A stretch of 36,668 bases of DNA from Acidimicrobiia bacterium (GTDB lineage: Bacteria; Actinomycetota; Acidimicrobiia; Spongiisociales; ZC4RG35), in assembly GCA_029240695.1 (NCBI GenBank), contig JARDZU010000003.1:1-36668 (forward strand), in the 5' to 3' direction. Both the position numbers and the translations under genes were made by a program. Positions 1-36,668 of this stretch are shown piece by piece. Each line of letters begins with the position of its first letter. Within the stretch, counting starts at the first letter, position 1. The notes beneath the pieces were generated by a model, which saw nothing but the letters and a program-made list of their open reading frames with translations, did no database searches and was not told the origin of the DNA.

Positions 1-2
1 TG

Positions 3-275
3 AAGAGCGAGGATTCATTCGCTCCGGTGGTCAACGGCCTGATCCTCCCCGTCCTGCTCCTGTCGGGGATCCTCCTGCCCATGACGCTCGCCCCGGGCTG
101 GCTCCAAACCATGGCCGACGTGAATCCTTTGACCCACATCGTCGACGGGGTGAGGGCGATGTATCGCGGCGAGCTCGCATCGACCGACGCCTGGCTCGGC
201 GCCGTTCTCACCGTCGGCCTCTTGGTCGTCGGCGTCTTCTACGGGGGGCGGGTCTTCCGCAAGGAATCCGCCTGA
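3..275 (+). CDS. ABC-2 type transporter permease, C-terminal fragment
   Basis: The 5' end is cut by the window edge; the frame is open from base 3 to a TGA at 273-275. The visible part has a hydrophobic helix, then the stretch MADVNPLTHIVDGVRAMYRG, then a last membrane helix and a short basic tail. The pattern NPLTH..D..R is typical of the C-terminal end of DrrB/ABC-2 membrane subunits, which form the channel of ABC exporters for drugs, lipids or polysaccharides. The ATPase partner would lie upstream, outside the window. The substrate cannot be told from this piece. Confidence 0.8.
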   Translation, partial: KSEDSFAPVVNGLILPVLLLSGILLPMTLAPGWLQTMADVNPLTHIVDGVRAMYRGELASTDAWLGAVLTVGLLVVGVFYGGRVFRKESA

Positions 276-280
276 ATCTC

Positions 281-297
281 TCCCCCCGAAGGGGGGA
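281..297 (+). terminator. Short GC hairpin after the ABC permease
   Basis: A perfect 6-bp C/G stem with a GAA loop, extended by one T-A pair, lies 5 bases after the permease stop. No U-tract follows, so intrinsic termination is uncertain. Confidence 0.4.
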
Positions 298-329
298 ATA
301 CCGGTGCAGCAGAGAGGGGAGAACATTCA

Positions 330-360
330 GGTATCGGCCGGGGTTGGCTCGGCCGATACC
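330..360. promoter_or_regulatory. 11-bp perfect inverted repeat over the pfkA promoter
   Basis: GGTATCGGCCG (330-340) and its exact complement CGGCCGATACC (350-360) are separated by 9 bases. The right arm overlaps the proposed pfkA -10 hexamer TACCAT (357-362). This is the geometry of an operator for a dimeric repressor. It could instead act as a terminator hairpin for the upstream gene, but no T-run follows it. Confidence 0.5.
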
Positions 361-362
361 AT
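357..362 (+). promoter_or_regulatory. pfkA -10 box (leaderless)
   Basis: TACCAT fits the actinobacterial TANNNT consensus and is followed after 6 bases by the GTG start. No Shine-Dalgarno sequence is present, so the transcript probably begins at or next to the start codon. Confidence 0.5.
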
Positions 363-368
363 CACATC

Positions 369-1484
369 GTGGCGAGAAGCATCGGGATACTCACTGCCGG
401 CGGCGACAGCCCCGGTCTGAATGCCGCCATCAGGGCCGTGGGCAAGGCCGCCCAGCGTGCCTACGGGATGCACGTCATCGGCTTCTATGACGGTTTCCTG
501 GGCCTGATGCAGAACCGGTTCGTACGATTCGACTCCGATTCTCTGTCGGGAATCCTCACCAGGGGAGGCACCGTCCTTGGCACCAGTCGGGCCAAGGTCG
601 ACAAGATGGAGATGGGCGACGGCAGACGCATGGACATGCGGTCCCTGATGCGTGACGTCGTCGATCAACACGATCTCGAGGCCCTCGTGGTCCTGGGCGG
701 CGACGGCACGATGCGCAACGCTCTCAAGCTCGAAGACGTCGGCATAAAGGTCCTGGCCCTTCCCAAGACAATCGACAACGACGTCACCGGGACCGACGTC
801 ACTTTCGGCTTCGACACTGCGATGGGGATTGCCACTGAGGCCATCGACCGGTTGCATTCGACCGCTCACTCCCATCACCGAATCATCCTCGCCGAGGTAA
901 TGGGGCATGAGGTGGGGTGGCTGGCGCTGGGTGCTGGGCTCGCCGGTGGTGCCGATGTGATCCTCATCCCCGAGATCCCATACGACATCGAGGCCATTGC
1001 CTCGTCTATCCAGGCGAGGAAGGCGGCGGGCAGCGCCTTCTCCATCATTGCTGTGGCCGAGGGCGCATATTCCAGGGAGGACTCCCGCCTCCGGGCCTCA
1101 CTCCTGGCGGACATGGATAGCACCGAGGGGGAAGATCGACGCGCCGTCAAGGAGAGCCTGACGGCTCTCGCCAGATCAGCACGGACCGAGAAGCTCGCCG
1201 CCGCCCTCGAAGAGGTCACCGGGCTCGAGTCGAGGGTGACGATCCTCGGGCATGTTCAGCGCGGGGGCACACCCTCCCCAGCCGACCGTCTCCTCGCCAC
1301 GAGACTGGGCACGGCGACCGCTTCCTACATCGCCGATAGCGTGCACGGCGTACTGGTGGCGGCCAGAGGGCAATCGACCGAGGCGGTGCCTCTGAAGAAA
1401 ATCGCGGGGATCACCAAGTTCGTGCCCCTCGATCATCCTTGGGTGGCCTCCGCACGGAGCCTCGGCATCGTCCTGGGAGACTGA
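369..1484 (+). CDS. pfkA: 6-phosphofructokinase
   Basis: This is a 371-residue phosphofructokinase that phosphorylates fructose-6-phosphate at C1, the committed step of glycolysis. Visible motifs are the N-terminal [16 protein letters not shown] nucleotide loop, GGDGT at residues 110-114, PKTIDND at 132-138 (catalytic Asp), and [14 protein letters not shown] near the C-terminus. Family knowledge: Gly in GGDGT favours ATP over pyrophosphate, which needs Asp there, whereas Lys in PKTIDND is the residue seen in PPi-type and mixed-clade enzymes. The protein therefore looks like an ATP user from the mixed-substrate clade. The GTG start is chosen because it directly follows a -10 box and begins the family's N-terminus. 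mobA follows after 2 bases. Confidence 0.95.
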
Positions 1485-1486
1485 GA

Positions 1487-2053
1487 ATGACTCTGCTCGG
1501 CGCTGTCCTCGCCGGCGGCGCCAGTCGGCGCATGGGCACGGACAAGGCCGATGTCGAGATCTCAGGGTCCACCCTCCTCGACCGTGTGACGTCGGCCGTG
1601 GCCGAGGTCACGGACAGGGTGGTGGTCCTCGGTGGGCAGCGCGAGGGTTACGAGACCTGGCCCGACGAGGCACCCGGCTCCGGGCCCCTGGCCGGGTTGG
1701 CGACCGCCCTGAGCCGAATGACGGAGGACCGGGCCCTGGTGGTCGCAGTCGACAACGCATTCGTCCAGGCCGGAACCCTTGCTCATCTTGCATCCGTCGA
1801 GTCGGACCTGCCCGTGGTGCCGGTCGATCACAGCGGGGTGCGTCAGGTCACTTGTGCCGTATACCCGCGCCAGATCGCCGGTCAGGCGCTCGAGGAGGCG
1901 GAGTCGGGTGGTTCGGTCCAGACTTTGCTCGACCGTGTCTCCTTCCTACCGGTCACGCCCGAACAGTGGGAGGCGTGGGGCGAGGACGGCCGGAGCTGGT
2001 ACTCGGTGGACAGCTCTGAAGCCCTCGCCACCGGGATGCGCCGCTTCACCTGA
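1487..2053 (+). CDS. mobA: Molybdenum cofactor guanylyltransferase (MobA-like)
   Basis: A nucleotidyltransferase of about 188 residues that attaches a nucleotide to molybdopterin in the cytoplasm. The first residues MTLLGAVLAGGASRRMGTDK carry the LxGGxSxRMGxDK NTP-binding signature. PGSGPLAGLATAL matches the family's GPL.G...A motif. The ORF track begins further upstream at 1439, but the ATG at 1487 starts exactly at the family N-terminus and lies 2 bases after the pfkA stop. The usual C-D-x-P-F metal motif reads VAVDNAFV here, so the Asp is kept but the flanking residues differ. CTP-using relatives (MocA) cannot be excluded. It is a plausible cofactor supplier for the xanthine dehydrogenase encoded about 6 kb downstream. 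Confidence 0.82.
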   Translation: MTLLGAVLAGGASRRMGTDKADVEISGSTLLDRVTSAVAEVTDRVVVLGGQREGYETWPDEAPGSGPLAGLATALSRMTEDRALVVAVDNAFVQAGTLAHLASVESDLPVVPVDHSGVRQVTCAVYPRQIAGQALEEAESGGSVQTLLDRVSFLPVTPEQWEAWGEDGRSWYSVDSSEALATGMRRFT

Positions 2054-2060
2054 GCCTCGG

Positions 2061-3296
2061 TCAGAGTTCGGCCCGCTCCTCGAGGAAGCGTCTTTCTGTC
2101 TCGTTGGCGGTGAGCGAGAGGGCACGATCCAGTGCCTCACGCGCCTCTGTCTCCTCTCCCAATTCGCGCAGCATCTCGCTTCGGGCGAGATGAAAGGCGT
2201 GATACCCGTCGAGAGCTCCTGCCAGATCACCCAACGCGGCCAGGCCTTCGGTGGCGCCGAATGCCTCGAACACCGCGACCGCACGGTTGAGCCGGACCAC
2301 CGGTGCGGGGTGGATCGACGTCAGGCGGTCGTACAACTCGACGATATGGGCACGGTCGGTCGCATCTGTCGACGGCGCCATGGCGTGTTGTGCAGCTATC
2401 TCGGCCTGCAGCTGATAGGGCCCGGGTCGCCCGAGCCGCCGAGCACGTTCCAGTACGTCGAGGCCGGCGCCGATCGCTCCTGTGTCCCAGCGTGAGCGAT
2501 CCTGATCACGAAGCAGGACCAGTCGGCCCAACTCGTCGACCCGGGCATCACGACGGCTGTGCTGGAGCAGCATCAGGGCGTGGAGCCCGAGGACCTCTGG
2601 TTCGTCGGGCATCAGGTCTGATATCAACGAGGCCAGCCTGATGGCTGATTCGGCGAGGTCGGTCCTGACCAGGTCATCACCCGTCGTGGCGAAGTAACCC
2701 TCGTTGAACACGAGATACACGACGGCGAGCACCGCCGAGAGCCGGTCGCCCAGGTCGACGCCGGTGGGGACCCGGAACGGGATGCCGGCGTCCCGAATTT
2801 TCGATTTGGCCCTGACCAATCGCTGGGCCATGGTCGGCTCTGGGACGAGAAAGGCGTGAGCGATCTCGAGTGTGGTGAGCCCTCCGACGGTGCGCAGGGT
2901 CAGGGCGACCTGCTTGTCGGTCGCCAGCGACGGGTGACAACAGGCGAAGAGCATCTCGAGACGGTCGTCTCCGAGGGATAGGTCGGTCACGCCTTCGGGA
3001 GGGCTGTCACGGTCTGCCTTCTCGTAACCGGCCAGGATGGAGGTCTTCCTCACCAGCGTGGCCTGGCGGCGGATGCGGTCGATGCCCCGACGTTGGGCGA
3101 CCGCCGAAATCCAGCCGGGCGGATTGTCGGGGATTCCCTTCTCCGGCCAGCTGCGGAGCGCCTCGACAAGAGCATCCTGAACCGCTTCCTCGGCCAGGTC
3201 GATGTCGCGGAATCGAGTGGCCAGCCCGGAGAGGACCACGGCATACGACTCCCTGAACACCGCCTCGATGACATCCTTGTGGTCTACCGAGCTCAT
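2061..3296 (-). CDS. ECF42-type RNA polymerase sigma factor with C-terminal TPR-like domain
   Basis: A protein of 411 residues, about twice the size of a normal ECF sigma factor. Sigma region 2 is seen in [20 protein letters not shown] and [20 protein letters not shown]. Region 4 is seen in [22 protein letters not shown] followed by [11 protein letters not shown]. The rest is a helical, TPR-like extension with the typical LVFNEGY and [14 protein letters not shown] stretches. This is the ECF42 architecture, in which the C-terminal domain is thought to replace a classical anti-sigma factor. ECF42 genes usually neighbour DGPF/YCII genes, but none is adjacent here. The track starts at a TTG (3305); the ATG at 3296 is preferred because it begins the conserved N-terminus, although GGAGG sits very close to it. 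It is convergent with mobA. Confidence 0.88.
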
Positions 3297-3331
3297 CCCT
3301 CCCAAGTCTCGTCGCCAACATCACCCAGGAT

Positions 3332-3357
3332 GTCGAACACGACAACCCCGTGTCGAC
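3332..3357. repeat. Imperfect inverted repeat upstream of the sigma gene
   Basis: GTCGAACACG and CGTGTCGAC form an inverted repeat with one unpaired base, about 35 bases upstream of the sigma start. It is a weak candidate operator and may be chance. Confidence 0.25.
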
Positions 3358-3367
3358 TCCTACCCGC

Positions 3368-3416
3368 GAACCTGAGGTTCTGCGTCACGTATTTGTTACG
3401 GAGAGCCTCAGCTTCG
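3368..3416. repeat. 49-bp palindromic element, copy A
   Basis: The outer arms GAACCTGAGG and CCTCAGCTTCG are 10 bp with one mismatch. A degraded inner dyad sits between them. Length, arm spacing and the core ATTTGTTACG match copy B. It lies between the divergent sigma factor and gamma-carbonic anhydrase genes. Confidence 0.75.
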
Positions 3417-3437
3417 TCTCAGACAGGGCCCCCGGTT

Positions 3438-3486
3438 GAACCTGAGGCGGTTGGTAACGCATTTGTTACGTGCAACCTCAGGTTCG
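3438..3486. repeat. 49-bp palindromic element, copy B
   Basis: The outer arms GAACCTGAGG and CCTCAGGTTC pair perfectly (10 bp). The inner dyad GTAACG/TGTTAC pairs at 5 of 6 positions around a 4-base centre. It starts exactly 70 bp after copy A and ends 30 bases before the GTG of the gamma-carbonic anhydrase gene. Confidence 0.8.
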
Positions 3487-3501
3487 GGGCAGCAGAACCC
3501 C

Positions 3502-3507
3502 TATTCT
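3502..3507 (+). promoter_or_regulatory. -10 box of the gamma-carbonic anhydrase gene
   Basis: TATTCT is followed after 8 bases by the GTG start. The right arm of palindrome copy B lies where the -35 region should be. Confidence 0.5.
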
Positions 3508-3515
3508 CGCCAACC

Positions 3516-4040
3516 GTGCCACTCCACCTGCCCGAGCCGAAGATCGATCCTGGGGCTTTCGTGGCTCCGGGGGCCCACATCTACGGCGATGTGACCCTTC
3601 GACACGGGGTTTTCGTTCTCTTTGGGGTGGTGATTCGGGCGGAGCTCGATCGGGTCGAAGTCGGTGCAGAGACGAACATCCAGGACAACTCGGTCCTCCA
3701 CTGTGACGAAGACGTGCCGTGCGTGCTCGGGAGGCGGGTGACAGTCGGCCATGCAGCCGTCGTCCACGGTGCCCTGGTCGGGGACAGGTGTCTCATCGGG
3801 ATCGGCGCCAGGCTGCTCAACCGCTCACGTCTGGGCGAAGGCGCCTGGCTCGCCTCGGGCTCCGTCCTTACCGAAGGCAAGGACGTACCACCCTGGACCC
3901 TGGGGCTGGGCATCCCGGCGAAGCCGGTGCGGGAGCTGACCGAGGCAGAGATTCAGAGAGCCGACGAGGGCGTCGACCACTACCAGGAGCTCATGGAGAG
4001 GTACCGCGGGCACCTCGGAGCCGGATCAGGGACTGAATAG
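3516..4040 (+). CDS. Gamma-carbonic anhydrase family protein (left-handed beta-helix)
   Basis: A 174-residue protein of the YrdA/PaaY/CaiE type. Repeated hexapeptide turns (GAFVAPGAHIYGDVTL, GARLLNRSRLGEGAWL) form a left-handed beta-helix. NIQDNSVLHCD and VGHAAVVHGA supply the histidines expected at the zinc site shared between trimer subunits. Family members are reversible CO2 hydratases or thioesterase-like proteins, so the reaction is not certain. The ORF track runs from 3093, but the region before 3516 holds the palindromic repeats, and the GTG at 3516 begins at the family's usual N-terminus. It precedes purF by 32 bases. A role in CO2/bicarbonate supply for purine synthesis is conceivable but is inference. 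Confidence 0.88.
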   Translation: MPLHLPEPKIDPGAFVAPGAHIYGDVTLRHGVFVLFGVVIRAELDRVEVGAETNIQDNSVLHCDEDVPCVLGRRVTVGHAAVVHGALVGDRCLIGIGARLLNRSRLGEGAWLASGSVLTEGKDVPPWTLGLGIPAKPVRELTEAEIQRADEGVDHYQELMERYRGHLGAGSGTE

Positions 4041-4060
4041 GTCGACCGCCCGCCGCGCCC

Positions 4061-4066
4061 TACGAT
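4061..4066 (+). promoter_or_regulatory. purF -10 box (leaderless)
   Basis: TACGAT is followed by 6 bases and then the GTG start of purF. No Shine-Dalgarno sequence lies between them. Confidence 0.6.
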
Positions 4067-4072
4067 GAGACC

Positions 4073-5503
4073 GTGGCCAAGGAGGTAGCCGTCCCCCTCA
4101 CCAAAGGCCCCCGCGAGGCGTGTGGGGTCTTCGCCGCCTACACACCCCGGCAACGGGTCTCCAGCCTGATCTACTTCGGCCTCTACGGGCTTCAGCATCG
4201 GGGCCAGGAGTCAGCCGGCATTGCGACATCGAACGGGGAGACAGTCACGGTGTTCAAGGACTTGGGCCTCGTGTCCCAGGTCTTCGACGAGCCCGCGCTC
4301 GCCGGTCTGGACGGTCACCTGGGCATCGGACACACCCGATACTCGACGACCGGCTCCAACAATTGGGCCAACGCCCAGCCAGCACATCGACAGGTCGGTG
4401 CCACGAGCATCGCCCTCGGGCACAACGGGAACCTGACCAACACCCCCCAGCTGGCTGAGCGCCTCGGAATTCGGGGGGCGACGACCGACTCGGACCTCAT
4501 GGCCGAAGGCATCGCCCGGGCCATCGACGACGAGCGCTCCGACCAGCGTGGCCTCGAGATGGCGGTGATGGAGGTGGCCCCTACATGGGAGGGCGCCTTC
4601 TCACTCGTGATCATGGATCAGGGCCACGTCATTGGGTTGCGGGACCCCAACGGGTTCCGCCCTCTCTGCCTCGGCTCATTGCCCGACGGCGGATGGGTTC
4701 TGTCCTCGGAGACTGCCGCCCTCGATCTGGTGGGCGCGAGATTCGTCCGCGAGATCGCGGCCGGGGAGATGGTGGTGATCGACGCAGTCGGGGTGCACAG
4801 CTTCTACCCGTTCTCGGCCACAGACCCGACACTCTGTCTCTTCGAGTTCGTCTACTTCGCCCGGCCCGACAGCCAGATGTACGGGCGCGGGATCCACGCG
4901 GCGAGACGGCAGATGGGCGAGACATTGGCCGCCGAGCACCCGGCCGACGCCGACGTGGTCGTCCCGGTACCCGAGTCAGGGCTACCCGCTGCTCAGGGAT
5001 TCGCCGCCGCCAGCGGTATCCCTTACTCCGACGGCCTGGTGAAGAACCGCTACATCGGTCGCACCTTCATCGAGCCCAGCCAGAGCCTGCGTGATCGAGG
5101 GATCAGGCTCAAGCTGAACCCGATACCGGACAACCTCAGGGATAAGCGGGTGGTCCTGGTCGACGACTCGATCGTGCGCGGCTCGACAACCCGGAAGCTG
5201 GTCCACATGGTGCGCGACGCCGGAGCCACCGAAGTCCATCTCCGCGTGTCTTCCCCTCCTTACCGCTGGCCATGTTTCTACGGCATGGACACATCGGACC
5301 GGAGCACCCTGATCGCGGCGTCCCTCGAGGTCGACGAGATCAGAGAGCACATCGGGGCCGACTCCCTCGGTTACTTGTCATTGCAGGGCCTGCTCGATGC
5401 GACCGGAGTCGCCGACGCCGGGTTCTGCACGGCTTGTCTCTCCGGCAACTATCCGACCGAGGTCCCGGAGGCAGCAGACAAGTTCCAGCTCGAGCGCTCC
5501 TAA
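4073..5503 (+). CDS. purF: Amidophosphoribosyltransferase
   Basis: The first enzyme of de novo purine synthesis: it converts PRPP and glutamine to 5-phosphoribosylamine. Cys17 in REACGVFAAY is the N-terminal glutaminase nucleophile, so a 16-residue propeptide must be removed, as in the Bacillus-type enzyme. LQHRGQESAGIA and GHTRYSTTG are glutaminase motifs. VVLVDDSIVRGSTTR is the PRPP-binding loop. The cysteines in CLFEFVYFARP, RWPCFYGMD and FCTACLSGNYP match the four ligands of the structural 4Fe-4S cluster in oxygen-sensitive PurF. At 476 residues the length is normal. purM starts on the base after its stop codon, so the two are co-transcribed. Confidence 0.97.
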   Translation: MAKEVAVPLTKGPREACGVFAAYTPRQRVSSLIYFGLYGLQHRGQESAGIATSNGETVTVFKDLGLVSQVFDEPALAGLDGHLGIGHTRYSTTGSNNWANAQPAHRQVGATSIALGHNGNLTNTPQLAERLGIRGATTDSDLMAEGIARAIDDERSDQRGLEMAVMEVAPTWEGAFSLVIMDQGHVIGLRDPNGFRPLCLGSLPDGGWVLSSETAALDLVGARFVREIAAGEMVVIDAVGVHSFYPFSATDPTLCLFEFVYFARPDSQMYGRGIHAARRQMGETLAAEHPADADVVVPVPESGLPAAQGFAAASGIPYSDGLVKNRYIGRTFIEPSQSLRDRGIRLKLNPIPDNLRDKRVVLVDDSIVRGSTTRKLVHMVRDAGATEVHLRVSSPPYRWPCFYGMDTSDRSTLIAASLEVDEIREHIGADSLGYLSLQGLLDATGVADAGFCTACLSGNYPTEVPEAADKFQLERS

Positions 5504-6478
5504 ATGACCACCTACGGGGAGGCCGGGGTAGATCTGGAAGGCGCCCACCGGCACGTCGAGGCTATCGCCAATCCGGTAACCGCCACGTGGACCGAAAACG
5601 TCATCGGCAACTTCGGTGGCTTCGCGGCGGGCGTCACCATTCCCGCCGGCTACCGCGAGCCCGTGCTGATGATGTCGACCGACGGGGTGGGAACGAAGCT
5701 GGAGCTGGCGAGGAGGGCCGGTCGCTGGGATGGAGTGGGCCAGGATCTCGTTGCGATGTGTGTCGACGACCTCGCCGCGGTAGGGGCGAGACCCCTCGGA
5801 TTCGTCGACTACCTGGCCGTCGGCGCCCTCAACGCGACGCGCGACCGGGCCATCGTCGAATCGGTGGCTGCGGCATGTGCCATCGCCGGGTGCCCCTTGC
5901 TGGGCGGGGAGACCGCTGAGCACCCCGGAGTGATGGAGCCCGATGCCGTCGACCTGGCCGGCGCGGTCATGGGCATCGTGGAGCGTGGCCAGGAGTTGGG
6001 CCCGACCCTGGTGACCGAGGGTGACGTCGTCGTGGGTCTCACCTCACCCAACCTGCGGTCGAATGGGTTCTCACTCGTCAGGGCGCTGTTTGGCGACGAC
6101 ATCGAGTCCCAGGTCGACCGATTTCTCGAACCCTCGGTCATCTACTCACCGGATGTCCTGAGAGCAGTAGAGGGTGGCGGGGTTCGAGCCGCAGCGCACA
6201 TCACCGGCGGTGGGCTGGCCGGGAATCTGGCGAGGGTCCTCCCTCCCGGGATGGGCGCCCACGTGGATACCGGTGCCTGGGAGGTGCCGCCCGTCTTCGA
6301 GACCATTGCGTCACGTGGTGCCCCCGATGCCGAGATGTGGTCCACATTCAACATGGGGATCGGCTTCTGCCTGGTGGTGACTCCAGACGCCGCCGAATCT
6401 GTGATTTCGACTGTCTCCGCCCACGAAGGAAGGGTCATCGGCGAGATCGGCGTCGGTGAAGGAGTTGCGCTCGGGTGA
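5504..6478 (+). CDS. purM: Phosphoribosylformylglycinamidine cyclo-ligase (AIR synthetase)
   Basis: The fifth step of purine synthesis: ATP-dependent closure of the imidazole ring to give AIR. YGEAGVDLEGAH at the N-terminus, STDGVGTKLELA, DDLAAVGARPLGFVDYLAVG, LLGGETAEHPG and TSPNLRSNGFSLVR are hallmark PurM motifs. HITGGGLAGNLARVLP begins the C-terminal domain. At 324 residues it is slightly shorter than the usual 340-350, the shortfall being at the C-terminal end. The start ATG abuts the purF stop. Its own stop overlaps the next gene's GTG in GTGA, which implies translational coupling. Confidence 0.96.
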   Translation: MTTYGEAGVDLEGAHRHVEAIANPVTATWTENVIGNFGGFAAGVTIPAGYREPVLMMSTDGVGTKLELARRAGRWDGVGQDLVAMCVDDLAAVGARPLGFVDYLAVGALNATRDRAIVESVAAACAIAGCPLLGGETAEHPGVMEPDAVDLAGAVMGIVERGQELGPTLVTEGDVVVGLTSPNLRSNGFSLVRALFGDDIESQVDRFLEPSVIYSPDVLRAVEGGGVRAAAHITGGGLAGNLARVLPPGMGAHVDTGAWEVPPVFETIASRGAPDAEMWSTFNMGIGFCLVVTPDAAESVISTVSAHEGRVIGEIGVGEGVALG

Positions 6479-7269
6479 AATTCACCGGCGCCTCGGCGGT
6501 GGCACCCGCCGGACAGGGGATCTGGAAAGCAGACGTACAGCCGGACTGGGACATCTTCGGGATCGCGAACGGCGGCTATCTGATGGCCATCGCCGCTCGG
6601 GCGATGTCAGCCGCGGCTGGGGGCCGTCTTCCGGTGAGCGTCACCGCCCATTTCACGAGGCCGGTCGCGGCAGGCGCTGTCATGGTGACGGTGGACCCTG
6701 TGAAAGCGGGTCGCACTTTCTCCACCCTGCGGGCCACCTTGACCGCCGAATCCGATTCCATCTCGCTCCTGGGCAGTTTCGCCGAGCCACAATCCGGCGC
6801 CGTCGAGCCCCTCTATGCGGCAGCCGCTCCACCGGAGATGCCGCCACCAGAGGAGTGCATCCGCGCCGTTCCCTCGGTGGACGGGCCCCTTCCCCCACCG
6901 CTGATGGCCCAGTTCGAAGAGCGAATCCACCCCGAAGACGTCGGGCCGCTGCAAGGTGAGCCCAGCGGCACAGCCCAGATGCGAGGGTGGTTTCGACTCC
7001 ACGATGGTGAGCCGCTGGACGCCTTCACGCTGCTGCTCGCAGCCGACTCCTTCCCACCCGCGGTCTTCAACGCCGACCTTCCCCTCGCCTGGACCCCGAC
7101 CCTGGAGATGACCACCCAGATCCGCGGCGTACCCGTCCCGGGTTGGCTGAGGTGTCAGTTCTCGACGCGTTTCGTGACCGGCGGCCTGCTCGAGGAAGAC
7201 GGGGAGATATGGGACGAGGCCGGCCACCTCGTCGCCCTATCCCGTCAGTTAGCCCTCGTCCCCCGCTGA
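6475..7269 (+). CDS. TesB-like acyl-CoA thioesterase (double hotdog)
   Basis: A 264-residue protein resembling the TesB/acyl-CoA thioesterase II double-hotdog family, which hydrolyses acyl-CoA in the cytoplasm. The N-terminal hotdog is seen in WDIFGIANGGYLMAIAARAM followed by SVTAHFTRPV. The second half has the typical RGWFRLHDGEPLDAFTLLLA and SFPPAVFN, then WTPTLEMTTQIRG. The substrate is unknown. Translation is probably coupled to purM by the GTGA overlap, an odd partner for a purine gene. The 3' end overlaps the convergent adenine deaminase gene by 21 bp. Confidence 0.8.
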   Translation: MKFTGASAVAPAGQGIWKADVQPDWDIFGIANGGYLMAIAARAMSAAAGGRLPVSVTAHFTRPVAAGAVMVTVDPVKAGRTFSTLRATLTAESDSISLLGSFAEPQSGAVEPLYAAAAPPEMPPPEECIRAVPSVDGPLPPPLMAQFEERIHPEDVGPLQGEPSGTAQMRGWFRLHDGEPLDAFTLLLAADSFPPAVFNADLPLAWTPTLEMTTQIRGVPVPGWLRCQFSTRFVTGGLLEEDGEIWDEAGHLVALSRQLALVPR

Positions 7270-8259
7270 GAAGGATTCGAGATCGAGGAGCAGCGCGGTC
7301 TTCCTCCTGTCATCGAGGAACGATGAGTTGATCGAGTTGCGGGCGATGACCGTGATCGTGGCATCGTCGAGGCCCAGATCATCCCGGACACCGCGGTAAT
7401 TGTCGCCGATATACCCACCGAAGTACGCAGGGTCGTCGGAGTTGACCGACACCACCAGCCCTGCCTCGATCATCGCGGGAAGCGGATGTCGTGCCAGATC
7501 CTCGACGACCTTCAGGGCCACGTTGGACAAAGGGCACACCGTGAGCGGAACCTTGTCGCGGCTCAGCCTCGCCACCAGCTCCGGGTCCTCGAGGCTGCGC
7601 ACACCGTGATCGATCCGCTCCGCTCCGAGGACGTCGAGGGCGGCTCGGACGTACTCTGGCGGGCCCTCCTCTCCGGCATGGGCGACGGAGCGAAGACCGA
7701 GCTGCCGGGCCCGGGCAAAGGCCCTCTCGAACAGGTGCGGAGGGCGACCGCGCTCCGACGAATCGATCCCGACCCCGATAACCCCGTCGAGGAACGGCTC
7801 GGCCTCCTCGATCGTGGAGACGGCCTCTTCCCCCGACAGATGACGGAGAAAGCACATGATCAGGTCTGCACTGATTCCCCGCCGTCTCCGGCCATCCGAG
7901 ATGGCATCCCGGAATCCCCTCATGAACACTTCGAAGCCGATGCCCCGCCCGGTATGGCTCTGGGGATCGAAGAAGATCTCGGCATGTCGCACCCCATCGT
8001 CGGCAGCCCGGTCGAGGTAGGCGGTCATGAGGTCGTAGAAATCATCCGGAGTGCGGAGGACCTCGCCACCCTGGTAGTAGATGTCGAGGAACGACTGGAG
8101 GTCGCTGAATCGGTAGGCGGCATGGACCTGGTCGATGTCCTCGAAAGGCAGCGACAGGCCGTTTCGGGTGGCGAGGCGAAACATCATGTCCGGCTCCAGC
8201 GTGCCCTCTATATGGACATGCAACTCCGCCTTGGGGAGACGGGTGATCAGATCGTCCAT
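7249..8259 (-). CDS. Adenine deaminase (adenosine deaminase-like, Aah1/PA0148 type)
   Basis: A 336-residue member of the adenosine/adenine deaminase family with zinc ligands in PKAELHVHIEG, VAHAGEEGPPEYV and VNSDDPAYFGGY, and the catalytic IDHGVRSLEDPEL. Several stretches follow the bacterial and yeast adenine deaminase subgroup rather than true adenosine deaminases: FFDPQSHTGRGI, CFLRHLSGEEA, GIDSSERGRPP and LTVCPLSN. The predicted reaction is adenine to hypoxanthine plus ammonia. That feeds the xanthine dehydrogenase encoded directly upstream, with a 10-bp gap, so it is the last gene of that operon. Adenosine as substrate is less likely but not excluded. Confidence 0.88.
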   Translation of the reverse strand: MDDLITRLPKAELHVHIEGTLEPDMMFRLATRNGLSLPFEDIDQVHAAYRFSDLQSFLDIYYQGGEVLRTPDDFYDLMTAYLDRAADDGVRHAEIFFDPQSHTGRGIGFEVFMRGFRDAISDGRRRRGISADLIMCFLRHLSGEEAVSTIEEAEPFLDGVIGVGIDSSERGRPPHLFERAFARARQLGLRSVAHAGEEGPPEYVRAALDVLGAERIDHGVRSLEDPELVARLSRDKVPLTVCPLSNVALKVVEDLARHPLPAMIEAGLVVSVNSDDPAYFGGYIGDNYRGVRDDLGLDDATITVIARNSINSSFLDDRRKTALLLDLESFSAGDEG

Positions 8260-8269
8260 GTCCGAAATC

Positions 8270-10495
8270 TCATTCGAGAGCGATGTCCTGTGGGCGAATG
8301 GGCACCCGATTGAGCTCCTTCCCCGAGGCGGCTCGAATCGCAGCGGCGACCGCCGCCGTCGAGGAGATGGTCGGCGGCTCTCCCACGCCCTTCGCCCCGA
8401 AGGGGCCCCACGATCCCTCCCTTTCGATCAACAGGGCCTCGACGTCGGGTGCGTCCAGGATGGTGGGGAGCAGGTAGTCGGTGAATGTCGGATTGAGAAT
8501 GACACCATCCTTCATCACCAGCTCCTCCATCACGGCCAGACCCACCCCCTGGAGGATGCCGCCTTCGATCTGACCTCGCACCGACTGCGGGTTCAGGGCG
8601 AGACCAACGTCTTGCGCAGTGTCGACACGGACCACCTTGACCAGGCCCAGCTCGGTGTCGACGTCGACCACCGCCCGATGGCCGGCCACGGCGAAGTCGG
8701 CGTGTATCACGCCTTGACCGTTCTCGTCTGGGCCGGTCGTGGGCGGGTGCCGGAAGGTGACTGTCTCTTCCCAGTCTTCCTCAGCGAGGACCGACCAGGA
8801 GACCACTAGCTCATCGCCCTTCCAGACCCCGTCATCGTCGAGTTCCTCACCTTCGTGTCTGTCCAGGACCCTCTGCCGGAGCTTTACCGAGGCCTCGAGA
8901 GTGGCCCCACCGGAGAGCTGGGTCTGCCTAGAAGCCGAGGTGGAGCCGGCTGAGTCGATCTTCGATGTGTCCACGTGGTTCACGTCGACGCGGGAGATCC
9001 CCAGCGCGCTGCGGACTATCTGAGCCAGGACGGTGACCAGGCCCTGCCCGACTTCTATCGCGGCGGTTTCGACGACCGCACCATCAGGAGTAAGGCGAAC
9101 CCTTGCCTGGGCGTAGTCATCGGATCCCTCGGAGAAGCCGAGGTTCTTGAGACCGAGGGCATATCCCACCCCTCTCCGAACGTGATGTGGCTCGGTGGTG
9201 AGACCCGAGCCTCCGGGAAGCTCGCTGTGATGCGCCATCGTTGCCGGTTCCGGAAGAGGCATTGCCTGCAGACTCCGTATCACCTCGATCGTGGGAAGCG
9301 GGGTCTCGATCACCTGCCCGGTGGTCGGCATCGGGTCGCCGGTGCCGAGAGCATTCAGCTCGCGCAGATCGAGCGGGTCCATTTCGAGGGCCGCGGCGAG
9401 CCGGTCCATTTGTGCTTCGTAGGCAAAGCAGACCTGTACCGCTCCAAATCCCCTCATCGCCCCACAAGGCGGGTTGTTGGTGCGGGCTCCCACCCCGTCG
9501 ACTGCGACCGAGTCGCTCCGATATGGCCCGACTGCGAAATAGCACGCGTTGGCCAGAACGGCGGATGTTGTCGAGGCGTAGGCCCCACCATCGATCATCA
9601 CCCGCGCTTCGACGCGGACTAGACGTCCGTCCTCATCGGACTCGTGGCGGTAGCGGAGCCACGCCGGATGGCGGTGGACATGCCCGGTGAACGACTCCGA
9701 GCGGTGATAGACCATCTTGACCGGCCGCCCGGTGTGGAGGGCCAGCATGCAGAGATGGATGTGCAGGTTGACGTCTTCTCTGGCCCCGAAGGCGCCACCG
9801 ATCCCCGTCGGGTGGGCTCGCACCTGATCCGGTCGGAGACCGAGGCTGGCCACCACTTGCTCTTGATCGACGTGCACGTATTGGCTCGTCGCGTATAGAT
9901 CGACACCACCCTGGCCGTCCGGGATGGCGAGACCGGCCTCGGTCCCCAGCGGCGCCTGATCCTGCATCCCGACCTCGTACTCACCTTCGACCACGACGGA
10001 CCCGTGCAAGCCCTGGTCTCCGCGACGGATGCTCAGCCGGCGAAACACCTCGTCACGGTCGTCGGCCTCTTCGGGGTCGGTCCGCGCGTCGAGCTCTTCG
10101 TAGCGAACCTCGACCGCAGCCGCCGCCCTCCTGGCGGTGTCGTCGTCCTCGGCGGCTACCACTGCCACCGGCTCTCCCCAGAACTTGACCTCGTCGCCGG
10201 CCAGAACCGGCTGGTCGGCGTGCTCCAATCCAAACGTAGCCCTCCCCGGGACATCGGCTGCCGTGAGACACGCGTGCACACCGCCGATTGCCAGCGCCGG
10301 GCCCAGGTCGATCGAGACGACGCGTGCCCGGGCGTGGGGGCTACGGACCGTGGCCGCCCAGAGCATCCCCTCGGCTCTCAAGTCCTGGGCGTATTCGAAC
10401 TCGCCACGGAGCTTGGGCACGCCATCGGGACGGAGCGGGGAATCCCGGATCACACCACGCGGCACTCCGACGCGGCGTCCCGTCCTAGTGCTCAT
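8270..10495 (-). CDS. xdhA: Xanthine dehydrogenase, molybdenum-binding subunit
   Basis: The large catalytic subunit (741 residues) of a three-subunit xanthine dehydrogenase that oxidises hypoxanthine to xanthine and urate. RVGVPRGVIRDSPLRPDGVPK is the usual start of the family. GIGGAFGAREDV and AMRGFGAVQ match the molybdopterin loops and hold the Glu and Arg expected for purine binding. GAKGVGEPP near the C-terminus carries the catalytic Glu. The track start at 10657 reads through the neighbouring gene; the ATG at 10495 overlaps the 2Fe-2S gene by 11 bp and starts at the conserved N-terminus. Other hydroxylases of the family (aldehyde or CO oxidase) are less likely given the purine-catabolic neighbours. 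Confidence 0.9.
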   Translation of the reverse strand: MSTRTGRRVGVPRGVIRDSPLRPDGVPKLRGEFEYAQDLRAEGMLWAATVRSPHARARVVSIDLGPALAIGGVHACLTAADVPGRATFGLEHADQPVLAGDEVKFWGEPVAVVAAEDDDTARRAAAAVEVRYEELDARTDPEEADDRDEVFRRLSIRRGDQGLHGSVVVEGEYEVGMQDQAPLGTEAGLAIPDGQGGVDLYATSQYVHVDQEQVVASLGLRPDQVRAHPTGIGGAFGAREDVNLHIHLCMLALHTGRPVKMVYHRSESFTGHVHRHPAWLRYRHESDEDGRLVRVEARVMIDGGAYASTTSAVLANACYFAVGPYRSDSVAVDGVGARTNNPPCGAMRGFGAVQVCFAYEAQMDRLAAALEMDPLDLRELNALGTGDPMPTTGQVIETPLPTIEVIRSLQAMPLPEPATMAHHSELPGGSGLTTEPHHVRRGVGYALGLKNLGFSEGSDDYAQARVRLTPDGAVVETAAIEVGQGLVTVLAQIVRSALGISRVDVNHVDTSKIDSAGSTSASRQTQLSGGATLEASVKLRQRVLDRHEGEELDDDGVWKGDELVVSWSVLAEEDWEETVTFRHPPTTGPDENGQGVIHADFAVAGHRAVVDVDTELGLVKVVRVDTAQDVGLALNPQSVRGQIEGGILQGVGLAVMEELVMKDGVILNPTFTDYLLPTILDAPDVEALLIEREGSWGPFGAKGVGEPPTISSTAAVAAAIRAASGKELNRVPIRPQDIALE

Positions 10496-10958
10496 CAGTC
10501 GCCCCCACTCCCTCCAGGGCGCGGATGATGGCGCCGTACCCGGTGCACCGGCAGATGTTCCCGGCCAGGGCGTCTTTGATCTCGTTACTGCTCGGATGAG
10601 CGTTCCGGGCAAACAGGTCGACCGCGGCCACGACGATGCCCGGTGTGCAGAAGCCACATTGGACGGCTCCAGCGTGGTGCATCGCCTCCTGGACAGGGTG
10701 CAGGCCGTCGTCGGGGCTGACCCCTTCGACCGTGGTCACCGACGAACCGGCGGCATCCGCCGCCATCACCAGGCAGGAGCAGACCAGCTCTCCGTCGAGG
10801 ATGACGCTGCACGATCCACATTCTCCCTGCTCACAGGCATTCTTTGAGCCGGGCAGGCCGAGCTCGTCCCGCAGGAGATCGAGGAGGCTGCCGGGGTTGG
10901 TGACCCGGGCCGTGACCGGTACTCCGTTTACCGTCAGCTCGACGATCACGAGAGACAC
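10485..10958 (-). CDS. xdhC: Xanthine dehydrogenase, 2Fe-2S subunit
   Basis: A 157-residue iron-sulfur subunit that carries electrons from molybdenum to FAD. The plant-type ferredoxin cluster is bound by CEQGECGSC plus a later Cys (LVCSC). The second cluster domain has CGFCTPG and ICRCTGY. The start is a GTG at 10958 inside the end of the FAD-subunit gene (13-bp overlap), and its own end overlaps xdhA. This points to tight translational coupling and fixed stoichiometry. Subunit letters follow the E. coli usage. Confidence 0.93.
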   Translation of the reverse strand: MSLVIVELTVNGVPVTARVTNPGSLLDLLRDELGLPGSKNACEQGECGSCSVILDGELVCSCLVMAADAAGSSVTTVEGVSPDDGLHPVQEAMHHAGAVQCGFCTPGIVVAAVDLFARNAHPSSNEIKDALAGNICRCTGYGAIIRALEGVGATDEH

Positions 10959-11740
10959 CTCTCCAGGAGACGTCTGGCCAGGACGCCTGCCCCGTGACGC
11001 CGGTACTCCTCAGTCGACCGGTGATCGGTTATCGGCCGCACTTCTTCGCTGACGAGCCGCTGGAACTCGACCAGATCACCCGCGCTCGGATGGCCGATCG
11101 ACGAGATCATGTTCTCGGCTCCGGTAGCCCTGATGGGGGTGGGGGCCACTGACCCGAGGGCTACCGTGGTCTTGCCGTCGTCGGCCCGGGTGACCACAGC
11201 GCACACAGTGGCTATGACCATGGCGTTTCGGATCCCGATCTTGCCGAAGCATTGCCGCTCGGGCAGGCCGGCGGGCAGGTGGACCGCCATGATCAACTCG
11301 TCTGGCCGTCGGGCCGTCTCCTTGACACCGGTGAAGAACTCCTGCCAGGTCAGCGTTCGCTGTGACGCTGTCGAAGCGAGCTCGATGGAGGCGCCGACCG
11401 CGGCCAGGAACGGATGCCCGTCGCCGGCAGGGCTCGCAGTCCCCAGATTCCCGCCGATCGTCCCGGCATTCCGGATCTGTGGTGAGCCCACGGTGCGCGC
11501 CGCTTCGGCCAAGGCCTTGGGGCCATGGGTCTCGATCCGGCGCCATGTGACGCCTGCCCCGATCCGTTGGCCGTCCCACTCCTTCAGCTCGGCGAGCCGG
11601 CGCAGCCCGATGACACGCTCGGGGCGGATGTGGCCGAAGTTGACCTCGACCATGAGATCGGTTCCCCCGGCCAGTGGGATCGCTCCGTCGCCCAGTCCGG
11701 CGAGGGCCTCATCGATCGAGTTCGGGTGCACGATCTCCAC
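10946..11740 (-). CDS. xdhB: Xanthine dehydrogenase, FAD-binding subunit
   Basis: A 264-residue flavoprotein of the CO dehydrogenase/xanthine dehydrogenase FAD subunit family. IPLAGGTDLMVE binds the FAD pyrophosphate, and RNAGTIGGNLGTASPAGD is the second signature. It passes electrons from the iron-sulfur subunit to NAD+ or another acceptor. The GTG start is preceded after 9 bases by a TAGCTT box located in the 28-bp gap after the deaminase gene. It can therefore be read from its own promoter as well as from the upstream gene. Confidence 0.92.
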   Translation of the reverse strand: MEIVHPNSIDEALAGLGDGAIPLAGGTDLMVEVNFGHIRPERVIGLRRLAELKEWDGQRIGAGVTWRRIETHGPKALAEAARTVGSPQIRNAGTIGGNLGTASPAGDGHPFLAAVGASIELASTASQRTLTWQEFFTGVKETARRPDELIMAVHLPAGLPERQCFGKIGIRNAMVIATVCAVVTRADDGKTTVALGSVAPTPIRATGAENMISSIGHPSAGDLVEFQRLVSEEVRPITDHRSTEEYRRHGAGVLARRLLERCLS

Positions 11741-11749
11741 TGGCGGGCA

Positions 11750-11755
11750 AAGCTA
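11750..11755 (-). promoter_or_regulatory. xdhB -10 box (TAGCTT)
   Basis: On the minus strand TAGCTT is followed by 9 bases and the GTG start. The same hexamer precedes the 8-oxoguanine deaminase and trpB-like genes, and TAACTT precedes allB. Confidence 0.5.
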
Positions 11756-11768
11756 GTGCCGGTTTCCG

Positions 11769-13124
11769 TTACACAAGTGTCGCGGCAAGCCGGTTGTGCT
11801 CTCTGACCAGAGACGCGGTGTCGACGCCGATCAATTGGCCGCTCTCGATGACCTTCCTTCCGCCGACCCAGGAGTGATCGACCGTCACCGGGGCGCACAT
11901 CACCACCGCCGCCACCGGATCGTGGAGCGCGCCGGCAAAGTCGACCCGGTTCAGGTCATAGGCAATGAAGTCGGCGCACATCCCGGGGGCAAGTCTCCCG
12001 ATGTCGTCACGGCCGAGCACCCCCGCCCCACCTACGGTGGCCAGACCGAGCGCCTGCCGCGCCGTCATCTGCGGCCCCTCGCCGATGCCCGGCGAGACAC
12101 CGAGACGATTGAGCAGGAGCGCCTGTCGGACCTCCCCCATCATGTGCGAGGCGTCGTTCGAAGCCGAGCCGTCGACACCGAGACCCACCCCGACACCCGC
12201 CTCCAGATACCGCGAGACCGGGGCCAGCCCGGAGGCGAGACGCATGTTCGAGGTCGGGCAATGGGCGACACCTGTCCCGGAATGACCCATCCGTCTCACT
12301 TCGTCCTCGGCCACGTGCACGGCATGGGCGTACCAGACATCCGGACCGGCCCAGCCAAGGTCCTCCATGTACTCCACCGGACGACGACCGAACCGGCCAA
12401 GGCAGAATTCCTCCTCATCGGCCGTCTCGGCGAGATGGGTGTGCATGGCGACTTCCAGATCGCGTGCCAATTCGGCGGTCTCTTCCATCAGATCGGTGGT
12501 CACGCTGAACGGGGAGCATGGGGCGAGGACGACCTGCGTCATCGACCCGGGGGACGGGTCGTGGAAGAGGTCGACCACCCGCCGGGAGTCTTCGAGGATC
12601 ACATCATTGGTCTCGACGACAGAATCCGGCGGCAGCCCGCCCTCCGACCGGCCGAGGCTCATCGACCCGCGCGAGACATGAAATCGAACTCCTACCGGGG
12701 CGGCGCCTTCGATTTGATCGTCGACCCGCGAGCCGTTCGGCCACAGATAGTGATGGTCGAAGGCGGTGGTGCAGCCGCTCAACGCGAGCTCGGCGAGACC
12801 AAGACGGGTGGAGACCCGCACATGATCCGGCGTCATCCCCGCCCAGATCGGATAAAGCGTGAGAAGCCAATCGAACAAACCCGCATCCTGGGCACCCGGC
12901 ACTACCCGTGTGAGCGTCTGATAGAGGTGATGATGGGTGTTGACCAATCCGGGGAGGACGACATGGCCGCTGAGGTCGACCATCTCGTCGGCCTCTTCGG
13001 GCAGCTCGGCCGTACGGGCAACCTGCTCGATCCAACCGTCGCGTGCGAACAGACCCCCGTCCTCGATCTCCTCGCCGCCCATGGTGACCAGCACTTCGGC
13101 ATGACGGACGAGCAGGGTTCCCAT
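11769..13124 (-). CDS. 8-oxoguanine/guanine-type deaminase (amidohydrolase)
   Basis: A 451-residue amidohydrolase with VNTHHHLYQTLTR (metal-binding HxH at residues 64-66), MHTHLAETADEEEFC, YAHAVHVAEDEV, AHCPTSNMRL and GVDGSASNDASHMMGEVRQA. These stretches match the Pseudomonas 8-oxoguanine deaminase family, often mislabelled as hydroxydechloroatrazine ethylaminohydrolase. The product from 8-oxoguanine would be urate, which enters the pathway below xanthine dehydrogenase. Guanine or isoguanine are alternative substrates. The ATG at 13124 is preferred over the TTG at 13133, which lies on the -10 box. It is the first gene of the xdh operon. Confidence 0.82.
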   Translation of the reverse strand: MGTLLVRHAEVLVTMGGEEIEDGGLFARDGWIEQVARTAELPEEADEMVDLSGHVVLPGLVNTHHHLYQTLTRVVPGAQDAGLFDWLLTLYPIWAGMTPDHVRVSTRLGLAELALSGCTTAFDHHYLWPNGSRVDDQIEGAAPVGVRFHVSRGSMSLGRSEGGLPPDSVVETNDVILEDSRRVVDLFHDPSPGSMTQVVLAPCSPFSVTTDLMEETAELARDLEVAMHTHLAETADEEEFCLGRFGRRPVEYMEDLGWAGPDVWYAHAVHVAEDEVRRMGHSGTGVAHCPTSNMRLASGLAPVSRYLEAGVGVGLGVDGSASNDASHMMGEVRQALLLNRLGVSPGIGEGPQMTARQALGLATVGGAGVLGRDDIGRLAPGMCADFIAYDLNRVDFAGALHDPVAAVVMCAPVTVDHSWVGGRKVIESGQLIGVDTASLVREHNRLAATLV

Positions 13125-13132
13125 CGGCACCA

Positions 13133-13138
13133 AAGCTA
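13133..13138 (-). promoter_or_regulatory. -10 box of the 8-oxoguanine deaminase/xdh operon
   Basis: TAGCTT on the minus strand is followed by 8 bases and the ATG. It stands only 10 bp from the divergent -10 box at 13149-13154. Confidence 0.55.
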
Positions 13139-13148
13139 ACTGCTGTCT

Positions 13149-13154
13149 TAGAGT
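13149..13154 (+). promoter_or_regulatory. -10 box of the DUF6986-type gene
   Basis: TAGAGT is followed by 8 bases and the ATG at 13163, with no Shine-Dalgarno sequence. The promoter is back to back with the deaminase promoter. Confidence 0.5.
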
Positions 13155-13162
13155 CGCCCGCC

Positions 13163-14488
13163 ATGACTCTGCGCGATGACTCGATGACTCGCTGGGGTGA
13201 ACGTCTCGGGGCGGTGGCGACCCGTCTCGGCACCGACTTCCCGGGCGAAAGCCCCGAACGCCAGCCGGTGCACACCGTGTATGGCGGCGCCCATCTCTTC
13301 TCGGCCAACACAGCGGAACGCTTGGGCGAGTTGTCCCTGGCCGCCCTCGATCGTTGGGCTCCCGCCCCCGAGGACCTGGCTTCCATTCTCGGCCTCCCCG
13401 AATCGCAGGCCGGGCCAGTTCACGATCTCGTGGCCGAGAAATTGAGAAGGGAGCCGGTGGAGGACTTCCGCATCGATTTCGAGGATGGCTACGGGCATCG
13501 GCCCGATGACGAGGAGGACGGGCACGCCCGATCGGCTGCCACCGAGCTAGCCGGTGGCATGACGGCCGGGACGCTCCCTCCCTTCACCGGGATCCGGGTC
13601 AAGTCGCTCTCCGGTGAGCTGCACCGGCGCGCCTTGCGCACCCTCGATCTGTTCGTCACCACAGTCGTGGAGAAGGGGGGGCATCTCCCACCCGGCTTCA
13701 CCGTGACCCTCCCCAAGATCCAGGATGTCGAGCAGGTCCTAGTGCTCGGCGAGGCCCTCGCCGAGCTGGAGCAAGATCTGGGCATCGACCCCATCCCGGT
13801 GGAGCTCATGGTCGAGACTCCGCAGACAGTCATCGACCGGGACGGGACCTCAGGGGTTCGCAAATTCGTCGACGCCGGGCAGGGCCGCGTGCGTGGCGCC
13901 CATTTCGGGACCTACGACTACACGGCATCGCTCACCATCACTGCTGCCTATCAGACGATGACGCATCCGGCCTGTGATTTCGCCCGACACGCATTGCAGG
14001 TGAGCCTGGCTGGGACCGGGGTCTGGATCTCCGACGGGGCGACCAACGTGATGCCGGTGGCACCGCATCGTGGCGAGGAGTTGACCTCGAGCCAGGAAGA
14101 GGAGAACCGCAAGACCGTCCACGATGCGATGCGGCTCCACTACGAGCACATCAGAAATTCGCTGATCCACGCCTATTACCAGGGGTGGGACCTCCATCCT
14201 GCCCAGTTCCCGACTCGCTATGCCGCCGTCTACGCCTTCTTTCTCGAGGGTCTGGACCAGGCCGGCGAGCGGCTCTCCAACTTCGTCGAATCGGCGGCCA
14301 AGGCCACCCTCGTCGGTGAGGTGTTCGACGACGCTGCGACCGGCCAGGGTCTCCTCAACTTCTTCCTACGAGCTATCAACTGCGGTGCGATCGACGAGAG
14401 GGAGGCCACCACACGCAGCGGCCTCACGCTCGATGAGATCCAGACCCGCTCCTTCCTCGCCATCCTGGAGAGCCGGACCGCTGGATAG
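13163..14488 (+). CDS. HpcH/HpaI (CitE-like) aldolase/lyase superfamily protein, DUF6986-type
   Basis: A 441-residue protein that fits the CitE/HpcH/malate-synthase-like TIM-barrel superfamily. FRIDFEDGYGHRPDDEE corresponds to the LDLEDA strand with acidic residues. VELMVETPQTVIDRDG carries the expected Mg-binding Glu, and AHFGTYDYTASL the following Asp. The second half is longer than in CitE, with IHAYYQGWDLHPAQFPTRYAA. Such proteins typically join or split C-C bonds using CoA esters, pyruvate or glyoxylate. No member of this exact group has a function known to me. It is divergent from the xdh operon and convergent (3-bp gap) with urate oxidase, so a link to ureide-derived glyoxylate is a reasonable inference but unproven. 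Confidence 0.75.
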   Translation: MTLRDDSMTRWGERLGAVATRLGTDFPGESPERQPVHTVYGGAHLFSANTAERLGELSLAALDRWAPAPEDLASILGLPESQAGPVHDLVAEKLRREPVEDFRIDFEDGYGHRPDDEEDGHARSAATELAGGMTAGTLPPFTGIRVKSLSGELHRRALRTLDLFVTTVVEKGGHLPPGFTVTLPKIQDVEQVLVLGEALAELEQDLGIDPIPVELMVETPQTVIDRDGTSGVRKFVDAGQGRVRGAHFGTYDYTASLTITAAYQTMTHPACDFARHALQVSLAGTGVWISDGATNVMPVAPHRGEELTSSQEEENRKTVHDAMRLHYEHIRNSLIHAYYQGWDLHPAQFPTRYAAVYAFFLEGLDQAGERLSNFVESAAKATLVGEVFDDAATGQGLLNFFLRAINCGAIDEREATTRSGLTLDEIQTRSFLAILESRTAG

Positions 14489-14491
14489 ATC

Positions 14492-15307
14492 TCAGCGCGA
14501 GACGATGAAACCGATATCGCCGTAGGGCTGGCTGACCGGCTGGAAGACCGTGTGCTCGTCCTCGATCCCGAATCTGGACAGGTCGTAGCTCAGGTGATGC
14601 TGATTGGGGAGTCGAAAGTCGACCTCCTCGATCTCTGGAATCGCTCCCAGCAAGGCCTCTGCCATCATCCATCCCTGGTGTTGTACGGACTCCGAGTGTT
14701 CGCCCATGAAACTCTCGATCATGGCTTCACGCGCCGTCTCCCAGGTGGCCGTGGTGTCGGCCGGGGTGGCTGAATATCGCCACACCGCCTTCACAGACGT
14801 GGCCAGGATCCGCTCGTCGGTCTCGGGAAGCAAGGTGAACTCGTCCCGGGGGAAACCGGCGAAGGCCGAACCCGTGGTCTTGAGGACCACCAATCCGTCC
14901 ACTCCGGCCCACACCCCAGCATTGGTCCCGGCGACCACCCGGCCCAACCGTCGCTCTGAGCCTCCACCGACGAAGCCCGACGGGCCCCTCCGGTTCCAGA
15001 TGAGCTGGGATACAGAGACGTCCGCTGCGCTGATGCCTTCACGCTCCAGGAAGCGGTCACAGAGGACAGCAGCGAACGCCTCCAGGTCTCGATTGAGATG
15101 CTCCTGAGCCAGGCCGTAGACGGTGTTCTTCATGGTGTCGGTAGGCAGAACGCCCCTGTTGTCACCTCGGACATGGGCCGCCTCGACGTCACCCTGGAGC
15201 AGCACCTGGACCGTCAAGTCCAGAAAATCGTCACCCGACTCGGTGCGGAGGATCTTCGACACCCGAACATCGGACTTGCCCCATCGGTTCTCGCCGAGCC
15301 GAGCCAT
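14492..15307 (-). CDS. pucL: Urate oxidase (uricase)
   Basis: A cofactor-free oxidase of 271 residues that converts urate and oxygen to 5-hydroxyisourate and hydrogen peroxide. GDNRGVLPTDTMKNTVYGLA contains the conserved Lys/Thr site (TDTMKNT), and the C-terminal part has RLPNQHHLSYDLSRFG with the active-site Asn and His. The tandem T-fold architecture and length are normal. The start ATG overlaps the HIU hydrolase stop by one base (TGATG), so the two consecutive pathway steps are translated in a coupled way. It is the last gene of the allantoin operon. Confidence 0.96.
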   Translation of the reverse strand: MARLGENRWGKSDVRVSKILRTESGDDFLDLTVQVLLQGDVEAAHVRGDNRGVLPTDTMKNTVYGLAQEHLNRDLEAFAAVLCDRFLEREGISAADVSVSQLIWNRRGPSGFVGGGSERRLGRVVAGTNAGVWAGVDGLVVLKTTGSAFAGFPRDEFTLLPETDERILATSVKAVWRYSATPADTTATWETAREAMIESFMGEHSESVQHQGWMMAEALLGAIPEIEEVDFRLPNQHHLSYDLSRFGIEDEHTVFQPVSQPYGDIGFIVSR

Positions 15308-15624
15308 CAGCTACCCCGGTAGGTCGTGTACCCGTAGCTGCTGAGCAAAAGCGGGACGTGATAGTGGTCCGGGGCATCGTCGAGGTCGACGATGACGTGC
15401 ACCTCGGGGAAGAAAGGATTGCCGGCATCACCCGTGGCAAAAACGAGACGGTAGATGCCGGCGCCCAAGGCGACGCCGAGTGCGGCGACGCGCCCATCGT
15501 CATCTGTCGTTCCTTCGCTGACGTGCTGCCAGCCAGCGTCCGATGAACGCTCCAGCGTCACCTTCACCCCGGACGCGGGCTGACCGGACTCTGTGTCGAG
15601 AACGTGTGTGCTGAGGCCGGTCAT
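15307..15624 (-). CDS. uraH: 5-Hydroxyisourate hydrolase
   Basis: A 105-residue transthyretin-like protein that hydrolyses 5-hydroxyisourate to OHCU. LSTHVLDTESGQPA at the N-terminus holds the active-site His, and the C-terminal tetrapeptide YRGS is the family signature. HYHVPLLLSSYGYTTYRGS completes the site. The start overlaps the end of the fusion gene in ATGA, and the stop overlaps the urate oxidase start, so it sits between its product-consuming and substrate-producing partners. Confidence 0.96.
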   Translation of the reverse strand: MTGLSTHVLDTESGQPASGVKVTLERSSDAGWQHVSEGTTDDDGRVAALGVALGAGIYRLVFATGDAGNPFFPEVHVIVDLDDAPDHYHVPLLLSSYGYTTYRGS

Positions 15625-17054
15625 CGGGCGTCTCCAAGGCAGAGCATGCGACGCAGTCTGGTCTCCGTGATCGCCCGTTGCTCCGCGGCTGCGTTGGCCA
15701 TCTCTTCGTCTCGCGTGTTGCCGAGTCGGCTGCGGGCGATGTCGAGCATCTCCTGAGCGGTCTTCCCGGAGGCATAGATGATGTAGGTGAAACCGTGGGT
15801 GGATTCGTACTCCTTGTTCGCCTCAGCCAACGCGGTCAGCAACGACCCTTCTGCATCGGCGGTGCCACTCTGCTCGCGATCCGCCTCGTGGTCTCCCCTC
15901 TCGCCGATTCGGGGGTGACCGGCGAAGGCCTCGAGCCAGTCGCTCTCATCCAGCGCATCGAAGGCGACGCCCGCTGCGGCCAGCACGGCATCGCCGTCAG
16001 CGAATGGCCGGTTCGCGATCATCCGGTCCACCCAGTTCGTGGAAGCGCAGGCGGTCTGGAAGAAGCGCCGCCCTTCCTCGTCGAACAGTGCGTTCAGGTA
16101 TGTGAGCCGAAGCTTCTCGGCTCCATCAGGGTCGGGCCGGCCCCTGACACGGAGACGTGCCACCCCGCCGTCGGGATGGATGTCTAGACGGACGAAGCGG
16201 GCTCGAGCAGGGCGATCGAGTATCAAGAGATTGACTGCGTCCGGCTTCGCCTCGGCCCGGTCGACCACCACCTCCCAGGTCTGGCCGTCATTCGAGACCT
16301 GGACCGAGACCCAGCCAGGTGCGTTTCCCTTGAAATGCCGGGTGTCGACCTCGAGGGAGTCGACTGCTCCGGGCAATCCGAGGCGGAAGACGGCCCAGTC
16401 GTTGCCCGGCCCGCGTCGACGCTTGGTCTCCCAGCCGTCCCACATCCCAGCCGGCTCGGTGGGCCGGAGGAGATTGGAGGGTGGTGAGTAGTGGACATCG
16501 GAGGCATCGAGGGCCTCGCCACCGACAACGGACGAAGCCAGGTCGATACCCCCGTCGTCGAGGCACACCTCATGTCGGGCAGGTATCGGGTCGCCGTCGA
16601 GGCGCAGGCGCGCCACCCCTCCGTCGGGGAAGATGTTGAGACGAATATGGGTGACCCGATGCGGGTCGTCGACCTCGAAGCTCGAGGTGGTGTCACCGGA
16701 GAGGGAGGTACGGGGGATGATCTGGACCCAGTCGGCCGCCTCGATTCGCTCGTCCCCACCCACGCCGCAGGCCTCCAACGAGAAGGATTCGGGGTAATTG
16801 CCGGTGAAATAGGAGGTGTCGACCGTCACCGAACGGACTCGCCCCGCCACTCCGAGGGCGAGAACACACCAGTCGTGGCCCGGCTCGCGACGTCTCCGGG
16901 TCTCCCAACCGTCCATCCATTTCCCCCGTTCGGTGTAGAGGTCCTCCTTCCACACCGGATTTGCCGTTTGCAGGAGATTGCGCGCTTCGGCGAAGAACTC
17001 GTCGTTGCAGGCAACCACCCGCCCGCCAACTGCCTCAGATATCAGATCGGTCAT
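15621..17054 (-). CDS. alc: Allantoicase-OHCU decarboxylase fusion
   Basis: A bifunctional protein of 477 residues. Residues 1-310 are two allantoicase repeats, visible as WMDGWETRRRREPGHDW (46-62) and MWDGWETKRRRGPGNDW (204-220), each ending in PDGGVARLR (143-151 and 294-302). This part would hydrolyse allantoate to ureidoglycolate and urea. Residues 314-477 form an OHCU decarboxylase with NALF at the start, FAGHPRIGER (catalytic His380), EANKEYESTHGFTYIIYASG and a helical C-terminus. It turns OHCU into S-allantoin. The two activities are not consecutive; allantoinase acts between them and its gene overlaps this one by 20 bp. There is no stop or frameshift between the domains, so the fusion is real in the sequence. 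Confidence 0.93.
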   Translation of the reverse strand: MTDLISEAVGGRVVACNDEFFAEARNLLQTANPVWKEDLYTERGKWMDGWETRRRREPGHDWCVLALGVAGRVRSVTVDTSYFTGNYPESFSLEACGVGGDERIEAADWVQIIPRTSLSGDTTSSFEVDDPHRVTHIRLNIFPDGGVARLRLDGDPIPARHEVCLDDGGIDLASSVVGGEALDASDVHYSPPSNLLRPTEPAGMWDGWETKRRRGPGNDWAVFRLGLPGAVDSLEVDTRHFKGNAPGWVSVQVSNDGQTWEVVVDRAEAKPDAVNLLILDRPARARFVRLDIHPDGGVARLRVRGRPDPDGAEKLRLTYLNALFDEEGRRFFQTACASTNWVDRMIANRPFADGDAVLAAAGVAFDALDESDWLEAFAGHPRIGERGDHEADREQSGTADAEGSLLTALAEANKEYESTHGFTYIIYASGKTAQEMLDIARSRLGNTRDEEMANAAAEQRAITETRLRRMLCLGDAR

Positions 17055-18351
17055 TGCGCCTCAACATCCTGCCAGCAATGGGGCCGACGCTCGTCCCGTC
17101 GAAGACAGTGACACCTGCGAGGATGGTCGTCACGACCGAACCACGAAGTGACATCCCCTCGTAAGGAGTCATGGGGTGACGATGTTCGAGGTCGCCCCCC
17201 CGGACGCGGGTGACGCCGTCAGGATCCCAGACAACGAAGTCGGCATCCATCCCGACCTCGATCGAGCCCTTGCGATCGTCGAGCCCGGCTAGGCGCGCCG
17301 GCTCGAGGGCCAACCATCGAGTCAGCTGCGGCAGCTCGATCTCACGCTCCACCGCCCCAGTCCACGTTGCGGGCAAGCGCAGCTGTAGTGAGCCGATACC
17401 TCCCCAGGCCTCACCGAAGTCCCCATCGTCGAGACGCTTGACCTCGGCCGGGGCCGGAGAGTGATCGGAGACGATCATGTCCAGGCTCCCATCCATCAGA
17501 CCATCCCACAGGGCGTCGCGGTGCTCGGCGGCCCGAATCGGTGGGGCGCATTTGAACGAGGTGGCGCCGGCGCCGATTTCTTCGGCGCAAAACGTCAGAT
17601 AGTGGGGGCATGTCTCCCCAGTGAGCGAACCGGGCCCATCGGCCACCGCTCTCATCGCCTCGGCCGACGACACGTGAAGCACGTGAACCCTGGCCCCGGT
17701 GGCCCGGGCCAGATCTGCGACCGTGGTGACCGCGGCGGCCTCGCCGTCGGCTGGACGGGTCTCCAGATACGACTGGTAGTCGGTCGGATCGCCCGATAGT
17801 CGGAGGATCCGGGTCGGGTCCTCGGCGTGCACGAGTGAGGGAACCTCGAGCTCCCGCATGAGGGGGAGGGCAGAGGCGAGCTCAGAGGGGCTCACCAGCG
17901 GGAACTCCTCGACTCCCGAGTCGACCAGGAACGACTTGAAGCCACAGACGCCCTCGGCCACGAGAGGGCCGATCTGATCTTCGGATCCCGGGATGAGGCC
18001 TCCCCAGAAGGCCACGTCGGCACTCAGCTTCCCCTCGGCCGCGGCTCGCTTCTTCGACAAGGCGCGGACGTTGACTGTCGGTGGAATCGAATTTAGAGGC
18101 ATGTCGACGATCGTCGTCGTCCCCCCGGCGACTGCGGCTCGTGTCGCCGTCTTGAACCCCTCCCATTCGGACCTACCCGGCTCGTTGACATGGACGTGAG
18201 AATCGACCAGTCCGGGCATCACGACCAGGTCGCCGAAGTCGACCTCGGCCCGGCCCTCACCGATATCGACGATCACGCCCTGGTCGATCCGTATCGATGC
18301 CGGGCGCACCTCCTCGCCCAACACCACCCGGTTGCTGCCGATTATCGACAT
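17035..18351 (-). CDS. allB: Allantoinase
   Basis: A dihydroorotase-like amidohydrolase of 438 residues that opens the hydantoin ring of allantoin. MPGLVDSHVHVNEPGRSEWEGF carries the HxH metal site, GFKSFLVDSG contains the Lys expected to be carboxylated, followed by SLVHAED, VHVLHVSSAEAM and MIVSDHSPAP (Asp). DMPLNSIPPTVN is typical of allantoinase rather than dihydroorotase. The track starts at a TTG (18360), but the ATG at 18351 directly follows the -10 box TAACTT and gives the usual start. It is the first gene of the operon allB, alc-uraD, uraH, pucL. Confidence 0.94.
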   Translation of the reverse strand: MSIIGSNRVVLGEEVRPASIRIDQGVIVDIGEGRAEVDFGDLVVMPGLVDSHVHVNEPGRSEWEGFKTATRAAVAGGTTTIVDMPLNSIPPTVNVRALSKKRAAAEGKLSADVAFWGGLIPGSEDQIGPLVAEGVCGFKSFLVDSGVEEFPLVSPSELASALPLMRELEVPSLVHAEDPTRILRLSGDPTDYQSYLETRPADGEAAAVTTVADLARATGARVHVLHVSSAEAMRAVADGPGSLTGETCPHYLTFCAEEIGAGATSFKCAPPIRAAEHRDALWDGLMDGSLDMIVSDHSPAPAEVKRLDDGDFGEAWGGIGSLQLRLPATWTGAVEREIELPQLTRWLALEPARLAGLDDRKGSIEVGMDADFVVWDPDGVTRVRGGDLEHRHPMTPYEGMSLRGSVVTTILAGVTVFDGTSVGPIAGRMLRRNDRSDI

Positions 18352-18360
18352 CGGTGGCAA

Positions 18361-18366
18361 AAGTTA
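18361..18366 (-). promoter_or_regulatory. allB operon -10 box
   Basis: TAACTT on the minus strand is followed by 9 bases and the ATG of allB. Hexamer and downstream bases resemble the TAGCTT promoters of the xdh operon, which suggests a shared promoter class. Confidence 0.5.
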
Positions 18367-18413
18367 CCGGTGCAGCCTTCCTTTCTTGCCGTCCCGACGA
18401 ACGAGGTGGTAAG

Positions 18414-18419
18414 TAGCGT
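18414..18419 (+). promoter_or_regulatory. -10 box of the DUF308 gene
   Basis: TAGCGT lies 31 bases before the ATG. Unlike most genes here the transcript would have a short leader, with AAAGGAG at 18439-18445 as ribosome-binding site. Confidence 0.4.
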
Positions 18420-18450
18420 GATCGCCGTCGCCCAGCCCAAAGGAGTCGCC

Positions 18451-18978
18451 ATGGAGTCGGTGAGTAGCAGCCCGCCGGATCGGACCATCAACTACGCCTT
18501 CATTCTCGGCGGTGTCACCGCCCTGATCTTCGGGATCATCCTCCTCGTCCGCCAGGAAGAGGCATTGGCCCTGCTTATGGTGGTCCTGGGATTGTGGTGG
18601 CTCATACAGGGCGCCTTCATGATCTTCGCAGTCTTTGTCGACCGCACCGACATGTGGTGGAAGCTGATAATCGGCGTCTTGGGCGTCGTGGCCGGCTTCC
18701 TCGTCCTGACCAACCCCGGCGAGGCCGCCGATGTGTTCCAAGGGGTCATTGGCGTCATTCTCGGCATTATCGGAATCGCGGTGGGAGTGACCGCCCTCAT
18801 CGGCTCCTTCCGAGGCGGTGGCGTCGGTGCCTTCGTGTTCGGGGCCGTCAGTGTCCTTATCGGCCTCCTCATCCTGTTCAACGCCCAGTTCTCCACAGAG
18901 CTCCTGATAACCCTGTTCGCCGTCCTCCTTCTCATCGACGGTGTGGCCGGTATCTATCTGGGCATCAAGAACCGGTAG
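18451..18978 (+). CDS. DUF308/HdeD-like integral membrane protein
   Basis: A 175-residue protein with about six hydrophobic helices separated by short loops, each pair ending in a small polar turn (FVDRTDMWW, TNPGEAA, GSFRGGG). The repeated pattern GxxxLIxGxxLL is that of the DUF308/HdeD family, named for an E. coli acid-resistance membrane protein. No catalytic residues are visible and its biochemical role is unknown. The ORF track extends to 18190, but the ATG at 18451 has a good Shine-Dalgarno AAAGGAG five bases upstream and begins just before the first helix. A strong hairpin follows the stop. Confidence 0.82.
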   Translation: MESVSSSPPDRTINYAFILGGVTALIFGIILLVRQEEALALLMVVLGLWWLIQGAFMIFAVFVDRTDMWWKLIIGVLGVVAGFLVLTNPGEAADVFQGVIGVILGIIGIAVGVTALIGSFRGGGVGAFVFGAVSVLIGLLILFNAQFSTELLITLFAVLLLIDGVAGIYLGIKNR

Positions 18979-18996
18979 CGACGACCGCATTCCGTT

Positions 18997-19026
18997 GCAG
19001 GGCGTCACTGATAGATGACGCCCTGC
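18997..19026 (+). terminator. Hairpin terminator after the DUF308 gene
   Basis: GCAGGGCGTCA and TGACGCCCTGC form a perfect 11-bp stem with an 8-base loop, 19 bases after the stop. The bases after it hold only a short TTT. Confidence 0.65.
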
Positions 19027-19064
19027 ATTCGGTTTGGCCACTTCTACCGGCGCCAACGAGCCGG

Positions 19065-19070
19065 TAGCAT
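19065..19070 (+). promoter_or_regulatory. -10 box of the class III aminotransferase
   Basis: TAGCAT is followed by 6 bases and the ATG, a leaderless arrangement. Confidence 0.55.
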
Positions 19071-19076
19071 CCTCCG

Positions 19077-20360
19077 ATGTCCGATTTCCTGAGCAGACAC
19101 AACGACGTTCTCGCCCCCGTGCTCGCCTTCGACACGGATATCCACGCCGCCAAGGCCGAGGGGATCTGGATCACCGACGTCGACGGGAAACGCTGGGCGG
19201 ACTTCGCCTGCGGAACCGCAGTGACCAACCTGGGCCACAATCACCCGGCAGTGCTCGAGGCGGCACATCGTCAGCTGGGCTCCCTGGTGCACTCGGGCTG
19301 CATCGTCCGCTATGACTCGATCGTCGAGGCCGCCGAGCGTCTGCGGGCAATCACGCCACCCGGAATCGAGAAGTTCAGCTTCGCCAACTCCGGCGCCGAG
19401 GCGGTCGAAGCGGCGGTGAAACTGGCCAAGCACACCACGGGCAGACAGGGCGTCATCGCATTCCGGGGTGCGTTCCACGGCCGCACCATGGGGTCGGTCA
19501 CCTACACGACCTCGAATGCGAAATACCGGGATGGATATCACCCGGTGCTCGGCTCGGTGTTCGTGACCCCCTATCCCCACCCTTACCGATGGGGCATGAC
19601 CGAGGACGAGGCCACCGATCTCTCCCTCAACGAGTTGCGGATGATGTTCAAGCACGTGGTGACACCGAAGAACATCGCCTGCATTCTCATCGAGCCGGTC
19701 CAGGGCGAGGGTGGCTATTACCCGGCGCCGGCTCGCTTCCTCGATGCTCTGCGTGAGATGGCGGACGAGCACGGGATCAAGCTGCTCTACGACGAGGTGC
19801 AGTCCGGTTTCGGGCGGACGGCCGAGTGGTTCGCCTTAGATCACTACGACGCCAAGCCGGACATCATGGCCATGGGCAAGGGAATCGCCAACGGTCTCCC
19901 CCTCTCGGCTTACGGCTCCTCGCGGGAGACGATCGATGCCTGGCCCAGGGGCGCGCACGGCACTACATACGGCGGCAACCCGGTCTCGACCGCGGCCTCT
20001 GTGGCGGTGATCGATACGATGGAGGGCCTCCTCCCCCACGCGCGTGAGCTGTCGAAGCGCGCCTTCGAGCGATTCAGCGAGATGGCGGACAGTCATCCCA
20101 CGATCGGAGACGTCCGCGGCCTCGGCCTCATGATCGGCGTTGAGCTGGTGACCGATCGGGAGAGCCGCACCCCGGACGCCAAAGCCTTCAGCCACGTCGA
20201 GAAACACGCCTTCGATCGTGAGCTGATCATCATCAACTGTGGCCCGGATGCAAACGTCATTCGCTTCATCCCTCCGTTGATCACGACCCGGGAGGAGCTG
20301 GACTGGTCCCTCGATCTGGTCGACGAGGGTCTCACCAGCTGGGAAAGCCAGGACCGCTGA
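19077..20360 (+). CDS. Class III PLP-dependent aminotransferase
   Basis: A 427-residue enzyme of the 4-aminobutyrate/acetylornithine/beta-alanine aminotransferase family. NSGAEAVEAAVKLAKHTTGR binds the cofactor phosphate, IEPVQGEGGY and LYDEVQSGFGRT precede the Schiff-base lysine in MAMGKGIANGLPLSA, and GTTYGGNPVS closes the site. The amino donor cannot be assigned by eye. Its position next to the allantoin operon, on the opposite strand, makes glyoxylate a possible amino acceptor, but this is only inference. The M15 peptidase frame begins at or just after its stop codon. Confidence 0.88.
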   Translation: MSDFLSRHNDVLAPVLAFDTDIHAAKAEGIWITDVDGKRWADFACGTAVTNLGHNHPAVLEAAHRQLGSLVHSGCIVRYDSIVEAAERLRAITPPGIEKFSFANSGAEAVEAAVKLAKHTTGRQGVIAFRGAFHGRTMGSVTYTTSNAKYRDGYHPVLGSVFVTPYPHPYRWGMTEDEATDLSLNELRMMFKHVVTPKNIACILIEPVQGEGGYYPAPARFLDALREMADEHGIKLLYDEVQSGFGRTAEWFALDHYDAKPDIMAMGKGIANGLPLSAYGSSRETIDAWPRGAHGTTYGGNPVSTAASVAVIDTMEGLLPHARELSKRAFERFSEMADSHPTIGDVRGLGLMIGVELVTDRESRTPDAKAFSHVEKHAFDRELIIINCGPDANVIRFIPPLITTREELDWSLDLVDEGLTSWESQDR

Positions 20361-21145
20361 ACCGCAGCCGGCTGCTCCTGATCGCAGCCGTCATCGGCTT
20401 GACGGGCCTGGTGTTGCTGTTGCTCCAACTCGATTCGAGGCCGACTTCAACTACGTTTGCTGCCGCCGTCACGACCAGCGTCGCGCCATCCTCCACCTCC
20501 TCGACCACCACCACAACGACATCGACGACCACGACGGGCCCGACCACTACAACAGCCGCCGCGATCACGACTCTCTCGACGCCGGTCTTCCAGTCATCCA
20601 TCGGCCCGGTAGGCGCAGCCGATCTCCCCTCCTCATGGCGTGAGGGCTGCCCGCTGGAAGTGGAATCTCTCCGGGCGGTGGACGTCTCCCATATCGGTTA
20701 CGACGGCGAGGTGCACACCGGGAGGCTGATCGTCGCCGGCGAAGTGGCAGAGGACATCGTCGAAATCATGTCCCGGCTGTTCGAGGCACGCTTCCCGATC
20801 GAGCGCATCGAACCCGTCGATGTCTACGAGGGCGAAGACGACCTGAGCATGGCAGCCAACAACACGAGCGCATTCAATTGCCGACCGGTTACAGGCGGAT
20901 CGTCGTGGTCAGAGCATTCCTATGGGAGTGCCATCGACTTGAACCCCCTTGTCAACCCGTATGTCGCGGGGAAAACAGTCTTGCCTCCCGAAGGCGCCGT
21001 CTACGCCGATCGCAGCCTCGATGCGCCGGGCATGATCCACGATGGTGACGTGGTGGTGGAAGCCTTCGCCGCCTACGGGTGGATATGGGGCGGGACCTGG
21101 TCCTCGCCCAAGGACTACCAGCATTTCTCCACGTCAGGCAGGTGA
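20357..21145 (+). CDS. Secreted M15-family metallopeptidase
   Basis: A probable cell-wall D,D- or L,D-peptidase. The N-terminus is basic and then strongly hydrophobic (NRSRLLLIAAVIGLTGLVLL), i.e. a signal anchor. Next comes a Ser/Thr-rich linker of about 40 residues. The catalytic domain has SWSEHSYGSAIDLNPLVNPY (zinc His and Asp), PGMIHDGD, WGGTWSSPKDYQHFS (third ligand His), all typical of Peptidase_M15_4. The only ordinary start codon is a TTG at 20399, but that would cut the membrane segment. A CTG at 20357, overlapping the aminotransferase stop as CTGA, keeps the whole signal, so it is given here with low certainty for the start. Confidence 0.8.
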   Translation: MNRSRLLLIAAVIGLTGLVLLLLQLDSRPTSTTFAAAVTTSVAPSSTSSTTTTTTSTTTTGPTTTTAAAITTLSTPVFQSSIGPVGAADLPSSWREGCPLEVESLRAVDVSHIGYDGEVHTGRLIVAGEVAEDIVEIMSRLFEARFPIERIEPVDVYEGEDDLSMAANNTSAFNCRPVTGGSSWSEHSYGSAIDLNPLVNPYVAGKTVLPPEGAVYADRSLDAPGMIHDGDVVVEAFAAYGWIWGGTWSSPKDYQHFSTSGR

Positions 21146-21151
21146 GGACGT

Positions 21152-21907
21152 CTAAGTGCCGCCGGCGAAGAACTCCAGGGCAGTCTTGGTCTTGGTTTGC
21201 TGCTCTCCCGACACATCGACACCTTTGCTCTCTAGGAACGCCCGCCATTCCACCGCGGTCTGAAAAGCCTCGGACGGTGATGTCTTGGTCGACAACTCGA
21301 CGACCTGCGAACCGTCGGGATAGAGCCACAGCTCGCCGACTATCGGGTGCTTGAACCCTTTCGACTGGAACTTGACCCTCAAGGTGGGGATCGGTCCCAG
21401 CACCTGGAGATCCTCGAGAGCAGGGCCGTTCGCCGCGTGGTCCGCGAAGAAGGCGCGCTGACGCTTGGAGAAGAGCTTGCGCGCCGAACGTCCACCTGCG
21501 GCAACCTGCTTTATCTCTTCATTGTCAGCCGAGCCTTTGTAGGACGCCGAGCAGACATAGCCGCCTGGCATCGCGTCAACCTCCACGCCGAACCTCTTAT
21601 CGGCCCGAAGGTTGTCAGAGATCTCGGCGGGGTCCACAGGCCGGATCTTGACTACGGTGTCGCCCTTCTCACCCTGACGGCGGCGGGCCCGCACCACGAC
21701 ACCGGCCTCGTTGAGAGCTAGGTCCTTCGTGTCCAGGAAGAACACCTGGCGAAGCTGGGCATCCAGGGGATCGATGCCCAGTGCCTGAGCCACCCCGGCT
21801 CGCTTCGTCTCGACCAGGGTGAGCTTCAATTCGACGCTATCGGCCCCGGAGACGACATCGAGCACCTGCTGCAGCTCTTCTCCGGACATGTCGGACAATC
21901 GGGTCAT
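21152..21907 (-). CDS. CYTH (triphosphate tunnel) domain protein
   Basis: A 251-residue protein resembling CYTH-domain proteins, whose beta-barrel tunnel binds triphosphates (adenylate cyclase CyaB, thiamine triphosphatase, inorganic triphosphatase). The start of the domain reads SVELKLTL, where ExExK is expected; the second Glu and the Lys are kept but the first Glu is Ser. FFLDTKDLALNEAGVVVRARRR and DTVVKIRPV match the following strands with basic residues. The activity is uncertain. The ATG at 21907 has GAGGAAAGAG just upstream as ribosome-binding site, and the gene follows the TrpB-like gene after 28 bases, probably in one transcript. Confidence 0.72.
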   Translation of the reverse strand: MTRLSDMSGEELQQVLDVVSGADSVELKLTLVETKRAGVAQALGIDPLDAQLRQVFFLDTKDLALNEAGVVVRARRRQGEKGDTVVKIRPVDPAEISDNLRADKRFGVEVDAMPGGYVCSASYKGSADNEEIKQVAAGGRSARKLFSKRQRAFFADHAANGPALEDLQVLGPIPTLRVKFQSKGFKHPIVGELWLYPDGSQVVELSTKTSPSEAFQTAVEWRAFLESKGVDVSGEQQTKTKTALEFFAGGT

Positions 21908-21935
21908 CTCTTTCCTCTATCTCAGGAACGCCGCT

Positions 21936-23294
21936 TCAGCCGGCCACCACCGGCACGCGCTCCATGGCGGCGGCGATGCGCTCCGCAGGGTATTCGTAGT
22001 CGATGAGGGTGCCGCCCAGGTATTCCTGGTAGGCGGCCATGTCGAAATGGCCGTGGCCGGAGAGGTTGAAGACAATCACCTTCTCCGCGCCTGCCTCCTT
22101 GGCCTTTTCCGCCTCGATCATCGCCGAGGCCACGGCATGGGCGGGCTCGGGACCAGGGATGATCCCCTCGGCCCGGGCGAACAGCACGGCGCGGCCAAAG
22201 GCCTCCGTCTGATGGAGGGACTCGGCCTCGATGATCCCTTCCTCCTTGAGCAGCGATACAAGCGGCGCCATCCCGTGATAGCGAAGACCGCCGGCGTGTA
22301 TCGGGTCGGGTACGAAGTCGTGGCCGAGGGTGTGCATCTTCACCAGGGGCGTCATCCCGACCGTGTCCCCGAAGTCGAACTGATAGTTGCCCCGGGTCAA
22401 GGATGGCGCCGCCGCCGGCTCGACGGCTCGAATCACGGGGTCCATCTTCCCTGCCAGCTTCTCCCTGACGAAGGGGAAGCTGAATCCAGCGAAGTTGGAA
22501 CCGCCCCCCGCGCAGGCGATGATGACATCGGGCGTCTCCTCGACCAGGGCGAGTTGCTTGAGGGCCTCCTCGCCGATCACCGTCTGATGCATCAAGACGT
22601 GGTTGAGCACGGAGCCGAGGGAGTATTTGGTGTCATCATCGGTGGCCGCCACCTCGACCGCCTCGGAGATTGCGATCCCAAGGCTGCCGGGCGTATCGGG
22701 ATCGGCCTCACGGATGGAGCGGCCGGCCTGCGTCAGCTCCGAAGGCGAGGAGTGGACTGTGGCGCCCCAGGTCTCGATCATCGCCTTGCGATACGGCTTC
22801 TGATCAAACGAGGATCGGACCATGAAAACCTCGCATTCAAGGCCAAAGAGGGCGCAGGCAAAGGAGAGTGCCGAGCCCCACTGTCCGGCGCCGGTCTCCG
22901 TGGAGAGCTTCTTCACCCCTGCCTTGGCGTTGTAGTAGGCCTGGGCAACAGCTGTGTTCGGCTTGTGCGAGCCAGCCGGGCTGACTCCCTCGTACTTGTA
23001 ATAGATGCGAGCCGGGCCGTCGATCAGCTTCTCCAGGTTGTGGGCGCGATACATAGGGGTAGGGCGCCACAGCCGGTAAATCTCGCGGATTTCTTCAGGG
23101 ATCTCGATGAATCGCTCGCTGCTCACTTCCTGCAGGATGAGATCCATGGGGAACAAGGGGGCGAGATCATCGGGGCCGACCGGTTCATGGGTCCCCGGAT
23201 GCAGCACGGGCGGAGGGGGCACCGGCAGATCGGGGACGACGTTGTACCAGTGAGAAGGAAGGTCGGTCTCCGGCAAGGTGATCTTCGTGAGCAT
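21936..23294 (-). CDS. trpB: TrpB2-type tryptophan synthase beta chain
   Basis: A 452-residue PLP enzyme of the TrpB2 subgroup, longer than the usual 400-residue TrpB1. [33 protein letters not shown] (Schiff-base Lys in SHKPN), [26 protein letters not shown] (phosphate-binding loop) and NLSGHGHFD are visible. It would join indole with serine, or O-phosphoserine, to make tryptophan. No trpA is near, so it probably acts alone on free indole, as proposed for TrpB2 enzymes. The ATG follows a TAGCTT box by 6 bases. Confidence 0.9.
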
Positions 23295-23300
23295 GACCGA

Positions 23301-23306
23301 AAGCTA
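23301..23306 (-). promoter_or_regulatory. trpB2 -10 box (TAGCTT)
   Basis: The minus-strand TAGCTT is followed by 6 bases and the ATG. The hexamer is identical to those of the 8-oxoguanine deaminase and xdhB genes. Confidence 0.55.
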
Positions 23307-23325
23307 CACAAATGCAGATCCCAGG

Positions 23326-23331
23326 TACCTT
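23326..23331 (+). promoter_or_regulatory. -10 box of the metallo-beta-lactamase-fold lipoprotein gene
   Basis: TACCTT lies 29 bases before the ATG. A GGGAGG ribosome-binding site at 23349-23354 sits 6 bases before the start, so this gene has a short leader. Confidence 0.45.
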
Positions 23332-23360
23332 TGGGTCAGTCCCCGATCGGGAGGCCCCCG

Positions 23361-24188
23361 ATGACCACCCACCGCCTGATCAATCGTCGCATGGCGATTG
23401 CCGAAATGGGGAAGGCGGGTCTCGCCGTCGTCGTCTTCGGCACCGCGGCGTGCTCGGATGAAGGTGCCGGCGCCACAACCACGGCGCCTGGAACGTCTCC
23501 AACCACCACGGCCACTCCCGGCACGAACGCCACCGCCGCAGGATCGACAACCACGCTGGCGTCGACCACCACCACCGGGCCCGCCGCCACAACTGGCGGC
23601 GCCCCGACTTCCTTTCAGCGCGTGAACCTCCAGTTCGTCTCGGCCTACATCCTCTACCGGGGTGGGGAGGCAGCCCTGGTCGACACCGGGGTGGGAGGGA
23701 GCGCAGCCGCGATCCAGGCAGCCCTCGGCGAGGCCGGGCTGGATTGGGACGCTATCGGACACGTCATCCTCACCCACAAACACCCCGATCATGTCGGGAG
23801 CGTCGACGAAGTCATGACACAGGCGAGTGGTGCCACGCTGTACGCCGGGGCGGCTGACATCCCGGAGATCGGTTCTGCCACGGCTCCGCAGGCGGTTGGC
23901 GACGACGACAGCGTGTTCGACCTCGAAATCATTGACAGCCCCGGGCACACCCCCGGACACATCAGCGTCCTCGATGCAGCGACCGGGATCCTGGTCACCG
24001 GCGACGCCCTCAACGGAACGGGCGGCGGCGTGGGCCCTCCCGATCCGGGTTTCAGCGAGGACATGACCGTGGCCATGGAGTCTGTTCTCAAGCTCGGAGG
24101 CTTCGACTACGAAGTCGCCTTGTTCGGCCATGGCGAACCATTGCTGGAGGGCGCCTCCGCCGCGGTCGCAGCCCTGGCTGCGGGCTGA
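23361..24188 (+). CDS. Metallo-beta-lactamase-fold hydrolase, probable Tat-exported lipoprotein
   Basis: A 275-residue protein. Residues 1-31 look like a twin-arginine signal with a lipobox (NRRMAIAEMGKAGL, then GTAAC), so it is likely exported folded and lipid-anchored. A Thr/Ala/Gly-rich linker follows. The hydrolase domain has ALVDTGVGGS, LTHKHPDHVGS (HxHxDH zinc motif), SPGHTPGHISV, LVTGDALNG and FGHGEPL. The spacing matches glyoxalase II-like proteins, but the substrate is unknown. The ORF track starts 1.5 kb upstream at 21819; that part is antisense to trpB2 and is not real. The ATG at 23361 has a good GGGAGG ribosome-binding site. Confidence 0.85.
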   Translation: MTTHRLINRRMAIAEMGKAGLAVVVFGTAACSDEGAGATTTAPGTSPTTTATPGTNATAAGSTTTLASTTTTGPAATTGGAPTSFQRVNLQFVSAYILYRGGEAALVDTGVGGSAAAIQAALGEAGLDWDAIGHVILTHKHPDHVGSVDEVMTQASGATLYAGAADIPEIGSATAPQAVGDDDSVFDLEIIDSPGHTPGHISVLDAATGILVTGDALNGTGGGVGPPDPGFSEDMTVAMESVLKLGGFDYEVALFGHGEPLLEGASAAVAALAAG

Positions 24189-24192
24189 GCTC

Positions 24193-24210
24193 GGGCGGTC
24201 CTGCCCGCCC
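24193..24210 (+). terminator. GC hairpin between the hydrolase and DUF456 genes
   Basis: GGGCGG and CCGCCC form a perfect 6-bp stem around a 6-base loop directly after the stop. It has no U-tract. Confidence 0.4.
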
Positions 24211-24215
24211 CCGCC

Positions 24216-24221
24216 TACGAT
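24216..24221 (+). promoter_or_regulatory. -10 box of the DUF456 gene
   Basis: TACGAT with 6 bases to the ATG, the same arrangement as at purF. Confidence 0.55.
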
Positions 24222-24227
24222 CCGCCG

Positions 24228-24707
24228 ATGGATGAGCTCGGCGAGCTGGCCATCGGCCTGATAATCGTCGTCTCACTCTTCGGGATCGTCATCCCCATCA
24301 TTCCGGGCCTTGTGATGGAGGTAATCGCGATATTCCTGTGGGCCTTCGTGAAGGGTGGCGCAGGCGCATGGGCAGTCGCCATCGCCGCTCTGCTCCTTGC
24401 CGGCGTCGGAACTTTCATCAAGTACTCCATCCCCAAGCGAAGGCTAAATGAGGTCGGAATCCCCAATCGGACCCTATTGATCGCAACTGCAGTCGCCATC
24501 GTTGGCCTTTTCGTGATCCCGGTGGTGGGGGCGCCGATCGGTTTCGTCCTGACCATCTACGTCTTCGAACGAATCAGGGTGGGTGCGGAGCAAGCCTGGC
24601 CGGCCACCAAAACCAGCCTGGGGGCGATCGCAACCTCGATCGGGATCGAGCTCGCCACCGGGCTGATCATCGCTGCTATCTGGTTCGGAACGGTGTTGCT
24701 CGCCTAG
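24228..24707 (+). CDS. DUF456-family membrane protein
   Basis: A 159-residue integral membrane protein with about four to five helices. The stretch LFGIVIPIIPGLVMEVIAIF followed by GAGAWAVAIAALLLAGVGTFIKY matches the DUF456 pattern (GxxxPxxPG), and VPNR-like IPNRTLLIATAVAIVGLFVIPV with VGAPIGFVLTIYVFE follows. No function is known for the family. It converges on acs with a 6-bp gap. Confidence 0.75.
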   Translation: MDELGELAIGLIIVVSLFGIVIPIIPGLVMEVIAIFLWAFVKGGAGAWAVAIAALLLAGVGTFIKYSIPKRRLNEVGIPNRTLLIATAVAIVGLFVIPVVGAPIGFVLTIYVFERIRVGAEQAWPATKTSLGAIATSIGIELATGLIIAAIWFGTVLLA

Positions 24708-24713
24708 CGGGCC

Positions 24714-26663
24714 TCAGTCCTCTGTTGTTTCCGCTGCCTTTTCCGCGATCTCGTGAACGACGGCCTCGTTGGCCAGGGTGGTCACGTCGCCGAGCTGACG
24801 TTGTTCCGAGATGTCCTGAAGGAGGCGCCGCATGATCTTCCCCGATCGGGTCTTGGGAAGGTCGTCGGTGAAGACGATCGACTTGGGCTTGGCGATCGGC
24901 CCCAGTGTGTTGGCGACGTGGTCCCGCAGCTCCTGAATGAGATCCTCATCTCCTTCTACGCCGGAACGGAGGGTCACGAAGGCAGCGATGGCCTGACCAG
25001 TGACGTCATCGCGGCGGCCAACCACCGCTGCTTCAGCGACGGACACGTGGGAGACGAGCGCCGACTCGACCTCGGTCGTGGAGATGTTGTGACCCGAGAC
25101 CAGCATGATGTCGTCCACGCGTCCCAGTAGCCAGAAGTACCCGTCGAGATCGCGCTTGGCGCCGTCTCCAGGGAAATAGAGGCCGGGAAACCTCGACCAG
25201 TACGTGTCTGCGTAGCGTTGATCGTCCCCGTAGATGGTCCGGGCCATCGCCGGCCACGGCTTGGTGATGACCAGATAGCCCCCGCCGCCGAGCGGGACCG
25301 ACTCTCCGGCGTCGTCGACCACGTCGGCAAAGATGCCGGGGAAGGGGACCGTGGCAGACCCGGGCTTGGTGGCCACAACACCGGGAAGCGGGCTGATCAT
25401 GGCCGCCCCGGTCTCTGTTTGCCACCAGGTGTCGACGACAGGGCATCCGCCTCCACCAATCGTCTTCTGGTACCAGATCCATGCCTCGGGGTTGATCGGC
25501 TCTCCGACAGTCCCGATCAGTCGCAACGAGCTGAGGTCGTGCTTGGTCACGTGCTCGTCACCCCATTTCATGAACGTGCGGATCGCCGTGGGTGCGGTGT
25601 AGAAGATGGTGACCCCGTACTCCTCGATGATCTGCCACAGACGATCGAGATCAGGGAAATTGGGGGCGCCCTCGTACATGACGCTCGTCGCCCGGTTCGA
25701 GAGCGGGCCGTAGACGATGTAGCTGTGACCGGTGACCCATCCGATGTCGGCGCCGCACCAATAGACATCAGTGTCGGGCTCGTGATCGAAGATGTAATGG
25801 TGGGTGGTGACGATCCCGGTCAGATAACCGCCCTGGGTGTGGACGATCCCCTTCGGGCGCCCCGTCGTGCCCGAGGTGTAGAGAATGTACAGGGGGTCTT
25901 CTGCGCCCAGGACTGCCGGCTCACATTCGTCCGATTGCCCGTCGACGAGGTCGTGCCACCACATATCCCGACCCTCGGTCATGTCGACTCCGTGGTCGGT
26001 CCGCTTCAGGACGACGACGTGGCTGACATCCGGAGTGCTGGCCAGGGCCACGTCGGCGTTGGCCTTGAGCTGGACCACGTTTCCGGCGCGCCACGCGCCG
26101 TCCTGGGTGATGACCACCCGGGCCTCGGCGTCGAGGATCCGGCTGGATAGGGCGTCCGAGGAGAACCCGCCGAACACAACCGAGTGAACCAGACCGAGTC
26201 GAGCGCAGGCCAGCATGGCGATGGGGAGCTCGGGGACCATGCCCATGTAGATGGCGACCCGGTCGCCTTTCGCCAAGCCGAGGCTGAGAAGCCCGTTCGC
26301 GAAACGGCACACCTCTGAGTGGAGGTCCCGGTACGTCAGCGTGCGTTTATCGCCGGGCTCACCGACCCAGTGATATGCAACCTGGTCGCCGTGCTCGCCG
26401 AGATGACGATCGAGGCAGTTGAAGGAGATGTTGAGCTCGCCGTCGGCGAACCACTCGAAGAAGGGCGGGTTGGAGTCGTCCAGGACCTGAGTCGGTTCCT
26501 TGTGCCACGTGATGCGCTGCAGGGCCTGGCGATGCCAGAAGTCGAGATAGTCGTCCGCTGCATCCTCATGGATCCCCGGCTTGGCCTTTGCTTTGGCTGC
26601 GAATCCGGGCGACGGCTCGAACTTGCGGTCTTCAGTGAGCAGGTTCTCCAGGGCCTGGGACAT
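24714..26663 (-). CDS. acs: Acetyl-CoA synthetase (AMP-forming)
   Basis: An enzyme of 649 residues, the normal length, that activates acetate to acetyl-CoA through acetyl-AMP. The N-terminal ACAS domain ([11 protein letters not shown]) is followed by [20 protein letters not shown] (P-loop-like AMP-binding motif), [38 protein letters not shown] and [13 protein letters not shown] with the lysine that is acetylated in known regulation. The ATG has a strong AGGAGG ribosome-binding site and lies 6 bases after the lnt stop, so it is translated from an lnt-acs transcript or from an internal promoter. Confidence 0.96.
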
Positions 26664-26669
26664 CGATTC

Positions 26670-28160
26670 TCACTCCTCCTGGTCGATCGCGGGGGCGGAA
26701 ACTACCAGCGGCCGCCGGACGCGCCACCAGGTGAGGAGCCCGATGAGGGCGGCGGCGATCATGACGACGTCGCCGGTTCTGGCGTAGAAGGACGGTGTGC
26801 GACCGGCGACCGCGCCGTAGATGATCTCCTGGGTACCCAGTCCGGTGGTTTTGCCATATACCCCCGATGCATCGATAAACGTCGACTTCCCGGTCACGGC
26901 GGCGTGAACCACGTCGAGACCGAGCTCTGCGGCGCGCATCCGGGTCATGCCGATGAACTGGTCGGTGCCGGGGGTGGTCCCATATGAGCCCTCGTTGGTG
27001 GCAACCACGATCAGATTCGCCCCCGCCTCGGCGTGTTGGCGGGGATAGCGGGAGAACCCGCCTTCGAAGGAGATCACGGACCCGATCTGCAGCAGACCTG
27101 TATCGAACACCACCGGACCCGTGCCCGGAATCATGTCCCGGGGCACCTGTTCCAGCTCGGGGATCCAGTCGAACAGCGGCCGAAACGGGATGTACTCCCC
27201 AAACGGAACCGGGTGCTGCTTGCGGTACTCACCGACGATCTCCCCCTTCGGATTGAAGACGATATTGACGTTCTCCCATTGAGTCTCACTCAGCGGGCGA
27301 TCGCTGCCGACCAGGAACCAGGCCCCGATTCGTCGTGCCTCTTCGGCGATCGCATTCCCCACCTCGGGGTTCTGCACCGGATCGGCGTTCAAGCCCCCGG
27401 TGGATCCCTCAGACCACACAACCAAATGCACGGAGCCCGGTTCGATCGTCCGGGTCAGGTCGAGGTGCTGGAAGAAGGTGCGCAACCGCTCGTCCGGCGG
27501 ACAGTGCTCGAAGGGACAAGGAGTGGATCCCTGGACGATCGCCACGTCTACAGCAGGGAGGGCCTCCGTCGGGCTGCTCGGCCACCACGACCAAACCGCG
27601 AAGACACCGATGGCGGCCAACGGAACCCCGAGGAGCGACCACTTGCGATGGCGAAAGGTGAGAGCGACCACGGTGGCCGCGACCAACACTGTCAGCACGG
27701 TGATTCCGCTGGTCCCGTATAGAGGCGCTAGCGCGCGGGCCCAGGCCTGGTCGGAGAGGGCGTACCCGGGCGCTCCCCACTCGAAGCCGTTGAAAGGGAA
27801 GTAGGACCGGATCAACTCCATGAGAGCCCAGCCCCCGACTGCCAACGCCAGCCATATCCCCAGGGTCCGGTGGTTGTATCCGGATAGCCACCACCCGTAG
27901 AGCACATGGAACCCCGCAAACGCAACGACCAAGGGGAACACTGCGACCAGGCCGAGTTCCCCGATCCACCAGATCAGACCACTGAAGAACGTAAGTCCGT
28001 AGAGGGCCCCGTAGAGAAGTCCTTGTGCGCGGCTTCCGGCCATCCGGAGCCCGGCAAGGAATAGGGCGATGCCGGGCAGGATCAGCCAGCCCGGCCCGAT
28101 TCGGGGGAAGGCCAGAGCTGATAGGGCGGCACCGGCGAGGACGAGAAGACCACCGATCAC
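26670..28160 (-). CDS. lnt: Apolipoprotein N-acyltransferase-like protein
   Basis: A 496-residue protein with about seven N-terminal membrane helices (residues 1-190) and a C-terminal nitrilase domain facing the outside. It would add a third acyl chain to the N-terminus of lipoproteins. Glu251 in VVWSEGS and Lys314 in EYRKQHPVPFGEYIPFR match the catalytic Glu and Lys of E. coli Lnt. At the nucleophile position, normally ICYE, it reads ISFE, so residue 364 is Ser (codon TCC) instead of Cys. It may be a divergent active form or an altered enzyme. A predicted lipoprotein is encoded nearby at 23361. The GTG start follows TACTCT by 7 bases. Confidence 0.85.
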   Translation of the reverse strand: MIGGLLVLAGAALSALAFPRIGPGWLILPGIALFLAGLRMAGSRAQGLLYGALYGLTFFSGLIWWIGELGLVAVFPLVVAFAGFHVLYGWWLSGYNHRTLGIWLALAVGGWALMELIRSYFPFNGFEWGAPGYALSDQAWARALAPLYGTSGITVLTVLVAATVVALTFRHRKWSLLGVPLAAIGVFAVWSWWPSSPTEALPAVDVAIVQGSTPCPFEHCPPDERLRTFFQHLDLTRTIEPGSVHLVVWSEGSTGGLNADPVQNPEVGNAIAEEARRIGAWFLVGSDRPLSETQWENVNIVFNPKGEIVGEYRKQHPVPFGEYIPFRPLFDWIPELEQVPRDMIPGTGPVVFDTGLLQIGSVISFEGGFSRYPRQHAEAGANLIVVATNEGSYGTTPGTDQFIGMTRMRAAELGLDVVHAAVTGKSTFIDASGVYGKTTGLGTQEIIYGAVAGRTPSFYARTGDVVMIAAALIGLLTWWRVRRPLVVSAPAIDQEE

Positions 28161-28167
28161 CGGCGGG

Positions 28168-28173
28168 AGAGTA
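28168..28173 (-). promoter_or_regulatory. lnt -10 box
   Basis: TACTCT on the minus strand, then 7 bases and the GTG start of lnt; leaderless. Confidence 0.5.
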
Positions 28174-28239
28174 TGCCGTGCTTGATTCTTTCTGCACTAC
28201 GCCACTCCCTGCATTGGGAACGCGGTGTGTGCTGGCCCG

Positions 28240-28245
28240 TATCCT
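28240..28245 (+). promoter_or_regulatory. -10 box of the inositol-phosphatase-family gene
   Basis: TATCCT followed by 6 bases and the ATG at 28252. This supports that start rather than the upstream GTG at 28225, which would precede the promoter. Confidence 0.55.
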
Positions 28246-28251
28246 GAAGCC

Positions 28252-29058
28252 ATGTGGGAAGGTGATGTTTGGGTTGCGGTGCGTGCGGCGCGGGCCGGCG
28301 CCGGCGTGGTGCGCCGTGGCTTCGACCAGGAGTTCACCACTGAGATGAAGGGAGTGGTGGACCCGGTCACAGAGATCGACCACGAGGCGGAATACGCCAT
28401 CACGAGCGTCATCGCATCGCATTTCCCCAACGACTCGATCCTGGCCGAAGAAGGGGGAGGAGCAGACTGGCGCAGCCGCCGGGTCTGGATCATCGATCCG
28501 CTGGACGGCACGGTCAATTTCGTCAATCGAATCCCCCAGGTCGCGGTATCGGTCGCCCTCTGGGACGAGGGAAGACCCTTGGTCGGCGTGGTCATCGATG
28601 TCGCCCGGGATGAGGAGTTCGTCGCCAGCCAGGGTGAGGGTGCTCGATCGAACGGGAGGCCTATCCGCGTCTCCGAAGCGGCAGCACTCCAGGACTCCCT
28701 GCTGGTCACCGGTTTCCCCTACGACCGGCAGGAGCATGCCCGTGCCTATCTTCACGTCATGGAGCAAGTGATGACGCGATCACGGGGTACGAGACGCATG
28801 GGGGCTGCCGCCCTCGACATGGCGTGGGTGGCCTGTGGACGATTCGACGGCTACTGGGAGCATGGCGGCCCAGCCGGCGTCAAGCCGTGGGACGCGGCGG
28901 CCGGGATGCTGCTGGTCACCGAGGCCGGTGGAACGGCGACGGACAGCAAGGGATCGACCAACGAGCTCCAGCCATCCGCATTCGTTGTGACCAACGGGAA
29001 GATCCACGAGGAACTGCGTCAGATCGTCGACGATTCGATGCCCGAGCATCTCCTCTGA
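28252..29058 (+). CDS. Inositol-monophosphatase family protein
   Basis: A Mg-dependent phosphatase-like protein of 268 residues. ILAEEGGG (metal Glu), WIIDPLDGTVNFVNRIP (two metal Asp) and GVKPWDAAAGMLLVTEAGG (WDxAAG motif) are complete, so it is probably active. Substrates in the family include inositol-1-phosphate, histidinol-phosphate, fructose-1,6-bisphosphate and PAP; the sequence does not decide between them. Its stop overlaps the start of the next gene by one base (TGATG), so the two are coupled. Confidence 0.9.
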   Translation: MWEGDVWVAVRAARAGAGVVRRGFDQEFTTEMKGVVDPVTEIDHEAEYAITSVIASHFPNDSILAEEGGGADWRSRRVWIIDPLDGTVNFVNRIPQVAVSVALWDEGRPLVGVVIDVARDEEFVASQGEGARSNGRPIRVSEAAALQDSLLVTGFPYDRQEHARAYLHVMEQVMTRSRGTRRMGAAALDMAWVACGRFDGYWEHGGPAGVKPWDAAAGMLLVTEAGGTATDSKGSTNELQPSAFVVTNGKIHEELRQIVDDSMPEHLL

Positions 29059-30296
29059 TGTATCACGACCACCACTTCCACCCGCTGGGCTACGCCGCCC
29101 TGGTGACCGGTCTGGAGCTCATGGATGCCCCGGACCTGGACACGGTGGCGCGTCGGGTCGGCGAATTCGCCAGCCGGGTGGAAGGCCCGGTGATCGGCCA
29201 ACGTCTCAACGACGAACGGCTAGCCGAACGGCGGCTGCCCACCCGGGAGGACCTGGACAATGCCGTCGGAGAACGACCCGTTCTGATCTACCGGTACTGC
29301 GGTCACATCGCGGTCGCCAACAGCGCAGCGTTGTCGCTCGCCGGGGTCGATCGCGACAGCACCGATCCGGAAGGTGGGTCATTCGACCGCGACCTGGCGG
29401 GTTTGCCCAACGGGGTGCTTCGAGAGACGGCGATCCAGACCGTCTCCTCGGCAATCGCCCCGCTGGTGACCGGCCCTCCTGACTCAGCCATCCTGCGCGC
29501 CCTCAGCGATCTCACCAGGATGGGCATCGGATCCGTGACCGGGATCGTCTCGGCGGGCGAGCCGCTCTGGTGCGGGGTCCGCGACGAGCTCGACGCCCTT
29601 TGCCGTCTTGCCCCAGCCCTGCCCATCGATGTCGACGTTTTGGTCATCGCCTCCGACACCCATCAGCTGGCCGAAGCGGCTGAGAAGATTCGCAACACAC
29701 AGGGCAGGATTCAATTCCTCGGGTGGAAGGACTTCGCCGATGGCAGCTTCGGTGGCCACACCGCGGCGATGCACGAGCCTTTCGCCGATCGCCCGGATAC
29801 CAGCGGCACTGATCGGCTCGACGCGGAGCATGTCATGACCATGGCTCGGGCCTCGATGATGCTGGGAGGTTCGGTCGCCATTCACGCCATCGGTGATCGG
29901 GCCAACGATCGGGTCCTCGATGTGTTCGAGGAACTGGTCGAAATGGGGGCCGACCCCGAGCGTCTTCGAGTCGAGCACGCCTCGCTATTGACGGACGCGG
30001 CGATCGAGCGGATGGCTCGGCTCGGCGTAACCGCTTCGGTCCAGCCCGCCTTCCTCGCGTCGGAGGGCGACTGGCTGGAAAAGCGCCTCGGAGAGGAGCG
30101 GATGAACCGGGTCTATCCCTTCCGGTCGTTGCTCGAAGCGGGGGTCAAGGTGATCGGTGGGAGCGACTCACCTGTCGAGCTGCCCGACCCGGCGATCGGT
30201 ATCGCCGCCGCGGTCGACCGGCCCGGATTCAACCAGTCGGAGACCCTGACCCCCGATCAGGCCGAGGCCCTCTTCGCCCCACCCGCCCGCTTCTGA
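29058..30296 (+). CDS. YtcJ-like amidohydrolase, barrel domain only
   Basis: A 412-residue member of the amidohydrolase-3/YtcJ family, normally about 530 residues. The protein begins directly at the metal-binding HxH (MYHDHHFHPLGYA). It keeps RLPTREDLD, YRYCGHIAVANSAALSLAG, GWKDFADGSFGGHTA (metal Lys position), AIHAIGDRANDRVLDV, RVEHASLL and IGGSDSPVE (Asp). It lacks the roughly 60-residue strand region before HxH and stops where the C-terminal beta-sandwich would begin (ETLTPDQAEALF). I looked for the missing pieces in the flanking frames; the 5' side is the phosphatase coding region and the 3' side is a terminator. It seems to be a genuinely short enzyme. Substrate unknown. Confidence 0.82.
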   Translation: MYHDHHFHPLGYAALVTGLELMDAPDLDTVARRVGEFASRVEGPVIGQRLNDERLAERRLPTREDLDNAVGERPVLIYRYCGHIAVANSAALSLAGVDRDSTDPEGGSFDRDLAGLPNGVLRETAIQTVSSAIAPLVTGPPDSAILRALSDLTRMGIGSVTGIVSAGEPLWCGVRDELDALCRLAPALPIDVDVLVIASDTHQLAEAAEKIRNTQGRIQFLGWKDFADGSFGGHTAAMHEPFADRPDTSGTDRLDAEHVMTMARASMMLGGSVAIHAIGDRANDRVLDVFEELVEMGADPERLRVEHASLLTDAAIERMARLGVTASVQPAFLASEGDWLEKRLGEERMNRVYPFRSLLEAGVKVIGGSDSPVELPDPAIGIAAAVDRPGFNQSETLTPDQAEALFAPPARF

Positions 30297-30302
30297 GCGG
30301 GC
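30285..30302. terminator. Hairpin overlapping the amidohydrolase stop codon
   Basis: GCCCGC and GCGGGC pair perfectly around a TTCTGA loop that holds the stop codon, followed by TTCCCC. It lies between two convergent genes. Confidence 0.5.
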
Positions 30303-30345
30303 TTCCCCGACACTCAGTCCCACAGCCCGTCCCCGGGTCGAGGGA

Positions 30346-30356
30346 CCTCAGGTTCG
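30346..30356. repeat. Isolated half-arm of the 49-bp element
   Basis: CCTCAGGTTCG is identical to the right end of copies B and C and covers the stop codon of the class V aminotransferase, whose start lies in copy C. No partner arm is found 48 bp away, so it may be a remnant or chance. Confidence 0.3.
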
Positions 30357-31544
30357 CAGCATCGCGGCCAGAGCCGAATAATCGTCAGCGGTGTTGTGGA
30401 GATGGGCGGAGATGCGCAGCAATTGATGGGGCCATCGCGGCCAGTTCATGACGATGGTCGAAAAGCCGGCATCGAAGAGGTCGTCCATGATCGGGGACAG
30501 CTCGCCACCGGGGTCCGGGCCGGTGGCATCGGGTAGGACCACGGAGGCCATGGAGCCCACCATCCCGTCAGGCGCCGGCAAAGGGGTTGCGACCGTCTCC
30601 GAGATCAGATGCCTCCCATATAGAACGAGGTCGTGGTTGCGCTTCATCACGGCGTCCCAACCCCCGGCCTCCAACCCGCCCACCAGACGCAGGGCGTCGG
30701 GCACAACCGCCCAGGCGCTGAAATCGTCCGTGCCCAGCCAATCGAACAGCGCGTGGTACCGGTCCTTCGGGGCCTCGACCTCGGCGTTGTATCCGTGGGA
30801 GATGACAGCCGGCACCGTCATCTCGATCCGGTCGGCCCTCGAGTGGAGGAAAGCCGCCCCCTTGGGGGCGCACACCCACTTGTGCAGGTTCCCGGTGTAC
30901 CAGGACGACCCCAGGTCATCGATCGTCAATGGAACCTGACCCGGGCCATGCGCCCCGTCGACGACAACCGCGATATCGGGCTCGAGAGCCGCAACGATGT
31001 CCTGGATCGGAAATACAAGGGCCGTCGGTGACGTGACATGGTCGATGACGGCCAGCTTCGTCTTCGGCGTAACCGCGTCGAGGACCGCCTCGGTGACCTG
31101 ATCTGGGCTTTCGATCGGAAACGGCACCCGGGCCACCACCACGTCGGCCCCGGTCCGCTCGCCGGTGAACCGGAGGATCTGACGAACCGCGTTGTAGTCA
31201 TGGGCGGTGGTCAGCAACTGGTCGCCGGGCCGGAGCAAGGGCGCGAATGATTGAAGAACCGATGCGATCCCGGTGGTCGCGTTCAGCACCGGTGCCAGGC
31301 TGACTGGGTCGGCGCCCACGAATTCGCCAACAGCCTCCCGAGAACGGTCCATGGCAGGCTGCAGCTCCCTCCACACAAAACGGCTGGGATCGGCCTCGAA
31401 CCTGCGCCTCCAATCCGTCTGCAACTCGAGCACATCGTTCATCACCGCACCGAACGAGCCATGGTTGAGATGCCGGACTCCAGGATCAAGCGCCCATGTC
31501 GGTCGACCCTGCTCGTCATGCGAACCTGATGCAGTTCGTTGCAT
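30348..31544 (-). CDS. Class V aminotransferase-fold enzyme (isopenicillin N epimerase-like)
   Basis: A 398-residue PLP enzyme of the CefD/NifS-like fold. LNHGSFGAVMNDVLE near the N-terminus, VLNATTGIASVLQ, DGAHGPGQVPL (PLP Asp and following His) and WYTGNLHKWVCAPKGAAFLH (Schiff-base Lys in NLHKW) are typical of the isopenicillin N epimerase-like group, which includes many racemases and desulfurase-like enzymes of unknown substrate. The only in-frame start that keeps the N-terminus is the ATG at 31544, which lies inside palindromic element C, 6 bases after a TACGTT box. Confidence 0.83.
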   Translation of the reverse strand: MQRTASGSHDEQGRPTWALDPGVRHLNHGSFGAVMNDVLELQTDWRRRFEADPSRFVWRELQPAMDRSREAVGEFVGADPVSLAPVLNATTGIASVLQSFAPLLRPGDQLLTTAHDYNAVRQILRFTGERTGADVVVARVPFPIESPDQVTEAVLDAVTPKTKLAVIDHVTSPTALVFPIQDIVAALEPDIAVVVDGAHGPGQVPLTIDDLGSSWYTGNLHKWVCAPKGAAFLHSRADRIEMTVPAVISHGYNAEVEAPKDRYHALFDWLGTDDFSAWAVVPDALRLVGGLEAGGWDAVMKRNHDLVLYGRHLISETVATPLPAPDGMVGSMASVVLPDATGPDPGGELSPIMDDLFDAGFSTIVMNWPRWPHQLLRISAHLHNTADDYSALAAMLRT

Positions 31545-31570
31545 ATGTGCAACGTAGAGCCTCAGGTTCG
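31522..31570. repeat. 49-bp palindromic element, copy C
   Basis: The outer arms GAACCTGATG and CCTCAGGTTC pair at 9 of 10 positions; the inner dyad GTTGCA/TGCAAC is perfect around a TATG centre. It has the same length and geometry as copies A and B, 28 kb away. It ends 30 bases before the M3 peptidase start and covers the start codon and -10 box of the divergent aminotransferase gene. Confidence 0.8.
31551..31556 (-). promoter_or_regulatory. -10 box of the class V aminotransferase
   Basis: TACGTT on the minus strand is followed by 6 bases and the ATG at 31544. The box lies within palindrome copy C. Confidence 0.45.
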
Positions 31571-31587
31571 GTGTCGCGGCCCCTCGC

Positions 31588-31593
31588 TACCGT
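31588..31593 (+). promoter_or_regulatory. -10 box of the M3 peptidase gene
   Basis: TACCGT, then 7 bases and the ATG at 31601. The right arm of element C lies over the expected -35 region, as at the gamma-carbonic anhydrase gene. Confidence 0.5.
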
Positions 31594-31600
31594 GGCGGGC

Positions 31601-33565
31601 ATGACGAATTTGGATTTTGGGTTCTCTCAGGTGACTGCGGACAAGGTGAGCGAGGGGATGGACGAGGCGCTCGAGGGTGCGCAAAAGCTCCTCGAGGCTC
31701 TCGTCGCGCCAAAAGGGACCCGGACGTTTGAGAACACCATGTTGCCCCTCGACCAGATCGCCGATTTGCTCTCCAAGGCCAATGCCACCCACGCCTTCAT
31801 GGGCTATGTCCACCCCGAGAAGGAGGTCCGCTCTCAGGCCAAGGCCGCCGAGGAGAAACTGGAGACCTTCGGCGTGGAAATGGTCTTCCGCGACGACCTC
31901 AATGCAGCCATCAAGGAGTACGCCGCCACCGATGAGGCGGAGAGCTTGGAGGGCGAAAAGGCTCGTCTGGTCGAGTTCACCCTCAGAGATCTGCGTCATG
32001 CCGGCCACGAGCTCTCACCCGAGGCGAGAGCCAGGGTCAAGGAGAGGACGCAGCGCCTTGTCGAGCTCGGGGTCCGCTTCCAAGAGAACATCGACGAATG
32101 GGAGGACCACATCCTCGTCGACCCGGAGGAGCTGGATGGTCTGCCTCCCAGCTTCGCCGAGTCGCTCGAGACCGACGCGGAGACGGGCAAGCTCAAGGTG
32201 ACTCTCGCCTACCCCCATCTCATACCATTCATCGAGAACGCCACACGCCGCGATCTGCGCGAAGAGTTGTCGTTCAAGTTCAACACACAGGCGGTCGAGG
32301 CCAACCGGAAGATCCTGGAGGAGGCCCGCGACCTGCGTCATCAGATTGCGGAGGAGTTCGGCGTCCCCAGCTGGTCCCATCACAGGCTCGAGGACAGGAT
32401 GGCCAAGGATCCGGAACGGGTGGCCGCGTTCTATGAAGACCTCGTGCCACCACTCACCAAGCAAGGCGAGATCGAACTAGCTCACTTGGGTGAGCTGCTC
32501 CAAGCCGACACAGGCGACAGCCAGATCCAGACCTGGGATTGGCGTTTCTACGACACCCAGCAGCGTCGCACCGACTACGGCGTCGATCCCTTCGAGGTGG
32601 CCAACTACTTCCCGCTCGACTCGGTGCTCGGCGGGATGTTCGATTTGGTCCAGGAGACTTTCGGCCTCGAGTTCCGCGAAACCCAGGATCCGGACGTCTG
32701 GCATCCCGATGTGCGTCTGTTCGCCATCCACGACGCCGGGAGCGGCGACGAGCTCGCCCACTTCTATCTCGATCTCTTCCCGCGCGAGGGCAAGTACGGC
32801 CATGCCGCCGAGTTCCCATTGGTAATGAGCCGACGACTGGAGGACGGTTCATATCAGAACCCCGTGTGCGCCATGGTCGCCAACTTCACCAAGCCGACCG
32901 CCTCGGCTCCATCCTTGCTCCAACACGGCGAGGTCGAAACGCTCTTCCACGAGTTCGGCCATGTCCTCCACCAGAACCTGGGCAGGACCGAGCTCGCCAG
33001 GTTCGCCGGGACCAGCGTGGAGAGAGACTTCGTGGAGGCGCCGAGTCAAATCATGCAGCATTGGGTGTGGCGCGCCGACGTTCTCAGCCGTTTCGCCCGC
33101 CACCACCAGACCGGTGACCCCATCCCCGATCACCTGGTCGAGCAACTGGTCGCCGCTCGCCAGCTCAACGTGTCCATCCACCAGCTCCGCCAGCTCCAAT
33201 ACGGGTGGTGGGACCAGACGATCCACGGGACCGACCCAGAGATCGACCTCGACATCGTCCTCCGGGACGGGGCAACGCTGGGCCTTATCCCGTTCCACGA
33301 GGGCACGTTCGCCCTTGCCTCGTTCGGCCACCTCATGGGGGGTTACGACGCCGCCTATTACGGGTACATGTGGTCCGAAGTGTTCGGAGACGACATGTTT
33401 TCCCGGTTCGAGGATGAGGGAGTCACCAACCCGGAGGTCGGAATGGCCTACCGGCGTGAGGTGTTGGAAAAGGGCGGCTCGGTAGATGCCGATGAGATGC
33501 TCAGTGCTTTTCTGGGTCGTGAGCCCGACAACACCGCATTCCTGAGGAAGCTCGGCATCGAGTGA
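31601..33565 (+). CDS. M3-family zinc oligopeptidase (thimet/Dcp-like)
   Basis: A cytosolic metallopeptidase of 654 residues that degrades short peptides. The HExxH motif is in LLQHGEVETLFHEFGHVLHQ and the third zinc ligand in RDFVEAPSQIMQHWV. Upstream motifs FYLDLFPREGKYGHAAEF and the conserved C-terminal GYDAAYYGYMWSEVFGDDMF with its Tyr residues fit the M3A group (thimet oligopeptidase, oligopeptidase A, Dcp). The N-terminal half is helical. The track extends to 31496; that region holds repeat copy C and the promoter, so the ATG at 31601 is chosen. Confidence 0.93.
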   Translation: MTNLDFGFSQVTADKVSEGMDEALEGAQKLLEALVAPKGTRTFENTMLPLDQIADLLSKANATHAFMGYVHPEKEVRSQAKAAEEKLETFGVEMVFRDDLNAAIKEYAATDEAESLEGEKARLVEFTLRDLRHAGHELSPEARARVKERTQRLVELGVRFQENIDEWEDHILVDPEELDGLPPSFAESLETDAETGKLKVTLAYPHLIPFIENATRRDLREELSFKFNTQAVEANRKILEEARDLRHQIAEEFGVPSWSHHRLEDRMAKDPERVAAFYEDLVPPLTKQGEIELAHLGELLQADTGDSQIQTWDWRFYDTQQRRTDYGVDPFEVANYFPLDSVLGGMFDLVQETFGLEFRETQDPDVWHPDVRLFAIHDAGSGDELAHFYLDLFPREGKYGHAAEFPLVMSRRLEDGSYQNPVCAMVANFTKPTASAPSLLQHGEVETLFHEFGHVLHQNLGRTELARFAGTSVERDFVEAPSQIMQHWVWRADVLSRFARHHQTGDPIPDHLVEQLVAARQLNVSIHQLRQLQYGWWDQTIHGTDPEIDLDIVLRDGATLGLIPFHEGTFALASFGHLMGGYDAAYYGYMWSEVFGDDMFSRFEDEGVTNPEVGMAYRREVLEKGGSVDADEMLSAFLGREPDNTAFLRKLGIE

Positions 33566-33844
33566 TGCTCAGGTCGCCGACCCGCCATGCCGATGACCAT
33601 GAGTACATCGCCGCAGGCTGGTCTGGCGATGGTCGGTGACCCGGAGGTAGACTGGGGTTTCCAGGGAACCGATTCGGGCTTCCCGACGTCTCAATCCCAG
33701 GAGCGGTTGTTTACCGCCGCTTTAAGGGCTGGCTCGCACAGTGATGGTGCGCACGAGAATCCTCCGGGATCCTCGTACCGGCAAAGAATCAGATCACAAG
33801 AGACTTGAACTAATCACCGGCCCAGGTCAAGGAGGGCCACTGAA
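33566..33844 (+). other. Structured non-coding leader before the small zinc-finger gene
   Basis: This 279-bp gap has no convincing gene; the 73-codon frame at 33587 has no supporting ribosome-binding site or family resemblance. A TAGACT box at 33648-33653 is a possible -10. Downstream, short hairpins follow one another: GTTTC/GGAAC (33657-33669), TCGGG/CCCGA (33674-33686), GCGGT/ACCGC (33703-33717) and CTCG/CGAG with an inner CAC/GTG (33733-33757). CTGGG (33652-33656) can also pair with CCCAG (33696-33700). GGAGG lies about 10 bases before the next ATG. I recognise no known riboswitch class. Confidence 0.45.
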
Positions 33845-34042
33845 ATGACAGACATCGTTAGAGGGGCCGCCATCAAGGGCATGACCCGACCTTCGAAGAG
33901 ATTCAACGAAGGCCGCGTCTGCGCCAAGAAGGGCTGCACCACCAAGCTTTCCCAATACAACAAGGCGGAGTACTGCCATGCTCATGCCCCGGTCCGGTTC
34001 CCCCGGGTCCGCGGCAAGATCATGGACGGACAAGACGCCTGA
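33845..34042 (+). CDS. Small zinc-finger-like protein
   Basis: A 65-residue basic protein. The middle, CAKKGCTTKLSQYNKAEYCHAH, has Cys-x4-Cys and Cys-x-His pairs spaced like a single zinc finger, followed by a Pro/Arg-rich tail (PRVRGKIMDG). I do not know a named family. The size, charge and putative zinc site suggest a nucleic-acid-binding or regulatory protein. The ATG has a clear AAGGAGG upstream, and the transcript would carry a long leader, unlike most genes here. It ends in a hairpin terminator. Confidence 0.7.
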   Translation: MTDIVRGAAIKGMTRPSKRFNEGRVCAKKGCTTKLSQYNKAEYCHAHAPVRFPRVRGKIMDGQDA

Positions 34043-34066
34043 GGACTCTGACCGGGACAGGTCCTC
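34041..34066 (+). terminator. Hairpin after the small zinc-finger gene
   Basis: GAGGAC and GTCCTC form a 6-bp stem with a 14-base loop beginning at the stop codon. A C/T-rich run follows. Confidence 0.45.
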
Positions 34067-34094
34067 TCCCCCTCCCCGTTCCGAGTCAGAAAAT

Positions 34095-34127
34095 GCAAAA
34101 CGCATCGGCGATGCCGGTGCGTTTTGC
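34095..34127. terminator. Strong bidirectional-type hairpin
   Basis: GCAAAACGCA and TGCGTTTTGC pair over 10 bp, with an inner CGGC/GCCG stem. AAAA on the left and TTTT on the right lie within the stem, as in two-way intrinsic terminators. It insulates the CopZ-like gene from the zinc-finger gene. Confidence 0.7.
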
Positions 34128-34156
34128 GCGTCTGGTGGCCGACAGGAAGCAACGGG

Positions 34157-34162
34157 TAGCCT
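34157..34162 (+). promoter_or_regulatory. -10 box of the CopZ-like gene
   Basis: TAGCCT followed by 7 bases and the ATG at 34170. Confidence 0.5.
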
Positions 34163-34169
34163 CGATGTC

Positions 34170-34379
34170 ATGAGCGAGGTTCTCCTGCAGGCTCCCGAGA
34201 TCCACTGCGATCAGTGCAAGACGAGCATCGAAGGCGCCGTCGGGATCATCGATGGCGTGCAATCGGTGGAGGTCGGCATCGCAGATGCCACGGTGAGAGT
34301 CGCCTACGACGACGCCCGCGTCGAGCTCGGCTCGATCAAGAAGGCCATTGAGGCGCAGGGCTACGCCGTATTCGGCTGA
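34170..34379 (+). CDS. Heavy-metal-associated (CopZ-like) domain protein
   Basis: A 69-residue ferredoxin-like HMA domain. IHCDQCKTSIEGAVG has the CxxC metal-binding motif, and GVQSVEVGIADATVRVAYDD and IKKAIEAQGYAV follow the beta-alpha-beta-beta-alpha-beta order. It could be a cytosolic copper chaperone, but no copper ATPase or CsoR-type repressor is in the window, so the metal and partner are unknown. The track's longer frame from 33978 includes the terminator hairpin, so the ATG at 34170, seven bases after a -10 box, is preferred. Confidence 0.85.
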   Translation: MSEVLLQAPEIHCDQCKTSIEGAVGIIDGVQSVEVGIADATVRVAYDDARVELGSIKKAIEAQGYAVFG

Positions 34380-34439
34380 CAGAGGCGCTTCCCGGGCCGT
34401 GGAGGCAGCAGTTTCAGTGCCGCGTTTGGTGCGGTTTCG

Positions 34440-34469
34440 CCCCGACCCGGAGTGAATCCCTAGTCGGGG
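34440..34469. promoter_or_regulatory. Inverted repeat upstream of the PAC2 gene
   Basis: CCCCGAC and GTCGGGG (7 bp, 16 bases apart) end 8 bases before the PAC2 -10 box, over its expected -35 region. It is a possible operator or a terminator for the upstream gene. Confidence 0.35.
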
Positions 34470-34477
34470 ACGAGGAG

Positions 34478-34483
34478 TAGGTT
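34478..34483 (+). promoter_or_regulatory. -10 box of the PAC2 gene
   Basis: TAGGTT followed by 6 bases and the ATG at 34490. Confidence 0.5.
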
Positions 34484-34489
34484 GGAGCG

Positions 34490-35311
34490 ATGGGCTCGTT
34501 GCAATGGCTCGACCGCCCGGTCCTCCAGGATCCGGTTGCCCTGGTCGCCTTCGAAGGCTGGGGTGACGCCGGCGAGTCTGCGAGTCAGGCAGTTTCCGAG
34601 TTTCTCGACAAGCTCGATGCCGAGCTGTTCGCCATCATCGACCCTGACGATCATTTCGACTTTCAGGTGCGGAGACCAATAGTCGAGCTCGATGCCACGG
34701 GGATCCGTTCGATCTCCTGGCCGCGCAACGAGTTGTACGTAGCCAGGGGTATGGAGCGGGAGATGGTGATCCTCCTCGGCGAGGAGCCGCACTACCGGTG
34801 GAAGTCGTTCACCAACGACGTGGTCGAAGTGATGAAGGTGATGGGGGTGCGCCGGGCCGTGACCATGGGCGCCTTCATCGGTCAGGTGGCACACACCCTT
34901 CCCGTCCCGTTGGTGGGGTCGGCGAACCGGCCCGACGACCTGGCGATTCACGGGTTGCTCCCGTCGGGATACGAAGGGCCAACCGGGATCCTCGGGGTGC
35001 TCAACCACTCCCTGGGCAATGTCGGAATCGATGTGATCTCGGTGTGGGCGGCCGTCCCGCACTACCTCTCCAATCAGGAATATCCCCCGGCCACTGAGGC
35101 CCTGGCGATCAAGGCCTCGGAGTTGTGCGGGGTGACGCTCGACATCGGTGACCTCGCCTCGGCCTCACGTCAGTTCCTCTCCACCGTGGACGCTGCCATC
35201 GAGGGAAACACCGAGCTCGAGGAATACGTCGAACGGCTGGAACAGGAGGCCGATGACGACCGCGGCGACCGTCTCGTCGAAGAGATCGAGAAGTATCTGA
35301 AGGGCCAGTAG
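34490..35311 (+). CDS. PAC2-family protein
   Basis: A 273-residue protein of the PAC2 (proteasome assembly chaperone 2) family. VALVAFEGWGDAGESASQAV at the N-terminus, WPRNELYVARG, VILLGEEPHYRWKSF and the long HGLLPSGYEGPTGILGVLNHSLG are characteristic. The acidic helical C-terminus ends in EEIEKYLKGQ. In actinobacteria such genes are common, but their link with a proteasome is not established, and no proteasome gene is in the window. Confidence 0.87.
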   Translation: MGSLQWLDRPVLQDPVALVAFEGWGDAGESASQAVSEFLDKLDAELFAIIDPDDHFDFQVRRPIVELDATGIRSISWPRNELYVARGMEREMVILLGEEPHYRWKSFTNDVVEVMKVMGVRRAVTMGAFIGQVAHTLPVPLVGSANRPDDLAIHGLLPSGYEGPTGILGVLNHSLGNVGIDVISVWAAVPHYLSNQEYPPATEALAIKASELCGVTLDIGDLASASRQFLSTVDAAIEGNTELEEYVERLEQEADDDRGDRLVEEIEKYLKGQ

Positions 35312-35312
35312 G

Positions 35313-35341
35313 GAAAGGACCGGCACGCACCGGCCCTTTCA
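35313..35341. terminator. Bidirectional terminator between PAC2 and bS22
   Basis: GAAAGGACCGG and CCGGCCCTTTC form an 11-position stem with one mismatch and a CACGCA loop. It lies between the two convergent stops, with AAA/TTT at the stem base. Confidence 0.6.
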
Positions 35342-35346
35342 CGAAG

Positions 35347-35436
35347 TCACTTCCGCTTGTGGCGATTCGCCTTCAGACGCTTGCGGTATTTGTGCTTCGA
35401 CATCTTCTTGCGACGCTTCTTGACCAACGATCCCAT
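35347..35436 (-). CDS. Ribosomal protein bS22-like (AURKAIP1/COX24 domain)
   Basis: A 29-codon gene absent from the ORF track. The peptide begins MGSLVKKRRKKMSKHKYRKR and is almost entirely Lys/Arg. It matches the start of the actinobacterial small-subunit protein bS22 (MGSVIKKRRKRM...), known from mycobacterial ribosomes, where it sits near the decoding centre. GAGG lies 6 bases before the ATG. It is convergent with the PAC2 gene across a terminator. The C-terminus (ANRHKRK) differs from the usual one and is a few residues shorter. Confidence 0.9.
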   Translation of the reverse strand: MGSLVKKRRKKMSKHKYRKRLKANRHKRK

Positions 35437-35519
35437 GCAAAACCTCTGTTCCGGGTGGGGAGACGACACATGGTCGCACCGATCGGTTCCCTATTCAAAC
35501 CGGGCCGGCATGTCTCACC

Positions 35520-36281
35520 TCAGTCCACCGGCTGCAGCGAGCCGGCCAGCGCCAGCGTTGGACCCAGGCCCACCGTCGTCTCGAGGCGATGGGTGACACC
35601 GTCTCTCTCCCACATCAGCACGTTGCCGGCCAGCCTCGTCTCTTCCTCGACCCGCTTGCCGGTGGCGTCCTCGTATGAGATCAGATGGGGCGCCCCTTCG
35701 ATCCAGAGCCCGATTGCGGCGTCGACCTCCACGGCCCGGACCGATGTATCCGGCATGACGCTCTTCACGAAGTCCGCTTCCTCGGCCAACTCCAGTGCGA
35801 ATTGGCTGTAGACCACTCCGATCCCGGTGTCGCCTGATGCAGGAAGTGCCTCATCGCTCTCCCACACCATCGTGACCCTGCCGGACGATGGCCGGTCAGA
35901 TAGGAAGACGCCGTCCGGTGGTCCCAGATTCCCTGGCACCGACAATTCGAAGTCCACCCCCTCCGCCGCCTCCTCGAAGGTGACGGCCTCGCCGAGGTCG
36001 AGCTCACCACCCACGACTTCAGGGGGATCGGGGTCGAAGCGAATCTCGATTCCGGCGACACCGAGCAGATCGGCCACGGCTTCCCGGGCCGTCGGCGAGA
36101 AGAGAAGCAATGAGGCGACGAGGATGAGAATGAGGGCCGTAACCGGAATCCAGCGATGTCCGGTGTGGCTCCGGGGACTCCCTTCCAGACGCCTACGGAG
36201 TTCCATCGCCTGATCCGACGGCTCCGGCCAGTCGATGTGGTGGGCCAGCTCCACGAGGGCCTGCTCGATAGGCCTACTCAT
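35520..36281 (-). CDS. Membrane-anchored anti-sigma-like protein
   Basis: A 253-residue protein with a short cytoplasmic N-terminus (1-43), one membrane helix (WIPVTALILILVASLLLF) and an extracytoplasmic domain. The C-terminal part contains AIGLWIEGAPHLISYEDATG and RLAGNVLMWERDGVTHRLET, similar to DUF4367-like domains found on actinobacterial anti-sigma factors. Its start overlaps the end of the ECF sigma gene by 8 bp, so the two are co-translated, the normal arrangement for a sigma/anti-sigma pair. No zinc HxxxCxxC motif is seen in the N-terminus, so it would be a non-ZAS type. The role is inferred mainly from context. Confidence 0.7.
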   Translation of the reverse strand: MSRPIEQALVELAHHIDWPEPSDQAMELRRRLEGSPRSHTGHRWIPVTALILILVASLLLFSPTAREAVADLLGVAGIEIRFDPDPPEVVGGELDLGEAVTFEEAAEGVDFELSVPGNLGPPDGVFLSDRPSSGRVTMVWESDEALPASGDTGIGVVYSQFALELAEEADFVKSVMPDTSVRAVEVDAAIGLWIEGAPHLISYEDATGKRVEEETRLAGNVLMWERDGVTHRLETTVGLGPTLALAGSLQPVD

Positions 36282-36668
36282 CGCGGCCTCCTCTGCTGAG
36301 ACTCGACAGGGAACGTTCGAGACGTCCGAGGGCGCGCGCCGTTCGTGACTTGACCGTTCCCACGGGGATTCGCAGCGTTGCGGCGGTCTCGGCTTCGGAT
36401 AGGCCGAGCAGATACCGGTGGGTCACCACCTCCCGGTATCGATCGGGTAGCCCGTTGACCGCGTCCAGGATCGTCCGCCTCTCGACCCCGGTAATGACCG
36501 TCGTCTCGGGAGATGGGGCCGCACCTCCCGAGACGGGGTCGTTGGCCAGGCGCAGGCTGAGCCGTTCCCGACGTCCGCGGCGGCGTCGCTGATTGAGAGC
36601 TTCGTTGCGGACGATGCGAAGCAGCCAGGGTCGGAACGACGAGTCGACCCGGAATCGCGACATCGCGT
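36274..36668 (-). CDS. ECF sigma factor, 5' part outside window
   Basis: The C-terminal 130 or so residues of a sigma-70 family ECF factor. The frame is open to the window end, so the apparent Met at 36663 is internal. FRPWLLRIVRNEALNQRRRRGR is the end of region 2. LPDRYREVVTHRYLLGLSEAETAATLRIPVGTVKSR is region 4 with its helix-turn-helix. It would direct RNA polymerase to a specific regulon and be held by the membrane protein encoded next to it. It is unrelated to the ECF42-like factor at 2061. Confidence 0.9.
   Translation of the reverse strand, partial: AMSRFRVDSSFRPWLLRIVRNEALNQRRRRGRRERLSLRLANDPVSGGAAPSPETTVITGVERRTILDAVNGLPDRYREVVTHRYLLGLSEAETAATLRIPVGTVKSRTARALGRLERSLSSLSRGGRDE

What the first reader, a model, noticed from the sequence alone, without database searches (positions are those of the whole stretch)
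3368..3486. A repeated 49-bp two-tier palindrome at divergent gene starts (copies A and B here, copy C at 31522-31570)
Three elements share exactly 49 bp, outer arms GAACCTGAGG/CCTCAGGTTC, a 6-base unpaired step on each side, a 6-bp inner dyad (best GTTGCA-TATG-TGCAAC) and the flanking G. Copies A and B are 70 bp apart; copy C is 28 kb away. All lie between divergent genes, and copies B and C both end 30 bases before the start codon of the plus-strand gene, with the right arm over the expected -35 region. Centre sequences vary while the arms are kept, as expected for a binding site with two nested half-sites or for a structured repeat family. I know no described element of this form.
Basis: seen in the sequence. 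Interest (0 to 1): 0.78.

Follow-up and report, generated by a model that had tools for sequence, protein, structure and literature searches.

The report
REP-like palindromes tied to AbiEi-nuclease gene
The repeated 50-base palindrome is not a gene switch peculiar to divergent genes but one copy of a genome-wide family of short palindromes that also brackets, on both sides, a gene for an uncharacterised DNA-binding nuclease, which looks like a previously undescribed kind of bacterial repeat-spreading system.

Summary
The palindromes are real: 50 bp each, arms CGAACCTGAGG/CCTCAGGTTCG. The genome (Acidimicrobiia) has exactly 15 copies at 11 intergenic loci, none in controls. They are not promoter-specific: 5 loci divergent, 3 convergent, 3 codirectional. 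In relatives they sit about 11 bp after stop codons and favour convergent junctions. Four of the 11 loci are doublets spaced 70-72 bp; relatives have doublets too, and one 122-bp doublet is duplicated at two sites in one genome.

Two copies bracket a single 302-aa gene (P0001), an AbiEi-type winged-helix protein fused to an EDxHD/Vsr (DUF559) nuclease domain. Homologues across Actinobacteriota are likewise bracketed by matching terminal repeats, often ~49-bp palindromes of unrelated sequence: 21/25 in the family and 30/48 elsewhere, against 1-10% of controls. Terminus similarity tracks protein similarity. The 11-N28-11 geometry matches the published AbiEi operator (11-N27-11).

Best reading: paired AbiEi-type binding sites, dispersed REPIN-like and served by an AbiEi-nuclease instead of a RAYT; no Y1/RAYT gene exists in the family. 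Binding and mobilisation are inferred, not shown. The operator idea is half right: a two-tier binding site yes, a divergent-promoter operator no.

The parts
3367..3416 (.). Copy A: 50-bp two-tier palindrome, first half of a doublet
   Evidence: CGAACCTGAGG TTCTG CGTCACGTATTTGTTACG GAGAG CCTCAGCTTCG, 48.7 bits, E 1.9e-12
3417..3436 (.). 20-nt doublet spacer; length kept (20-22) across the four doublets of this genome, sequence not
3437..3486 (.). Copy B: second half of the doublet, perfect 10-bp outer arms
   Evidence: 45.9 bits, E 1.4e-11
31521..31570 (.). Copy C: solo 50-bp palindrome with the best inner dyad (CGTTGCATATGTGCAACG)
   Evidence: 52.9 bits, E 8.7e-14
2061..3296 (-). Left neighbour of A: ECF-type sigma factor with DUF6596
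   Evidence: PF20239 2.1e-37, Sigma70_r2, Sigma70_r4_2
3516..4040 (+). Right neighbour of B: hexapeptide-repeat, gamma carbonic anhydrase-like
30348..31442 (-). Left neighbour of C: class V aminotransferase
31601..33565 (+). Right neighbour of C: peptidase family M3
   Evidence: PF01432 1.3e-125

Best explanation
The 50-bp palindrome is a pair of AbiEi-type half-sites (outer 11-bp arm read by a winged helix, inner motif read by the rest of the protein, arranged head to head around a central AT). It is dispersed in intergenic DNA as a REPIN-like, non-autonomous repeat, both solo and as doublets of about 120 bp. The likely reader is P0001 (same genome, contig C75:5671-6576), an AbiEi-like protein fused to an EDxHD/Vsr-superfamily nuclease domain (DUF559), whose single-copy gene lies between two copies of the same palindrome. 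I propose that P0001 binds two palindromes and cuts DNA at or near them, so that the doublet (and formerly the gene-bearing ~1.07-kb unit) is copied or moved into intergenic sites next to stop codons, in the way a RAYT serves REPs. Shown: the family, the doublets, the bracketing of the gene, co-divergence of protein and termini, one duplicated doublet, conserved active-site residues. Inferred: binding, cutting, mobilisation.
For: Exactly 15 copies in the genome, all intergenic. Two of them bracket P0001 (C75:5605-5654 and 6626-6675), and the same holds in G012; one flank is seen at contig-edge copies in G025 and G003. TIR test: 21/25 family homologues at or above the 99th percentile of 331 control genes; 14/28 elsewhere in the phylum (control 3.9%); 16/20 more (control 10.5%). 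The termini are often palindromes with a length peak at 48-49 bp: 24/112 flanks of 44-52 bp against 18/550 control flanks. Termini track the protein, not the genome: Mantel r 0.35, 0/2000 permutations; paralogues in one genome have different termini. Genomes with at least 4 dispersed copies have a homologue of at least 44% identity in 8/9 cases against 1/25 of the others (Fisher 4e-6). Duplicated 122-bp doublet in G015, about 93% alike with unlike flanks. Protein: AbiEi over residues 3-192 (PADLOC E 3.6e-32); fold matches AbiEi 6y8q (E 5.9e-9) and I-Bth0305I 3r3p; profile matches 3r3p and Vsr; D236, E247, H254, D263 invariant and E204 near-invariant in 35 sequences. Published AbiEi site: 11 bp-N27-11 bp, 23-3-23 (PMC3985639). 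No Y1/RAYT in 34 family genomes.
Against: No transposition event, clean empty site or target duplication was shown. The A/B site is element-free in both congeners, but a ~300-bp ORF lies there instead. The gene is largely vertical and keeps one orthologous site beside a VanY gene in several genera, so it may be domesticated and immobile. One homologue (G114, 30% identical) has near-perfect 50-bp palindromes on both sides but no other copies in its genome. G029 has 14 copies in the stretches read but no close homologue was found (75% complete genome). An upstream palindrome alone could be explained by autoregulation. The gene caller is simple and several genomes are drafts.
Confidence: 0.68

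Rival explanations
1. Operator of a conventional transcription regulator acting at divergent promoters.
For: In this genome 5 of 11 loci are divergent and B and C end about 30 bp before start codons. In own-genome copies the arms are conserved without compensatory changes, as for a protein-read DNA site.
Against: 6 of 11 own loci and most loci in relatives are not divergent; 8/16 loci in G015 are convergent against 14% of junctions, p = 8e-4. Neighbouring genes have no common theme. The same sites bracket a nuclease gene on both sides.
Confidence: 0.07
2. Bidirectional transcription terminators or mRNA 3'-end hairpins.
For: The element hugs stop codons and convergent junctions. In genus g11 the inner stem shows compensatory changes: 18 cells against 9.5 shuffled, 0/500.
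Against: Divergent copies; no U-tract seen; in own copies the inner stem pairs badly and does not covary (pair 20/31 unpaired in 10 of 15); bracketing of the nuclease gene; orderly doublets. Co-option as terminator at some sites is possible.
Confidence: 0.1
3. Ordinary MITE family of an unrelated transposase, with the AbiEi-nuclease gene as passenger.
For: Termini look like TIRs and the doublets like internal-deletion derivatives.
Against: P0001-type genes fill the ~1.05-kb interval between the termini in the loci examined; termini co-diverge with that protein; no Y1 transposase in the family. Other transposase families were not searched.
Confidence: 0.12

Closest known systems
REP/REPIN sequences with RAYT (TnpA-REP)
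   Same: Short intergenic palindromes, solo or as inverted doublets; one full-length gene flanked by its own palindrome type; gene mostly vertical; each gene has its own palindrome type, several types per genome (PMC3116915, PMC6006769).
   Different: No HUH/Y1 enzyme in any of 34 family genomes; enzyme is AbiEi winged helix plus EDxHD/Vsr nuclease; palindromes are ~49 bp two-tier sites without a GTAG tag; tens of copies, not hundreds.
AbiEi antitoxin and its operator (S. agalactiae AbiE; Rv2827c of M. tuberculosis)
   Same: AbiEi-like residues 3-192; site geometry 11-N27-11 / 23-3-23 close to 11-N28-11; arms read as independent half-sites.
   Different: A nuclease domain is fused, no toxin partner was seen next to the gene (only one neighbour scanned), and the site is dispersed over the genome and lies on both sides of the gene.
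EDxHD homing endonucleases (I-Bth0305I) and Vsr
   Same: C-terminal domain matches 3r3p, 3hrl and Vsr by profile and fold, with E, D, E, H, D conserved.
   Different: Not in an intron or intein; the gene lies between two intact palindromes rather than splitting one site.
MITEs / insertion sequences
   Same: Terminal inverted repeats around one ORF, gene-less derivatives.
   Different: Each terminus is often itself a palindrome; no known transposase; gene kept at one orthologous site; no target duplication seen.

Membership tests
REP/REPIN with RAYT | Y1 (HUH) transposase gene, PF01797 | tested here: not met
   0 of 34 family genomes, 5 of 14 control genomes positive
REP/REPIN with RAYT | dispersed extragenic palindromes, singlets and doublets | tested here: met
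   15 copies, 11 loci, 4 doublets at 70-72 bp
REP/REPIN with RAYT | dedicated gene flanked by the same palindromes | tested here: met
   P0001 and homologues
REP/REPIN with RAYT | GTAG-type tag next to the palindrome | tested here: not met
   no such conserved tag in the aligned copies and their 6-bp flanks
AbiEi operator | ~49-bp inverted repeat, ~11-bp conserved outer arms | tested here: met
   11-N28-11, 50 bp; literature PMC3985639; length peak 48-49 bp in homologues
AbiEi operator | bound by the AbiEi-type protein | not testable with these tools
   needs EMSA or ChIP
AbiE toxin-antitoxin system | adjacent AbiEii nucleotidyltransferase toxin | tested here: inconclusive
   the VanY neighbour was scanned (PF02557); the other neighbour was read only as an ORF, not scanned
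EDxHD/Vsr nuclease | conserved E, D, H, D active site and fold | tested here: met
Classical IS/MITE | target-site duplication and empty sites | tested here: inconclusive
   A/B site free of palindromes in G001 and G002 but region rearranged; no duplication seen

The most novel reading that the evidence does not exclude
AbiEi-DUF559 (EDxHD) proteins, widespread in Actinobacteriota and annotated only as antitoxin-like or unknown, are the enzymes of a new class of REP-like mobile element: each reads its own ~49-bp two-tier palindrome, which brackets its gene and, in some genomes, is scattered as solo and double gene-less copies.
Probability: 0.55. Interest if true: 0.92.

Novelty: categorically new. 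Interest (0 to 1): 0.85.

Why it matters
REP/RAYT is, to my knowledge, the only described case of dispersed bacterial palindromes kept with a dedicated single-copy endonuclease. A second, unrelated enzyme doing the same would show that this lifestyle evolved more than once. It would give a function to a large family of unknown proteins (DUF559 with AbiEi) and make the link between a long DNA site and its nuclease directly testable. No held paper links DUF559 or AbiEi-nuclease proteins to repeats or mobility; most subscription papers and preprints were not searchable.

Tried and rejected
RNA element: no Rfam match in the window; own copies show no covariation, though g11 copies do, so a hairpin role is not fully excluded. 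REPIN/RAYT membership: rejected, no Y1 transposase. Phylum-wide spread of this exact sequence: rejected; hits outside the family had 3 mismatches and no inner motif. Dispersed copies of the G114 palindrome: none beyond the two flanking ones. Strict ungapped palindrome score of the flanks was only a weak discriminator; the inverted-repeat and arm-length tests were clearer. Phage or plasmid carriage: no phage, one full-length plasmid hit. Literature searches for a mycobacterial-type palindrome and for DUF559 gave nothing relevant.

Full report
CHECK OF THE OBSERVATION. The three elements are present at the stated places. Counting the outer C/G they are 50 bp: CGAACCTGAGG-N5-CGTNRCNNATNNGYNACG-N5-CCTCAGGTTCG. 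The exact-arm pattern finds B alone in the window, with 0 in 100 shuffles. In the whole 2.89-Mb genome (G000, 282 contigs), 13 copies have up to 3 mismatches in 22 fixed bases and the reversed control has none. A symmetric 50-column sequence profile finds exactly 15 copies, scores 36-55 bits, and nothing else up to E = 10.

SETTING IN THE GENOME. The 15 copies lie at 11 loci. With a simple codon-model gene caller I find all loci intergenic: 5 divergent (window A/B, window C, C53, C75 right, C210), 3 convergent (C240, C75 left, C258) and 3 codirectional (C28, C276, C278). Window C was scored 'inside' only because the caller took an upstream ATG of the peptidase ORF; at C210 the caller also placed a start inside the element. 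Four loci are doublets spaced 70, 71, 71 and 72 bp, with spacers of 20-22 nt that are not alike. Own-genome arms are 85% alike between copies, linkers 43%, inner 18 bp 70%, flanks 29%. So arms and inner motif are kept and the rest is not.

DISTRIBUTION. A scan of 397 genomes of the phylum finds the exact form only in the own GTDB family; the named collection finds 48-bp exact-arm forms in Acidimicrobiia MAGs SZUA-217, CSMAG_3164, SB0661 and SB0664. A second profile built from genus g11 reveals the family widely: matches count both strands, so about 53 copies in G015, 23 in G012, 19 in G003, 16 in G029, 13 in G013, 11 in G025, 6 in G031. Arms and inner motif differ by lineage, but length, two-tier layout, the central AT and the doublet habit persist. 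Doublet spacings are 70-71 in G003, 62 (most), 72, 73 and 53 in G015, and 62 in G013. In G015 two doublets 103 kb apart share about 122 bp at roughly 93% identity, spacer included, with unlike flanks beyond the outer arms. That is direct evidence that the doublet is duplicated as a unit.

WHERE IT SITS IN RELATIVES. In codirectional loci the element lies a median 11 bp after the stop codon and 59 bp before the next start; at convergent loci most distances to stops are under 20 bp. In G015, 8 of 16 loci are convergent against 42 of 293 junctions of at least 60 bp (p = 8e-4), and 1 of 16 is divergent against 94 of 293 (p = 0.018). Some sites are shared across genera, for example the 'LLDGWS' convergent site in G012, G013, G025 and G029, and the VanY site in G000, G012 and G025. 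The A/B site itself is free of palindromes in both congeners G001 and G002, where a short ORF lies instead.

THE LINKED GENE. At C75 the two copies bracket one gene, P0001, 302 aa. The same is true of its homologue in G012, and one flank is visible in contig-edge copies of G025 and G003. I then asked whether homologues in general are bracketed. Local alignment of the upstream flank with the reverse complement of the downstream flank gave scores at or above the 99th percentile of 331 control genes for 21 of 25 family homologues (mean 47.6 against 17.6). Among 28 loci from the rest of the phylum, 14 scored at least 26 against 3.9% of shifted windows; among 20 further loci, mostly in complete genomes, 16 against 10.5%. 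The termini are unrelated in sequence between lineages (for example AACTTCGGGTGATTAGTGTCGC-CATA-GCGACACTAATCACCCGAAGTT in L276 and TTTTTATGACGTAAAACCGCCC...GGGCGGTTTTACGTCATAAAAA in L246) but are often palindromes of 48-49 bp: 54 of 112 flanks have an 11-bp arm pair against 80 of 550 controls; in 44-52 bp it is 24 of 112 against 18 of 550. A stricter ungapped palindrome score separates the groups only weakly, so bracketing by matching repeats is firmer than palindromicity at every locus.

CO-DIVERGENCE. Similarity of termini tracks protein identity (Mantel Spearman 0.35, 0 of 2000 permutations, largest permuted value 0.26), while paralogues within one genome carry different termini. Genomes with at least four dispersed copies have a homologue of at least 44% identity in 8 of 9 cases, against 1 of 25 of the others (Fisher 4e-6). 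This table was made after seeing the data, and partial genomes blur it.

THE PROTEIN. Pfam: AbiEi_4 (7-54) and DUF559 (234-300). PADLOC's AbiEi models match residues 3-192 at 3.6e-32. AlphaFold2 on a 35-row alignment gives pLDDT 91; the best solved folds are AbiEi (6y8q, E 5.9e-9) and the EDxHD homing endonuclease I-Bth0305I (3r3p). The sequence profile reaches 3hrl, 3r3p and Vsr. D236, E247, H254 and D263 are invariant and E204 nearly so, which is what an active nuclease of this group needs; that 3r3p is of the EDxHD type is from my own knowledge. No phage carries the protein and one plasmid does at full length. No Y1/RAYT transposase exists in the 34 family genomes.

MECHANISM. AbiEi of S. 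agalactiae binds 11 bp-N27-11 bp inverted repeats that extend to 23-3-23, with the winged helix proposed on the conserved 11 bp and the C-terminal domain on the rest (PMC3985639); Rv2827c binds two pairs of 23-bp repeats (PMC7319586). The window's element, 11-N28-11 with a conserved inner motif, has the same plan. I therefore read each palindrome as two AbiEi-type half-sites, and propose that the fused nuclease acts on DNA held between or at such sites, spreading doublets. Own copies show no compensatory pairing and so look protein-read; g11 copies do show it, which a symmetric protein site, templated repair of a palindrome, or a hairpin could each produce. Shown: sequences, bracketing, co-divergence, one duplicated doublet. 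Inferred: binding, cutting, movement, and direction of cause.

COMPARISON AND VERDICT. It works like REPIN/RAYT (PMC3116915, PMC6006769) but is not a member: the defining Y1 enzyme was tested and is absent. The binding site resembles an AbiEi operator but is dispersed and two-sided. I found no description of such a system in the held literature, which lacks most subscription papers and bioRxiv-only work. I score novelty as categorically new for the enzyme-palindrome pairing, with the caution that mobility is not demonstrated.

Noticed in passing
window 30346-30356: A lone CCTCAGGTTCG arm overlaps the stop codon of the aminotransferase gene at a convergent junction; possibly a decayed element. 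Five of the 18 exact 11-mers in the genome lie outside the 15 copies.
   Followed up: partly
L283 and L284 (G002, G001), A/B orthologous interval: The congeners have a ~300-bp ORF where the own genome has the doublet; that ORF ends ...CGAACCTGA, the same nine bases as the element's arm.
   Followed up: partly
L074 1877-2116 and L090 5265-5509 (SB0664, SB0661 MAGs): Arrays of related palindromes and arms repeated at short spacing with a different core (GCGTCA..), a higher-order arrangement of the family.
   Followed up: no
L077, L079, L080 (three Saccharopolyspora species): A 39-40 bp palindrome GAACCTGAGGTTYACAC...GTRAACCTCAGGTTC found in three species; different length, perhaps an operator.
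   Followed up: no
L241, L250, L251, L236, L238, L254: Another terminus type, AACCC[AT]GGGTT, is shared by a related group of AbiEi-DUF559 genes in several genera, including a second copy in the window's own genome (C214:7821-8690).
   Followed up: partly
window 2061-3296: The gene left of copy A is an ECF-type sigma factor with DUF6596; no link to the other element-bearing loci was found.
   Followed up: no
L110 1725-1774 and L219 2970-3090: Element upstream of a selA-like gene in two genera (58% identical proteins), a shared divergent site.
   Followed up: no
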